In this document: in pieces, positions 1-49,946 of the stretch
How positions within the stretch are numbered: position 1 is the first letter of the stretch
Layout of the letters: each line of letters starts with the position of its first letter
Origin: Deltaproteobacteria bacterium
GTDB lineage: Bacteria; Desulfobacterota; Desulfobacteria; Desulfobacterales; SpSt-501
Direction of reading: 5' to 3'
DNA length: 49,946 bases
NCBI GenBank assembly: GCA_016219005.1
Contig: JACRCN010000042.1
Span: 1-49,946, forward strand
Notes under the pieces: generated by a model
Database searches by the model: none
The model's input: only the letters and a program-made list of their open reading frames with translations
Told to the model about the DNA's origin: nothing
Translations under genes and position numbers: made by a program

Positions 1-2928
1 CAGCCCATCAGCACCCTCTCCGGCGGCGAGGCCCAGCGGCTCAAGCTCTCCCGCTACCTGCGGTTCGACGAGGGCAGCGGGAAGCGCAAACTGTTCATTT
101 TCGACGAGCCCACCACCGGCCTGCACTTCGAGGACATCAAAACGCTGCTCGGCTGCCTCCAGCGCCTGGTCGACGCCGGTCACACGGTGCTCGTCATCGA
201 GCACAACATGGACGTGGTCAAGACGGCCGACTGGGTGATCGACCTGGGGCCGGAGGGCGGTGAGGCCGGCGGAGAGGTCGTGGCGGTCGGGCCTCCGGAG
301 CATGTCACCGCCGACGAACGCTCCCACACGGGCCGTTTCCTCAAAGCCTATCTCAACGGAGCGGGCCGCCTTATAACAGCGCCCTCTTCCGGCAACCGGG
401 TGTCCGAACCCGCTGCCGGCTATCATCCCCGGCCGGCGGCGCGCGTGATCGAGCTGAAGGGTGCGCGCGAGCACAACCTCCAGGATCTCAGCCTGACCCT
501 GCCCCACAACGAGCTCGTCGTGCTGACCGGGGTTTCCGGTTCGGGCAAGTCCACCCTGGCCTTCGACATACTTTTCGCCGAGGGCCAGCGCCGGTATCTG
601 GAGAGCCTGGCGCCCTACGTCCGCCAGTACATGAAGGTCCTGGAGCGGCCGGACGTGGACCTCGTGACCGGGCTGGCGCCGACGGTAGCCATCGAGCAGC
701 GCATCAGCCATGCCAGCCGGCGCTCCACCGTGGCCACCCTGACCGAAACCTATCATTTCCTGCGGCTGCTCTACAGCAAGCTCGGCACCCAGCACTGCCC
801 GGGCTGCGGCCGGCCGCTCACCGCCCAGACCCAGGCCGCCATCGTCGAGCAGGTCCGCACCCGTTACGGCCGCCGCCCGGCCAAGGTGCTGGCCCTCAAG
901 GTGCTGGGTCGCAAGGGCTTTCACAAAGAGGTCCTGGAGCGTGCCGTGAAGAAGGGCTTCACCGAGGTGCGCATCGACGGCACGCTCACCCGGCCGACCC
1001 CGGGCATGGCCCTGAGCCGCTACCATGAGCACACCATTGAGTTCGTCACCGGGAGCCTGCCGGCCGGGGACTTGGAGGCCTTCATCGCCCGCAGCCTGGA
1101 AGAGGGCGGCGGCCACATCAGCGTCATCGACGGCCGCGGCCGCGAGGAGGTCTTCAGTCGGCACGGTATCTGTGCGGGTTGCGGCATCGGCCTGGAGCCG
1201 CTCGACCCCCGGCTGTTTTCCTTCAACAGCAAACAGGGCGCCTGCCCGGCGTGCAGCGGGCTTGGAGTAACCATCGCCGACGAGACGGACGAAGAAGCCG
1301 CGGAGTCCCAGGTGTGCCGCACCTGCGGCGGCAGCCGCCTCAAGCCCCAGGCCCTGGCGGTCAAGATCGGCGGTCGTTCCATCTGGGACCTGGTGCAACG
1401 GCCCGCCGCCGAGGTACAGCACCTTGTCCGAGGCCTCAAGTTCCCTGTTCGCCAGAAACCCGTGGCCGCGCCCGTGGTCTCCGAGATCCTGACCCGGTTG
1501 GACCTCCTGAACCAGCTGGGGCTCGGCTACCTGTCGCTCGGCCGCAGCGGCAACACCCTTTCCGGTGGCGAGGCCCAGCGCGTACGCCTGGCCGCCCAGC
1601 TGGGTTCCAACCTGACCGGGGTGTGTTACATTCTGGACGAGCCCACCATCGGGCTGCACCCCCGGGACAATCACGTGCTGGTCGACGCCCTGAAAACCTT
1701 GCGGGATCGCGGCAATACCATCCTGGTCGTCGAACACGACGAGGATACCATCCGGGCCGCCGACACCGTCATCGACCTCGGGCCGGGCGCCGGACGTGAC
1801 GGCGGGAAGGTGGTGGCCGCAGGCTCGCTTGCCGACATCCGGCGCGCACCCGCATCCGTGACCGGTGCCCTGATCGACGGCCACAGCCGTCGAATCACCT
1901 CGCGGCTGCGGCCCTGGCGGGACCAGCCCGCCATCCGCGTGGAGGGAGCGTCCGCCAATAACCTCCGGGGGATCGACGTGGACTTCCCCTTGGGCAGGCT
2001 CATCGCCGTGACCGGTGTTTCCGGTTCGGGCAAATCCACCCTGCTCAAGGAGACCCTCTACAAGGGGCTGAAAAACCGGCTGCTCAACCGTCGCGACCCG
2101 GCCGGGGCGTGCAAGGACCTCGCTGGGTGGAAGGCCGTCGCGCGTGTGCTGGAGGTGGATCACAGCCCCATCGGCCGTACTCCGCGTTCGGTGCCCGCCT
2201 CTTACATCGGCTTCCTGGACGACATCCGCCGGCTGTTTGCCATGACACCCGCCGCCCGCGCGCGCGGCTACAGCCCCGGCCGATTTTCATTCAATGTGTC
2301 CGGCGGCCGCTGCGAGGCCTGCCAGGGCCAGGGCCGCCCCAAGGTGGAAATGAGCTTTTTACCGGACGTCTACGTGCCCTGCGAGGTCTGCGGCGGAGGG
2401 CGTTTCAACCCCGAAACCCTGGAAGTGCTCTACAAGGGCAAGACCATCGCCGATGTGCTCGCCATGACCTTCGCCGAAGCGGTGGTGTTCTTCAGCGCCA
2501 TTCCGCTCATCCGCAAGGCGGTCCAGTTCGTGTGCGACGTGGGGCTGGGCTACCTCGCCCTGGGTCAGCCGAGCCCGACGCTTTCCGGCGGCGAAGCCCA
2601 GCGCATAAAGATAGCCGAGCAGCTGGCCCGGCCCTCGAGCGGCCGCACGCTCTACATCCTGGACGAGCCCACCACCGGGCTGCACCTGGCCGATGTACGG
2701 CGGCTGATCGATGTACTCCAGGCGCTGGTGGACGCCGGCCACACGGTGGCCGTGATCGAACACAACCTGGAGATCATCAAGGAGGCCGACGCCATCATCG
2801 ACCTGGGGCCCGAGGGCGGGGCGGGCGGTGGGCAGTTGGTCGCGGCCGGCTCGCCGAAGGAACTGCTGAATTTCACCCGGGTCTCCCATACGGCAAAGTG
2901 TTTGAAGAGCTACCTGGCGAAAAAGTAA
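1..2928 (+). CDS. uvrA: Tandem (double) UvrA-type excinuclease subunit, 5' end outside window
   Basis: The frame is open from base 1 and no start is visible. The first ~60 codons encode the end of one UvrA unit: ABC signature LSGGEAQR, then Walker [14 protein letters not shown] and the switch His in VIEHN. A second complete UvrA unit follows without a break: Walker [10 protein letters not shown] at about 526-555, a UvrB-interacting/insertion region, CxxC zinc modules (CPGCG, CPACSG, CRTCGGS), [12 protein letters not shown] with [11 protein letters not shown], a second GVSGSGKST at about 2014-2040, zinc module CEACQGQG...CEVCGGG, and the final LSGGEAQR with [10 protein letters not shown]. UvrA scans DNA for bulky lesions and loads UvrB. 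A normal UvrA is ~940 residues; here at least 975 residues are visible and they begin inside an upstream unit, so the protein is probably ~1,800 residues with four ABC cassettes. Such double UvrA paralogues are known in some proteobacteria. They often accompany an ordinary UvrA, so this may be the accessory copy. Confidence 0.93.
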
Positions 2929-2949
2929 CGCGTCGAAAGGGTTGCACCG

Positions 2950-3774
2950 ATGAGATCACTCACGATTGCCGTTGTGCAGTTCTCCCCGCGCTTCGGGCGC
3001 AAGGAGGAAAACCTCCACCGCATGGAAGCGCTGGTGTCCGGGACCCGCGCGGACATCATGGTCTTTCCCGAACTGTGCACCACCGGCTACTTCTTCGCCT
3101 CGCGGGACGAAGTGGCTGCCGTCGCAGAAAAGCCTTCCGGAGTGAGCGTGGAGTTCTTCCGGGTCCTGGCGAAACGCCACGACGCCGTCGTGGTGGCCGG
3201 CTTGGCCGAAGCAGATCAGGGGCGGCTGTTCAACTCCTGCCTCGTCGTGGTCCCCGAGCAGGAGAAAGCTCTCGTCTACCGCAAGACGCATCTCTTCTAT
3301 AAAGAGAAGCAGTGCTTCGATGCCGGGGACACGGGCTTTTTCGTGGTTCACGACGCCGTGCGCGACGTCCGCATCGGCCCCATGGTCTGCTATGACTGGC
3401 GCTTCCCGGAATCCGCGCGGGTGCTGACCCTCCTGGGAGCGGACCTGATCGCCTGCCCCGCCAACCTGGTCACCGAGGCCTGGCATCTCGTCATGCCTGC
3501 CCGCGCAATCGAGAACAAGGTGTATGTGGCCGTCGCCAACCGGGCCGGCACGGAAACGCGCGCGGGCGAGGAACTGGTCTTCAAGGGCAGCTCGGCTATC
3601 TACGATTGGAGCGGTCGGACCCTGCGGCAGGCCCGCCCCCACGGCGACACCGTCATCGTGGCCGAGATCCACCCGGCCGAGACCCGGGACAAGTTCTTCA
3701 ATCCGCTCAATGACGTGCTGCGTGACCGCCGGCCGGAATTCTATGCACCGTTGACCACGATCCGAAAGCCATAG
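2950..3774 (+). CDS. Carbon-nitrogen hydrolase of the nitrilase superfamily
   Basis: The 274-residue protein has the Glu-Lys-Cys catalytic triad of nitrilase-superfamily amidases: Glu in VFPELCTTGYF, Lys in YRKTHLFYKEK and Cys in GPMVCYDWRFPE. Length and single-domain layout fit cytoplasmic omega-amidase or N-carbamoyl/amide hydrolases. The substrate cannot be told from sequence. The start at 2950 is preceded by GAAAGG about ten bases upstream and lies 21 bp after the uvrA stop, so the two may be co-transcribed. No signal peptide is seen. Confidence 0.9.
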   Translation: MRSLTIAVVQFSPRFGRKEENLHRMEALVSGTRADIMVFPELCTTGYFFASRDEVAAVAEKPSGVSVEFFRVLAKRHDAVVVAGLAEADQGRLFNSCLVVVPEQEKALVYRKTHLFYKEKQCFDAGDTGFFVVHDAVRDVRIGPMVCYDWRFPESARVLTLLGADLIACPANLVTEAWHLVMPARAIENKVYVAVANRAGTETRAGEELVFKGSSAIYDWSGRTLRQARPHGDTVIVAEIHPAETRDKFFNPLNDVLRDRRPEFYAPLTTIRKP

Positions 3775-3852
3775 CTGCAGCCGATTAGACGTCGGGATTC
3801 GAATAAGGTTTGCACCAAAACCGGAAATCCGAGCGGCGGACCCGTGCGCCGG

Positions 3853-3881
3853 TTGACAGGATGGGTTTTTGCAGGTATAGT
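3853..3881 (+). promoter_or_regulatory. Sigma-70-type promoter, TTGACA-17-TATAGT
   Basis: A consensus -35 (TTGACA, 3853-3858) is separated by 17 bp from TATAGT (3876-3881). It would start a transcript near 3888 and leave a leader of about 190 nt before the gene at 4077. That leader is pyrimidine-rich and holds a small hairpin, GGCTGA 3961-3966 with TCAGCC 3974-3979. Confidence 0.7.
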
Positions 3882-4076
3882 CCAGTTCAGAATTTCTCTC
3901 GCTTCTTACTTTCCCACTTTTTAACCGACACCGGGTTTTCCAATTCCGACATCCGCCCGGGGCTGACCTCGCATCAGCCGAACCCCTTGCGACGCTTTAT
4001 CGCCGCCTTTTCACACCGGTCTCATTGTCCAGAAAGTTTTCCAATTAACGCCCGTAACCCGCAGGGGGTAAACGTC

Positions 4077-4439
4077 ATGCGCCAGAAATTTTTGATTTCA
4101 CAGGATGGTGCCAACAAGAGGCTCAAAATCAGCGAGTATGCCGCCATCGGCCTAAAAAACAGAAGCGTCGCGCCTGCAGCACAGCGGGAGGAAAAATTTT
4201 CCCTGCTGTGCGAAGAGACCTACGCCGACGCAGTCATTTTGAGATCTATCGCCAGCGGCATCGGTGCCTTGGTGGTGGCGTTGCGCACCTCCAACCTGTT
4301 TCCCATCGAGCGCTACGCCATCAAGATCGCCGAATCCGTCATGGCGTTCTACGATTCCGGCCAAAACGTTGCCGTAGAGCTGCTTTTTGACGATGCCGAC
4401 CTGTTGCTCCAGAAGGAAGCGCTTTTTGAAAACGCCTGA
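4077..4439 (+). CDS. Hypothetical protein, 120 aa
   Basis: The frame is open further upstream, but that part reads through the promoter at 3853-3881 and has no protein-like character. The ATG at 4077 has a GGGGG Shine-Dalgarno at 4064-4068 and begins MRQKFLISQDG. I recognise no family. The protein is mixed charged/hydrophobic, without a signal peptide, and its middle (AVILRSIASGIGALVVALR) could be an amphipathic helix. It has its own promoter and long leader and is followed by the promoter and attenuator of the helicase gene, so it is probably monocistronic. Function unknown. Confidence 0.65.
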   Translation: MRQKFLISQDGANKRLKISEYAAIGLKNRSVAPAAQREEKFSLLCEETYADAVILRSIASGIGALVVALRTSNLFPIERYAIKIAESVMAFYDSGQNVAVELLFDDADLLLQKEALFENA

Positions 4440-4455
4440 TAAACCGGAATATGAA

Positions 4456-4484
4456 TTGACACGACGATGATATTCATGTAGTCT
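4456..4484 (+). promoter_or_regulatory. Candidate promoter for the DEAD-box helicase, TTGACA-17-TAGTCT
   Basis: A perfect -35 (TTGACA, 4456-4461) lies 17 bp before TAGTCT (4479-4484), a weak -10. Transcription would begin near 4491, giving a leader of ~210 nt that contains the terminator structure at 4549-4587. Confidence 0.5.
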
Positions 4485-4522
4485 GGTTTTCAGTCAGCGG
4501 TTGTAGATTTTCTTTTGAAATT

Positions 4523-4587
4523 AAAAATCCTGTAAGTTTTGAATCAGAAGCCCATGGGATTTTTCGCCGAATCCCAGGGGCTTTTTT
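4523..4587 (+). terminator. Intrinsic terminator with overlapping antiterminator in the helicase leader
   Basis: Terminator: AGCCC (4549-4553) plus TGGGATT (4555-4561) pairs with AATCCCA (4570-4576) plus GGGCT (4578-4582), with one mismatch and then six T (4582-4587). Competing helix: AAAAATCC (4523-4530) is the exact complement of GGATTTTT (4557-4564), and it extends by two G-U pairs and one A-U pair. That helix would destroy the 5' arm of the terminator. The terminator lies after the candidate promoter, so it can act as an attenuator of the helicase or end a short ~95 nt RNA. It could also simply end the upstream gene. Confidence 0.7.
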
Positions 4588-4704
4588 GTTATGCGGAGGC
4601 CTAATCGTGCGGAACATATAAATCGCAGCGGAAGATAAGCAAAAGTTAATTTTCAACATCAACAAACTAACCTCAACAATAATAGATAAAGGAATTCCAT
4701 ACAG

Positions 4705-5988
4705 ATGAGTTTCGAGAGATTCAATTTAGATCCTAAAATAATGAGCGGGGTGCGTGCGCTCGGCTACACATCGCCGACGCCGATCCAACTGGATTCGATT
4801 CCGCCCATCATGAAGGGCAACGATGTCATGGGTCTTGCCCAGACCGGGACGGGAAAAACCGCCGCCTTCGTGTTGCCGATCCTGCAGCGCCTCCTGCCGG
4901 GAGCCCGCGGGCGTGTCCGGGCCCTGGTCATCGCTCCCACGCGCGAGCTGACGGAGCAGACCAACAAGGCCATCGGCCAGCTAGGGCGGAAAACCGGGCT
5001 CGCCTGCGTCAGCGTTTATGGCGGGGTCAGCATGCAAACCCAGGTCAATGCCTTGCGCCGAGGCGCCGATATCGTCTGCGCCTGCCCCGGTCGCCTGCTG
5101 GATCATGTCCGGCGGGGGACGATCAACCTGTCCAAAGTCGAAGTGCTGGTACTGGATGAGGCCGACCACATGTTCGACATGGGGTTTCTGCCGGACATCC
5201 GGGCCATATTGAAGCACCTGCCGGCCGGCCGCCAGACGCTGTTGTTCTCGGCCACGATGCCGGCGGAGATCAACACCCTGGCCCGGGACATCCTGCATGC
5301 TCCCGTCCGGGTGCAGATCGGCCACACGGCCCCGGCCGCGACGGTGTCCCACACGTTTTACCCGGTGGCGATGACATCCAAAAACGCGCTGCTGCAGAAT
5401 ATTCTGGACACCACTGAAACCGGGCTGGTACTCGTCTTCACGCGCACCAAACAGCGTTCGAAGCGGGTTGCGCAGCACCTCGAGGCATCGGGGTATAATG
5501 CGGCCGCCCTCCATGGCAACCTGTCTCAGAGCAACCGCCAGAAGGCGATCCAGGGCTTTCGCGACGGTCGCTTCAAGATCCTGGTGGCGACAGACATCGC
5601 CGCCCGCGGCATCGATGTCTGCGGGGTCTCGCATGTGATCAATTATGACATTCCCGCAACCGCCGATGCCTACACTCACCGCATCGGCCGCACCGGCCGC
5701 GCCTGTGCAACCGGAGATGCGATCACGTTTGTCAGCGGTGAAGACCGGGGTCTCGTGAGCCAGATCGCACGGATTCTCGGCAGTAAACTGAAATATGGCG
5801 CCGCCAAGGGGTTTGGCAGCGCCCCGGATGGGCCTGGGCGTCCCGCCTCCAGCGGCCGGCTTGCGAGCCCGCACACCGGAATACCTTCCGACCCGACACC
5901 CAAACCGCGTTCGCGGCCGGCGTCCCGATACCGACCCGTGGGCGTCTCTCAGCAACGCTCGTTTCGCCGGTCGTCGAAAACCGTTTGA
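4705..5988 (+). CDS. rhlE: DEAD-box ATP-dependent RNA helicase, RhlE type
   Basis: The 427-residue protein has all DEAD-box motifs in order: Q motif (FNLDPKIMSGVRALGYTSPT...IQ), motif I AQTGTGKT, Ia PTRELTEQ, II DEAD (LVLDEADHMFD), III SAT, then VFTRTK, ARGID and HRIGRTGRA in the second RecA lobe. The C-terminal ~60 residues are basic and Pro/Ser/Arg-rich (ending FRRSSKTV), as in RhlE proteins, and probably bind RNA loosely. It would unwind structured RNA in ribosome assembly or decay. AAAGGAA lies ~12 bases before the ATG. Its neighbour is a cold-shock gene, and both have structured leaders, which suggests low-temperature expression. RhlE rather than DeaD is judged from length and the lack of an RRM-like DbpA/CsdA C-terminus. 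Confidence 0.93.
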   Translation: MSFERFNLDPKIMSGVRALGYTSPTPIQLDSIPPIMKGNDVMGLAQTGTGKTAAFVLPILQRLLPGARGRVRALVIAPTRELTEQTNKAIGQLGRKTGLACVSVYGGVSMQTQVNALRRGADIVCACPGRLLDHVRRGTINLSKVEVLVLDEADHMFDMGFLPDIRAILKHLPAGRQTLLFSATMPAEINTLARDILHAPVRVQIGHTAPAATVSHTFYPVAMTSKNALLQNILDTTETGLVLVFTRTKQRSKRVAQHLEASGYNAAALHGNLSQSNRQKAIQGFRDGRFKILVATDIAARGIDVCGVSHVINYDIPATADAYTHRIGRTGRACATGDAITFVSGEDRGLVSQIARILGSKLKYGAAKGFGSAPDGPGRPASSGRLASPHTGIPSDPTPKPRSRPASRYRPVGVSQQRSFRRSSKTV

Positions 5989-6031
5989 TTCCGACAGCCC
6001 GCGGCCTCAAGGGTCTGCGGGCAATAACATT

Positions 6032-6060
6032 TTGACAAATCGATCCAGAAACCTTAGGGT
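6032..6060 (+). promoter_or_regulatory. Candidate promoter of the cold-shock gene, TTGACA-17-TAGGGT
   Basis: TTGACA at 6032-6037 is followed after 17 bp by TAGGGT (6055-6060), a poor -10. An A/T-rich TATAAAATAAT follows at 6064-6074 and could serve instead, without a matching -35. Either start leaves a leader of 125-140 nt, like the long leaders of cspA-type genes. Confidence 0.4.
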
Positions 6061-6088
6061 GGTTATAAAATAATATGAAAGCCACTCG

Positions 6089-6195
6089 TTTGTGCATTTC
6101 TCCGGAATTTATTTTGGGGGTCACGCTGGGTGATTCCAGCCTGTCCCCCTCCCAAATGACCTCCTGAGCTTTTGCACAAGGCATCTCGAAAGGAG
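6089..6195 (+). promoter_or_regulatory. Structured cold-shock mRNA leader with sequestered ribosome-binding site
   Basis: Three helices can be drawn. P1: TTTGTGCA (6089-6096) with TGCACAAG (6173-6180), seven Watson-Crick pairs and one G-U. P2, inside P1: GGGGG (6116-6120) with CCCCC (6145-6149), capped by GCTGG (6125-6129) with CCAGC (6136-6140). P3: CTCCTGAG (6161-6168) with CTC (6185-6187) and the Shine-Dalgarno AGGAG (6191-6195), with a 3 nt bulge. The loop of P3 contains the 3' strand of P1. P1 formation could therefore open or remodel the hairpin that hides the ribosome-binding site, a layout expected of a thermosensor. Confidence 0.5.
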
Positions 6196-6202
6196 AGATT
6201 TC

Positions 6203-6412
6203 ATGGCAGAAGGTCGCATCAAATGGTACAACCCGAAAAAGGGTTATGGGTTCATCACCTCAGAAGAGGTCGGCGAAATTTTCGTGCACAACTCCGGCAT
6301 CAAAGAGTTTGGTTTTTTCGGGTTTCAGGAAGATGACAAGGTCACCTTTGAAATAAGGGAAACCCAAAGAGGCAAACAGGCCGTCAACGTCAAGCCGCTC
6401 AAGTCATATTGA
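6203..6412 (+). CDS. Cold-shock domain protein (CspA family), 69 aa
   Basis: A single cold-shock domain with RNP1 KGYGFI and RNP2 EIFVHNS on a five-stranded OB-fold pattern; length is typical of the family. The usual HFS of RNP2 is HNS here, and GRIKWYNPKKGYGFI differs slightly from the common VKWFNxxKGFGFI, so RNA/ssDNA binding is expected but with altered aromatic contacts. It acts as an RNA chaperone. The start has a strong AAAGGAGAG. It stands alone between the helicase and the Lon-like gene and has its own structured leader. Confidence 0.93.
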   Translation: MAEGRIKWYNPKKGYGFITSEEVGEIFVHNSGIKEFGFFGFQEDDKVTFEIRETQRGKQAVNVKPLKSY

Positions 6413-6421
6413 GGGGTTGCG

Positions 6422-6449
6422 AAGCCGGATGATGCCTGTCCGGATTTTT
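6422..6449 (+). terminator. Probable terminator of the cold-shock gene
   Basis: CCGGA (6425-6429) pairs with TCCGG (6439-6443), with two flanking A-T pairs beyond a mismatch, followed by ATTTTT (6444-6449). The stem is short, so efficiency is uncertain. Confidence 0.45.
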
Positions 6450-6623
6450 CTGAACCGCTCGAATCCCTGCCCCGCAGGCCTGGAAGCGCCGGTGGCCAGA
6501 CCGACGCTTTCCGTCTATTCGACCATGCCGCCACCATACCCGCCCGGCTTGTCATAGCCATATGTTTAGGCTAAGTTTGTCTTTCGATTCCCGATCCCCC
6601 AACCCATGCGTCAGGAGCCTGCC

Positions 6624-9032
6624 ATGGCCAAGCGATTGGAACTCCAACCTTCCGAGCTGCGGCGTGCCTGCAACCCTACTGTCTTTGCCTTCAAGGACAC
6701 CTCCGCGCTGGAGCCTCTCGATGTAGTCATCGGCCAGGAACGAGCCGTGCAGGCGATCGAGTTCGGCCTGAATATGAAAAGCCCCGGCTACAACATATTC
6801 GTCACCGGGGCGGAGGGTACCGGCAAATCCACGATCGTCCGGGACCTCGCCGCGAAACATGCCAAAACCCAGCCCGTTCCGGACGACTGGTGCCTGGTGA
6901 ACAATTTCAAGGACGAGTTCCGCCCGCTGGCGATCGCACTGCCCCCGGGGCGCGGGATTTCGTTCTCCAAGAAGATCAACCGACTGATCAACGACCTGAA
7001 AAAAGATCTTCCCAAGGCCTTCGAGCATGAGGCTTACCTCAAGAAACTCTCCGGGATCAAGGCCCGGATAGCCGCCCGGCAGAACACCGTCTTCCAGAAG
7101 GTCGAACGCTTTGCGGCAGAGCGCAGCCTTCATATCGACGCCTCTCAGAAGGACTACCCGGTGGTGCCGATCGTCGACGGCAAGATTCTTCCCGCTGACG
7201 ACTATCAAAGACTCCCCGCCGACCAGAAGGCGCAGATCGATGAAAACGTCCGCCAGATCCAGGCGGAGATCGAACAGTCCGGCCGCAAGATTGAAAAACT
7301 CAACCAGCAGCTCCACGCCGACATCGAGCGCCTGATGAACGATGTGGCCATGGAACTTATCGACCGGCGCCTCGACCCCCTTCGCCAGGATTTCAGGGGT
7401 CGGGCGGACGTGCTCAACCACCTCGCCGCCCTGCAGGCGGACATCGTCGAGAACTTCAATATCTTCATCCCGGGCGAGAAGGACGAAGCGGGCGTGCCGG
7501 CGGAATGGCTTCCGCCCCCAAAGTCGCCCTTCCAGAAGTACCAGGTCAACGTGCTGGTGCACCGTGACCTGATGAAAGGGGCGCCCGTCATTTTCGAAAC
7601 CAACCCCACTTACTCCAATGTCTTCGGACGCATCGAAAAACGGGCCTACATGAGCACGGTCAGCACCGACTTCACACTGGTGGCGGCCGGATCGCTCCTC
7701 ACCGCCAACGGCGGCTACCTGATCATGGAGATCGACGCGCTCTTGATGCACCCCTATGTGTGGGAGGCCCTCAAGCGTGCGCTCCAGACCAAGAGCCTGC
7801 CGATCGAGGACATCCCCGATGAGTCCGGGGCGGGCACGACCTCCCTGCGGCCCCAACCGATCCCGCTGGAGGTCAAGGTCATGCTGCTGGGAAGCTATGA
7901 GGCCTTCGAGATCCTCCAGAACTACGACCCCAAGTTCAACAAGATATTCAAGGTGCGGGCCGACTTCGACCAGGAGGTGGAGCGGACGGCCGAGACGATC
8001 CAGCTCTACGCGCAGTTTCTCGCCCGCGTCTGCCGCGAGGAGAAGCTCCTGCCGTTCACCCCGCGGGGCGTGGCCGCCATCGTTGAGTTTGGGGAGAAAT
8101 ACGTTTCCGACCAGAACAAGCTTTCCATCCGCTTCGGCCCCCTGTTGGGCGTACTGAAGGAAGCCGACTACTGGGCGCGTCGCCTGCGGGCCCGCGTCGT
8201 ATCCGAAAAGCACGTGATCCGGGCCTTTCAGGAACACCGCTTTCGCTACAGCCTGTACGAACAGAAGATCCACGAATCCTACCGCGACGGCACCATCATG
8301 ATCGATGTCGCCCACGCCGTGGTCGGCCAGATCAACGGGCTGGCGGTCTACCAGATCGGCGACTTCTCCTTCGGCCGTCCGGTGCGCATCACGGCCGAAA
8401 CGTTCATGGGCAAGCCGGGAGTGATCAACATCGAGCGCGAAGCGAAGCTGAGCGGCCATACCCACGACAAGGGGGTTCTCATCCTCTCCGGGTACCTGGG
8501 TCGGGTTTTCGCCCAGAATTATCCGCTCAGCCTGTCGATCAGCATCACCTTCGAGCAGAGCTATGGCGACATCGACGGCGACAGCGCCTCCTCCACCGAG
8601 CTTTACGCTGTTCTCTCCAGCCTGGCGGACGTTCCCATCCGGCAGGGCATCGCGGTCACCGGCTCGGTCAACCAGAAGGGCCAGATCCAGGCCATCGGCG
8701 GCGTCAACCAGAAGGTCGAGGGGTTTTTCGAGGTGTGCATTGAAAGGGGATTGACCGGTGCGCAGGGAGTCATCGTCCCTGCAGCCAACGTTCAGAACCT
8801 CATGCTCCGCAAAGAGGTCATCGATGCCGTCAAACAGAGAAAATACCACGTCTACCGGGTGTCCACCGTCGAAGAAGGCATCGAGATCCTGACCGGCATG
8901 CGCGCCGGCCGTCCCGACAAGCATGGGAACTTCCCGGAAAATACCGTGTACGGCCGGATTCAGAAGAAGCTGGAAAAATACCTTGAGCGCTCTTTTCGCA
9001 TGAAGCAAGCATTCGGGCCGCCCGAGGAATAA
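6624..9032 (+). CDS. Lon-family ATP-dependent protease (LonB/LonC-like, YcbZ type)
   Basis: The ATG at 6624 is preferred to one at 6606 because AGGAG lies at 6613-6617. The 802-residue protein has an ATP-binding segment with Walker A GAEGTGKST near residue 65, a long helical coiled-coil insertion (about 120-240), an AAA+ core, and a C-terminal Lon proteolytic domain. The Ser-Lys dyad is visible: Ser654 in GDSASS and Lys697 in VNQKVEG, 43 residues apart as in Lon. Unlike LonA it lacks the N-terminal LAN substrate domain. There is no transmembrane segment, so it is cytoplasmic. It degrades unfolded or specific substrates and fits the stress genes around it. An equally long open frame on the other strand is a codon-bias shadow. 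Confidence 0.93.
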   Translation: MAKRLELQPSELRRACNPTVFAFKDTSALEPLDVVIGQERAVQAIEFGLNMKSPGYNIFVTGAEGTGKSTIVRDLAAKHAKTQPVPDDWCLVNNFKDEFRPLAIALPPGRGISFSKKINRLINDLKKDLPKAFEHEAYLKKLSGIKARIAARQNTVFQKVERFAAERSLHIDASQKDYPVVPIVDGKILPADDYQRLPADQKAQIDENVRQIQAEIEQSGRKIEKLNQQLHADIERLMNDVAMELIDRRLDPLRQDFRGRADVLNHLAALQADIVENFNIFIPGEKDEAGVPAEWLPPPKSPFQKYQVNVLVHRDLMKGAPVIFETNPTYSNVFGRIEKRAYMSTVSTDFTLVAAGSLLTANGGYLIMEIDALLMHPYVWEALKRALQTKSLPIEDIPDESGAGTTSLRPQPIPLEVKVMLLGSYEAFEILQNYDPKFNKIFKVRADFDQEVERTAETIQLYAQFLARVCREEKLLPFTPRGVAAIVEFGEKYVSDQNKLSIRFGPLLGVLKEADYWARRLRARVVSEKHVIRAFQEHRFRYSLYEQKIHESYRDGTIMIDVAHAVVGQINGLAVYQIGDFSFGRPVRITAETFMGKPGVINIEREAKLSGHTHDKGVLILSGYLGRVFAQNYPLSLSISITFEQSYGDIDGDSASSTELYAVLSSLADVPIRQGIAVTGSVNQKGQIQAIGGVNQKVEGFFEVCIERGLTGAQGVIVPAANVQNLMLRKEVIDAVKQRKYHVYRVSTVEEGIEILTGMRAGRPDKHGNFPENTVYGRIQKKLEKYLERSFRMKQAFGPPEE

Positions 9033-9131
9033 ATGCCCATCCCGCGGCCCGGGTGCTTCCACCTTGTCAGCTCCACCCGGAATGGTATCATCTTCATCGA
9101 CCTCTGGCGATGGCCGATGCGGGCGACCAAC

Positions 9132-9160
9132 TTGCTATTTGACGGCCGGCACAGTAAAAA
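9132..9160 (+). promoter_or_regulatory. Candidate promoter for asnS-hslO, TTGCTA-17-TAAAAA
   Basis: TTGCTA (9132-9137) and TAAAAA (9155-9160) are separated by 17 bp, about 35 bp before the asnS start. Each hexamer matches four or five of six consensus bases. Confidence 0.45.
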
Positions 9161-9198
9161 GAGCTCCCAATCAAACAACCACCCGGGGGGTCGAACGC

Positions 9199-10584
9199 AT
9201 GCAACGCACACTCATTAAAGCCGCTTTGAACCGCACCACGGGGATGGACAGAATTCTGGTCAAGGGCTGGGTCCGCACCCGGCGCGATTCCAAGGGATTC
9301 TCCTTTCTGGAGATCAACGACGGTTCGTGTCTTAAGAACATACAGGTGATCGTGGACGAAACCGCACCGGCCTTCTCCCTGCTCAAGGACGTCGGCACCG
9401 GAGCGGCCCTGGAGGTGGCGGGCACTCTCGTGGAGTCACCCGGCGCCGGCCAGAAGTGGGAGATCAAGGCCTCGGAGCTGCGCCTGCTGGGTATGGCCGA
9501 CCCGGAGACCTTTCCGCTTCAGAAAAAGCGGCACACCGACGAGTTCCTGCGCACGATCGCCCATCTGCGGCCGCGCACCAACAAATACGGCGCGCTTTTC
9601 CGAATCCGCTCGGAGGCCGCCTTCGCCGTGCACCACTTCTTCCGGGACAGGGGGTTTTTCCATCTTCACACCCCGATCCTCACCGGTTCCGACTGCGAGG
9701 GCGCCGGCGAAATGTTCCGGGTGTCAACCCTGCCGCTCTGCCCGCCGGCCCCTCCGCAAGGGGAAAGCCCTTTCGCCGAGGATTTCTTCGGCAAGGAGGC
9801 CAGCCTCACGGTTTCCGGCCAGCTCGAGGCCGAGCTGTTCGCCTGCGCGCTGGGCAACGTCTACACCTTCGGGCCCACCTTCCGTGCCGAAAATTCCAAC
9901 ACGCCCCGGCATGCCGCGGAGTTCTGGATGATCGAGCCGGAGATGGCCTTTGCCGACATCGTCGACGACATGGACCTGGGTGAGGAACTGGTCAAGGCGA
10001 TGACCCGGCATGTGATGGAAAACTGCCGCGAGGATCTCGAGCTGTTCGCCAGGTTCGTCGACAAGGGCCTGCTCGGCTCCCTCGACACCATCATGACAGA
10101 GGCCTACGTGAGGCTTTCCTATGCCGAGGCTGTGGATATTTTAAGGTCCAGCGGCCGGCCGTTCGAGTTTCCGGTGCACTTCGGAGCCGACCTGCAAACC
10201 GAGCACGAGCGCTTCCTGTGCGAAGAGCACTTTAAAAAACCCGTGATCGTCTACGACTACCCCAGGGAGATCAAGGCGTTTTACATGCGGCTGAACGACG
10301 ACGATAAAACCGTAGCGGCCATGGACCTGCTCGTACCCCGGGTCGGCGAACTCATCGGCGGCAGCCAGCGCGAGGAGCGTTACGCGGTGCTCGAACGCCG
10401 CATCGTCGAGGCCGGAATGAGGCTGGACAATTACTGGTGGTACCTGGACGCCCGCCGCTACGGGTCGGTGCCCCACGCCGGATTCGGCCTGGGGTTCGAG
10501 CGTTTTCTGATGATGCTCACGGGGGTGACCAATATCCGCGATGTGATCCCTTTTCCCCGCACACCCAAGCATCTGGAGTTTTGA
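9199..10584 (+). CDS. asnS: Asparaginyl-tRNA synthetase
   Basis: This class IIb synthetase charges tRNA-Asn. The longer frame from 9064 lacks support; the ATG at 9199 follows GGGGGG at 9185-9190 and gives 461 residues, the usual AsnRS length. An N-terminal OB-fold anticodon-binding domain ([19 protein letters not shown]) precedes the catalytic core with motif 2 ([20 protein letters not shown]) and motif 3 ([13 protein letters not shown]). [12 protein letters not shown] and the C-terminus [10 protein letters not shown] are typical of AsnRS rather than AspRS. gatB at 44.8 kb could supply the amidotransferase for other tRNAs, as AsnRS is already here. hslO follows after 9 bp. Confidence 0.96.
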
Positions 10585-10593
10585 CGACCTCGT

Positions 10594-11532
10594 ATGGAAA
10601 AAAAGAAGCCGTATGGGGATACCCTGAAGGAGCAGTACCTTGCCAACGCCAGGGACCGGAGGCATAACTTCCTTCTGGCCGATGGCGCCATGCGCGGGGT
10701 CATCCTGAACGGTACCCGGATGGTCAACGAGATGCGGTCCAACCATGAACTGGGGGTCCTGGAAACACTGGTGCTGGGCCGGGCCTATTTGGGGACGGCC
10801 CTCATGGCCGCCGACTTGAAAGGCAACGCCCGCATCGCGGTCCGGATCGAATGCTCGGGGCCGGTCCAGGGCCTGAACGTGGAGGCGAACGCCTTCGCGG
10901 AGGTGCGCGGATACCTCAAACGGGTCCCCATTCCCATCGACAAGCCCATGCAGGACTTCAACCTGTCGCCCTTCTTCGGTGCCGGATTTCTCTCCGTGAC
11001 GAAATATCTCGAGGACGCCAAGCAGCCGTTCACCGGGCAGGTGGAGCTGGCCTACGGCAACATCGCCCAGGACCTGGCCTATTACTACCTGACCTCGGAG
11101 CAGATTCATACGGCCTTCAACCTCAGCATCAAGTTCGATCGGAATGGCGAAGTGACGGGGGCGGGTGGAATTTTTTTGCAGGCCATGCCGCAGGCCGGTG
11201 ACCGCCTCGCCGCGGAACTGGAAGACAGCATTCTGAAATTCCCGTCGCTGGGGGAAGTGTTCACAGCGAACCAGAGTGCGCAAACGGTGGTGCAGGAGGT
11301 CTTCGGTCGGTACGAGCCCAGATTCCTCGCGACCCGCCGGGTTGAATTCATGTGCCACTGCAGCAGGGATCGCCTGCGCCGCATGCTCGCCATGCTGCCG
11401 ATCGATGACCTCAGGGATTTGCGCGACAACGGACCCTTCCCGCTCGAAATGCCCTGCCGCAACTGCAACACGCGTTATTCGTTCAGCCGGGAGGAAATTG
11501 AGGAGATACACGGGAGCTACCCCAACCCCTGA
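10594..11532 (+). CDS. hslO: Redox-regulated chaperone Hsp33
   Basis: The 312-residue protein matches the Hsp33 layout: an N-terminal substrate-binding domain (~1-230), a linker, and a C-terminal zinc redox switch with CHC (FMCHCSRDRL) and CRNC (PCRNCNTRYSF). These four Cys hold zinc when reduced; oxidative unfolding releases zinc and activates holdase function. It lies 9 bp after asnS. Its only nearby Shine-Dalgarno is GGAG within the asnS end, 13 bases upstream, so translation is probably coupled to asnS. Confidence 0.95.
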   Translation: MEKKKPYGDTLKEQYLANARDRRHNFLLADGAMRGVILNGTRMVNEMRSNHELGVLETLVLGRAYLGTALMAADLKGNARIAVRIECSGPVQGLNVEANAFAEVRGYLKRVPIPIDKPMQDFNLSPFFGAGFLSVTKYLEDAKQPFTGQVELAYGNIAQDLAYYYLTSEQIHTAFNLSIKFDRNGEVTGAGGIFLQAMPQAGDRLAAELEDSILKFPSLGEVFTANQSAQTVVQEVFGRYEPRFLATRRVEFMCHCSRDRLRRMLAMLPIDDLRDLRDNGPFPLEMPCRNCNTRYSFSREEIEEIHGSYPNP

Positions 11533-11550
11533 AGAGCCCCAGGAGGGGTC

Positions 11551-11654
11551 GAGGGTTCACGTGAAAGATCCGAAGCGGGGCTTATCCTAAGGGAGTGGTT
11601 TCCGGTGTTTCGTTTTTCACCGGGTCCCTTGAACCCTCGCATCCTTGAACCCTC
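11551..11654. terminator. Inverted repeats between convergent hslO and TPR gene
   Basis: GAGGGTTC (11551-11558) is matched by GAACCCTC twice (11631-11638 and 11647-11654), the second followed by TTTTTC. Between them CCGGTG (11602-11607) pairs with CACCGG (11618-11623). AGCCCC (11535-11540) also pairs with GGGGCT (11577-11582). The set probably acts as a bidirectional terminator for the two converging genes. Confidence 0.5.
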
Positions 11655-11658
11655 TTTT

Positions 11659-12279
11659 TCATTTCTTTTCCGCCTTCGGCGGCATCCCTTGCTTCTTCAA
11701 CTGCTGAATCATTTGATCAACGGACATGCCGCCCGGAAAGGTCGCCACGGGGTTGATTTCGAGCAACCCCTCCCAGGCGCGGATGGCGCCCGCCGGGTCC
11801 TGGAGATCATGCAGCAGCACGATGCCTTTGTTGAGCCGGGAGACTTCATGCTTCGGGTTGACCGACGTGGCTTGATCGAAGGCTTTGACGGCCTCATCCG
11901 GGCGCCCTGTCTTGCGATACATCACCCCCATGTCGGTCCAGACATCGGCGTTGTCGGGTTTGAGATCAAGGGCCTTGCGGTAAGCCTGAATGGACTTCTC
12001 GTATTGGTCGGCGTCAAAATAGAGGTTTCCGAGTTCGATCCACGCCGCCAGGTTCGATGGATTCTGTCGGGTTTCTTTTTCAAGGGCCGCGGCCTGTGCC
12101 GGCACCTCTCGCGGGGCGGTCGGCATTCCCGCCGGCGCCCCCGCTACACTCGGCCCGGATTTGTAGACGCCGAAAAACACCCCTCCGAAAAAACCGGCCG
12201 CCAGCGTCAGAAGCGCGATCAGCAGGGCGGTCTCCTTGCGCATGTAGTGGCTGAGATCCGCCTGCACGGGTTTGACCAT
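11659..12279 (-). CDS. Membrane-anchored TPR protein
   Basis: The start at 12279 has AGGGGG just upstream. The 206-residue product has a short cytoplasmic N-terminus, one transmembrane anchor (TALLIALLTLAAGFFGG, about residues 18-38), a Pro/Ala-rich linker, and at least three TPR units (NLAAWIELGNLYFDADQ, NADVWTDMGVMYRKTGR and the following helices). It resembles periplasmic CycH/NrfG-like or general TPR scaffolds. It follows the SPOR gene by 74 bp on the same strand and is likely co-transcribed, which hints at an envelope or cell-division scaffold role. No enzymatic motif. Confidence 0.85.
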   Translation of the reverse strand: MVKPVQADLSHYMRKETALLIALLTLAAGFFGGVFFGVYKSGPSVAGAPAGMPTAPREVPAQAAALEKETRQNPSNLAAWIELGNLYFDADQYEKSIQAYRKALDLKPDNADVWTDMGVMYRKTGRPDEAVKAFDQATSVNPKHEVSRLNKGIVLLHDLQDPAGAIRAWEGLLEINPVATFPGGMSVDQMIQQLKKQGMPPKAEKK

Positions 12280-12353
12280 GTAACCCCCTATTACTGGCCC
12301 AACCGCTATTCCGCCTGCGGCGGACGGGCCGGGCCGATGCGATCCGTTTCCGG

Positions 12354-13274
12354 TCAGCGCTGGACGACCTGGCTTGCAATGCCCTGGGCCGCAAGCTCGC
12401 GCTGGAGTTTCTCGGCCGCCGGCTTGGTAAGAAAGGCCCCGACCACAAGCTGGACGGAATCCTTCGGCCCCTTGACCGTGTAAGGGAAGTGGCCGAGTTG
12501 GCCCAGACGCGCGGCCATCTCGGTCGCGCCCGCCTCGGAGGGGTATGCGCCGACAAGGTTGGCGAAGGGTGTCTTGACCACAACCGCATCCGCCAAATTG
12601 AACGCCTTCTTGGCGCGAGAAGCCTCGTCCAGGCTCTTGAAGGAACCGGTGAGGGTCCGCCACCAGGTGCCTTTGTCGCCGAGGTCGGTCTGAACAACAT
12701 AGGGCGTCAGGCCGGCCTTCTGGTAGTGGGGCAGCGCCGCCAGGGCGTTTTCCCGGTCGCGGCAACTGGACAGCAGGATGGAAAACGGCGCGGCGAAGCG
12801 CTCGGTTCCGGCCCTCTCGGGCGGTTTTGCGGGTTCAGGTTTCGCCGGCGGGGGGGTCGCAACGGGTGCAGCCCGGGTGACCGGCGGGCTTGGCGGAGAG
12901 CTGACGGCCGCCGCCGCGGGAACGGTTTCGGCAGGTTTCTCCTCTTGGGCAGGCGGAGGAGCCTCCGCTGCTTGCGGCGGCTCCGGCGCCGGGGCGGCGG
13001 CCGGCGGTAGCTCGGACGCAGGCGGCGGCGGGAGTTTCTTCCGGACCATCGCCGGCTCGGCACCCTCGGCCAGATTGGCCGTGCTGCCCGCCGGTGCCGA
13101 AAGCTTCTTCTTGACGACCACCGGCTGGGGCGGCACCGCTTGCGCCCAGGCTTCCTTTCGGCTCCCGCCCGGACCTTGCATCACGTTGCCGGCCAGCCAG
13201 AGCGCCCCGGGAACAAGGACGATCAGCAGCCCCAATTGCGTGACCCGTCGTTTCGTTTTTCCAGAACCAGCCAT
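12354..13274 (-). CDS. SPOR-domain protein with transmembrane anchor
   Basis: The 306-residue protein starts MAGSGKTKRR, then has a transmembrane helix (LGLLIVLVPGALWLAG), a ~110-residue Pro/Ala-rich stretch (many PP, PEP and PPPA runs) and two C-terminal SPOR-like units, ending GAFLTKPAAEKLQRELAAQG. SPOR domains bind denuded peptidoglycan at the septum. The topology (single anchor, disordered periplasmic linker, SPOR) matches DamX/FtsN-like proteins. A GTG three codons upstream (13283) is an alternative start. It is transcribed with the TPR gene from the promoter at 13332-13360. Confidence 0.85.
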   Translation of the reverse strand: MAGSGKTKRRVTQLGLLIVLVPGALWLAGNVMQGPGGSRKEAWAQAVPPQPVVVKKKLSAPAGSTANLAEGAEPAMVRKKLPPPPASELPPAAAPAPEPPQAAEAPPPAQEEKPAETVPAAAAVSSPPSPPVTRAAPVATPPPAKPEPAKPPERAGTERFAAPFSILLSSCRDRENALAALPHYQKAGLTPYVVQTDLGDKGTWWRTLTGSFKSLDEASRAKKAFNLADAVVVKTPFANLVGAYPSEAGATEMAARLGQLGHFPYTVKGPKDSVQLVVGAFLTKPAAEKLQRELAAQGIASQVVQR

Positions 13275-13331
13275 GGCGCACACTCTCAGTTGACCTGATA
13301 GAGAACGTTTAACCCGGTCCCAACTTTATAG

Positions 13332-13360
13332 CCTATATCTCAGCTGCGCAACCCGGTCAA
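13332..13360 (-). promoter_or_regulatory. Promoter for the SPOR-TPR operon, TTGACC-17-TATAGG
   Basis: Reading the minus strand, TTGACC (13355-13360) and TATAGG (13332-13337) are spaced by 17 bp, placing a start about 50 bp before the SPOR gene ATG. Confidence 0.55.
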
Positions 13361-13406
13361 ATCCATTCTTGTGGCAAGAATCCGGAAACTGATGTATAGA
13401 GGAAAA

Positions 13407-13964
13407 ATGAATTTCTGCAGCCACTGCGGCAGCCGTTTGGCATATCGGACACCTCCGGGTGATGATCGGGACCGGTTCTTATGCGCCGCCTGCGGGGTGA
13501 TTCACTATCAGAACCCCCGGGTGGTGGTCGGCTGCATACCGGAGCAGGGCGAGCGGATCTTGCTCTGCCGCCGGGCCATCGACCCCTGCTATGGGAAATG
13601 GACGCTTCCGGCCGGCTACCTCGAAAACGGGGAAACCGTGGCCGCCGGGGCGGAGCGCGAAACCTGCGAGGAGGCCGGGGCTCGTATCGAGGCCCTGGTG
13701 CCCTATCTCATGTTCAACATCTGCCACATCAACCAAATCTATTTCATGTTCCGGGCGCAGCTGATGGACGCGGACTTCCAGCCGGGCAAGGAAAGCCTCG
13801 AGGTGGGACTGTTTACCGAGGCCGAGGTCCCGTGGGAGCTAATCGCTTTCCGGGTCATCTCGGAAACCCTGCGGGCCTATTTCCGCGACCGCTCCACTGG
13901 GGTTTTCCCGTTCGCCGTGGCCGACATCCTGCCCGCCCCGGACCATGTCAGGCGCATGCGATGA
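13407..13964 (+). CDS. Nudix hydrolase with N-terminal zinc ribbon
   Basis: The start at 13407 places the zinc ribbon at the N-terminus (CSHCGSRL...CAACG) and has AGAGGA just upstream; the frame opens earlier at 13371 without support. The 185-residue protein carries a full Nudix box (G-x5-E-x7-RE-x2-EE-x-G) beginning GYLENGE and continuing through RETCEEAGAR. It hydrolyses a nucleoside diphosphate linked to another moiety. The ribbon plus Nudix order resembles NudC-like NAD pyrophosphatases and ADP-ribose pyrophosphatases, but the NudC SQPWPFPxS motif is absent, so the substrate is open. Its stop lies close after the start region of a possible upstream extension of the next gene. Confidence 0.9.
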   Translation: MNFCSHCGSRLAYRTPPGDDRDRFLCAACGVIHYQNPRVVVGCIPEQGERILLCRRAIDPCYGKWTLPAGYLENGETVAAGAERETCEEAGARIEALVPYLMFNICHINQIYFMFRAQLMDADFQPGKESLEVGLFTEAEVPWELIAFRVISETLRAYFRDRSTGVFPFAVADILPAPDHVRRMR

Positions 13965-14044
13965 CACCGACGCAAATCCAACCCGAATACGGCGCTACCG
14001 GTCGGCAAGGCGCGCGCAAACCAGGCGCCGACACCGGCGGCGGG

Positions 14045-14770
14045 ATGTCCACGAGAACGTGCGCGGCCCGGCTCACCCTCGCGCTGCTGATCGGCTTTGC
14101 CAGCCAGTTCGTAAGCGGCTGCGGCGAGAACCCGGAAACACCCGCCGGAAGCGGCACGGCCCCACCCGGCGAAACCTTCACCTTTTTTGACCTGGGCCGG
14201 GACTCCCGGTTTTCGCCGAAAATTCGCGCCAGCCTCGCGGAAAGGCTGGGCAACGACGCCATCGAGAACCGCGGTATCCTCGATCTCGAAACCAACTACC
14301 GTGGATTTCTGCAAGCCCATCTGCCGGAAATGGATCGGCTCAATCGCCGGCTGAACGACCTGCCGGGCGAGCGCGTGGAACACGACATGGTCAAGCTCAT
14401 GTACCGTTACGCACGCAAGAAAAATGCCCCCTTTGATTACATCGAGCTCGTCTTCGCCGAGCCCTCCCGCAAACCCATCCTTTTTCGCATCCGCTTCAAG
14501 GCTGACGATGCCGACACCGTGGAAGCCTTGAAGACGAAATACGGCCCGCCGGAGGTCATCGGCTGGGAGCAGGAAAACGGTCAGTCCCTGGTGTGGCGCA
14601 AGGGCCCCGATGTGCTCGTGGCCTCCCGGGTGCCGGACCGGTTCGGCGTCCCCAGCCATCACATCAACATCTATTTCATCGCTAACCTCGAAGAGATGCT
14701 CGCCGACGAACAACGCGGGCGAGAACAAAAAACCGGGGACCGCAAGGCGGCCGGCAAAACCGCCTTTTAA
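14045..14770 (+). CDS. Predicted lipoprotein of unknown function
   Basis: The ATG at 14045 begins a signal peptide (MSTRTCAARLTLALLIGFAS) with lipobox FVSGC, so Cys would be acylated and the protein anchored to a membrane facing the periplasm. An in-frame ATG at 13961 overlaps the Nudix stop but would bury the signal. The mature part (~210 residues) is soluble, charged and single-domain, with HDMVKLMYRYARKKNAPFDY and a C-terminal KYGPPEVIGWEQENGQSLVW stretch. I recognise no family. It is probably in one operon with the Nudix gene. Confidence 0.7.
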   Translation: MSTRTCAARLTLALLIGFASQFVSGCGENPETPAGSGTAPPGETFTFFDLGRDSRFSPKIRASLAERLGNDAIENRGILDLETNYRGFLQAHLPEMDRLNRRLNDLPGERVEHDMVKLMYRYARKKNAPFDYIELVFAEPSRKPILFRIRFKADDADTVEALKTKYGPPEVIGWEQENGQSLVWRKGPDVLVASRVPDRFGVPSHHINIYFIANLEEMLADEQRGREQKTGDRKAAGKTAF

Positions 14771-14771
14771 T

Positions 14772-14926
14772 AACAGGCTGTTCAAAAACACACTTCATGC
14801 CGTCAGCCAAAGCGCACGGCGTTTTGGATAGCGCCGCATATCCATAAATATGACCATTTATAAAAGCCGTGCAACGCCGGCTCGCGGCTTGAGGAGTTGT
14901 TTTTCCAAAGCCTGTTAACTTCACCA
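14772..14926. repeat. Structured dispersed repeat, copy 1
   Basis: Nested inverted repeats: AACAGGCT/AGCCTGTT at the ends (14772-14779, 14919-14926), AAAAACA/TGTTTTT (14784-14790, 14898-14904), GCCGTCAGCC/GGCTCGCGGC (14799-14808, 14879-14888) and GCACGGC/GCCGTGC (14814-14820, 14866-14872) around a 45 nt apical loop. A second copy lies at 22692-22822, and the paired positions differ in a compensatory way. Confidence 0.8.
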
Positions 14927-15031
14927 GGAGCCTGCCGTCAACCTTTCACCCGCTTTGAAGTTGTGGTAGAATGCCCGCGGAACTATTCGCGGCAACCGCC
15001 ATGGCGCCGGGTTCAGGCCGGCCAGTCGGGT

Positions 15032-15868
15032 ATGGGGACAGTGAGAAAAGATACATCGCAACGATCGGGGGCCGTGTACTGGCTCCGGGAGATGATGCTC
15101 CGTCTGCTGGAACGGCTGCTGTTCTGGCGCAGATTCACTCCGCGCCGACTGGCCAACCTCATCGAGGCCCACCAGTTGTGGTTCAGTTCCCGCCAGAAGC
15201 ACGGCGTTCGGGCGATCCTGAGCGGTGCCAACCTCAAGGGCGCCCGCCTGGCGGAAACTAACCTGCGGGGGGCCGATCTGAGCGGCGCCAATCTGAGCGC
15301 GAGCGCGCTGAACATGGCCGATCTCCGGGAGGCGGATTTGAGCGGCACCAACCTGCATAAGGCCGAGCTGTGCGACGCCGACCTGAGAGAGGTCAACCTC
15401 AGCCAGTCGAACTTGACAGATGCCGACCTGACCCGTGCCAACCTGATCATGGCCAACCTCAGCCGTGCAGGACTGCAGGGATGCATCCTTCGGGATGCCA
15501 ATCTCTTTCGCACGTACCTCAAGGGGGCCGATCTCGCCAGCGCCGACCTGCGGGGGGCCGATCTCCGGGAAGCGAACCTGAGCCAGTCGGACCTTCACCA
15601 CGCCGACATGGGCCACGCCAACCTGATCATGGCCAACCTGAGCCTGGCGAACCTGAACACGGCCGACCTGAAGTACGCCCTTCTTTTCCGCGCCTACCTC
15701 CGGGGGGCGGATCTGCGGCGGGCCGACCTACGGGGCGCGGACATGTCCGGCGCCAACCTGCGCGAGGCCAACCTGCAGGGCGCCCTGCTCACATCCGAGC
15801 AACTGGTGTCGGCCATCCTCGATGAGACTACCACCCTTCCGGACGGCTCGAACCAGAAGGCCGTCTGA
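15032..15868 (+). CDS. Pentapeptide-repeat protein
   Basis: About 40 consecutive A(D/N)LxX units fill residues ~65-265 (GANLKGARLAETNLRGADLS and onward), predicting a right-handed quadrilateral beta-helix. A basic, amphipathic N-terminal segment (LLERLLFWRRFTPRRLANLI) precedes the helix. Two stretches, RANLIMANLS and HANLIMANLS, are near-duplicates, which shows internal duplication of about 210 bp. The start is uncertain: ATG at 15032 gives 278 residues, while ATGs at 15092/15095 have a GGGAG just before them. Cytoplasmic or peripheral; some family members mimic DNA and bind gyrase, but nothing here shows that. Confidence 0.85.
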   Translation: MGTVRKDTSQRSGAVYWLREMMLRLLERLLFWRRFTPRRLANLIEAHQLWFSSRQKHGVRAILSGANLKGARLAETNLRGADLSGANLSASALNMADLREADLSGTNLHKAELCDADLREVNLSQSNLTDADLTRANLIMANLSRAGLQGCILRDANLFRTYLKGADLASADLRGADLREANLSQSDLHHADMGHANLIMANLSLANLNTADLKYALLFRAYLRGADLRRADLRGADMSGANLREANLQGALLTSEQLVSAILDETTTLPDGSNQKAV

Positions 15869-15872
15869 GAAA

Positions 15873-15965
15873 GTGTCTCCCGCCACGGGGCCGATTATTT
15901 TTCGCGGCTATTACCCGGGGGTGGTGGACCGGATCACCGAGGTCACCAGAGCAACATCGTTCTAA
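15873..15965 (+). pseudogene. Remnant of a GNAT acetyltransferase N-terminus
   Basis: From a GTG at 15873 a 30-codon frame reads PIIFRGYYPGVVDRITEV before a stop at 15963-15965. This resembles the first beta-strand and helix 1 of small GNAT N-acetyltransferases (a typical start is FRGYYPGVVGRITELH), but the rest of the domain is missing. It sits directly between the pentapeptide and FKBP genes. The identification rests on a short stretch. Confidence 0.45.
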
Positions 15966-16001
15966 TTCTGGGCTACGAGCTCAATCGAGAAGGAGAATCG
16001 A

Positions 16002-16715
16002 ATGAAACGAGCAATAACGTTGGCGGTGGTGATGGTGGCAGTGCTTCCTTTCCTGGCATGGGCCGCGGACAAGGCTGGGACGGCACCCTCGGAGTTGAAA
16101 ACGTTCCAGGAGAAAATCAGCTACGTGATGGGCAGAGAGATCGGCCAGAGCATCAGCGAGTCGCCCACGGAGATCGATGTCAAGGCCCTCACCCTGGGTT
16201 TGCAGGACGCCATGAACAAACGTCCCTCGCTGATCTCGCCTGAGGAAGAGGAGAAGGTGAAGGCGGAGTTTTCGGCGAAAATCCAGGAGGAACAGTCTAA
16301 AAAAATGGCCGCCCTGGCCGAGGAAAACTCCAAGGCCGAAACGGCGTTCCTGGCCAAGAACAAATCGGTGAAGGGTGTCGTCACCACCGCAAGCGGCCTG
16401 CAGTACCAGGTGCTCAAGGAAGGCAACGGCCCCAAACCCACCGAGACCGACCGGGTGAAAGTACACTACCTCGGCAAACTGCTCGACGGCAAGGAGTTCG
16501 ACAGCTCCTACGCTCGCAACGAGCCGGCGGTCTTCTCGGTGACCGGTGTCATCCCCGGCTGGACGGAGGCCCTTCAGCTCATGAAGATGGGCGGCACGTA
16601 TCGCGTCTGGGTCCCCTCGAAGCTGGCGTACGGCGCCCGCGGCGCCGGCAGGATGATCGGCCCCAACGCCATGTTGATCTTCGATGTGGAGCTGCTCGAA
16701 ATCATCAAAGAATGA
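16002..16715 (+). CDS. Periplasmic FKBP-type peptidyl-prolyl isomerase (FkpA/Mip-like)
   Basis: The 237-residue protein has a cleavable signal peptide (MKRAITLAVVMVAVLPFLAWA, cut near AWA-AD), an N-terminal dimerisation domain with a long charged helix (SPEEEEKVKAEFSAKIQEEQ), and a C-terminal FKBP domain (VKVHYLGKLLDGKEFDSS...VIPGWTEALQLMKMGG...IFDVELLEI). The active-site pattern Y-F/D-V-I-W-Y is present. It folds exported proteins in the periplasm. Shine-Dalgarno GAAGGAGAA. The gene appears monocistronic. Confidence 0.95.
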   Translation: MKRAITLAVVMVAVLPFLAWAADKAGTAPSELKTFQEKISYVMGREIGQSISESPTEIDVKALTLGLQDAMNKRPSLISPEEEEKVKAEFSAKIQEEQSKKMAALAEENSKAETAFLAKNKSVKGVVTTASGLQYQVLKEGNGPKPTETDRVKVHYLGKLLDGKEFDSSYARNEPAVFSVTGVIPGWTEALQLMKMGGTYRVWVPSKLAYGARGAGRMIGPNAMLIFDVELLEIIKE

Positions 16716-16809
16716 CCTTCGAGAAAGAGCGCCGGAAAAGGTCGAGCCGCGCAGGGCGTGACGCGACGAGGGCAACGCCGCCATGCGCACCGATGGCGTT
16801 CTGTATCTC

Positions 16810-16837
16810 TTGTAATTGGCGCGGAAGTGAATAGATT
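16810..16837 (+). promoter_or_regulatory. Candidate promoter, TTGTAA-16-TAGATT
   Basis: Hexamers TTGTAA (16810-16815) and TAGATT (16832-16837) lie about 50 bp before the gene at 16886. Each matches four of six consensus bases. Confidence 0.4.
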
Positions 16838-16885
16838 AGCGGTCGGAATACCCAAATCGGAAGCTCGCAAAAAGGAGGCCCGCTG

Positions 16886-17308
16886 ATGAAGGAAAAGCGT
16901 AATCTGCATTTAAAAGTTCAGGAGCTTTGCGACTGCTACGCCACCACCGATCCCCTCAAGGAGATGTCCGTGCTCGGCCAAGACAAGGACCGGGAGGAGG
17001 GCGCGCTGAAGTGGCTGGCGCTGGCGGCGCTGCACGGGGTGAACCACAACGCCGAAGAAATCAGAATAGAGCGCGGCACCGGCGGCAAGTTCACGGTGGT
17101 CGCGAAGTACCGCGAAACCGAGCTCCCGTCGCCCGGGGCCGCGGTGGGGGAAAAAATCCTCAACGCAGTGCGTGAAATCACCCACATCGAGGGGGACAAG
17201 GGCAAAACGCTGCTGGCCCTTGGCATCCGTGAGGACAGCCTGGAGCTGAAGGTCAAGATGAAGGTTCAAGGCGACCGCGAGGTGATCACGATCGAGTTCC
17301 CCAGGTGA
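16886..17308 (+). CDS. Hypothetical protein, 140 aa
   Basis: A strong AAAGGAGG precedes the ATG. The protein is acidic and soluble, with no signal or membrane segment. It begins MKEKRNLHLKVQELCDCYAT; a helical N-terminal half containing GALKWLALAALHGV is followed by a strand-rich C-terminal half (GGKFTVVAKYRE, LELKVKMKVQGDREVITIEF). I know no domain of this pattern. It has its own promoter and terminator. Confidence 0.75.
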   Translation: MKEKRNLHLKVQELCDCYATTDPLKEMSVLGQDKDREEGALKWLALAALHGVNHNAEEIRIERGTGGKFTVVAKYRETELPSPGAAVGEKILNAVREITHIEGDKGKTLLALGIREDSLELKVKMKVQGDREVITIEFPR

Positions 17309-17336
17309 GTGGGCCGGCGCGTTAGCGTTCGACGGT

Positions 17337-17371
17337 AACAAGGGGCCGCAGGCGTTGCGGCCCCTTGTTAT
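17337..17371 (+). terminator. Strong hairpin after the 140-aa gene
   Basis: A perfect 14 bp stem, AACAAGGGGCCGCA (17337-17350) with its complement at 17356-17369, closes a 5 nt loop (GGCGT). The downstream T-run is minimal (TTATT), so it may stabilise the mRNA end as well as terminate. Confidence 0.65.
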
Positions 17372-17514
17372 TCCCACCCATCGGGGCCGACCGGCGGTCG
17401 ATTCGTCGGCCGCCTCTTTCCCGGCCGGTTGAACCTGTTGATCTCAATGCATGGACTGTGTAAAAAGAGACTGCCCGGACCGTCAAACGTCATCGCAAAG
17501 GAGTTCGGTATCTT

Positions 17515-19197
<1,683 letters not shown>

Positions 19198-19275
19198 AAA
19201 CGGTCTAGCGTGGTTGGTGTTTGAACGACATTTTCGTGGGGCTTCTTACGGGTTCATCAAAGCTGAAAACCTAAC

Positions 19276-19293
19276 ACCGCCGCCGAAGGCGGT
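19276..19293 (-). terminator. Hairpin at the stop of the pseudouridine synthase gene
   Basis: ACCGCC (19276-19281) pairs with GGCGGT (19288-19293) around a six-base loop, overlapping the stop codon; in the minus direction GTTAGGTTTTC follows. A weak terminator candidate between convergent genes. Confidence 0.35.
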
Positions 19294-20039
19294 CACACAT
19301 GCTCCCGCAAAACGGGGGCATAGTCGCTCCAGTTCCAGAAGGGAGCCTGCTCGGGCGGCTCGGAGATGGGCCAGGGCCAACCGGCGGGGGCCGGCGCGGT
19401 GAAAGTGAGCGTTTCTCGGCGGGTGGGGTGCTCGACGCAGATCTCCCGCGCCAGGAGAGCGATCTGCCGGGAGGGCAGCGGTTCGGAGGCGCCATAGCGC
19501 ACATCGCCCACGATCGGGCAGCCGGCGTGTGACAGCTGCAGCCGGATCTGATGCTTGCGGCCGGTCTCGAGCTCGATTTCAACGAGGCTGCGGCCACCCG
19601 CGGTCTCCCGCACGCGGTAGGCAAGCCGGGCCTCGCGGCCGAGCGGTGTCGGGTGTGCCACGATGCGAACCGCTCGTTGCCGGCGTTCGAGACAATGCAC
19701 CAGCCGCCCCTCGGCGGAAGGGGGTCGGCCTTCGACCACCGCAAGGTACAACTTGCGCATGCGCCGGTTTCGGATCTGATCGCTCAGCCGGGCGGCGGCC
19801 TTGGAAGTGCGAGCAAAAACCATGGCACCTGCGACGGGGCGATCCAGGCGGTGCACAAGCCCCAGAAAAGCCAGGCCCGGTTTGTGATGGCGCTCCTTGA
19901 TCCAGGCCTTGGCTAAATCCAGGAGGTTGGCTTCGCCGGTTTCGTCTCCCTGGGAGAGCAACCCGGCCGGCTTGTAAACGACCAGCAGATGGTTGTCCTC
20001 GAAGAAAACCGGCCAGCGTTCATGCAGAAACGGAATCAT
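19293..20039 (-). CDS. RluA-family 23S rRNA/tRNA pseudouridine synthase
   Basis: The 248-residue protein has the RluA motif HRLDRPVAG with the catalytic Asp, plus motif I (LLVVYKPAGLLSQGD), ELETGRKHQIRLQLS and the ending AGCPIVGDVRYGA. There is no S4 domain, as in short RluA/RluC-type enzymes acting on rRNA or tRNA. The exact uridine cannot be predicted. The start at 20039 lies only 20 bp from the divergent rsmG-trmH start. Confidence 0.92.
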   Translation of the reverse strand: MIPFLHERWPVFFEDNHLLVVYKPAGLLSQGDETGEANLLDLAKAWIKERHHKPGLAFLGLVHRLDRPVAGAMVFARTSKAAARLSDQIRNRRMRKLYLAVVEGRPPSAEGRLVHCLERRQRAVRIVAHPTPLGREARLAYRVRETAGGRSLVEIELETGRKHQIRLQLSHAGCPIVGDVRYGASEPLPSRQIALLAREICVEHPTRRETLTFTAPAPAGWPWPISEPPEQAPFWNWSDYAPVLREHV

Positions 20040-20059
20040 GACACCACCCGGGCGCTCGC

Positions 20060-21532
20060 ATGACCATCAAAAAGCAGCATTCGCCATCCTCAAGCCGCGT
20101 GTCTCCGGACATGGAGCAGATGAACACCGCTTTATGTTCCTGCGGCATTCGCCTCTCTGCGCTTCAACTCCGGCAGCTTTGGGCCTATCACAGCCTGCTG
20201 CGTGAACGCAATGCCGATTTGAATCTCACGCGGGTCCACAATTTCAACAACATGGTGACCAAGCTATACGTGGACTCGATGCTGCCGGCGGACCTCCTGG
20301 AGCTACCCTCGCCGTTGCTCGATCTCGGCACCGGCCCTGGCATGCCGGGAATCCCGCTCAAAATCTACCGGCCGGCGCTCGACCTGATCCTGGCGGAAAC
20401 CCGCGGCAACCGCGTCGACTTTCTCAAGCATGCGATCGAGCGACTGGGACTGACGGGAATCCGCGTGGTCGGCGGCCGGGTCACGGAGCGGTCCGAGGAG
20501 CCCGTGGCCGGGGTGATCACCCGAGCAGTGGAGACCATCGAAAAGACCCTGCAACGGGTGGCTGGCTGCCTGGCGAGGGATGGGCTGGTGATCTTCATGA
20601 AGGGCCCGCACTGCGACGAAGAGGTCGACCGCGCCCAGACCCGTTGCGCAGGCGCTTACACCCTTGTGTCCGACCGACCCTACAGCATCCCCCGCACCCG
20701 CCACCAGCGCCGGCTGCTGGTGTATCGCCGTCTGGACGAACCCCTTTACAGCCGCAAGGCCAAGGCCATGATCGAGCATTCCGTGCGCACCATCACCAGC
20801 GGTCAGAACACCCACTTCAAGGAGATGAAAAAACTCCTGACCGGCCGGGGCGTCCGCAAGGGCGGCAAAGCCATTGTATCCGGCGGCAAACCGGTGGGCG
20901 AAATTCTCGAAAATCACCCGGATCGCTGCGAGGCCTGGATCAGCAGTGCGAGCCAGGCGCCGCCACCGCCCCACAGCCCGCCGCACCTCACGTGGTTTCA
21001 GCTGGACCCCGGGCTCTTCGATGAGTTGGACGTGTCCGGCACCCACGCGCCGCTGCTGCTCATCCGCCTGCCGGAGATCCCGGCGTGGCACCCGGACGAA
21101 GGTTTTCCGGCCGGATGCAGTGTGCTCATCCCGTTCCAGGACCCGGAAAACGTGGGCGCGGCCATCCGCTCGGCGGCGGCCTTCGGCGCCGCCCAAGCGA
21201 TCCTCCTGGCCGAAAGCGCCCACCCCTTTCACCCCAAGGCCCTGCGCGCATCCGGCGGGGCCGTGATGAGCCTGCCCCTGCGGCAGGGCCCGGCGCTCGG
21301 CGACCTGCCGGAAGGGCTGCCGATCGTCGCTCTCTCCGCGCAGGGGCCGGACATCCGCGCTGCGGCGTTCCCGCCGGCCTTCGGCCTGCTTGCCGGCCTG
21401 GAAGGCCCGGGTCTGCCGAAGCTCTGGCGCAACCGCGCGGTGAGCATTCCCATCCGCGCCGAGGTGGAGTCGCTCAACGCGGCCGCCGCGACGGCGGTGG
21501 CGTTGTATGAGTGGAGGAGAAGGACGGGATAG
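20060..21532 (+). CDS. rsmG: Fusion of RsmG 16S rRNA methyltransferase and TrmH/SpoU RNA methyltransferase
   Basis: Residues ~20-230 are RsmG (16S rRNA m7G527): AdoMet motif LLDLGTGPGMPGIPLKIYRP and EKTLQRVAGCLARDGLVIFM. Residues ~235-490 are a SPOUT enzyme of the TrmH class: an N-terminal substrate-binding part (NTHFKEMKKLLTGRG), motif 1 IPFQDPENVGAAIRSAAAFG near residue 357, motif 2 GLLAGLEGPGLP and motif 3 VESLNAAAATAVALYEW. The frame is continuous, so this is one 490-residue bifunctional protein, not two genes. The start could also be ATG 20111 (MEQMNTAL), since the first ATG has no clear ribosome-binding site and is only 20 bp from a divergent gene. The following gene starts at the base after its stop. 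Confidence 0.9.
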   Translation: MTIKKQHSPSSSRVSPDMEQMNTALCSCGIRLSALQLRQLWAYHSLLRERNADLNLTRVHNFNNMVTKLYVDSMLPADLLELPSPLLDLGTGPGMPGIPLKIYRPALDLILAETRGNRVDFLKHAIERLGLTGIRVVGGRVTERSEEPVAGVITRAVETIEKTLQRVAGCLARDGLVIFMKGPHCDEEVDRAQTRCAGAYTLVSDRPYSIPRTRHQRRLLVYRRLDEPLYSRKAKAMIEHSVRTITSGQNTHFKEMKKLLTGRGVRKGGKAIVSGGKPVGEILENHPDRCEAWISSASQAPPPPHSPPHLTWFQLDPGLFDELDVSGTHAPLLLIRLPEIPAWHPDEGFPAGCSVLIPFQDPENVGAAIRSAAAFGAAQAILLAESAHPFHPKALRASGGAVMSLPLRQGPALGDLPEGLPIVALSAQGPDIRAAAFPPAFGLLAGLEGPGLPKLWRNRAVSIPIRAEVESLNAAAATAVALYEWRRRTG

Positions 21533-22417
21533 ATGAACGGAATTGCGCCGATTCACGCCATGCCACCGGAGTCGCCCAGCGTTCCCGGCGGCGTTTACCT
21601 CTGCCAGGTGGACGAAAACGTGTCCTGCGGCGCCTGCTGCGGCCTTTACAACTGCCCCGATGCCTCGCGCGCCTGCCTTCAGGAACGGCTGGCCTTTCGG
21701 ACCGAACGTTTCCGGGACGTCCCGCGCGACACGGATGCAATCGATGCCTTCCGGGAGCAGATGGAGCGGCGCGAATCCCGGCAGCGGCCATACCCGGACT
21801 TCTACCATTGCCCCTTCCTGGGACTTGTCGGCAGCAACAACTCCCGGGTGGGGTGCCTGCTGCACCCGCTGGCAGGCGGCAACCAGGGGGTCGACCTGAG
21901 GGGTCTCAGCTTTTACGGAGGTCTGGCCTGCCGGGAGTATTTCTGCCCATCCTACCGGAATCTGCCCCCGGCTTACAAAGCGATCATCAAATCGGTCTGC
22001 ACGGACTGGTACGTCTACGGGCTGGCGGTCACCGAGGAGCGGCTGCTCGCCGGATTCTTCGGTGATATCGAACGGCGGGTAGGGCGTTTGCTGGAACCGG
22101 CCGACATCACCGGCAGTCCGGGCGCCCGGCAGACGGTTGCTGAATTTTTGGGGTTGAAGCTGGTCTGGCCGTTCCACGCGCCGTCCTGGAAAGGCCCCGC
22201 GAACTACTTTTTCAATGACGACTTGTATTCACACCCGCCCATCGACTACGAGCGGCTCGGCGCCCGGCCGTCTGCGCACGACGTCATTCTGCGCGAGCTG
22301 TCGTCTGCCTTCAGTTCTCGGGCGGAGTTAACGGCCGCCGAGACGCGGATCGAGAACCTGCTGGTTCAGATCGTCCGGCAGGTGAATCCGGCCGCCGCCG
22401 CTGCTGCGGCCTATTGA
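21533..22417 (+). CDS. Cys-rich hypothetical protein, 294 aa
   Basis: The ATG directly follows the TAG of the rsmG-trmH fusion, so translation is coupled. Cys clusters suggest metal or iron-sulfur binding: SCGACCGLYNCPD, HCPFLG, GCLLHPL and ACREYFCPSY. The rest is soluble and largely helical, ending in an Ala run. The N-terminal CGACC pattern is reminiscent of YkgJ-type Fe/Zn-chelating proteins, but the spacing differs and I would not assign that family. Context with RNA methyltransferases suggests an rRNA or translation link, without direct proof. Confidence 0.75.
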   Translation: MNGIAPIHAMPPESPSVPGGVYLCQVDENVSCGACCGLYNCPDASRACLQERLAFRTERFRDVPRDTDAIDAFREQMERRESRQRPYPDFYHCPFLGLVGSNNSRVGCLLHPLAGGNQGVDLRGLSFYGGLACREYFCPSYRNLPPAYKAIIKSVCTDWYVYGLAVTEERLLAGFFGDIERRVGRLLEPADITGSPGARQTVAEFLGLKLVWPFHAPSWKGPANYFFNDDLYSHPPIDYERLGARPSAHDVILRELSSAFSSRAELTAAETRIENLLVQIVRQVNPAAAAAAAY

Positions 22418-22503
22418 ATTCAGGTTGGCGTCCGTGGTATACGAACCCCTCAGCAAGAAAGCTCGGCAAATGCCTTAAATTCTTAAATTAAGGAGAAACT
22501 GGA

Positions 22504-22614
22504 ATGGGAAGAGGTGATCGACGCACCAAACGGGGTAAAATCTGGCGCGGTACCCACGGCAACACGCGCCCCAAGAAGAAAAAAGTCACCGAGAAAAACC
22601 CAGCGCAATCCTGA
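22504..22614 (+). CDS. 30S ribosomal protein bTHX, 36 aa
   Basis: A 36-codon gene, missed by length filters. It begins [20 protein letters not shown] and ends in PKKKK and a short tail, which matches the Thx family (MGKGDxxTKRGKIxxGxxGxxRPxKKKK). The peptide sits in a pocket of the 30S head and binds 16S rRNA. AAGGAG lies 9 bases before the ATG. It stands after the Cys-rich gene and before repeat copy 2. Confidence 0.92.
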
Positions 22615-22691
22615 TCTGCCCGGATGCGCGCAGACGAGGCCGGCTGTATCGCGGACGTGCTGGCGTGGGGATGTCCCGGCTTGGCAAGGGT

Positions 22692-22822
22692 GTTTAAAAA
22701 CAAGCATCCGTCCGTCAGCCGGGGCGCGTGGCGATTTGGAAAGCGCAGCATATTGGCTATCCGTGAGCGTTTGCCAGCGCCACGCAACGCCGGATCACGG
22801 ATTGAGACACCGTTTTTCAATC
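22692..22822. repeat. Structured dispersed repeat, copy 2
   Basis: Same architecture as 14772-14926: AAAAAC/GTTTTT outside, TCCGTCAGCC (22711-22720) with GGATCACGGA (22792-22801), then GCGTGGC (22726-22732) with GCCACGC (22779-22785) around 46 nt. The 5 nt and 6 nt joints between the two stems are the same length as in copy 1, and CAACGCCGG is shared. It lies between the bTHX and nitroreductase genes. Confidence 0.8.
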
Positions 22823-22912
22823 CCCGGTCAGGGGGACCCGGGTTCGGCGGGACCCCGCGCAAGTCAGATGGCGGAATTTCCGGCCTTTCGCCATCCGCCG
22901 AGAGGAGGCGGC

Positions 22913-23512
22913 ATGCACGCCAAACCGCAGAATCCCCGGACGCCCGACTGGGACATCGACAGCATGTTCACGGACCGCTGGTCGCCGCGGGCCTTCTCAT
23001 CCGACCCGCTTTCCGAGCGGGAGGTCCAGACGCTCTTCGAGGCGGCGCGCTGGGCCCCGTCCTGCTACAACGAGCAGCCCTGGCTGTTCGTCTACGCCAC
23101 CGAGCCGGAACAACGCGCGAAGCTGGTGTCCTGCCTGGTCGCAAAAAACCAGACCTGGGCCGGCCACGCTCCGCTGCTGATGTTTGTCCTGGCCCGCCGT
23201 AACTTCCAAAAAACCGGCAAGGAGAACCGCCACGCACCGTATGATGCGGGTGCGGCCTGGATGGCGCTGGCGCTGCAGGCGCGCAAGCTGGGGCTGTATG
23301 CGCATGCCATGGCCGGCTTCAGCCAGGAGAAGGCCTACGAAGTATTGCGCGCTTCCAGGGAGGAGTACCTCGTGATGGCCGCCATCGCCGTGGGCCGCAA
23401 GACCGAGGATTCCGGGCTGCCCGAGGACCTGCGCGCCATGGAATCCCCGAATAGCCGCAAGCCCCACGCGGAGGTGGCCACCAGCGTTTTTCCGTTGTCA
23501 CACCCCGCCTAA
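22913..23512 (+). CDS. Nitroreductase-family FMN oxidoreductase
   Basis: AGAGGAGG at 22901-22908 selects the ATG at 22913; the open frame before it only runs through repeat copy 2 and bTHX out of frame. The 199-residue protein has RWSPRAFSSDPL (FMN phosphate-binding Arg), EAARWAPSCYNEQPW, and the C-terminal AAIAVGRK pattern. Family members reduce nitroaromatics, quinones or flavins with NAD(P)H. The Cys in SCYNEQPW replaces the usual S/N pattern of some subfamilies. Single gene, substrate unknown. Confidence 0.9.
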   Translation: MHAKPQNPRTPDWDIDSMFTDRWSPRAFSSDPLSEREVQTLFEAARWAPSCYNEQPWLFVYATEPEQRAKLVSCLVAKNQTWAGHAPLLMFVLARRNFQKTGKENRHAPYDAGAAWMALALQARKLGLYAHAMAGFSQEKAYEVLRASREEYLVMAAIAVGRKTEDSGLPEDLRAMESPNSRKPHAEVATSVFPLSHPA

Positions 23513-23555
23513 CTGCACCGGCATTCGAGGACGTGAAGAAGCACTGCAAATCAGG

Positions 23556-24332
23556 ATGAATTCACCCCTCCTTTCTCTCGTCGACACCCACGCTCACCTA
23601 TGCAGCCCGGAATTCGATCATGACCTGGGCGCGGTGCTCGCGCGGGCGCGCGCTGCAGGGGTCGGGGCCGTCATCGCGGTCGGCGAAACCCTGGCGGATG
23701 CGGAACGAAACCTCGGTCTTGCCGAGAAGCTGCCCATGATAAAACCGGCGGCCGGGCTGTATCCCGCCTTTCTCGACTGCAATCAGGCCGAAAAGATGCA
23801 CACGTTCATCCGCAGCCACCGGACACGATTGGCCGCCATCGGCGAGGTGGGCCTGGATCACTGGGTGGTCAAGGAAGAAAAGGACCGGGACGTGCAGCGC
23901 GAGATTTTCACCGGGTTCATCCGCCTGTCGAAAGACCTGGATCTTCCCTTGAATGTGCATTCGCGATCGGCCGGCAGGCAGGCGGTTGCTTGCCTGCTCG
24001 AGTCCGGCGCCACCCGGGTCCAGCTGCACGCCTTCGACGGCAAGGCCTCGGCCGCGCTGCCGGCGGTCGAGGCCGGCTACTTCTTTTCGATCCCGCCATC
24101 GGTGGTCCGCTCGCGCCAGAAGCAAAAGCTCGTCAAGCACCTGCCGCTGGCCTGTTTGCTGGTTGAAACCGACAGTCCGGTGCTCGGCGCCGAACCCGCG
24201 GTCCGCAACGAACCGGCGAATCTGCCGCTGGCGGTCAAAGCGATCGCCGGAATCAAGGGGATTCCCGCACAGCAGGTCGCTGAAGCCGTTGCTGCAAACA
24301 CGGTCCGGTTGTATGGCGCTCTTGTGCCTTGA
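23556..24332 (+). CDS. TatD-family metal-dependent hydrolase
   Basis: The 258-residue TIM-barrel protein shows the TatD metal ligands: HxH in DTHAHL, Glu in IGEVGLD, His in NVHSR, His in QLHAFDG and Asp in VETDSP. TatD enzymes have 3'-5' DNase/RNase activity. It is typical in length. Weak AGG before the ATG. The Y/H pattern between GEVGLD and the NVHSR motif is shortened relative to YcfH, and it belongs to a divergent TatD branch. Confidence 0.9.
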   Translation: MNSPLLSLVDTHAHLCSPEFDHDLGAVLARARAAGVGAVIAVGETLADAERNLGLAEKLPMIKPAAGLYPAFLDCNQAEKMHTFIRSHRTRLAAIGEVGLDHWVVKEEKDRDVQREIFTGFIRLSKDLDLPLNVHSRSAGRQAVACLLESGATRVQLHAFDGKASAALPAVEAGYFFSIPPSVVRSRQKQKLVKHLPLACLLVETDSPVLGAEPAVRNEPANLPLAVKAIAGIKGIPAQQVAEAVAANTVRLYGALVP

Positions 24333-24576
24333 ATCCGCCGAAGACACGGCGATCCCGTCCTCTCCAGGCACATATGCGCTCATTCTCGCCTGCCCGAGCG
24401 GTCTCTTCCGCTTCCCCGGCCGGCGCTCTTTCGCGAACTTCCGGCGAATGGCCCAACGCCGGGTGCAGGCGCACGGCCCGCGTCTGGCTTCGACGGCGGG
24501 GTTGCCTCGCCATCCGCGTGGAAATGCATTATAGTGCTACCGAAAAACTTTACATTGCCCCAAGGAGAATACGAAC

Positions 24577-24864
24577 ATGATCGCTTACTTCGTGCACGAC
24601 CAGCAGAAAGCCTCGGACATTATCTATCTGCCCGACGTGGGCTGTTTTGTGCCGGTCGACAAGGCCGCCATGGAACGGTTCATTTCGGTCGAGCCTGATT
24701 TCGCCAACTGGAGGGGCTCGGCCTGTAGCTTCGTAGAACCCGAAGAGTTCGGGACCGTGATCGCCACCCGCGACGACCGGGGAGACGTCTGCATCATCCG
24801 GCAGGACCTCTGGCGGGAGCGGATGTTTGCCAATCTGGATCACCCGATGGATCAGCGGCATTGA
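24577..24864 (+). CDS. Hypothetical protein, 95 aa
   Basis: CAAGGAG is 10 bases before the ATG. The small acidic protein (MIAYFVHDQQKASDIIYLPD at its start) has no known motif and no membrane segment. The 244 bp upstream contain no gene; a TATAGT at 24531-24536 might be a -10 without a clear -35. Function unknown. Confidence 0.7.
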   Translation: MIAYFVHDQQKASDIIYLPDVGCFVPVDKAAMERFISVEPDFANWRGSACSFVEPEEFGTVIATRDDRGDVCIIRQDLWRERMFANLDHPMDQRH

Positions 24865-24897
24865 ATAGCCCCGCAAAGGGCTGCAGGGCGATTCATA

Positions 24898-24927
24898 TTG
24901 ATGGAAAAGCAAACGCTCTGATATCAT
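24898..24927 (+). promoter_or_regulatory. Candidate promoter, TTGATG-18-TATCAT
   Basis: TTGATG (24898-24903) and TATCAT (24922-24927) lie at the right distance before the phosphatase gene at 24941. This would leave a very short leader, so the true start codon may be the ATG at 24956. Confidence 0.35.
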
Positions 24928-24940
24928 TATCCACCCCATA

Positions 24941-25735
24941 TTGAATGGATTGATCATGGTTTCGTCCCGCATGCAGGAGTATCTCGAATTCGCCATCCAG
25001 ACCGCCCACGAAGCCGGCCGCCTCACCCTCGGCTATTTTCAGACCGACCTGCAACCGGACATGAAGGGCGACGACACGCCGGTCACCGAAGCCGACCGCA
25101 AGGCGGAGGAGTTGATCCGCGCACGGATCGAGCACCGCTTCCCGGGGCACCGAATCATCGGCGAAGAGTACGGCACGACCGGCTCCGATGCATCCGCGCC
25201 CTGCTGGTGGATCGATCCCATCGACGGGACCAAGGCCTTTGTGCGCGGGGTGCCGCTTTACGGGGTCCTTATCGGGCTCGAAGTCGAAAACCGCATCGTC
25301 GCAGGGGCGGCCTATTTCCCGGCTCTGGACGAAATGCTCTACGCCGCCGACGGATCCGGCTGCTTTCTGAACGGCAGGCGCTGCCGGGTCCGTTCCACTC
25401 GCAGCCTGGCGCGCAGCATCGTGTCCTTCACCAACGCCGCCAGTTTCAAAGCCGCCGGACGGGAGGCCGCCTGGCGGCGGGTCATCGACACTGCCTGGCA
25501 CAGCGTCGGCTGGTCCGACGCCTACGGCCACGCCCTGGTGGCTGCCGGGCGCCTGGAGCTCATGCTGGACCCCATTATGAACCCTTACGACTGCGGGCCT
25601 TTCCCGGTCATCCTCAGGGAGGCCGGCGGGTATTTCGGCGATTGGTCCGGCAACGAAACCATTCACGCCAAAGAAGCCCTGAGCACCACCCTGGATCTGC
25701 TCCCGGAAGTACTGCGGCTGATCCGGCGAGAGTAG
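24941..25735 (+). CDS. Inositol monophosphatase-family phosphatase (histidinol-phosphatase-like)
   Basis: The 264-residue protein has the IMPase motifs: GDDTPVTEADRKAEELI, GEEYG, WWIDPIDGTKAFVRGVP (metal site DPIDGT) and WSDAYGHALVAAGRLE...PYDCGPFPVILREAGG. The DGTKAF...P segment resembles the HisN-type histidinol-phosphatase branch. It could act in histidine biosynthesis or on sugar/inositol phosphates. Three in-frame ATGs (24941, 24956, 24971) precede the conserved part, none with a strong Shine-Dalgarno. Confidence 0.88.
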   Translation: MNGLIMVSSRMQEYLEFAIQTAHEAGRLTLGYFQTDLQPDMKGDDTPVTEADRKAEELIRARIEHRFPGHRIIGEEYGTTGSDASAPCWWIDPIDGTKAFVRGVPLYGVLIGLEVENRIVAGAAYFPALDEMLYAADGSGCFLNGRRCRVRSTRSLARSIVSFTNAASFKAAGREAAWRRVIDTAWHSVGWSDAYGHALVAAGRLELMLDPIMNPYDCGPFPVILREAGGYFGDWSGNETIHAKEALSTTLDLLPEVLRLIRRE

Positions 25736-25847
25736 CTTCTGAAAAGCACTTGCCGCTGTGAAGGCGCAGCAGCAGATTCCCATTATTATCCAGGCAGCAG
25801 GGAGAGGGCGGCTTCAGATTCTTTGGATCACAAAAAGGAGGAGCATC

Positions 25848-26306
25848 ATGGGCATGGTCAAGGGAGTCGAAAAACTTTCATCGTTGGATCCGACGAAAAA
25901 GGCGTTCTCGCTCCTGGAAGAGTTCAAGGCCTTCGCGTTCAAGGGCAACGTGATCGATCTCGCGGTCGGCGTCATCATCGGCGCGGCCTTCGGGAAGATC
26001 ATCGATGCGCTGGTCAAGAACCTCATCATGCCTCTCATCGGCCTGATCATGCCGGGAGAGCAGGGATACCTGGGCTGGAAGTGGGTGGTCAACAAGGTTG
26101 AAATACCCTATGGCCTCTTCATCGGCGAAATCGTCAACTTTCTGATCGTTGCGCTGGCGCTGTTCATCTTCATCGTGAAATTTTTAGGATGGATCATGAA
26201 ATCCAAAGAGACGGAAGCCGCCGCTCCCGCCCCGCCACCGCCGCCGACCAAGGACCAGGAACTGTTGACCGAGATCCGGGATCTGCTGAAGCAAGGCCGG
26301 CCGTGA
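25848..26306 (+). CDS. mscL: Large-conductance mechanosensitive channel
   Basis: AAGGAGGAG at 25836-25843 fixes the ATG at 25848 (152 aa); the frame upstream is accidental. The channel has the pore helix TM1 (FAFKGNVIDLAVGVIIGAAF), a periplasmic loop (GEQGYLGWKWV), TM2 (IVALALFIFIVKFLGW), a Pro-rich linker and a C-terminal helix (QELLTEIRDLLK). It opens under membrane tension to release solutes after osmotic downshock. The N-terminus carries ~25 additional residues compared with E. coli MscL. Confidence 0.95.
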   Translation: MGMVKGVEKLSSLDPTKKAFSLLEEFKAFAFKGNVIDLAVGVIIGAAFGKIIDALVKNLIMPLIGLIMPGEQGYLGWKWVVNKVEIPYGLFIGEIVNFLIVALALFIFIVKFLGWIMKSKETEAAAPAPPPPPTKDQELLTEIRDLLKQGRP

Positions 26307-26540
26307 TCTGACGCGTCATCCGTGACCGACGATCCGATTCCAGGCCAAAGACCTTCAGTCCGCAAAGGTGGGGACGGTCTGAGGTGAGGCTGTCCCAAGA
26401 ATGCATCTGACAGTCGATGGCGGCATTGCACGCCTCTGAAAAATGCTCACAACCTGACGCGGTTGCGGTACTTTTTCATCGGCGTGCGCCCTGCCCTCGG
26501 CTGTGATCCGCCATTGTTGAGATGGCTTCCATGCAAGGCG

Positions 26541-26567
26541 ACGGGCGGCCGGCTGACGGCCGCCCGT
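26541..26567 (+). terminator. Perfect 11-bp hairpin upstream of the Cys-motif small gene
   Basis: ACGGGCGGCCG (26541-26551) pairs fully with CGGCCGCCCGT (26557-26567) around GCTGA. It ends two bases before the promoter at 26569 and has almost no T-run. It may insulate this promoter from upstream transcription. The remaining bases 26307-26540 show no gene. Confidence 0.5.
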
Positions 26568-26568
26568 A

Positions 26569-26596
26569 TTGACATTGTTCCGACGTGATTTAAAAT
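26569..26596 (+). promoter_or_regulatory. Promoter TTGACA-16-TAAAAT
   Basis: Full -35 consensus (26569-26574) with TAAAAT (26591-26596), 16 bp apart, about 58 bp before the ATG at 26654. Confidence 0.6.
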
Positions 26597-26653
26597 CGAA
26601 AAGACGCCGCAAAAATTGCAGCCTTCACCACAAACCATAAAAGGAGCGATACG

Positions 26654-26944
26654 ATGGCCCATAGCGATAAAAACCAGCTTACGTTCTATTTCCCGAATGC
26701 CCGGGTCCTGAGCAGCAGCGAGGTTGCGGCCCTACCGGATGACAAAAAGAAACCGGCCGAGGCGGCCGGCATAGGCGGAGTCTGGCTCGAGGTCCATTGC
26801 CCGGACGGCTCCTGTGTCGGCAAAGACGGTAAAGTTACCCTGCAGGCGGCCGGTGTGGCGGGCAAGGCGGACAAGGGCATCTGGCTAAACGTGTTCTGCC
26901 CCGAAGACAGTTGCTTATGGAAAGGCGGGACCGATCTGGTCTGA
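26654..26944 (+). CDS. Small protein with duplicated CPxxSC motif, 96 aa
   Basis: AAAGGAG precedes the ATG. Two halves repeat the same pattern: GVWLEVHCPDGSC and GIWLNVFCPEDSC, each with Trp, a hydrophobic strand and CPxxSC. The protein is soluble, with no signal peptide. The four Cys could bind a metal or be redox-active. It has its own strong promoter and terminator and precedes the molybdenum operon. I know no family; abundant expression is likely from its signals. Confidence 0.75.
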   Translation: MAHSDKNQLTFYFPNARVLSSSEVAALPDDKKKPAEAAGIGGVWLEVHCPDGSCVGKDGKVTLQAAGVAGKADKGIWLNVFCPEDSCLWKGGTDLV

Positions 26945-26973
26945 GTTCCGCTCGGTTCACGCGTCCCCTCTGT

Positions 26974-27005
26974 AAAATCCCGGTGTCAGCGCCGGGATTT
27001 TTTTT
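26974..27005 (+). terminator. Intrinsic terminator after the CPxxSC gene
   Basis: AAAATCCCGG (26974-26983) pairs with CCGGGATTTT (26992-27001) around TGTCAGCG, and runs into an unbroken T-tract to 27005. Strong and canonical. Confidence 0.9.
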
Positions 27006-27026
27006 ATCTCCTTTGCGGTGATAGAG

Positions 27027-27055
27027 TTGCAATTTTTCGTCATTTCGTGTAATAA
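27027..27055 (+). promoter_or_regulatory. Promoter for the molybdopterin oxidoreductase operon
   Basis: TTGCAA (27027-27032) and TAATAA (27050-27055) are 17 bp apart. An overlapping GG-N10-GC pattern (GG 27017-27018, GC 27029-27030, TTGCA at -12) could be a degenerate sigma-54 site, but its -24 half does not match TGGCAC beyond GG. Confidence 0.5.
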
Positions 27056-27127
27056 TTTTCCGGCAGAGAACCCCTTCCCGATCAAGTGATTCTCCCCGCA
27101 TCAATCATCCGGAGGTAAATTGTCAAA

Positions 27128-29212
27128 ATGGAAAAATCCGTCTACAGCATGTGTTTCATGTGTTCGATCCGCTGCCCGATCAAGGTCACGGTCAAGAACG
27201 GCCAGGTGACCTTTATCGAGGGCAACCCCAAGGTGGCCGGGATCGACGGCAGTCTGTGCCCGCGCGGCTCGGCTGGCATCTCTCTGCTCTACGACTCCCA
27301 GCGGCTGCAATCCCCCATGATCCGCACGGGCGAACGCGGCTCCGGTCAGTGGCGCAAGGCCACTTGGGACGAGGCGCTGGACTACATCGCCGACAAGCTC
27401 AAAGCCGTCATCCAAAAGCACGGCGGGCAGAGCGTGGCGCTGACCGAGCGGACCAACCTGTCCACCCACGTTAGCAAAACGCTGTTGAAAGCCATCGGCT
27501 CGCCCAACCATTTCACCCACGACGCCCTATGCAAGGGCTCGGTCAACACGGCCTGCCGCTCCCTTTTCGGATACACCGACGCCCAGATGGGTATCGACTA
27601 CAAGAACAGCAAGCACATCGTCATGTACGGCCGCAACCTTTTCGAGGCCATCGCGGTCAAAGAGGTCAATGGCCTTCTGGATGCGCTTGCGGCCGGCGCC
27701 AAGCTGACCTATATCGACCCGCGCGTTTCCATCACCGCCACCAAGGCTCACCGCTATTGGATGATCCGCCCCGGCACCGACCTCGCCCTGAATTACGCCC
27801 TGATCCACGTGATCCTCGAGGAGCGGCTGCATGACGCCGGGTACGTAGAGAAGTGGGTGCTCGGCCTGAACGAGCTGCAGGATTTCGTGCAGGCCTGCAC
27901 GCCCGAATGGGCTGAAAAGGAAACCGGCATTCCGGCCTCCGAAATCGTAGCCCTGGCACGCGAAATGAGCAAGGACAAGCCATCCGTCATTTTCCACTTC
28001 GGCTACCGCGGGGCCCATCACGCCAACGAGATTTACCTGCGCCGCTCCATCCTGATCCTGAACGTGCTCATGGGCAGTATCGAAGCCAAGGGCGGGATCT
28101 TTTTTAAGAAGGGGCCCGGCGAAGTCGGCGGCAAGCCGGCCCGCAAGCTGACCGAACAGAAATTCCCGGCCATCAAGGTGTCCCGGGCCGACAAGGTCGG
28201 CACCAAGGATTTCCCGCTGCCGGACCCCGATCACGGGGTCCCGCAAATGCTGCCGCAGGCCATCCTCAACGAGGACCCTTACCCGATCAAGGCGCTGTTC
28301 GTCTACCGGTTCGAGCCGCTGATGTCCATACCGGACAGCAACCTCACCAAGAAAGCGCTCGATAAGCTCGACCTCATCGTTACCGTCGACATCAACTACA
28401 GCGACATCGCCTGGTATTCGGACGTGATCCTACCCGAATCCATCTACCTTGAGCGCACCGACTGCGTCCAGCAGGCCAACGGCCAGAAACCGCAGATGTT
28501 CCTGCGGCGGCAGGCCGTACCGCCGCGCTACGACACCCGCGACTGGGCCGTCATCGCCAAGCAGATCGGGGAGCGGATCGGAATCGGCGAGTTCTTCCCC
28601 TACAAGGACAGCGAGGAGCTGGTCCGCTGGCAGCTCGCGGGCACGGGCTTCACCCTGGAGGACTTCGACAAATCCGGCTTCGTGGCCTACACCGACAAGC
28701 AGATCCTATGGGACCGCAAGGACGGTCTGAAGTTCAAGACCCCTTCCAAAAAAATCGAGCTGAAGTCCTCGTTGCTGGAAAATGCCGGCTTCCCATCGTT
28801 CCCGCCGTATGAGGCGGTCCCGAACTACAGGGGCAACCAGTTCCGGCTGATCACGGGCAGAAACGCGCTGCACACCCATGTGTCCACCCAGAACAACGCC
28901 TACCTGAGCGAGCTGATGCCGGAAAACGTACTGTGGATCAACTCCGAGCGTGCCGCGGCCCTGAGCATCAAGAACGGCGGCCTCGTGACGGTGGCCTCCA
29001 AAAACGGCTCCGGCCAGATCAAGGCGTTCGTGACCGATTTCATCCACCCCGATGCGGTTTTCATGCTGCACGGGTTCGGCCACCAGGCACAGCTCGCAGC
29101 CCGCTCTTACAACAAGGGCGTCTCGGACGCCATGCTGGAGGAGAGCATCACCGACAAGGTCGGCGGCAGCCCGGCCCTGCATGACACCATCGTAACCGTC
29201 CAAGCGGCATAA
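27128..29212 (+). CDS. Molybdopterin oxidoreductase, DMSO reductase family (cytoplasmic)
   Basis: The 694-residue protein has an N-terminal [4Fe-4S] site (C9, C12, C16 and C44 in LCPRG), then the Mo-bis-MGD domains. The probable Mo ligand is Cys135 in HDALCKGSVN. The Cys is not followed by the His of formate dehydrogenases, so a formate role is unlikely. The pattern is closer to thiosulfate/polysulfide reductases (PhsA/PsrA) and related enzymes. There is no Tat signal, so it stays in the cytoplasm, unlike classical PhsA/PsrA. Downstream genes supply electron-transfer subunits, including a NAD(P)H-type flavoprotein. The substrate is inferred only; other cytoplasmic Mo/W enzymes (acetylene-hydratase-like, transhydroxylase-like) share this cysteine type. 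Confidence 0.9.
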   Translation: MEKSVYSMCFMCSIRCPIKVTVKNGQVTFIEGNPKVAGIDGSLCPRGSAGISLLYDSQRLQSPMIRTGERGSGQWRKATWDEALDYIADKLKAVIQKHGGQSVALTERTNLSTHVSKTLLKAIGSPNHFTHDALCKGSVNTACRSLFGYTDAQMGIDYKNSKHIVMYGRNLFEAIAVKEVNGLLDALAAGAKLTYIDPRVSITATKAHRYWMIRPGTDLALNYALIHVILEERLHDAGYVEKWVLGLNELQDFVQACTPEWAEKETGIPASEIVALAREMSKDKPSVIFHFGYRGAHHANEIYLRRSILILNVLMGSIEAKGGIFFKKGPGEVGGKPARKLTEQKFPAIKVSRADKVGTKDFPLPDPDHGVPQMLPQAILNEDPYPIKALFVYRFEPLMSIPDSNLTKKALDKLDLIVTVDINYSDIAWYSDVILPESIYLERTDCVQQANGQKPQMFLRRQAVPPRYDTRDWAVIAKQIGERIGIGEFFPYKDSEELVRWQLAGTGFTLEDFDKSGFVAYTDKQILWDRKDGLKFKTPSKKIELKSSLLENAGFPSFPPYEAVPNYRGNQFRLITGRNALHTHVSTQNNAYLSELMPENVLWINSERAAALSIKNGGLVTVASKNGSGQIKAFVTDFIHPDAVFMLHGFGHQAQLAARSYNKGVSDAMLEESITDKVGGSPALHDTIVTVQAA

Positions 29213-29234
29213 CAGATTCGGAGGATCGATACGG

Positions 29235-29747
29235 ATGAGCCAGTACTACTTGTTTCAGGACACGAAAAACTGCATCGGGTGCCACTCCTGTGAAATCGCC
29301 TGCAAGAGCAACAAGACCCTGCCGGTCGGCCCCAAACCCTGCCAGGTGATTCACGTCGCGCCCAAAATGGTAAACGGGCTGCCCAGGGCCTCTTACGTGT
29401 TCATGCCCTGCTTCCATTGCGAAAACCCCTGGTGCGTCGCCGCCTGCCCCACCGGCGCCATGCGCAAACGGCCGCAGGACGGTATCGTCTACGTCGAGCA
29501 CAGCCTGTGCGTAGGCTGCAAGACCTGTGTGGCCGCCTGCCCGTGGGGCGCCCCCCAGTGGAACCCCGAAACCGGCAAGGTGGTCAAGTGCGACTACTGC
29601 AAGGACCGGGTCGACGCCGGGCTGAAGCCCGCCTGCGCAACGATTTGCACCACCCACTGCCTGCATTTCGGCAGGGTGGAGGACATGACCCAGATCCGCC
29701 GCGAACGCCATGCCAAGGTGGTCGCCAGCCTGGAAAACCAGATTTGA
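29235..29747 (+). CDS. Four-cluster [4Fe-4S] ferredoxin subunit (PsrB/DmsB type)
   Basis: The 170-residue protein has four Cys groups: CIGCHSCEIAC, CFHCENPWCVAAC, CVGCKTCVAAC and CDYCKDR...CATIC. This is the standard electron-transfer subunit of DMSO-reductase-family enzymes. GGAGGATCG precedes the ATG. It starts 22 bp after the catalytic gene and must wire it to the flavoprotein encoded next. No membrane anchor gene (PsrC/NrfD) is present in the operon, which supports a soluble complex. Confidence 0.94.
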   Translation: MSQYYLFQDTKNCIGCHSCEIACKSNKTLPVGPKPCQVIHVAPKMVNGLPRASYVFMPCFHCENPWCVAACPTGAMRKRPQDGIVYVEHSLCVGCKTCVAACPWGAPQWNPETGKVVKCDYCKDRVDAGLKPACATICTTHCLHFGRVEDMTQIRRERHAKVVASLENQI

Positions 29748-29810
29748 TATAACGTGTGGCCTTCCAGGGACAGCCGCGCGTTCTTTGACGTTACCCAAGG
29801 AAACGGATAC

Positions 29811-31967
29811 ATGCCCGACATCAAATGTCCGGTCAATCAGACGCTCTCCGGACTCCGAACGGCCATCGCGTCCGGACAGCTTCCCAATCCTCGCAGCCGG
29901 CGGATCGCAGAAGAGATCCTGGATCTGTTGACGGATGTCGCCTGGGGTCGGGCCGGCGGCGATCATCCGGCGGCCATCGCCGGCCTTGCGGATGAGCTCG
30001 CTTATGACGAGACCTCGCCGGGCGCCATGGCCACGGCCCGGTCGGTCCGGGATGCGCTCGGCGAGCACCGCGAGGTGTTCCAGAGCCACATCGACACCCA
30101 CAACTGTGCCACCGGCGACTGCGTGCGCCTGGTGCCGGCCCCCTGCCAGATGACCTGCCCGGCCGGGATCGACATCCCCACGTATGTGAACCTCATCGGC
30201 AGGGGGCACGATGCCGAGGCCATTGAAGTCATTCGCCGGGACAATCCCTTCCCGTGGGTGTGCGGGCTGGTGTGCACACGGCCCTGCGAAATCATGTGCG
30301 TGCGCGGCCGGGTGGACAAACCCATTTCCATCAAATTCCTCAAGGCCTTTGCCTCCGAGCGGGCGCTCTCCGACCACCATTACCGCAACCCGGCCAAGGA
30401 GCCGGACAAGGGCAAGCGTGTCGCCGTGGTCGGCGCCGGCCCCGGCGGAATGACGGCGGCGTATTACCTCGCGATAAAAGGCTATGGAGTCACCGTCTTC
30501 GAAGCCCTGCCGGTGGCGGGCGGGATGATGATGCTCGGCATCCCGCGCTACCGCCTGCCGCGGGAAGTCATCGACCGCGAGGCAGCCATGCTGGAGGAGT
30601 TGGGCGTCGAGTTCCGGTTCAACACCCGGTACGGCAAAAATATCACCCTGGACAGCCTCAAATCCGATGGATTCGAGGCTGTTTTCCTCGCCATCGGAGC
30701 CCACCAGTCCTTCAAACTCAACATCCCCGGCGAGGCAGACTTTCCTCAGGTCATCGAAGCAATCGACCTGCTGCGCCGGGTGGCCCTGGGCGATCGGCGA
30801 ATTCCGGGAAAGCACGCGGTCATCGTCGGCGGCGGCAACGTCGCCATCGACGCGGCCCGGACCTGCCTGCGGCTGGGATCCGAGGAGGTGACCATTGCCT
30901 ACCGCCGGACCCGGGCGGAGATGCCGGCCGACGTGGAGGAAGTGGAGCAGGCCGAGGACGAAGGTATTCACATGTCGTTTTTGACCATTCCCACGGCCGT
31001 CGCAGGAACGGACGGCCGGCTCAGCGGGCTGGCGTGCATCCGCGCCACGCTGATCAAGAAGAACGACAGCGAACGCCTGTTCCCGGTACCGGTGGAAGGC
31101 AGCGATTTCGTCATCGAGGCCGACACGGTCATCTCCGCCATCGGGCAGCGCATCGACTTAGAGTGCCTGAGCGATCTCAAGAAGCTCAAGTGGACCCGGC
31201 GCCAGACCATCCAGACCAACACCGTCAGCACGGAGACGTCGATCCCCGGGGTGTTCGCCGGCGGCGATGCCGTCACCGGCCCGGCCACCGTGGTGGAGGC
31301 CATCGGCGCAGGCAAGCGCGCCGCCGAGGCCATCGACCGCTTTCTTTCCGGGATCCCCCAGCCCAAAATGCCGCCGGTACCGGTGCGCCGCACGCGGGTG
31401 GAGTGGATGGAAGTCCCGGCCAGCACCAAGATGACCCTGCGGCGCCCGGAGATGCCGCTGCTCAACCTTGAACGTCGGCGCACCACCTTCCAGCAGGTGG
31501 AACTCGGCTACACGGAGAACGTCGCGCGGGAAGAAGCCCGCCGCTGCCTGCGCTGCGACATCTGCCTGCGCTGCGGCAAGTGCGTCGAGGTCTGCCGGGA
31601 CATGATGGGCATCAACGCGCTGGAGTTCGGTTTTCTCAACTTCGACCAGCCGGCGGCCACCGACTTCCGGGTGACCGCCGAGCGTTGCATCCTCTGCGGC
31701 GCCTGTGCCGCCAACTGCCCGAACCAGGCCATCCGGATCATCGACCGGGGCGACGAGCGCCTGCTGTCCTACTGCGGGACGATTCTGAACCGGCATAAGT
31801 TAGAACACTGCGAGGAGTGCGGCGCCGTTCTGGGGCCGCCGCGCTATCACGAGTTCCTGCGCAAACGTACCCAGGCCATCAGCCCGGCCGTCAACATCCT
31901 GAAGCTCTGCAGCGCCTGTACCCGCCGGCAGGCTGCCAGAATTCACGTGGACAACACCCCGGTCTAA
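29811..31967 (+). CDS. GltD/NfnB-like NAD(P)H flavoprotein with extra ferredoxin domains, 718 aa
   Basis: AAGGAA before the ATG at 29811 fixes the start; the 19 codons before it lack support. Order: an N-terminal helical part with HNCATGDC, the GltD-type [4Fe-4S] region (CQMTCPAG, CGLVCTRPCEIMC), FAD fold VAVVGAGPGGMTAAYYLA, NAD(P) fold HAVIVGGGNVAIDAARTC, the terminal FAD motif IPGVFAGGDAVTGPATVVEA, then two ferredoxin clusters (CLRCDICLRCGKCVEVC, CILCGACAANC) and a final CEECG...CSACTRR zinc/FeS-like site. It can pass electrons between NAD(P)H and the FeS chain. With the HoxU-like subunit it makes a soluble NAD(P)H-linked module. Confidence 0.92.
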   Translation: MPDIKCPVNQTLSGLRTAIASGQLPNPRSRRIAEEILDLLTDVAWGRAGGDHPAAIAGLADELAYDETSPGAMATARSVRDALGEHREVFQSHIDTHNCATGDCVRLVPAPCQMTCPAGIDIPTYVNLIGRGHDAEAIEVIRRDNPFPWVCGLVCTRPCEIMCVRGRVDKPISIKFLKAFASERALSDHHYRNPAKEPDKGKRVAVVGAGPGGMTAAYYLAIKGYGVTVFEALPVAGGMMMLGIPRYRLPREVIDREAAMLEELGVEFRFNTRYGKNITLDSLKSDGFEAVFLAIGAHQSFKLNIPGEADFPQVIEAIDLLRRVALGDRRIPGKHAVIVGGGNVAIDAARTCLRLGSEEVTIAYRRTRAEMPADVEEVEQAEDEGIHMSFLTIPTAVAGTDGRLSGLACIRATLIKKNDSERLFPVPVEGSDFVIEADTVISAIGQRIDLECLSDLKKLKWTRRQTIQTNTVSTETSIPGVFAGGDAVTGPATVVEAIGAGKRAAEAIDRFLSGIPQPKMPPVPVRRTRVEWMEVPASTKMTLRRPEMPLLNLERRRTTFQQVELGYTENVAREEARRCLRCDICLRCGKCVEVCRDMMGINALEFGFLNFDQPAATDFRVTAERCILCGACAANCPNQAIRIIDRGDERLLSYCGTILNRHKLEHCEECGAVLGPPRYHEFLRKRTQAISPAVNILKLCSACTRRQAARIHVDNTPV

Positions 31968-31995
31968 CACGGCCGGGTAGTCAAGGAGCATTGCC

Positions 31996-32205
31996 ATGGC
32001 TTTTCACAAAGGTCAGAAGGTGGTGATATTCCGGAAATCGGAGGATGAGGGCTGGGGCGAGCACATGAACCAGTACGTCGGGCTTCACGGTATCATCACC
32101 GACCCGGACACCACTAAAAACGACCCGGACGCCCTGATCGAAGTCAGCGTGGAGGGCAAGGGCACGCACCGGTTTCCGCAGGATTGCCTGCGGCTGCTCC
32201 ACTGA
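31996..32205 (+). CDS. Small hypothetical protein in the molybdenum operon, 69 aa
   Basis: CAAGGAG precedes the ATG, 28 bp after the flavoprotein. The 69-residue protein (MAFHKGQKVVIFRKSEDEG at its start, ending GTHRFPQDCLRLLH) looks like a small beta-barrel, SH3/KOW-like (GQKVVIF, LHGIITD, ALIEVSVEGKG). It may be an accessory or assembly subunit. The fold is a guess from the strand pattern. Confidence 0.75.
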   Translation: MAFHKGQKVVIFRKSEDEGWGEHMNQYVGLHGIITDPDTTKNDPDALIEVSVEGKGTHRFPQDCLRLLH

Positions 32206-32241
32206 CGCGTAATTTATTCTGAAGCAAAGGTTGCATCCGTC

Positions 32242-33003
32242 ATGATCATGATTCGAGTCAACGGCCTGGAGCTGCAGGCCACCGAAGGCGGGAACCTTCT
32301 GGAGGTGATGCGGGCGGCTGACATCCGCATCCCTGCGGTGTGTTTCCACCCCGCGCTGAAAAGCGCAACGGGTATTTGCCGCCTGTGCACCGTGGAGGTC
32401 GCCCTGCCTGGCAAGGCGCCGGCAGCCAAACGCGCCTGCCTGGTTAAAACGGTGAATGGCCTGGTGGTGCAGACGGAAAGCGTGGCGGTGCAGGCTGCAC
32501 GCGAAAAAGCCATGCGCTCGCTGTTAAAACAGGCTCCCCAGGCCGAGCGACTCATCCACCTGGCCCAGGAATTCGGCATCCGCATCGACCCCGCACCCGA
32601 CGGGTGCATCCGCTGCCTCCTGTGCGAGAGGGTTTGCAAGGAGGTTGTGGGTGCCGGGGCGCTCAAGGCGGGGAAACGCGACGGGCAACGTTTGATCGAG
32701 CCGGTGGAGGGCCGCTGCATCGGCTGCGGCACCTGCGCCAACATCTGCCCCACCCATGTCATCCGGATCACGGATGAGGAGAACGTGCGTACGATCTCCA
32801 TCCGCGGCGAAGTGATCGGCCGGCACCCTCTCGAAACCTGCGAAGGCTGCGGACGACGATTTGCCACGCCGAAGTTTCTTGAAGTCACCCATGAGCGCGC
32901 CGTCGACCACCACCCGGACGTGAAGGAGCATCACCGCTGGTGCCCGGAGTGTGCCAAGCGGCTTTCACCCCGCGTGTCCGGAACCCTGACCCGCCGCTAC
33001 TGA
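32242..33003 (+). CDS. HoxU/NuoG-N-like [2Fe-2S]/[4Fe-4S] protein
   Basis: The 253-residue protein starts with a plant-type ferredoxin fold (CFHPALKSATGICRLCTVEV...KRACLV, [2Fe-2S]), followed by two [4Fe-4S] clusters (CIRCLLCERVC and CIGCGTCANIC) and a C-terminal CEGCG...WCPEC site. It corresponds to the diaphorase small subunit of soluble hydrogenases or formate dehydrogenases. Two in-frame ATGs (32242, 32248) are possible. It closes the molybdenum operon. It suggests the complex can exchange electrons with NAD(H) or ferredoxin. Confidence 0.9.
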   Translation: MIMIRVNGLELQATEGGNLLEVMRAADIRIPAVCFHPALKSATGICRLCTVEVALPGKAPAAKRACLVKTVNGLVVQTESVAVQAAREKAMRSLLKQAPQAERLIHLAQEFGIRIDPAPDGCIRCLLCERVCKEVVGAGALKAGKRDGQRLIEPVEGRCIGCGTCANICPTHVIRITDEENVRTISIRGEVIGRHPLETCEGCGRRFATPKFLEVTHERAVDHHPDVKEHHRWCPECAKRLSPRVSGTLTRRY

Positions 33004-33012
33004 CGGCATCGT

Positions 33013-33100
33013 GAGAGGGCCAATTTCGGCGTTGCGCATCATCCCACGGTCATTGTGCGGCGCACGGCAAGCCTTCCTCGCCGAAGTGAACCGCATGCAT
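33013..33100. repeat. Degenerate copy of the GC-rich intergenic repeat
   Basis: This stretch is similar to the reverse complement of 44647-44772: shared blocks around AATTTCGGCGTTGCGC, CCCACGGTCATTG and GCGGCGCAC. TTCGGCG (33026-33032) pairs with CGCCGAA about 50 bp later. One end of the element is no longer recognisable. It lies immediately after the molybdenum operon. Confidence 0.4.
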
Positions 33101-33340
33101 CGCCAAAAGGCCGTCCCTGTGGGTTTGGCTGCAGTTTCCGGCGAGTTCATGCTTCCCTTCATTTTCCGGACGCCGCCAACGCCTGCGCCGCCTTGCCGCT
33201 CATCTTGTGCTTGGGGTCTTGGTTTCTTTGGTATCGCCTTGGCTGGCCCTCGTCGACCCTGTTCACCATTTCATTGACCAGCGCCTGCGTGGTGCCTGCC
33301 AGAGCGATCGTCTCCTCGGCCGCCGAAGCCGCCGCCTGCC
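33101..33340. other. Non-coding gap with possible decayed coding remnant
   Basis: No complete gene is visible. On the minus strand from about 33346 to 33159 a frame reads QAAASAAEETIALAGTTQALVNEMVNR before a charged tail. It looks like a soluble helical fragment, reminiscent of a chemoreceptor or phasin-type helix, but it has no start codon except one buried in the cytochrome b gene. It may be a remnant. Confidence 0.3.
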
Positions 33341-34009
33341 TCAACTGGTGAGGCGTGCTTTGATTTCCCAGTCTTCCACGGATCCACGATCCTCGACCTC
33401 CTCCCAGCCGCATACCATGGCCCGGGTGTGGGCGCCCAGACTGCGGCCGGTCGTGATCATATACAGGTGTACGATCAGGAACGAGAGGATCGCGAAGCCG
33501 CCCGCCAGATGGACGGCGGCCACTAACTTCAAGGAGACCCATCCGATCCCCCACGCATTCCAGGAGTTGTAGCTCCAGTAGACAAACCCGGTCAGCATTT
33601 GGACCGGCAGCAGAAATGCGGCCAGGCTCAGGTAAACCAGGCGCTGCAGGGGGTTGTGCTTGGCGTCCTTGCGTTTGGGGACCGGATGCGGCTCTCCGCG
33701 GAAAATTCCGTACATGTAATAGCGGACCACTTCGATCATCTTCCGGGTGGTCGGGGTGTACTGCCGCCATTCGCCGGTGGTGAAAATCCAGAAGACGAAA
33801 AAGGCGAAGGCAATGAGCCAGCCGATGCCGACGAAGTTGTGGATATTCACGGCCGTCTTGAAGCCGAACAGCGTGTACAGACCGTTGGCCTCGAAGCCGG
33901 TCACGAGCAATATTGCGATCAGCGCGCTCTGCAGCCAGTGCCAGAAGCGCTCGTAGCGGGAGTACAGGTAGATGTTCACCATTTTGCAGGTGGTGTCGTT
34001 CACGTTCAT
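33341..34009 (-). CDS. Membrane cytochrome b subunit (thiosulfate/Ni-Fe hydrogenase b-type)
   Basis: The 222-residue protein has four transmembrane helices with His ligands for two b hemes: FWHWLQSALIAILLVTGF, NIHNFVGIGWLIAFAFFV, VYLSLAAFLLPVQMLTGF and VHLAGGFAILSFLIVHLYM. It begins 3 bp after the octaheme gene stop, so translation is coupled. It would carry electrons between the quinone pool and the periplasmic octaheme cytochrome. Downstream no further gene of the unit is seen. Confidence 0.9.
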   Translation of the reverse strand: MNVNDTTCKMVNIYLYSRYERFWHWLQSALIAILLVTGFEANGLYTLFGFKTAVNIHNFVGIGWLIAFAFFVFWIFTTGEWRQYTPTTRKMIEVVRYYMYGIFRGEPHPVPKRKDAKHNPLQRLVYLSLAAFLLPVQMLTGFVYWSYNSWNAWGIGWVSLKLVAAVHLAGGFAILSFLIVHLYMITTGRSLGAHTRAMVCGWEEVEDRGSVEDWEIKARLTS

Positions 34010-34012
34010 GGA

Positions 34013-35659
34013 TCAACCCTCCTTCCTGCGGCTGCTGACCGCGCGGCCGAGCGCATGCAGCAGGACGCCTGCGAACGAGCCTATCACCGCCGCCCATCCC
34101 AGGATTTCGATGACCTTGTTGCCGTCGCGGCCCGGCATATAGACGCCCTTGATGTTCGCCATGCGGCCGTTGTTCCGGGTGTGGCACTCGTTGCAGCTGA
34201 TCGAATTTTCCTTCGGCGCCACCATGTGTGTCGTCGGGAACACGTAACTGGTTTCGACGAAATCAAACTGGCCGCTGTAGGGCAGCCCGGCCTTCTTCAT
34301 GCCGCTTTCAAAGGCGAGTTGCCAGTCGTATTTCGCCCAGTAGGCGTTGGAGTCCGGCGGCCCGAAGAGGTGCGGTACGAGCATGGTCTTGTTGACCGTG
34401 TCGTAGGGCTGCTTGCCGGTGTGGACCTTGAATGGTGAGATCCGGGCATTGGGATCGTCGGGGCGGCCCACCGGCCAGTTGAGCGCCACGGGCTTGGTGG
34501 GATCGATCGGATCCTTGAGCGAGACCGCGTCAATGGTGCCGCTGTACCAGGAATACTGCGGCTTGACGTTTTTCTCCCAGGTGAAGTTGCCCTTCTGGGT
34601 GTCGTACACCGGTGTACCCAGCGGGCCCTTTTCCTTGTAAGGCTTGCCGTCCTTCTTCTTGCCGGCCGTGGACCAGTCCCAACGCATCTTGGTGGGCAGC
34701 ACACGGGCGAACTCGGGAATGTGGCAGGTCTGGCAGGCGACCTTGTCGGTGTGGTCGTTGGCCTTCACCCCGTGCCTGTGCGGTGTGGCGGTGTGGCAGG
34801 ACTCGCAGGTGATCCGCGGCGTCAGGTCGTCCTGGGCCAGGGTCTTGCGCTCCTTGGCGGCCGGGGTCGAGTAGATGCGGCCGGCCACCTGGTGCGCGGT
34901 CGTCGTGTGGCAGCGCGTGCAGTCGAAATTCTTACCGTCGACCCCCATGTGGACGTCCAACGCTTTGTTCGGCTTGGTCATTGAGGAGTCCAGGTCCCCG
35001 TGTTTCACCATGTCGCCCCCGCCGCCGTAAAAGTGGCAAATCCCGCAGTTCTCGCGAGTCGGGCGCCCCACGCTCTGAGCCACCTTTTGCCAGTCCGGCG
35101 GCAGGTACTGCAGGCCGTCGCCCGGGAACACCGTCGGTTCTTTGGCCGGGTTGCCCGCACCGGCGGGGTGTTTCTTGTAAGTGCCGGTCTGCTCGTGGCA
35201 CACTAGACAATCCACTTTGCTCGCATCCGTGAAATCGAAAGTCTTGTCCTTCCAACCGTAGCCGATGTGGCAGGAGGTGCAGCGCGGCTCGTTTCCGTGG
35301 AGGCTGACGCAGTAGTTGTTCACGGTGAGGGCGCCCTTACCCATGGGTTTGTCCTTGGGGGAGGCTGGGTCGACCCAGGTCCAGTGAATGGTTTTGTGGA
35401 TCTGGGTGGCCGCTTCCGAGTGGCAGGTCAGGCAAGCCTTGGTCACCTCCGGCCCGGAGGTGAAGGGCTGTTTGAGGATCTCGTGCTTGGAATGGTCGGT
35501 CGTGATCCAGCGTTTGGCCCCTTTGATCGCCTGCTGGGCCATTTCGCGCCCCGGGGCCGATTCCCCGTCCGCCGGCGCGGGGTTCGCGAAGGCCTGGGGG
35601 GTCATCGCCAGCACCCACCACGCGAGTAACAGGCCACATCGAGTCTTCATGGTGTTCAT
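34013..35659 (-). CDS. Octaheme c-type cytochrome, tetrathionate reductase family
   Basis: The 548-residue protein has a signal peptide (LLLAWWVLAMTPQAFA), eight CxxCH heme sites (CLTCH, CTSCH, CLVCH, CGICH, CTRCH, CESCH, CQTCH, CNECH) and a C-terminal transmembrane helix (EILGWAAVIGSFAGVLLHAL). The NNYCVSLHGNEPRCTSCH pattern is typical of the OTR family of Shewanella-type octahemes. In the characterised OTR one heme is Lys-ligated and reduces tetrathionate, and also nitrite and hydroxylamine in vitro; physiological substrate here is inferred. GGAGG precedes the ATG. Sigma-54 promoter 35716-35732. Confidence 0.93.
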   Translation of the reverse strand: MNTMKTRCGLLLAWWVLAMTPQAFANPAPADGESAPGREMAQQAIKGAKRWITTDHSKHEILKQPFTSGPEVTKACLTCHSEAATQIHKTIHWTWVDPASPKDKPMGKGALTVNNYCVSLHGNEPRCTSCHIGYGWKDKTFDFTDASKVDCLVCHEQTGTYKKHPAGAGNPAKEPTVFPGDGLQYLPPDWQKVAQSVGRPTRENCGICHFYGGGGDMVKHGDLDSSMTKPNKALDVHMGVDGKNFDCTRCHTTTAHQVAGRIYSTPAAKERKTLAQDDLTPRITCESCHTATPHRHGVKANDHTDKVACQTCHIPEFARVLPTKMRWDWSTAGKKKDGKPYKEKGPLGTPVYDTQKGNFTWEKNVKPQYSWYSGTIDAVSLKDPIDPTKPVALNWPVGRPDDPNARISPFKVHTGKQPYDTVNKTMLVPHLFGPPDSNAYWAKYDWQLAFESGMKKAGLPYSGQFDFVETSYVFPTTHMVAPKENSISCNECHTRNNGRMANIKGVYMPGRDGNKVIEILGWAAVIGSFAGVLLHALGRAVSSRRKEG

Positions 35660-35715
35660 TGAGCCTCCAAGTTACGGGTTCGGCTTTAGCGAGAAGGGAA
35701 TTCGCGAAGCGGTAA

Positions 35716-35732
35716 AAGCAAGTATTGTGCCT
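35716..35732 (-). promoter_or_regulatory. Sigma-54 promoter of the octaheme-cytochrome b operon
   Basis: The minus strand reads AGGCAC-AATAC-TTGCTT: GG (35730-35731) and GC (35718-35719) are exactly 10 bp apart, as in TGGCAC-N5-TTGC. The start site would be about 35706, giving a 47 nt leader. A perfect palindrome TGCCGCGGCA (35746-35755) lies just upstream, and a half site TGTTCG (minus strand, 35812-35817) about 85 bp upstream of -24. Confidence 0.7.
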
Positions 35733-35803
35733 GGCGCGTTTTCCATGCCGCGGCAACGGGGCTCGGGGACATGAGGACGAGACAAGAAAGCTTCTGTTTG
35801 CAG

Positions 35804-37192
35804 CTATCGCGCGAACACTTTAGGGTCGATCCCGAAGCGTTTGATTTGGCTCCACACGCTCGTACGCGAGATGCCGAGGATCTTCGCCGTTTCGGACTGG
35901 TTGCCGTGGCTTTGCCGCAACGCGTTGGTCAGGCGCTGCTTCTTGACATCCTCGATCTTCTCCGACGACAGCTCATGGGGGCGCGCCTGGGCCTTGGGCC
36001 TCAGGATGTGCTGGGGGAAGTGGTGGGGTTCGATGACCGCACCGGAGCAGGACACAAACGCGTATTCAAAGGCGCTGCGGAGCTCCCGCACATTTCCGGG
36101 CCATGGGCAGGAGCTCAACAGCTCCAAAGCCGAATTGGAGATTCCATTAATCGGCTTCTCGCTCTTGAGACGGACGCGGCGGAAAAAGGAGTCCGCCAGG
36201 AGGGGGATGTCTTCAAGTCGACGGCGCAGAGGGGGTACCCAGATAGGGATGACGTTGATGCGGTAAAACAGGTCCTCCCGGAAGGCGCCGCGGCCGACCA
36301 GGTCATGCAGTTGTCGGTTCGTCGCGGTGATGATTCGCACGTCAACCGGAATCGCGCGTTGGTCCCCGACGCGCTCGATCACCTTTTCCTCAAGCACGCG
36401 CAGCAGCTTGATTTGCGTTGACAGCGGCAGGTCCCCGATCTCGTCCAAAAAGATATCGCCGGTGTGGGCGGCCTCGAATCGCCCCTCGCGTTCGCGAAAA
36501 GCGCCCGTGAACGCCCCTTTCACGTGGCCGAAGAGTTCGCTTTCGAGCAGCGATTCGTTCAAGGCTGCGCAGTTGACCTTGATGAACGGGCCGCCTCGCC
36601 GCAGCCCCTCCTCGTGAATGGCCTTGGAGACCATCTCCTTGCCGGTCCCGCTCTCGCCGTAAACGATCACCGGGGCATCCGAACGGGCGGCATTGATGAT
36701 CAGGTCAAAAAGCTTTTGCATCGCCGCCGAGCGTCCGATCATGCCGTGGAAGCTGTCTTCGGCTGCCAGCTCGCGGCGGTAGTTTTCGATCTGGGTTTCC
36801 TTTTCGATCAGGTCGGTGATGTCGGTCATGGTCTCGACCGCTCCGGTCACCTGTCCCCGGCCGTCTCTCAATACCGAGGCGTTCTTGACGATGTTGATGA
36901 CGCGCCCGTCCTTGTGCACCAGCGCGCACTTCTGCTTGCGCAGCTGCCCCTTGTCGAACATGGAGCAGCAGTAGCACTGCTTGTCCTTCCGGGCGATTTC
37001 GCAGGAAGAGCAGTTCAGGATCGTGCAAGGTTTGCCGAGGATCTCCTCTTTCGTGTAGCCCGTGATTTCTTCGAAAGCACGATTCACTGACAAGATCAGG
37101 CCCTCGGGGTCCACCAGCATCACCCCGTCCTGAATCGTGTCGACGACTTCTTTCCAGTATCGGTTGGTTTCCGGGTTTGTCAATTTTTGCAT
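35804..37192 (-). CDS. Sigma-54-dependent activator with Cys-rich PAS domain
   Basis: The 462-residue protein has an N-terminal PAS domain (DTIQDGVMLVDPEGLILSVN...) carrying seven Cys between residues 56 and 89 (CTILNCSSC, CYCC, KC); then a central AAA+ domain with Walker A GESGTGKE, the sigma-54 contact loop GAFTGA, Walker B IFLDEIGDLP, and a C-terminal Fis-type helix-turn-helix (SETAKILGISRTSVWSQIKR). The Cys cluster could sense redox state, a metal or a reactive sulfur compound. It sits between two sigma-54 promoters and is the probable activator of both. Confidence 0.93.
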   Translation of the reverse strand: MQKLTNPETNRYWKEVVDTIQDGVMLVDPEGLILSVNRAFEEITGYTKEEILGKPCTILNCSSCEIARKDKQCYCCSMFDKGQLRKQKCALVHKDGRVINIVKNASVLRDGRGQVTGAVETMTDITDLIEKETQIENYRRELAAEDSFHGMIGRSAAMQKLFDLIINAARSDAPVIVYGESGTGKEMVSKAIHEEGLRRGGPFIKVNCAALNESLLESELFGHVKGAFTGAFREREGRFEAAHTGDIFLDEIGDLPLSTQIKLLRVLEEKVIERVGDQRAIPVDVRIITATNRQLHDLVGRGAFREDLFYRINVIPIWVPPLRRRLEDIPLLADSFFRRVRLKSEKPINGISNSALELLSSCPWPGNVRELRSAFEYAFVSCSGAVIEPHHFPQHILRPKAQARPHELSSEKIEDVKKQRLTNALRQSHGNQSETAKILGISRTSVWSQIKRFGIDPKVFAR

Positions 37193-37197
37193 CCAAT

Positions 37198-37245
37198 TGT
37201 TCAGGTGTTCAAAAATCTGTTGTTCACAAAGTTAACGCATGAACA
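37198..37245. promoter_or_regulatory. Repeated TGTTCA sites, probable enhancer for the sigma-54 activator
   Basis: TGTTCA occurs at 37198-37203, 37206-37211 and 37221-37226, and the inverted TGAACA at 37240-37245. The last two form TGTTCA-N13-TGAACA. They are 83-130 bp upstream of the -24 element at 37328, the normal distance for an activator enhancer, and also immediately upstream of the activator gene itself, so autoregulation is possible. Confidence 0.55.
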
Positions 37246-37326
37246 GTTCGGATGCAACCTGATCTGCCGATGTAGCGCAGCTTAAAGCCCGGACCAGAAG
37301 CATCTCGAAATGAATAGTTGTTGGAA

Positions 37327-37342
37327 TGGCATTACAATTGCG
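37327..37342 (+). promoter_or_regulatory. Sigma-54 promoter of the tusA-like/YeeE operon
   Basis: TGGCAT-TACAA-TTGCG: GG (37328-37329) and GC (37340-37341) are 10 bp apart and both halves match consensus except one base of the -24 motif. Start expected near 37353, just before the GGAG of the first gene. Confidence 0.72.
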
Positions 37343-37364
37343 ATACAAGAAACTGGAGAGCCAT

Positions 37365-37589
37365 ATGTGCAAATTGGATTTGAGAAACGGCGTCACCCCC
37401 TTTTCGCTCCTCCAGGTGATTAACCTCTTCAAACGGATGAAACCGGGGGAGACGTTGGAAATCCTCGGCAACGATCAGGACCTCCAGCAGGACTTGAAAC
37501 GCATTCTGCCGGAGGCATCCTTTCAAGTGGTTGCTCTGGAGCAAGCGGGAGATTACGTGGCCTACATATGCAAGCCGGCGCTGCACTGA
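37365..37589 (+). CDS. TusA/SirA-like protein lacking the catalytic Cys, 74 aa
   Basis: The ATG at 37365 has GGAGAG before it; an earlier in-frame ATG at 37326 lies inside the sigma-54 promoter and cannot be the start. The fold is TusA-like (LDLRNG...LLQVINLFKRMKPGETLEIL, ending VAYICK). In TusA the motif is LDxxGxxCPxP; here NGVTPFSLL has no Cys. The only Cys residues are at position 2 and near the C-terminus. It may bind rather than transfer sulfur, or use Cys2. Operon with two YeeE proteins. Confidence 0.82.
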   Translation: MCKLDLRNGVTPFSLLQVINLFKRMKPGETLEILGNDQDLQQDLKRILPEASFQVVALEQAGDYVAYICKPALH

Positions 37590-37602
37590 AAAGGAGTTAG
37601 TC

Positions 37603-38235
37603 ATGTTTCATCGTGTCATGGAGTGGATTCGTACAAACCAGGGAAAAGCCCTGCTGCTCGCGGCCATACCGGTGGTCCTCGTTTTGATCGACAGCCGGAC
37701 CGCAGGTTCGTCCGTGACGGCATCACGGACCACGGCAAGTCATACCGGCCATTGGTCCCCCTATGTCGTGGGACTCGGAATCGGCATCCTCAGCTGCCTC
37801 TCCTTCGTGATCTCGAATCGTCCGATTGGGGTGTCGACAGCCTACGCACAGACGAGCGGTCTGATGGGGCGCGTCGTTGTCGGCAGCCGGATCGAAGAGA
37901 TGCCGTATTACCGGACGGTCAAGCCTGAGATCGGCTGGGAGTGGATGTTGGCGGTCGGAGTGCTGATTGGGGGGTGCATTTCGGCCTTTCTCTCGGGCGA
38001 CTTCCGTTTCGAAACAGCCCCCCCGCTTTGGGTCCGGGAGTTCGGCTCCGGCGTTGCGTGGCGCTGGTTCGGATCCGGCATAGGCGGTTTTCTCCTGGGC
38101 GTGGGATCGCGGTGGGCGGGCGGCTGCACCAGCGGACACGGCATCAGCGGAACTCTCCAACTGGTCGCGAGCAGCTGGCTGGCGGTGGTGTGTTTTTTCG
38201 TCGGGGGCGTAGCAACGGCTTTTATGCTGTACTGA
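37603..38235 (+). CDS. YeeE/YedE-family permease, N-terminal half
   Basis: AAAGGAG at 37591 onward chooses the ATG at 37603 (210 aa). About five hydrophobic helices include YVVGLGIGILSCLSFVIS, a long central loop and the signature GGCTSGHGISG with its conserved Cys. This is the sulfur-compound transporter family related to YeeE of thiosulfate uptake. The second half is encoded by the next gene, 15 bp downstream; together they make one transporter unit. Confidence 0.9.
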   Translation: MFHRVMEWIRTNQGKALLLAAIPVVLVLIDSRTAGSSVTASRTTASHTGHWSPYVVGLGIGILSCLSFVISNRPIGVSTAYAQTSGLMGRVVVGSRIEEMPYYRTVKPEIGWEWMLAVGVLIGGCISAFLSGDFRFETAPPLWVREFGSGVAWRWFGSGIGGFLLGVGSRWAGGCTSGHGISGTLQLVASSWLAVVCFFVGGVATAFMLY

Positions 38236-38250
38236 ACCGGGGGTTATTTC

Positions 38251-38805
38251 ATGCTTGCGACATTGCGTTCCAATCGGCGGATCCAACTGGCGGCCGGCCT
38301 TTTCATCGGCATCTGCTTCGGATTTTTGCTGCAACGCGGCGGTGTCACGCGATACGAGGTGGTGATCGGTCAACTGCTCCTGCAGGATTTCACGGTTTTG
38401 AAAATCATGCTGGCGGCCATTGTTACCGGGATGATCGGGGTCCATGCCTTACGGTCGGCTGGATATGCGAGCCTAAGCAAAAAATCGGGCTCCGTCGGCT
38501 CGACCGTCATCGGGGGGCTCATCTTCGGGGTGGGTTTCGGGCTGCTCGGCTATTGCCCGGGCACCATGATCGGTGCGGTCGGCCAGGGGTCGCTGGATGC
38601 GCTGTTCGGGATTGCCGGGATGTTGATCGGGACCGCCGCATACGCCGCCGTCTTCCCCGCTCTCTCCAGGTCGATTTTAAGGGTTGGGGATTTCGGTCAA
38701 ATCACGATTCCCGAACTTTTCAGGGCCGACCCCTGGCCGGTGGTTGCCGGAATGAGCGTTTGTATCGGCGTGATTTTGCTGGCGGTGGAATATGCGGGCG
38801 TTTAG
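38251..38805 (+). CDS. YeeE/YedE-family permease, C-terminal half
   Basis: The 184-residue protein has the second YeeE repeat: LFIGICFGFLLQRGGVTRY, the signature GYCPGTMIGAVGQGS with the conserved Cys, and the last helices (VVAGMSVCIGVILLAVEY). In full-length YeeE both repeats are in one chain of ~350 residues; here two chains of 210 and 184. It imports thiosulfate or another sulfur compound; the direction and substrate are inferred from the family. Confidence 0.9.
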   Translation: MLATLRSNRRIQLAAGLFIGICFGFLLQRGGVTRYEVVIGQLLLQDFTVLKIMLAAIVTGMIGVHALRSAGYASLSKKSGSVGSTVIGGLIFGVGFGLLGYCPGTMIGAVGQGSLDALFGIAGMLIGTAAYAAVFPALSRSILRVGDFGQITIPELFRADPWPVVAGMSVCIGVILLAVEYAGV

Positions 38806-39067
38806 AAATGATTATCGGGTGTGATACACCGCTATCAGATTTGGTGGCAGGCGTGACTTGAGAGCGTGCGCCCAGAAGGCCCTCAGCGCCACCGATAGAA
38901 ATAGGAAACCCCGTGCATGCGAACGCAGCGCCGTTTGTTTTTCGGAGCGCATCCCCGGAAACGCGCCTTTATCATCTGCCAGATCTGCATCAGGCCCAGA
39001 CCATTCCCATGTGTTGCCATCCAGATCTAGGCGTGTTTTGCCTAAGTCAAGCGCGAAAGATATCCCC

Positions 39068-39775
39068 ATGAAAAAAACCACTGCCATATCGCTGGCAGCG
39101 GCAACCGCCGGCCTGCTGCTGCTGATGATCCTGACATCCACGCCGGCCGTCTGGGCGGAGGCCCGTCGCTGGTATGGCCTGGTGACCGACCGGGAATGGA
39201 TCAGCGCCGCCGTTGAATCCTGCGGGTGGGCGGCACCGTTCGTGTTCATCGGCCTTCAGATCGCCCAGGTCATCGCGGCGCCGGTTCCGGGGGAGGCCAC
39301 GGGGTTCATCGGGGGCTACGTTTTCGGTACACTCCCCGGATTCATCTATTCCATCATCGGTCTCACCATCGGCTCGCTCATCAACTTTGCCATCGGCCGG
39401 ATCCTGGGCGAACGCTTTGTGCGGCGGCTCGTGCCGAAGGAGCGCTTCCAGCGCATGGACCGCCTGATCAACCGGCAGGGCATCATCGCGCTTTTTATCA
39501 TGTTCGTCATCCCGGGCTTTCCCAAGGATTACCTCTGCCTGGCCTTGGGGCTCAGCGCGCTCCCCGTGAAAATATTCGCACTGATGACCTGCGTAGGACG
39601 CATACCGGGAACCCTGTTGCTCAGCCTCCAGGGGGCTGCGCTGTACGACAGAAGCTATGGGCTGCTATCCGTCGTCGCCTCCGCCTGCCTGGTGTTGATC
39701 CTGCTGGCGTATCGCTACCGGGAAACGCTTTACCGGTGGGTGGAGAAGATGAACACCCCGCGGGATGCTGCCTGA
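39068..39775 (+). CDS. TVP38/TMEM64-family (DedA-like) membrane protein
   Basis: The ATG at 39068 gives 235 residues; the upstream open part is not protein-like. It has a signal-like first helix, a central VTT domain (APVPGEATGFIGGYVFGTLP, IVIGLTIGS-type glycine-rich helices, FAIGRILGERFVRR, IMFVIPGFPKDYLCLALGLS) and two final helices. VTT proteins are proposed lipid scramblases or transporters. The 262 bp before it hold no gene. Confidence 0.85.
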   Translation: MKKTTAISLAAATAGLLLLMILTSTPAVWAEARRWYGLVTDREWISAAVESCGWAAPFVFIGLQIAQVIAAPVPGEATGFIGGYVFGTLPGFIYSIIGLTIGSLINFAIGRILGERFVRRLVPKERFQRMDRLINRQGIIALFIMFVIPGFPKDYLCLALGLSALPVKIFALMTCVGRIPGTLLLSLQGAALYDRSYGLLSVVASACLVLILLAYRYRETLYRWVEKMNTPRDAA

Positions 39776-39829
39776 TCCCCACGCATCGGCAGCGCCGGCA
39801 ATCGGCTGGGCGCGGCGCTGAAGAGGTGC

Positions 39830-39858
39830 TTGACAAAAAACCCCGCGGCGTATTGAAT
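39830..39858 (+). promoter_or_regulatory. Candidate promoter of the bacterioferritin gene, TTGACA-17-TTGAAT
   Basis: TTGACA (39830-39835) plus TTGAAT (39853-39858), 17 bp apart, 58 bp before the bfr start. The -10 matches four of six bases. Confidence 0.5.
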
Positions 39859-39916
39859 ACCGGATACGGCCAATGTGATAGAAGGTTTCCAACCCATCTT
39901 ACGAGGAGGTCCACCC

Positions 39917-40459
39917 ATGGCTCAAAAGCCCCGCCAGGATCGCAGGAAAAAAGTCATCGAGGCCCTCAATAAGGCTCGCTCCATGGAGCTGCACGCCATT
40001 CACCAGTACATGAACCAACACTACAACTTGGACAACATGGACTACGGTGAGCTGGCCGGGAAGGTCAAGCTCATCGCGATCGACGAGATGCGGCATGCCG
40101 AGATGTTCGCCGAACGCATAAAGGAGCTGGACGGCGAGCCGGTCACGGAGTTCGGGAGCAAGGTTCAGAAAGGCCAGAAGGTCCAGGTGATGTTTTCCTT
40201 CGATGCCAAGCTCGAGGACAACACCATCGACGTCTATAACCAGTTCGCCGCCGTCTGCCGCGACAGCGGGGACAGCATCAGCATGAAGCTCTTCGAGACC
40301 ATCATCAACGAAGAGCAGATTCATTACAACTACTTCGACAACGTCGACGAGCACATCGAAACCTTGGGCGACACGTTTCTTGCGAAAATTGCCGGGACCC
40401 CGTCCGCCACGGGCCTTGCGCCGAAGGGCTTCGCGGTGGTCACCGGCGGCGCTGCTTGA
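39917..40459 (+). CDS. bfr: Bacterioferritin
   Basis: AGGAGG before the ATG at 39917 (180 aa). The four-helix ferritin shows E-xx-Y (ELHAIHQYMNQHY), AIDEMRHAEMF with the ferroxidase EMRH and the Met heme ligand as in Bfr, and NEEQIHYNYF as the second EExH-type site. It stores iron in a 24-mer and detoxifies peroxide. The C-terminal tail (SATGLAPKGFAVVTGGAA) is longer than in E. coli Bfr. A DUF gene follows after ~26 bp. Confidence 0.93.
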   Translation: MAQKPRQDRRKKVIEALNKARSMELHAIHQYMNQHYNLDNMDYGELAGKVKLIAIDEMRHAEMFAERIKELDGEPVTEFGSKVQKGQKVQVMFSFDAKLEDNTIDVYNQFAAVCRDSGDSISMKLFETIINEEQIHYNYFDNVDEHIETLGDTFLAKIAGTPSATGLAPKGFAVVTGGAA

Positions 40460-40485
40460 CCAGGCACGGCCGCAGGGCGGGCACC

Positions 40486-40881
40486 ATGGAAACCTACGAT
40501 CCCGCAACGGCACCTGATACGGCCGCATGGCTCGAGCTGGAGGAAGACGAGCGCATCCAGCGGATCGCGTCCTATCACCGGCGTTTGAACGTCAAGCTGC
40601 CCAACCTGGAGGTGCACGCGGCGCTTCATTCGGTGGTGGAGAACCAAATAGCGGAGGAATTGCAAACCGTCCGGGAAACCGTGGCGAGGCTGCAGGCAGA
40701 GGGATTGAGCCGGCACGATGCTATCCATGCGGTCGGCTCGGTGCTGGTGGCACGCCTGCAGGCCCTGCTGGGGGAGGGTGCCCAGGCGCAGTTCGAGGTC
40801 GAGGCCTATTTCCAGGACCTGCGCCTGCTCACCGCCGAGGAACGGTTGAAAAAAGGAAGTCAAAAAAATCAACTTCCTTGA
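40486..40881 (+). CDS. Conserved hypothetical protein (DUF1841-like)
   Basis: The 131-residue helical protein (METYDPATAPDTAAWLELEE start) has YHRRLNVKLPNLEVHAALHS, VVENQIA, and GLSRHDAIHAVGSVL, a conserved pattern in a small bacterial family I recall as DUF1841-like; this attribution is not certain. The His/Glu placement (EVHAALHSVVENQ, RHDAIH) would suit metal binding. ATG at 40486 is taken over a TTG at 40456. The 3' end overlaps the converging glycosyltransferase by 13 bp. Confidence 0.75.
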   Translation: METYDPATAPDTAAWLELEEDERIQRIASYHRRLNVKLPNLEVHAALHSVVENQIAEELQTVRETVARLQAEGLSRHDAIHAVGSVLVARLQALLGEGAQAQFEVEAYFQDLRLLTAEERLKKGSQKNQLP

Positions 40882-42131
40882 GAGCCGGCCAGCGCCGTGC
40901 GGTAGATTTCGGCTAACCGGCCCACCAGCGCCCGGTTGTCGAAATCATGCAGCACCCGCTCACGTGCGGCGGTCATGACGCACCGGCGCAGCCCGACATC
41001 CGTCAGCATCGCCCGCATGGCGTCAGCCAGCGCCGCCGAATCGCCCGGCGGCACCAGCAGGCCTGTTTTCCCCTGCTCCACCAGTTCCGGTATCGCCGAC
41101 ACTCGCGTCGTCACCACCGGGACTCCCATGGCCATGCTTTCGAACAGCACGTTGGGGACCCCGTCCCGGTCGCCGTCGGCGGCCACCTCGCAGCCCAGGA
41201 CGAAGAGGTCCGCCCGGCGGTAGTGCGCCAGCACCACGTCGTGGGGCTGGCTCCCGATCCAGCGGCACACCCCGCTCAGCCCCAGGCGCGGGATGAGCGC
41301 CACGATCCGGTCCCGGTCCGGCCCGTCGCCGATCAGGGTGTGGTCGAAGGCGATGCCCTGCTCCCGCAGAATCTTCAGCGCCTTGAGAATCGTGGGGATG
41401 CCCTTCTTCGCGATCAGCCGGGCCACGGTGAGCAGGCGGAAGGGCGGGCTCGGCTCGTGGTTGGCATGGCCGTGGCCGGCGAAGAGGCGGGTATCGATCC
41501 CGTGGTAAATGCGGTGGATGGGCGTCCGGGCGCCTCCGGCGAGATCGAGGAGGTGGCACCGGTTGTACTCGGTGCAGGTGACCACGAAACGTGCCAGGGC
41601 GATCTTCTCCCGGAGCTGTGCGCGGTCCGAGGTGTAGATGTCCTTGGCGTGGGCCGTGAAGCTGAAGGGCAGCCCGCTCAACACCGAGGCGTACAGGGCC
41701 ACCGATGTCGGCGAGTGGGCGAAATGGGCGTGCAGGTGAACAACTCCGCTGCCGGGCAGACGCTTTTCGACCAGGTAGCCCGCCTGCAAAAAATGCCGCA
41801 GAGAGGCTGGATTGCGCGTGCGCAGGTAGCGGCGACGGGCGACCCGCAGGCCGGTTGCGTAGCGCCGGGGATCCCGGATGGCAAGGCACAGGTTGGCATA
41901 AAGCAGCCGGTGGATGTTTCTCAGGAAAGTTTCCGGCAGGTAGTCCACCCGGGCGCGGATGCGGGCAATGCTCGCGTGGGTGAAACCCTCGCGGCCCGGG
42001 CGCATGGAGAAGATGTGGACGGCGAACCCCAACTGCTCCAGCAGCAGGATCTCGTTGGAGATAAAGGTCTCCGAGATCCGGGGATAACCCTTCAGGACCA
42101 TCCCCAACACCGGCCGCACCGTGGCGGTCAT
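40869..42131 (-). CDS. GT4-family glycosyltransferase
   Basis: The 420-residue GT-B enzyme has an N-terminal acceptor domain (GYPRISETFISNEILLLEQL) and a C-terminal UDP-sugar domain with RLLTVARLIAKKGIPTILKAL and FESMAMGVPVVTTRVSAIPE (E-x7-E). HAHFAHSPTSVALYAS and FSFTAHAKDIYT are typical of WcaL/AmsK-like transferases for exopolysaccharides. It overlaps the preceding gene by the ATGA arrangement, indicating translational coupling. Confidence 0.9.
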   Translation of the reverse strand: MTATVRPVLGMVLKGYPRISETFISNEILLLEQLGFAVHIFSMRPGREGFTHASIARIRARVDYLPETFLRNIHRLLYANLCLAIRDPRRYATGLRVARRRYLRTRNPASLRHFLQAGYLVEKRLPGSGVVHLHAHFAHSPTSVALYASVLSGLPFSFTAHAKDIYTSDRAQLREKIALARFVVTCTEYNRCHLLDLAGGARTPIHRIYHGIDTRLFAGHGHANHEPSPPFRLLTVARLIAKKGIPTILKALKILREQGIAFDHTLIGDGPDRDRIVALIPRLGLSGVCRWIGSQPHDVVLAHYRRADLFVLGCEVAADGDRDGVPNVLFESMAMGVPVVTTRVSAIPELVEQGKTGLLVPPGDSAALADAMRAMLTDVGLRRCVMTAARERVLHDFDNRALVGRLAEIYRTALAGSQGS

Positions 42132-43327
42132 GACTTGAGGCCCCGGAATTCCAGGATGCGCTGTTTCATGGTCTCGATGCCGGTGAACCGGAAATCGGCG
42201 ATGGCATCGTGGTAGACCTTGGGATCTTCAAGGAGCTTGAGCAGCTTGTCCCGGAGCCGCGCGGGCGTCAAATCGTCCCAGGGGATGAAGTCGGTCAGGT
42301 TATGGCGTTGGAACGTCTGGGCCCGGATCAACTGCTCTTTGCGCGGGCTTTCACGGGGGATGACGAGGCTGATCGTACCCTGGTTCAGAATCTCGCACAG
42401 GGTGTTGTAGCCGCCCATGCTGACCACCACGTCGGCGGCCGCGAAGACCTTCTCCATCTGGCGATAGAAATGGTACATGCGCACGCCGAGCTTGCGCGCA
42501 CGCTTGTAGACCTTTTTGCGCTCCGATTTCGGCATGAACGGGCCCGTGATCAGAATGCTCCTGAAGGACGGCGGCACGGCGGAAGACTCGAGCATCGCGA
42601 GATAGGCGTCCATCACGGCGTAGCCGTCCCCGCCCCCGCCGGTGGTGACCACCACCAGCTTGTCGCCCTCCTGCAGCCCGTGTTCCTTCTTGATGTTCAG
42701 GACGGCCTCGGCCGAAGGGACCTTGCGCGGGATGTAGCCGGTGAAGCAGACCTTGCGGCTGACCGGCTCCGCGATGTCATACTCGCGGACAGGATCGTAG
42801 AACTCCTGGTTGCCGTAAATCCAGATCTCGCTGTAAAGGTCCCCGAGCACCTGGTAGACGCCCTTGTCCCGCCACTCCTGCTTCGTGGTCTCGGCGTCAT
42901 CCATGATGTCGCGCAGCCCGAGGATCACCTTGGTGCCGGGCCGGCAGCGCCGAATCCACTGCAGGGCCGGGAGCACCTCCTTCTTGAGACCGAGGGGCTC
43001 CTTGTCGACGATCACGAGCTGGGGCTGGAAGCTCTTGACGGTAGCGGTGATGATGCTTTTGCGGATGTCGAGAGCGTGCCGGGCGTTGATCTTGATCGAC
43101 AGCGGCAGATACTCCTCGTTGGTCTTCTTGATCATCCCCGGGATGCGCACGAAATCGATCTGCTCCGGGAATGAAAACCGTCCGGCAATGGGCGAGCCGG
43201 TCAGGATGAGGATGTTCACCCGGGGCGCGAGCAGGCGGGCGGCGATCGCCATGCTGCGGCGGATGTGCCCGAGTCCGTAAGTGTCGTGGGAATACATCAG
43301 GATGTTGTAGGTCGAGTTCCGGGCCAT
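42128..43327 (-). CDS. MurG-like (GT28-type) glycosyltransferase
   Basis: The start is the second ATG (43327), because GGAGGGG lies before it. The 399-residue protein has the glycine-rich sugar-nucleotide region VVTTGGGGDGYAVMDAYLAM and SMGGYNTLCEIL, as in predicted glycosyltransferases of the MurG/GT28 C-terminal fold, and a preceding MYSHDTYGLGHIRRS N-terminal motif. It probably acts with the GT4 enzyme in polysaccharide assembly, together with the divergent GSCFA protein. Confidence 0.88.
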   Translation of the reverse strand: MARNSTYNILMYSHDTYGLGHIRRSMAIAARLLAPRVNILILTGSPIAGRFSFPEQIDFVRIPGMIKKTNEEYLPLSIKINARHALDIRKSIITATVKSFQPQLVIVDKEPLGLKKEVLPALQWIRRCRPGTKVILGLRDIMDDAETTKQEWRDKGVYQVLGDLYSEIWIYGNQEFYDPVREYDIAEPVSRKVCFTGYIPRKVPSAEAVLNIKKEHGLQEGDKLVVVTTGGGGDGYAVMDAYLAMLESSAVPPSFRSILITGPFMPKSERKKVYKRARKLGVRMYHFYRQMEKVFAAADVVVSMGGYNTLCEILNQGTISLVIPRESPRKEQLIRAQTFQRHNLTDFIPWDDLTPARLRDKLLKLLEDPKVYHDAIADFRFTGIETMKQRILEFRGLKS

Positions 43328-43374
43328 GCCCCTCCCCATTTGGAGGCGCCCCGCGGGAGCGCCTTGAATTTGGA

Positions 43375-43404
43375 TTTATAGTGAGATTGCGTGCATATTG
43401 TCAA
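43375..43404 (-). promoter_or_regulatory. Promoter of the glycosyltransferase operon, TTGACA-18-TATAAA
   Basis: On the minus strand TTGACA (43399-43404) and TATAAA (43375-43380) are 18 bp apart, 48 bp before the ATG. Close to consensus. Confidence 0.75.
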
Positions 43405-43441
43405 GGAACTCTCCTGGCGACTTTTATTGCATCCCATGATT

Positions 43442-43450
43442 TGCTATAAT
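43442..43450 (+). promoter_or_regulatory. Extended -10 promoter TGCTATAAT for the GSCFA gene
   Basis: TG at 43442-43443 and TATAAT (43445-43450) form an extended -10; the -35 region (TTTTAT near 43422) is poor. An ATG overlapping the -10 is therefore not the start. Confidence 0.65.
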
Positions 43451-43493
43451 GCGACATCCATCACCCTTCAACCATAAGGATGCAAACGACACT

Positions 43494-44477
43494 ATGGCCC
43501 GTTCGGAAATGCACCCTGTTCATCGTTTCAAGCCCTGGCAGGTCTGGCCGGGATCCTTCGACAACCCGCCGGCGGACGGCAACTTCCCATCCCGTCCCGA
43601 CCTTGGGCTGGACATCACCCGCGCGACCCGGATCGCCTCGATGGGATCCTGTTTTGCGCGCGAGATCAAGCGCCGCCTGCTGCAGCGGGGGTTCAACTAC
43701 ATCGCGGAAGAGACCCACCACCCGGCGGCGGTCCACGCCAGCGCCGCCTGGGAACGGGTGTACAGCACATCCTGCATGCGCCAGATCTTCGAGTACACCT
43801 TCGAGCACTGGGCACCCGAGATGCGCTGGTGGCGGGCACCGGCATCGGGCCGGGTCCAGGACCCCTACCGCCGGACCATCCTCTACGACACCCTGGCCGA
43901 GGCCGAGGCAGATTTCGCGCGCCATCGCGTGCACTCCCGCCGCGCCCTCAACCGCGCCGAAGTGCTGATCCTGACCTTGGGGCTCACGGAGGTGTGGCAG
44001 GACCGCACGGACGGGTCCGTCATCAGCCTGCCGGCCGGGCCCTACGTCAACGAGGGCGGAGACATGCGCCGCTACGAGTTCCGCGTGAGCCGGTATCCGG
44101 AAAACCTCGCGAACCTCGAACGCATCCACGCCATCATGGCCAAACACAACCCGGGCTGCCGCATCATCGTGACCGTCTCCCCGGTGAACCTCTGGGCAAC
44201 CTTCCGCAAGGATGCGGACGTCATCAGCGCCAGCTGCAACTCCAAGGCCACGCTGCGCGCGGCCGCCGACGAATTCGTTGCACGGCATCCGAACGTATTC
44301 TATTTCCCGGCCTTTGAAATGGCGACGATCTACCAACCCCTCACCGGGAAGACGCAATTCGAGGAGGGCCGGGAGAATTTCCACGTGAACAAGCAGACCG
44401 TCAAGTTCATCATGAACCACTTTTTCCGATGGTACGCACCATCCGAGCCCTTAGAGCCGTTTGACACGCAAGCGTGA
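43494..44477 (+). CDS. GSCFA-domain protein
   Basis: The 327-residue protein begins MARSEMHPVHRFK and contains the hallmark GSCFAREI near residue 50 (SMGSCFA), then HHPAAVHASAAWERVYSTSC and TLGLTEVW (a hydrolase-like GLTE motif), ending FHVNKQTVKFIMNHFFRWY. GSCFA domains occur in proteins linked to polysaccharide modification; the fold is SGNH-hydrolase-like and the Ser in GSCFA may be catalytic. It lies divergent to the glycosyltransferase operon, which supports a role in the same polysaccharide. Confidence 0.88.
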   Translation: MARSEMHPVHRFKPWQVWPGSFDNPPADGNFPSRPDLGLDITRATRIASMGSCFAREIKRRLLQRGFNYIAEETHHPAAVHASAAWERVYSTSCMRQIFEYTFEHWAPEMRWWRAPASGRVQDPYRRTILYDTLAEAEADFARHRVHSRRALNRAEVLILTLGLTEVWQDRTDGSVISLPAGPYVNEGGDMRRYEFRVSRYPENLANLERIHAIMAKHNPGCRIIVTVSPVNLWATFRKDADVISASCNSKATLRAAADEFVARHPNVFYFPAFEMATIYQPLTGKTQFEEGRENFHVNKQTVKFIMNHFFRWYAPSEPLEPFDTQA

Positions 44478-44494
44478 ACCGGCCGTTCAGGGGC

Positions 44495-44528
44495 ACGGGC
44501 ATGCAGGTGTTTCGCTGCCCGTTTTTTT
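44495..44528 (+). terminator. Intrinsic terminator after the GSCFA gene
   Basis: ACGGGCA (44495-44501) pairs with TGCCCGT (44516-44522), and seven T follow (44522-44528). Confidence 0.8.
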
Positions 44529-44646
44529 AATTCTGCCATGCCGCTGTACATCCAAACACCGGAACACCCAGGGAAGAATACGCTTGACTAATCAGGGGTT
44601 ATTCGCAAAAATCCTTGAGAATTAAGGTAGCCCGCATAAACGTCCA

Positions 44647-44772
44647 GGCGCCTTCGCCCGAAGCCCAAGTTCAAGGCGCGCGAGCTTCGCGGGAACGCGG
44701 CCTACAGATGGTACGCCGCAGCGACGGCGGGGCGCAGCGCAAGGCGGAAATCGGGCTTTGGACGAAGCCGCC
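44647..44772. repeat. 126-bp MITE-like element next to gatB
   Basis: Terminal inverted repeats of 20 bp match at 17 of 20 positions: GGCGCCTTCGCCCGAAGCCC (44647-44666) against the complement of 44753-44772. The interior holds a hairpin, GCGGC-C-TAC/GTA-C-GCCGC (44697-44719). No protein is encoded. The element ends 4 bp before the GGAGA of gatB. A degenerate copy is seen at 33013-33100. Confidence 0.7.
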
Positions 44773-44784
44773 TTTGGAGACCCA

Positions 44785-46215
44785 ATGGAATTTGAACCTG
44801 TGATCGGTCTTGAGGTGCACGCCCAGCTCAAGACGCAAACCAAGATCTTCTGCGCCTGCTCGACGGCGTTCGGTGCGCCGCCCAACACCCACACCTGCCC
44901 GGTCTGCCTGGGCATGCCTGGGGTACTGCCCGTGCTCAACCGGACCGCGGTGGACTACGCCCTGCGCATGGCGCTCGCCACCGGCTGCACCATTGCGCGC
45001 GAGAGCCGCTTCGCACGCAAGAACTATTTCTACCCCGACCTGCCCAAGGGCTACCAGATCTCCCAGTACGATCTGCCCGTCGCCGAGCACGGCGAGATCG
45101 AGATCGAGGTAAGCGGCACGCGGCAGCGCGTCCGCATCCGGCGCATCCACATGGAGGAGGACGCCGGCAAACTGAACCACGACCCGCACCGGCCGGCCAG
45201 CATGGTCGATTTGAACCGGGCCGGCGTGCCCTTGATCGAGATCGTGAGCGAGCCGGACATCGGCTCCGCCGAGGCGGCGGGCGCCTACCTGAGGCAGCTG
45301 CGCGCCATTGTGCGCTACCTGGGGATCTGCGACGGCAATCTCGAAGAGGGCAGCTTCCGCTGCGACGCCAACGTGTCGATCCGGCCCCGGGGGGCGACGG
45401 CTTTAGGCACTCGTGCGGAACTCAAAAACCTGAACTCATTCCGGTTCGTCGAAAAGGCCATCGACTACGAGATCAGCCGCCAGAAGGAGGTCCTGCTCGA
45501 AGGCGGCACCGTCTCCCAGGAGACCCGGCTCTGGGATGCGGACCGCAACCAGACCTTCTCCATGCGCGACAAGGAGGAGGCCCACGACTACCGGTACTTC
45601 CCGGACCCCGACCTCCTGCCCCTGGTGATCGACGAGGGCTGGATCGAGACCGTGCGCCGCTCTCTGCCCGAGCTGCCCGAGGCCCGCAAAGCCCGTTTCG
45701 TCGAGCAGCACGGGCTGCCGGTCTACGACGCCGGCATCCTGACCTCGGACCGGGAACTGGCCGACTATTTCGAGGCCTGCCTGCAGATGTTCCCCCAGCC
45801 CAAACCGGTCAGCAACTGGATCATGGGCTCGCTGCTCGGGCTGCTCAATGCGCAAGGGGTGTCCATCGGGCAGGCGCCCATACCGGCCGCCGCACTGGCG
45901 GGCCTGCTCCAGCTGGTCGAGACGGGCGCCATCAGCGCCAAGACCGCCAAGACGGTGTTCGACGAAATGGCCGCCTCGGGCAAATCCGCCCAGGCCATCG
46001 TCGCCGAAAAGGGGCTGGCCCAGATCAGCGACACCGGCGCCATCGAGACGGTCATCCAAAACGTCCTCGAAGGCAACCCCAGGGAGGTCGAGTCCTACCG
46101 GGGCGGCAAGACCAAGCTCATGGGCTTCTTCGTCGGCGAGGTCATGAAAGCCACCCGCGGCCAGGCGAATCCGAAGACGGTGAATGAACTTCTCCGGAAG
46201 ATGCTCGGAAATTAG
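44785..46215 (+). CDS. gatB: Asp-tRNA(Asn)/Glu-tRNA(Gln) amidotransferase subunit B
   Basis: GGAGA at 44776-44780 gives the ATG at 44785 (476 aa). Signature [39 protein letters not shown] (zinc Cys), [32 protein letters not shown] and the C-terminal YqeY-like tail domain ([20 protein letters not shown]-like, [14 protein letters not shown]) are all present. Since asnS is in this window, the enzyme probably serves Gln-tRNA(Gln) formation. gatA and gatC are not in the window. Confidence 0.96.
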
Positions 46216-46259
46216 GACAAGGTGAAAATGCAATACTCAACACTTTGGTTGGAGATCAA

Positions 46260-47918
46260 ATGAAAAAACTCAAAAGCGCAGTTCTATCTGTATTGCTGAT
46301 TGCTCTTTCAACATCTGTTTTCGCGGCAGCGAAAACAGCAACAGTGGCCATCGTGCCCTTCAAGGTCAACGCTGAAAAAGACATGGGCTTTCTGCGGGAC
46401 GGCGTGTACGACATGCTGAGCACGCGCCTGACCAAGGAGGGCGAGGTCGAGGTGCTCACCCGCCAGACGGTCGAGAAGGCGCTTCCCGCAACCCCGGGCC
46501 CGCTGACGGAAGCCGTCGGCCGGGAGCTCGGCCGGAAACTCGGAGCCGACTGCGTACTCTTCGGGAGCCTCACGGTCCTCGGCAACGGCATCAGCCTGGA
46601 CGCCAAGATGCTGGATGTCGCCGGCGCCAAGCCCACCATGAGTTTCTTCGAACAGAGCGAGGACGCCGGCGGCATCATCTCCCGCATCAACGCGATGGCG
46701 GCCGACATCAACGAAAAGATGTTCGGCCGGACCGCGGCCGCCGCGCGGCCGGCGACGGCGACGGCGGCCGCGCCCCAACCCCAGACAGCGCAACCCGCGC
46801 CGACGGACCCGTTTGCCCATCCCGAGAAAATGCTCAAGCAGCCGTCCGGGTTAGGCGGGGGAGCGGGGTCTCCGTTCGCCACATCCGAGGAAAGCGCGCG
46901 TGAGTTTTCGCCCCAGTTCTGGAAAAGCGCCGCCTACAAGCTGGCCTTCAACGGGATCGCCCTGGGGGATGTGGACGGCGACGGGAAAACCGAAACAGTC
47001 ATCATCACCCAGGACAAGGTCGTCGTATACCGCTACGAGCAGCAGCGCTTCTACCAGGTCACCGAATACGAGGCCGGCAACAAGGGTATCAACATCGGCG
47101 TCGATGTGGCCGACATCAACGGCAACGGAATGCCCGAGATCATCGTCACCAGCCTGACCTTGACCCGCAAAGCTCTGGCCTCTTTTGTGCTCGAATGGGA
47201 CGGAAAGGCCTTCAGGCGGATTGTCGATAATGCCCACTGGTATTTCCGGGTCTGCGACCTTCCCGATCGCGGCAGGGTCCTCCTCGGCCAGGAGCCCCGC
47301 TTCGGCAGCCCCTTCAAGGGCAAGATCTTCGAGATGATCTGGCGCAACGGCCAATATGAACCCGAGACTCCGGTCGCGGTATCCGCTGAAGCCAATGTCC
47401 TTGGGCTGACCATCGGCCAGATTGTGAAGGGCCAACGGGAGACCATCGCCGCTTACGACCCCGCCGACCGCATCCGGGTCTTCGACGAAGCCGGCAAAGA
47501 GGAGTGGAAAAGCAGCGAGAAGTATGGCGGAAGCACCCTGCACTACCTCGGCAACATCGATGACCAAGGGCAAACCGAGCGGCCGATTTATCTGCCCATG
47601 CGCCTCATGACTCTTAAGCCGGACAAGGACGGAAAATCCCAGGTACTTGCCATCCGCAACTTCGACATTGCCGACCGCAAGGCCGAGGTATTCCGTGTTT
47701 TCAACGAGTCGCAGATCATCGGCTTCGGGTGGGACGGGCTTGGGCTGCAGCCCGAGTGGAGAACCCGCAAGATGACGGGCTGCATCCGCGACTTTGCGCT
47801 CGGCGATTTTGACAACGACGGGGAGCTGGAAATGGTCTGCGCGGTCGTCCTGGACGAGGGCCGCATCATCACTACCGTCCCCAAGAGCACGGTGATTGCG
47901 CTGAAGTTTGCCAAGTAA
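46260..47918 (+). CDS. Exported FG-GAP/VCBS-repeat protein with CsgG/TolB-like N-terminal domain
   Basis: ATG at 46260 after GGAG (552 aa). A signal peptide (MKKLKSAVLSVLLIALSTSVFA) is followed by a domain resembling FlgO/CsgG-like proteins (VAIVPFKVNAEKDMGFLRDG, LTRQTVEKAL), an Ala/Pro-rich linker (APQPQTAQPAPTDPF) and a beta-propeller with FG-GAP calcium loops: DVDGDGKTE, DINGNGMPE, DFDNDGELE. It is likely periplasmic or surface-exposed. A strong terminator follows. Confidence 0.87.
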   Translation: MKKLKSAVLSVLLIALSTSVFAAAKTATVAIVPFKVNAEKDMGFLRDGVYDMLSTRLTKEGEVEVLTRQTVEKALPATPGPLTEAVGRELGRKLGADCVLFGSLTVLGNGISLDAKMLDVAGAKPTMSFFEQSEDAGGIISRINAMAADINEKMFGRTAAAARPATATAAAPQPQTAQPAPTDPFAHPEKMLKQPSGLGGGAGSPFATSEESAREFSPQFWKSAAYKLAFNGIALGDVDGDGKTETVIITQDKVVVYRYEQQRFYQVTEYEAGNKGINIGVDVADINGNGMPEIIVTSLTLTRKALASFVLEWDGKAFRRIVDNAHWYFRVCDLPDRGRVLLGQEPRFGSPFKGKIFEMIWRNGQYEPETPVAVSAEANVLGLTIGQIVKGQRETIAAYDPADRIRVFDEAGKEEWKSSEKYGGSTLHYLGNIDDQGQTERPIYLPMRLMTLKPDKDGKSQVLAIRNFDIADRKAEVFRVFNESQIIGFGWDGLGLQPEWRTRKMTGCIRDFALGDFDNDGELEMVCAVVLDEGRIITTVPKSTVIALKFAK

Positions 47919-47923
47919 AAGCC

Positions 47924-47948
47924 CCGGAGCGAAAGCTCCGGAGTTTTT
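47924..47948 (+). terminator. Intrinsic terminator with GAAA tetraloop
   Basis: CCGGAGC (47924-47930) pairs with GCTCCGG (47935-47941) across GAAA, followed by AGTTTTT (T-run 47944-47948). Confidence 0.9.
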
Positions 47949-47999
47949 AATCGTATCGCCGGTCACGGCTCGTTGCGTCATCCTATTCTGATGTGGAAT

Positions 48000-48044
48000 G
48001 TGGGAGTGGCTTCCAGCCACGATCATCGCGGCAGGATGCCGCTC
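48000..48044. repeat. REP-like palindromic repeat, copy A
   Basis: Two adjacent hairpins: GTGGCTTCCAGCCAC and GCGGCAGGATGCCGC, separated by GATCATC. The unit starts TGGGAG and ends GCTC. It shares CCACGATCATCGCGGCA with copy B at 48133-48166. Confidence 0.75.
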
Positions 48045-48280
48045 AAGAGGTCGACTCTCGCGCATGTCTTAAAGCAGGCGCGGCTTTCCATCGAAGATTT
48101 TCTAAACTTGGTTTGACGCGGCCGCCCCACCCGCCACGATCATCGCGGCAAGATGCCGCTCCCACAAAGCTGAGCGACCTGGCCGCAAGATCGCAGCCCG
48201 CCACAGCGAGACCCCGACAAGACAGGGCACAAAGGCTTTTTCCCAAGCTTAAAAGTACGCGCGCCTTGCCGGACGTATTA
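48045..48280. other. Non-coding stretch between REP repeats and intron
   Basis: Contains copy B and, from 48167 on, a GC-rich region with no gene. In the minus direction this is the 3' exon side of the intron. I see no open frame with a protein-like product and no RNA gene. Confidence 0.5.
48133..48166. repeat. REP-like palindromic repeat, copy B (half unit)
   Basis: GCCACGATCATCGCGGCAAG followed by ATGCCGCTCCCACA: the hairpin GCGGCAAGATGCCGC is intact and ends in the conserved CTCCCACA; the first hairpin has only one arm. It differs from copy A by a single base in the shared core. Confidence 0.75.
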
Positions 48281-48322
48281 ATCGGCATAGGGGGCCGTGA
48301 GGATCTCACGGCTCCCCTGCCA

Positions 48323-48357
48323 CACCACCCGGCATGCGGGTCCGCACCGGGCGGTTC
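48323..48357 (-). ncRNA. Group II intron domain V
   Basis: The minus strand reads GAACCGCCCGGTGCGGACCC and on to GGTGGTG: a 35 nt hairpin with the central two-base bulge and closing GAACCGCC/GGTGGTG pairs, matching catalytic domain V. Domain VI follows directly. Confidence 0.82.
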
Positions 48358-48369
48358 GAAGGGTTGAGG

Positions 48370-49743
48370 TCACGCGGCGAGCCGGGGCAACCCCAACCCG
48401 TCGAAGTAGCGGATAGGAAAGGCAATGTTGATGGCCATGGCCGAGTTGTGCCACCAGCGCCGGCCGTTGGCCGCCACCTTGGCCGCTGCGTCGTTGGAAA
48501 GTCCCCGCCGCCGCAGCTCCCGATAGATGGTCTTGCCCCGTTTCCAGTGCTTGAGGTGGATCGCCCGCAGCCGGTGCCGCAGCCATTCGTCCAGTTGGCC
48601 GAACACGCGCGGGGTCTCCGCCAGGCGATAATACTGCTTCCACCCGGTAAGATATCCGCGCAGCTCCTCGACCACCTGCTCGACGCTGCGTCCGCCCGTT
48701 CGCCTGGTGATAGCGCGAACCCTGTCCCTCAACGCGCCAAGGGCCTTGGCACTGACCCGGCGTCTGACCAACCGCCCCGGGGCCATCCAGAACGAGTAGC
48801 CCAGAAGCTTGCGTCGTGTGGCCAGGTCCACCGCGCTCTTCGATGCGTTGACGCGCAGCCGAAGCTTGGCATAGAGCCCCTTGAGCAGCTCCATCACACG
48901 CTCACCCGCACGACGCGACCGCACGTACACATTGCAGTCATCGGCGTAGCGCACGAACGCGTGCCCGCGCCTTTCAAGCTCCTTGTCCACTTCATCGAGC
49001 AGCACGTTGGCCAACAGCGGCGACAGGGGGCCGCCTTGCGGCGTTCCCTCGTACCGCTCCATCGCCAGCCCGTTGGCCAGGATTCCGGCCTTAAGATAGC
49101 GACGGATCAGCCCCAACACGCGACGATCCCCGATGCGCTTCGCAAGCCTGCCCATCAGCACGTCGTGATTGACCCGGTCGAAAAACTGCTCCAGATCCAC
49201 GTCCACCACGATGCGACGGCCTTGCTGAACATGCCGCTGCGCCTCGACGATCGCGTCGTGCGCGCGCCGGCCCGGCCGAAAACCGTGGCTGTGCTGTGAA
49301 AAGCTCGGGTCAAACATCGGCTGCAAGACCTGTAAAAGCGCCTGCTGGATGAACCGGTCGAGCACCGTGGGAATGCCAAGCTTGCGCATCCCCCCGCCGC
49401 TCTTGGGAATCAGCTGCTGTTTGACCATTGCCGGTTGATACCGGCCGCCAAGCAGCTGCTCGCACAGCCCTGGCCAGTTCTCCCGTAAATGATCGCTCAG
49501 CTCCTCCACCCTCATCCCGTCGATGCCGGGACTGCCCTTGTTCTTCCTTACCCGCTTCAGCGCGGCCTGAAGGTTGGGGCGACTGACCACCTTCTCCATC
49601 AGACCGCTCGCTCCCGAACGCTCGTCTCCACGGGCCGCCGCCGGCTCTTCCTCGCTCCGCTCTACCCTCAGGGCTTCACCCTTGCTCTTAAACGGCAGCT
49701 CCAGTTGCCTGGACATCTGAGGCCCTTTGCCTGCGAGACCCAT
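48370..49743 (-). CDS. ltrA: Group II intron reverse transcriptase/maturase
   Basis: The 457-residue protein has the RT domains: NKGSPGIDGMRVEEL, KLGIPTVLDRFIQQALLQVL, HGFRPGRRAHDAI, DLEQFFDRVNHDVLM, GTPQGGPLSPLLANVLLDEV, and the catalytic FVRYADDCNVYV; then the maturase X domain (LRGYLTGWKQYYRLA) and a short basic tail (GRRWWHNSAMAINIA...GLPRLAA). No HNH endonuclease. The start could also be ATG 49716 (MSRQLELPF). It promotes splicing and reverse transcription of its own intron. Confidence 0.95.
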   Translation of the reverse strand: MGLAGKGPQMSRQLELPFKSKGEALRVERSEEEPAAARGDERSGASGLMEKVVSRPNLQAALKRVRKNKGSPGIDGMRVEELSDHLRENWPGLCEQLLGGRYQPAMVKQQLIPKSGGGMRKLGIPTVLDRFIQQALLQVLQPMFDPSFSQHSHGFRPGRRAHDAIVEAQRHVQQGRRIVVDVDLEQFFDRVNHDVLMGRLAKRIGDRRVLGLIRRYLKAGILANGLAMERYEGTPQGGPLSPLLANVLLDEVDKELERRGHAFVRYADDCNVYVRSRRAGERVMELLKGLYAKLRLRVNASKSAVDLATRRKLLGYSFWMAPGRLVRRRVSAKALGALRDRVRAITRRTGGRSVEQVVEELRGYLTGWKQYYRLAETPRVFGQLDEWLRHRLRAIHLKHWKRGKTIYRELRRRGLSNDAAAKVAANGRRWWHNSAMAINIAFPIRYFDGLGLPRLAA

Positions 49744-49946
49744 GCTCGATTCGCTCTCTCCTCCGTTCGGTCCTTCGCCCTGAACCCTCCAGGGCTGTCG
49801 GGTCGGAGGAGGCGCGCTTGCGCGCTGGCCTCCGTCCGCCGCTCAAACTACACGTGCGGTTTTCCCGCATGCAGCTTTCACGAAGGTGCCGTGGTCCGGG
49901 ATGCAATCGAAGGAATTAGTCCAACCAGATTCACCAACCCGAACTG

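Follow-up and report, generated by a model that had tools for sequence, protein, structure and literature searches.

Five adjacent genes in the genome of a sulfate-reducing bacterium of the Desulfobacterales form a conserved operon, and in a reading to which we give even chances their products would make up a soluble cytoplasmic NADPH:thiosulfate oxidoreductase that feeds sulfite to DsrAB. The window, by which we mean the whole stretch of DNA that was analysed, is 49,946 nt long (Deltaproteobacteria bacterium, SpSt-501; assembly GCA_016219005.1, contig JACRCN010000042.1, positions 1 to 49,946). According to the ORF list and the Pfam and NCBIfam matches, the operon occupies positions 27128-33003 and all of its genes lie on the forward strand:

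27128..29212, + strand, catalytic subunit, a PhsA/PsrA-like Mo/W-bisPGD oxidoreductase (694 aa)
29235..29747, + strand, PhsB/DmsB-like ferredoxin subunit (170 aa, 18 Cys)
29811..31967, + strand, GltD-like iron-sulfur flavoprotein (likely start ATG 29811; the ORF from GTG 29754 has 737 aa)
31996..32205, + strand, conserved small accessory protein (69 aa)
32242..33003, + strand, HoxU/NuoG-N-like protein (253 aa)

Four of these ORFs had been named in the original prediction, and the ORF list confirms that they are real, with the coordinates and order given here; the 69-aa gene between those for the flavoprotein and the HoxU-like protein had been overlooked. The family types proposed for the four proteins were upheld by Pfam and NCBIfam, which matched the catalytic ORF to molybdopterin oxidoreductases with an Fe4S4 domain, the 170-aa ORF to DmsB/PhsB-like ferredoxins, the 737-aa ORF to GltD-like flavoproteins with a C-terminal ferredoxin domain, and the 253-aa ORF to NuoG-N/HoxU-like proteins. 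In the same operon, a relative encodes a conserved small protein that matches the 69-aa protein with 62% identity over 68 aa (E 1e-29), and no Pfam match was found for this protein in the one relative scanned.

The top NCBIfam model for the catalytic subunit is the thiosulfate reductase PhsA at 620 bits (next family 258), below that model's cut-off of 694 bits. Among PDB sequences it matches Thermus PsrA best (382 bits; next 185), and its predicted fold is likewise nearest to PsrA (Z 43.4, 2.1 A over 678 residues; next Z 36.7). Cysteines C9, C12, C16 and C44 provide for one [4Fe-4S] cluster, while C135, invariant in all 26 alignment rows, aligns in the PDB sequence comparison with a cysteine of PsrA that we take to be the metal ligand of that enzyme; C135 is presumably the metal ligand here. 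The model scores, the PsrA fold and the invariant C135 thus agree with the earlier assignment to PhsA/PsrA-like enzymes with a Cys ligand. That the subunit is not of the formate type is equally borne out, both by the formate dehydrogenase model (258/666 bits, NCBIfam) and by its position apart from E. coli FdhF in trees. On scores, tree and fold we discarded readings as formate dehydrogenase, DMSO reductase, NapA and acetylene hydratase, and tetrathionate reductase was rejected on the score of the TtrA model (61 bits against a cut-off of 1750).

An important aspect of this enzyme is its probable location. No Tat signal was found on the catalytic subunit, as had been predicted, and for the window this is firm, since the frame is closed by a stop four codons ahead of the ATG, with a GGAGG shortly before that start codon; the first cluster cysteine is already residue 9. 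Nor is there an NrfD/PhsC-type membrane subunit among the five operon genes, again as predicted, and the sequence evidence thus supports a cytoplasmic enzyme that would work without a membrane subunit. Using a twin-arginine pattern for Tat signals and a hydropathy count for membrane spans, we found Tat signals in 7 of 22 comparison loci, all 7 at most 37% identical, and none in the other 15; at 6 of the 7 Tat-bearing loci a neighbouring protein has 8-9 predicted membrane spans. When 108 catalytic genes were read back to the previous stop, an RR pair appeared in 7, each time at most 13 residues from the first cluster cysteine and therefore too close for Tat. A phylogeny of the catalytic subunit, which the original prediction had proposed as a check, groups it with PhsA relatives without Tat signals, apart from Tat-bearing PhsA/PsrA (SH-aLRT 98-99, bootstrap 70) and away from FdhF, DmsA and NapA. 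The first tree had long outgroup branches; when it was rebuilt with NapA, DmsA and the long row L235 left out, the SH-aLRT of the group lacking Tat signals stayed at 98, with a bootstrap of only 70, the PhsA proteins of D. alaskensis and Oceanidesulfovibrio being outside the sampling of both trees.

Three of the remaining genes encode what looks like an electron-supply module. The 18 cysteines of the 170-aa ferredoxin are enough for four [4Fe-4S] clusters, which, with its PhsB/DmsB-like match, bears out the four-cluster ferredoxin of the original prediction. The flavoprotein probably starts at ATG 29811 rather than GTG 29754, because most of 23 other rows align from there, AAGGAA lies just upstream, and residues 1-21 have a pLDDT below 50. 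It consists of an N-terminal FeS domain, FAD and NADP(H) domains, a C-terminal two-cluster ferredoxin and a CxxC...CxxC tail, in keeping with the predicted GltD-like protein with two extra ferredoxin clusters; we read its helical N-terminal region as a degenerate NuoF C-terminus. In fold it comes closest to the NADP(H)-binding subunits of NfnABC/StnABC, with Nfn and GltD also among the top matches, while thioredoxin reductases, which appeared in the VIA-align comparison, were set aside as sharing Rossmann folds only. A YRR motif (Y383-R384-R385), which marks NADP(H) use in DsrL-2 according to PMC7596348, is invariant in 24 of 24 rows, so that the predicted NAD(P)H-linked module is present and can be narrowed to NADP(H), with NADPH well supported as the donor. 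The HoxU-like protein has cysteines for one [2Fe-2S] cluster (C34, C46, C49, C66) and two [4Fe-4S] clusters (C122-132, C159-169), followed by a CxxC...CxxC tail. Taken together, it and the flavoprotein resemble an NADP(H)-binding subunit from an Nfn-type Bfu enzyme that has been split in two.

The original prediction called the combination unusual, but it is not rare: sulfate-reducer lineages of two phyla share it as a conserved operon. Near full-length flavoprotein orthologues with at least 63% identity occurred in 18 of 58 genomes of the relatives search, with partial or broken ones in 2, and HoxU homologues at E <= 1e-45 in 56 of 192 (own genome included in both); the arrangement is thus not due to chance. 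The catalytic orthologue was found in at least 39 of 394 genomes, a lower bound made up of 36 full-length matches at 59% identity or more and three partial ones at 71% or more (G569, G009, G509). All 39 carry dsrA (E 1e-159 or lower), as against 161 of the 355 others (Fisher p 5e-13, uncorrected for kinship); in the own genome the best dsrA match is on contig 47 and the operon on contig 2. Of the 45 loci with sufficient flanking sequence (3.5 kb or more ahead of the gene and 7 kb or more behind it; drawn from the best 80 of 547 confirmed, some of them close kin), 32 have a TauE/SafE permease within 10 kb. In the own genome, one kind of this permease has a 56% homologue on another contig, and a search with the second kind leads back to this homologue alone, at 29%.

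On the other strand, a cytochrome b gene (33341-34009) adjoins the operon together with an octaheme gene; its best match, a weak one, is the PhsC model (104/204 bits). We set both cytochromes aside as partners, since they lie on the opposite strand, have their own sigma-54 regulator and were not found beside the operon in 40 relatives. These 40 loci were chosen by HoxU score, so that operon counts among them are biased. Sigma-54-like sites say nothing by number, with 15 in the window against 23.6 in shuffles and none upstream of the operon, and in relatives they turn up in 9 of 108 cases, compared with 28 of 1200 stretches taken at random, which is too weak to use.

How might such an enzyme work? 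NADPH would dock on the GltD-like flavoprotein and pass a hydride to FAD, and electrons would then reach the Mo/W centre one at a time, by way of the FeS clusters in the flavoprotein, in the HoxU-like protein and in the four-cluster ferredoxin. At this centre the PhsA-like subunit would split thiosulfate into sulfite and sulfide. Dissimilatory sulfite reductase would remove the sulfite, a role that reversed APS reductase and Sat would take in disproportionation. With sulfite kept low, NADPH would be strong enough, and membrane potential and PhsC would not be needed. The association of the subunits in one complex, the reductive direction and this electron route between them belong to the proposal. 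The sulfur-compound substrate of the original prediction is favoured by the protein family, by co-occurrence with dsrA and by the TauE/SafE neighbours in relatives; thiosulfate itself we infer. In the genomes of Desulfofundulus thermobenzoicus (532 bits; next 224) and D. australicus (531; next 203), no other gene comes near the orthologue as a match to PhsA. D. thermobenzoicus is described as growing by thiosulfate disproportionation, and the phsA(psrA) homologue named for its subsp. thermosyntrophicus and for D. salinus (all PMC11206085) would be an orthologue of the operon's catalytic gene. Moreover, PhsA of another sulfate reducer is reported to have increased the H2S that E. coli formed from thiosulfate (PMC10989961), and D. 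alaskensis phsAB mutants to be slightly unfit on thiosulfate (PMC4215793).

On the other hand, several observations speak against this reading. A second PhsA-like gene scores close below the orthologue in the own genome (522/470 bits), in Desulfosarcina (524/423) and in Desulfoferrobacter (506/428), and further below it in Desulfonema (489/318). The PsrA/PhsA lineage is described as also holding selenite and polysulfide reductases (PMC7331816), and PhsA abundance as low in Desulfolithobacter during thiosulfate disproportionation (PMC9751629). We also count on this side the missed PhsA cut-off, the lack of a TauE/SafE gene beside the operon in the own genome, the Desulfococcus-like genome G016, whose electron module has no orthologous catalytic gene beside it, and the 161 of 200 dsrA-bearing genomes in which no orthologue was seen among the matches listed.

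As an alternative, the same complex might use NADPH to reduce a cytoplasmic polysulfide or persulfide, or a polythionate (trithionate, tetrathionate), to sulfide or thiosulfate. The couples concerned lie above NADPH, so that the reaction would run without help; trithionate and thiosulfate are in vitro by-products of DsrAB; and the nearest solved relative is the polysulfide reductase PsrA. We nevertheless consider this rather unlikely, given the very weak TtrA match and the standing of the orthologue in the thiosulfate-disproportionating D. thermobenzoicus (PMC11206085). Less probable still would be another direction or another class of substrate: Mo enzymes of the PhsA/PsrA family are reversible in principle, and the enzyme might oxidise sulfide plus sulfite or another reduced compound to yield NADPH, or act on a selenium or arsenic oxyanion or an organic substrate. 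The neighbouring regulators and permeases give no proof of substrate, and a selenite reductase, SrrA, belongs to the PsrA lineage (PMC7331816); however, dsrA in all 39 genomes listed and the TauE/SafE neighbours favour sulfur chemistry, the tree sets the subunit apart from FdhF, DmsA and NapA, and we hold this to be the least probable of the alternatives.

Only slightly more probable, and still quite unlikely, is a confurcating or bifurcating enzyme, in which the NADPH arm and ferredoxin (or NuoEF encoded elsewhere) would deliver low-potential electrons to thiosulfate, or in reverse reduce ferredoxin. NuoE and NuoF are encoded beside the catalytic genes in sister operons (L087, L090, L092 alias L112, L101, L106, L109, L122, L127), all 8 rows of sister NuoF, from 7 distinct loci, keep the cysteines of a C-terminal ferredoxin domain, as in Bfu enzymes, and HoxU and GltD correspond to parts of the NfnABC A subunit. 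Yet these NuoF have only three conserved cysteines in the N-terminal region, where four are usual, and the window has no NuoE or NuoF gene (tblastn with sister-operon NuoF and NuoE, best E 0.005 and 0.004). Elsewhere in the own genome, no NuoF homologue exceeds 60% identity to the sister-operon protein, whose own relatives reach at least 73%, and no NfnA (FNR-like) subunit occurs among the operon proteins and tested neighbours. Moreover, the prediction for the GltD-type FAD of Nfn-Bfu is that it serves as an NADP site and that bifurcation does not take place there (PMC9304861). The earlier suggestion of bifurcation at the GltD-type flavin was therefore not upheld, the nearest folds being NADP(H)-binding subunits in an operon without NfnA, NuoE or NuoF.

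The proposed NADPH:thiosulfate oxidoreductase combines parts of several known systems. It resembles PhsABC/PsrABC in its catalytic fold, the Cys at the ligand position, the single [4Fe-4S] in A and the four-cluster B, but lacks a Tat signal and a C subunit and has an NADPH flavoprotein in place of quinol. The PhsAB that sulfate reducers and disproportionators have without PhsC are probably the same kind of catalytic pair, whereas this operon includes a donor module and none is named in the accessible parts of those reports (PMC9751629, PMC4046663, PMC4215793). The NuoG-N, GltD and ferredoxin parts of the large NADP(H)-binding subunit of NfnABC/StnABC match HoxU plus the flavoprotein, although here they are split over two proteins, without a NuoEF core, and encoded with a PhsA-like enzyme. 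DsrL-2, described as the NADPH partner of DsrAB (PMC7596348), shares the GltD-like flavoprotein, C-terminal ferredoxin, YRR motif and link to sulfur metabolism; in contrast, our flavoprotein is encoded with a molybdoenzyme, and dsrAB are on another contig. The MOLY cluster (MolyABC) of sulfur disproportionators likewise has PhsA-related A plus B subunits in Desulfobacterota, but PMC12998232 describes MolyAB as extracellular and accompanied by a TorD-like chaperone, and the operon has neither Tat signal nor chaperone gene.

We recognised no description of a PhsA-GltD-HoxU operon in the literature searched, as far as its accessible text goes, and thiosulfate reductase is absent from the functionalities listed for Bfu in the accessible part of PMC9304861. 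PhsAB without PhsC is already in print; according to PMC9751629, no functional analysis of PhsAB exists and C is considered essential. The operon makes the electron-donor question testable. More tentatively, and with more doubt than confidence, we suggest that it represents the missing wiring of PhsC-less PhsAB on a Bfu/Nfn-type module; joined by NuoEF, as in several sister operons, this would become a confurcating 'Phs-Bfu' drawing on both ferredoxin and NAD(P)H, and the window would have a stripped NADPH version. The operon would explain the electron supply of thiosulfate reductases without a membrane part, and it offers a specific, testable donor for PhsAB. If our reading is true, thiosulfate reduction would sit in the cytoplasm with DsrAB, with no need for membrane potential, and the Nfn/Bfu electron module would extend to sulfur chemistry, in thiosulfate reduction and disproportionation that matter to the marine sulfur cycle.

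The source genome amounts to 5.24 Mb and is 98.5% complete; the window is its contig 2, and dsrA lies on contig 47. The operon comprises five genes, of which the fourth was absent from the gene list of the original prediction:

27128-29212, + strand: molybdopterin oxidoreductase, 694 aa
29235-29747, + strand: four-cluster ferredoxin, 170 aa
29754-31967 (ORF; likely start 29811), + strand: GltD-like iron-sulfur flavoprotein
31996-32205, + strand: small protein, 69 aa
32242-33003, + strand: HoxU-like protein, 253 aa

The small protein is 62% identical over 68 residues to a conserved one encoded in a relative's copy of the operon, and relatives of the latter are present in 32 of the 45 loci with enough flank. 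Upstream, at 26654-26944 (+ strand), lies a gene for a 96-aa protein with two CPxxSC motifs, which matched nothing in Pfam or NCBIfam; related proteins occur close to the operon in L063, L099 and L160. Downstream, 33341-37192 (- strand) holds a row of genes for a cytochrome b561-like protein, an octaheme cytochrome that scores 631 bits against TIGR04315 ("tetrathionate reductase family") and a PAS sigma-54 activator. Between the activator and octaheme genes, 35717-35732 resembles a sigma-54 site apart from one mismatch, but the window holds no excess of such sites over chance.

The catalytic subunit had been predicted to be PhsA/PsrA-like and free of a Tat signal, and both claims stood. Its best NCBIfam family is the thiosulfate reductase PhsA (620 bits; next family 258), but it misses that model's cut-off of 694 bits, which counts against the PhsA reading. 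The best PDB sequence match is the Thermus polysulfide reductase PsrA (382 bits; next 185), which is also nearest to the predicted fold (pLDDT 90.2) by Z score (43.4, 2.1 Å over 678 residues; next 36.7) and by Foldseek. C135 is invariant (26/26 rows) and aligns with the PsrA cysteine that we take to be the metal ligand, and there is no room upstream for a Tat signal.

Among 22 compared loci, 20 fetched for the purpose and two from the genome itself, Tat signals were found in seven, all at most 37% identical to the window protein and six of them with a neighbour protein of 8-9 predicted membrane spans; no Tat signal was seen in the other 15, nor in any of the 45 loci with enough flank. The phylogeny suggested with the original prediction places the window protein among Tat-less PhsA relatives: the 35 Tat-less sequences cluster together (SH-aLRT 99 in one tree; SH-aLRT 98, bootstrap 70 in a second), with the Tat-bearing PhsA/PsrA on the other side and, in the first tree, FdhF, DmsA and NapA outside. 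This group consists of orthologues (57-81% identity among the best 80 of 547 confirmed) and a second type (about 39-52%), which replaces the orthologue in certain operons that are alike in other respects. On contig 52 of the same genome (L214), a second-type gene lies directly 5' of a gene that resembles formate dehydrogenase, contains an in-frame TGA and has a start like NuoG-N. On contig 85 (L215, 44000-58000), a PhsA-like molybdoenzyme, in which Leu aligns where the Cys ligand would be, and its ferredoxin subunit directly follow four proteins of 10-13 predicted membrane spans each, resembling antiporter/NuoL-M-N by eye; this is possibly an ion-pumping molybdoenzyme complex.

Orthologues occur in Desulfosarcina widdelii, Desulfoferrobacter, Desulfacinum, Desulfobacula, Desulfotignum, Desulfobacca and Desulfonema magnum, and in Desulfofundulus australicus and D. 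thermobenzoicus in Bacillota (best 80 of 547 confirmed, named by genome labels, many of them draft MAGs), presumably all sulfate-reducing lineages. Of 394 genomes of the phylum with a completeness of 90% or more, at least 39 carry the orthologue; dsrA is found in all 39 versus 161 of the remaining 355 (p 5e-13, which overstates the strength because kinship was not corrected for). The orthologue is by far the top PhsA match in the D. thermobenzoicus, D. australicus, Peptococcaceae BRH_c8a and Desulfacinum genomes (about 510-530 bits; next 203-224), while a second PhsA-like gene comes nearer in the other four searched (own genome 522/470, Desulfosarcina 524/423, Desulfoferrobacter 506/428, Desulfonema 489/318). 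The 45 well-flanked loci include the flavoprotein in 43, the ferredoxin subunit in 42, HoxU in 25 and a TauE/SafE permease, detected in BLAST searches from two PF01925-matching representatives, in 32; counting against the overall reading, none adjoins the operon in the genome studied here. In six loci (L148, L162, L163, L167, L169, L171) a histidine kinase, a sigma-54 regulator and a lipoprotein judged by eye to be PhnD-like (cluster d1) adjoin the operon, a set which we take to resemble thiosulfate/tetrathionate sensors.

Two arrangements count against a fixed pairing. Genome G016 has the electron module without an orthologous catalytic gene, and in Desulfonema magnum (L176, 10001-14060) an RnfC-like protein, recognised by eye, follows the catalytic and ferredoxin genes and replaces the GltD/HoxU module. 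Module and catalytic pair can therefore be exchanged, their pairing being common, not obligatory. Excerpts of earlier work name PhsAB without PhsC in several genomes (PMC9751629, PMC4046663, PMC4215793), and report more H2S from thiosulfate with Oceanidesulfovibrio marinus PhsA in E. coli (PMC10989961) and mild thiosulfate phenotypes for D. alaskensis phsAB (PMC4215793), the latter two proteins being possible members of the Tat-less group; the excerpts of the literature searched held no link between PhsAB and a GltD/HoxU module.

The fold matches of the flavoprotein model (pLDDT 80.1) are headed by NfnABC and StnABC, bifurcating transhydrogenases whose large subunits it resembles most (Z 38.2-35.8), followed by NfnB, GltD and dihydropyrimidine dehydrogenase. 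Because the NfnABC subunit 9bov_A matches, by sequence, HoxU (4-95), the flavoprotein (102-570) and a ferredoxin part (611-670), HoxU and the flavoprotein together look like a split form of the NfnABC large subunit. The flavoprotein's YRR motif is invariant (24/24 rows); an excerpt on DsrL-2 ties this motif to NADP(H) use (PMC7596348). Since L163 and similar loci encode the flavoprotein as a fusion with a NuoF-like part (1131 aa), and the Desulfofundulus australicus flavoprotein keeps, by eye, cysteines resembling the NuoF C-terminal cluster, we read the N-terminal helical region of the window flavoprotein as a degenerate NuoF-like remnant.

NADPH would reduce the flavoprotein FAD, from which electrons would travel singly via the clusters, reach the Mo/W site and there split thiosulfate into sulfite and sulfide; the permease may import thiosulfate or move sulfite, a guess from its family. 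The thiosulfate/(sulfite + sulfide) couple has a standard potential of about -402 mV, and NADPH in cells, at about -370 mV, lies above it. By our own arithmetic, assuming 1 mM thiosulfate, 1 mM sulfide and 1 µM sulfite, its potential is about 178 mV higher, at about -224 mV, so that NADPH can serve as donor when the cell drains sulfite into DsrAB. The bifurcation at the flavin that had also been proposed found no support in the window, where there is neither NfnA nor NuoEF. In Nfn-Bfu enzymes the GltD-type FAD is predicted to be the NADP site, according to an excerpt of PMC9304861. NuoE and NuoF do adjoin the catalytic genes in some sister operons (L084, L087, L090, L092, L101, L106, L109, L122, L127), most with an extra HoxU; L092 and L112 are one locus, and the L084 sequence ends before the catalytic genes. 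Their NuoF keeps the cysteines of the C-terminal ferredoxin domain (8/8 rows, 7 distinct loci) but has only three conserved cysteines in its N-terminal region. These NuoEF-bearing sister operons are candidates for Bfu-type thiosulfate reductases, possibly of a confurcating form.
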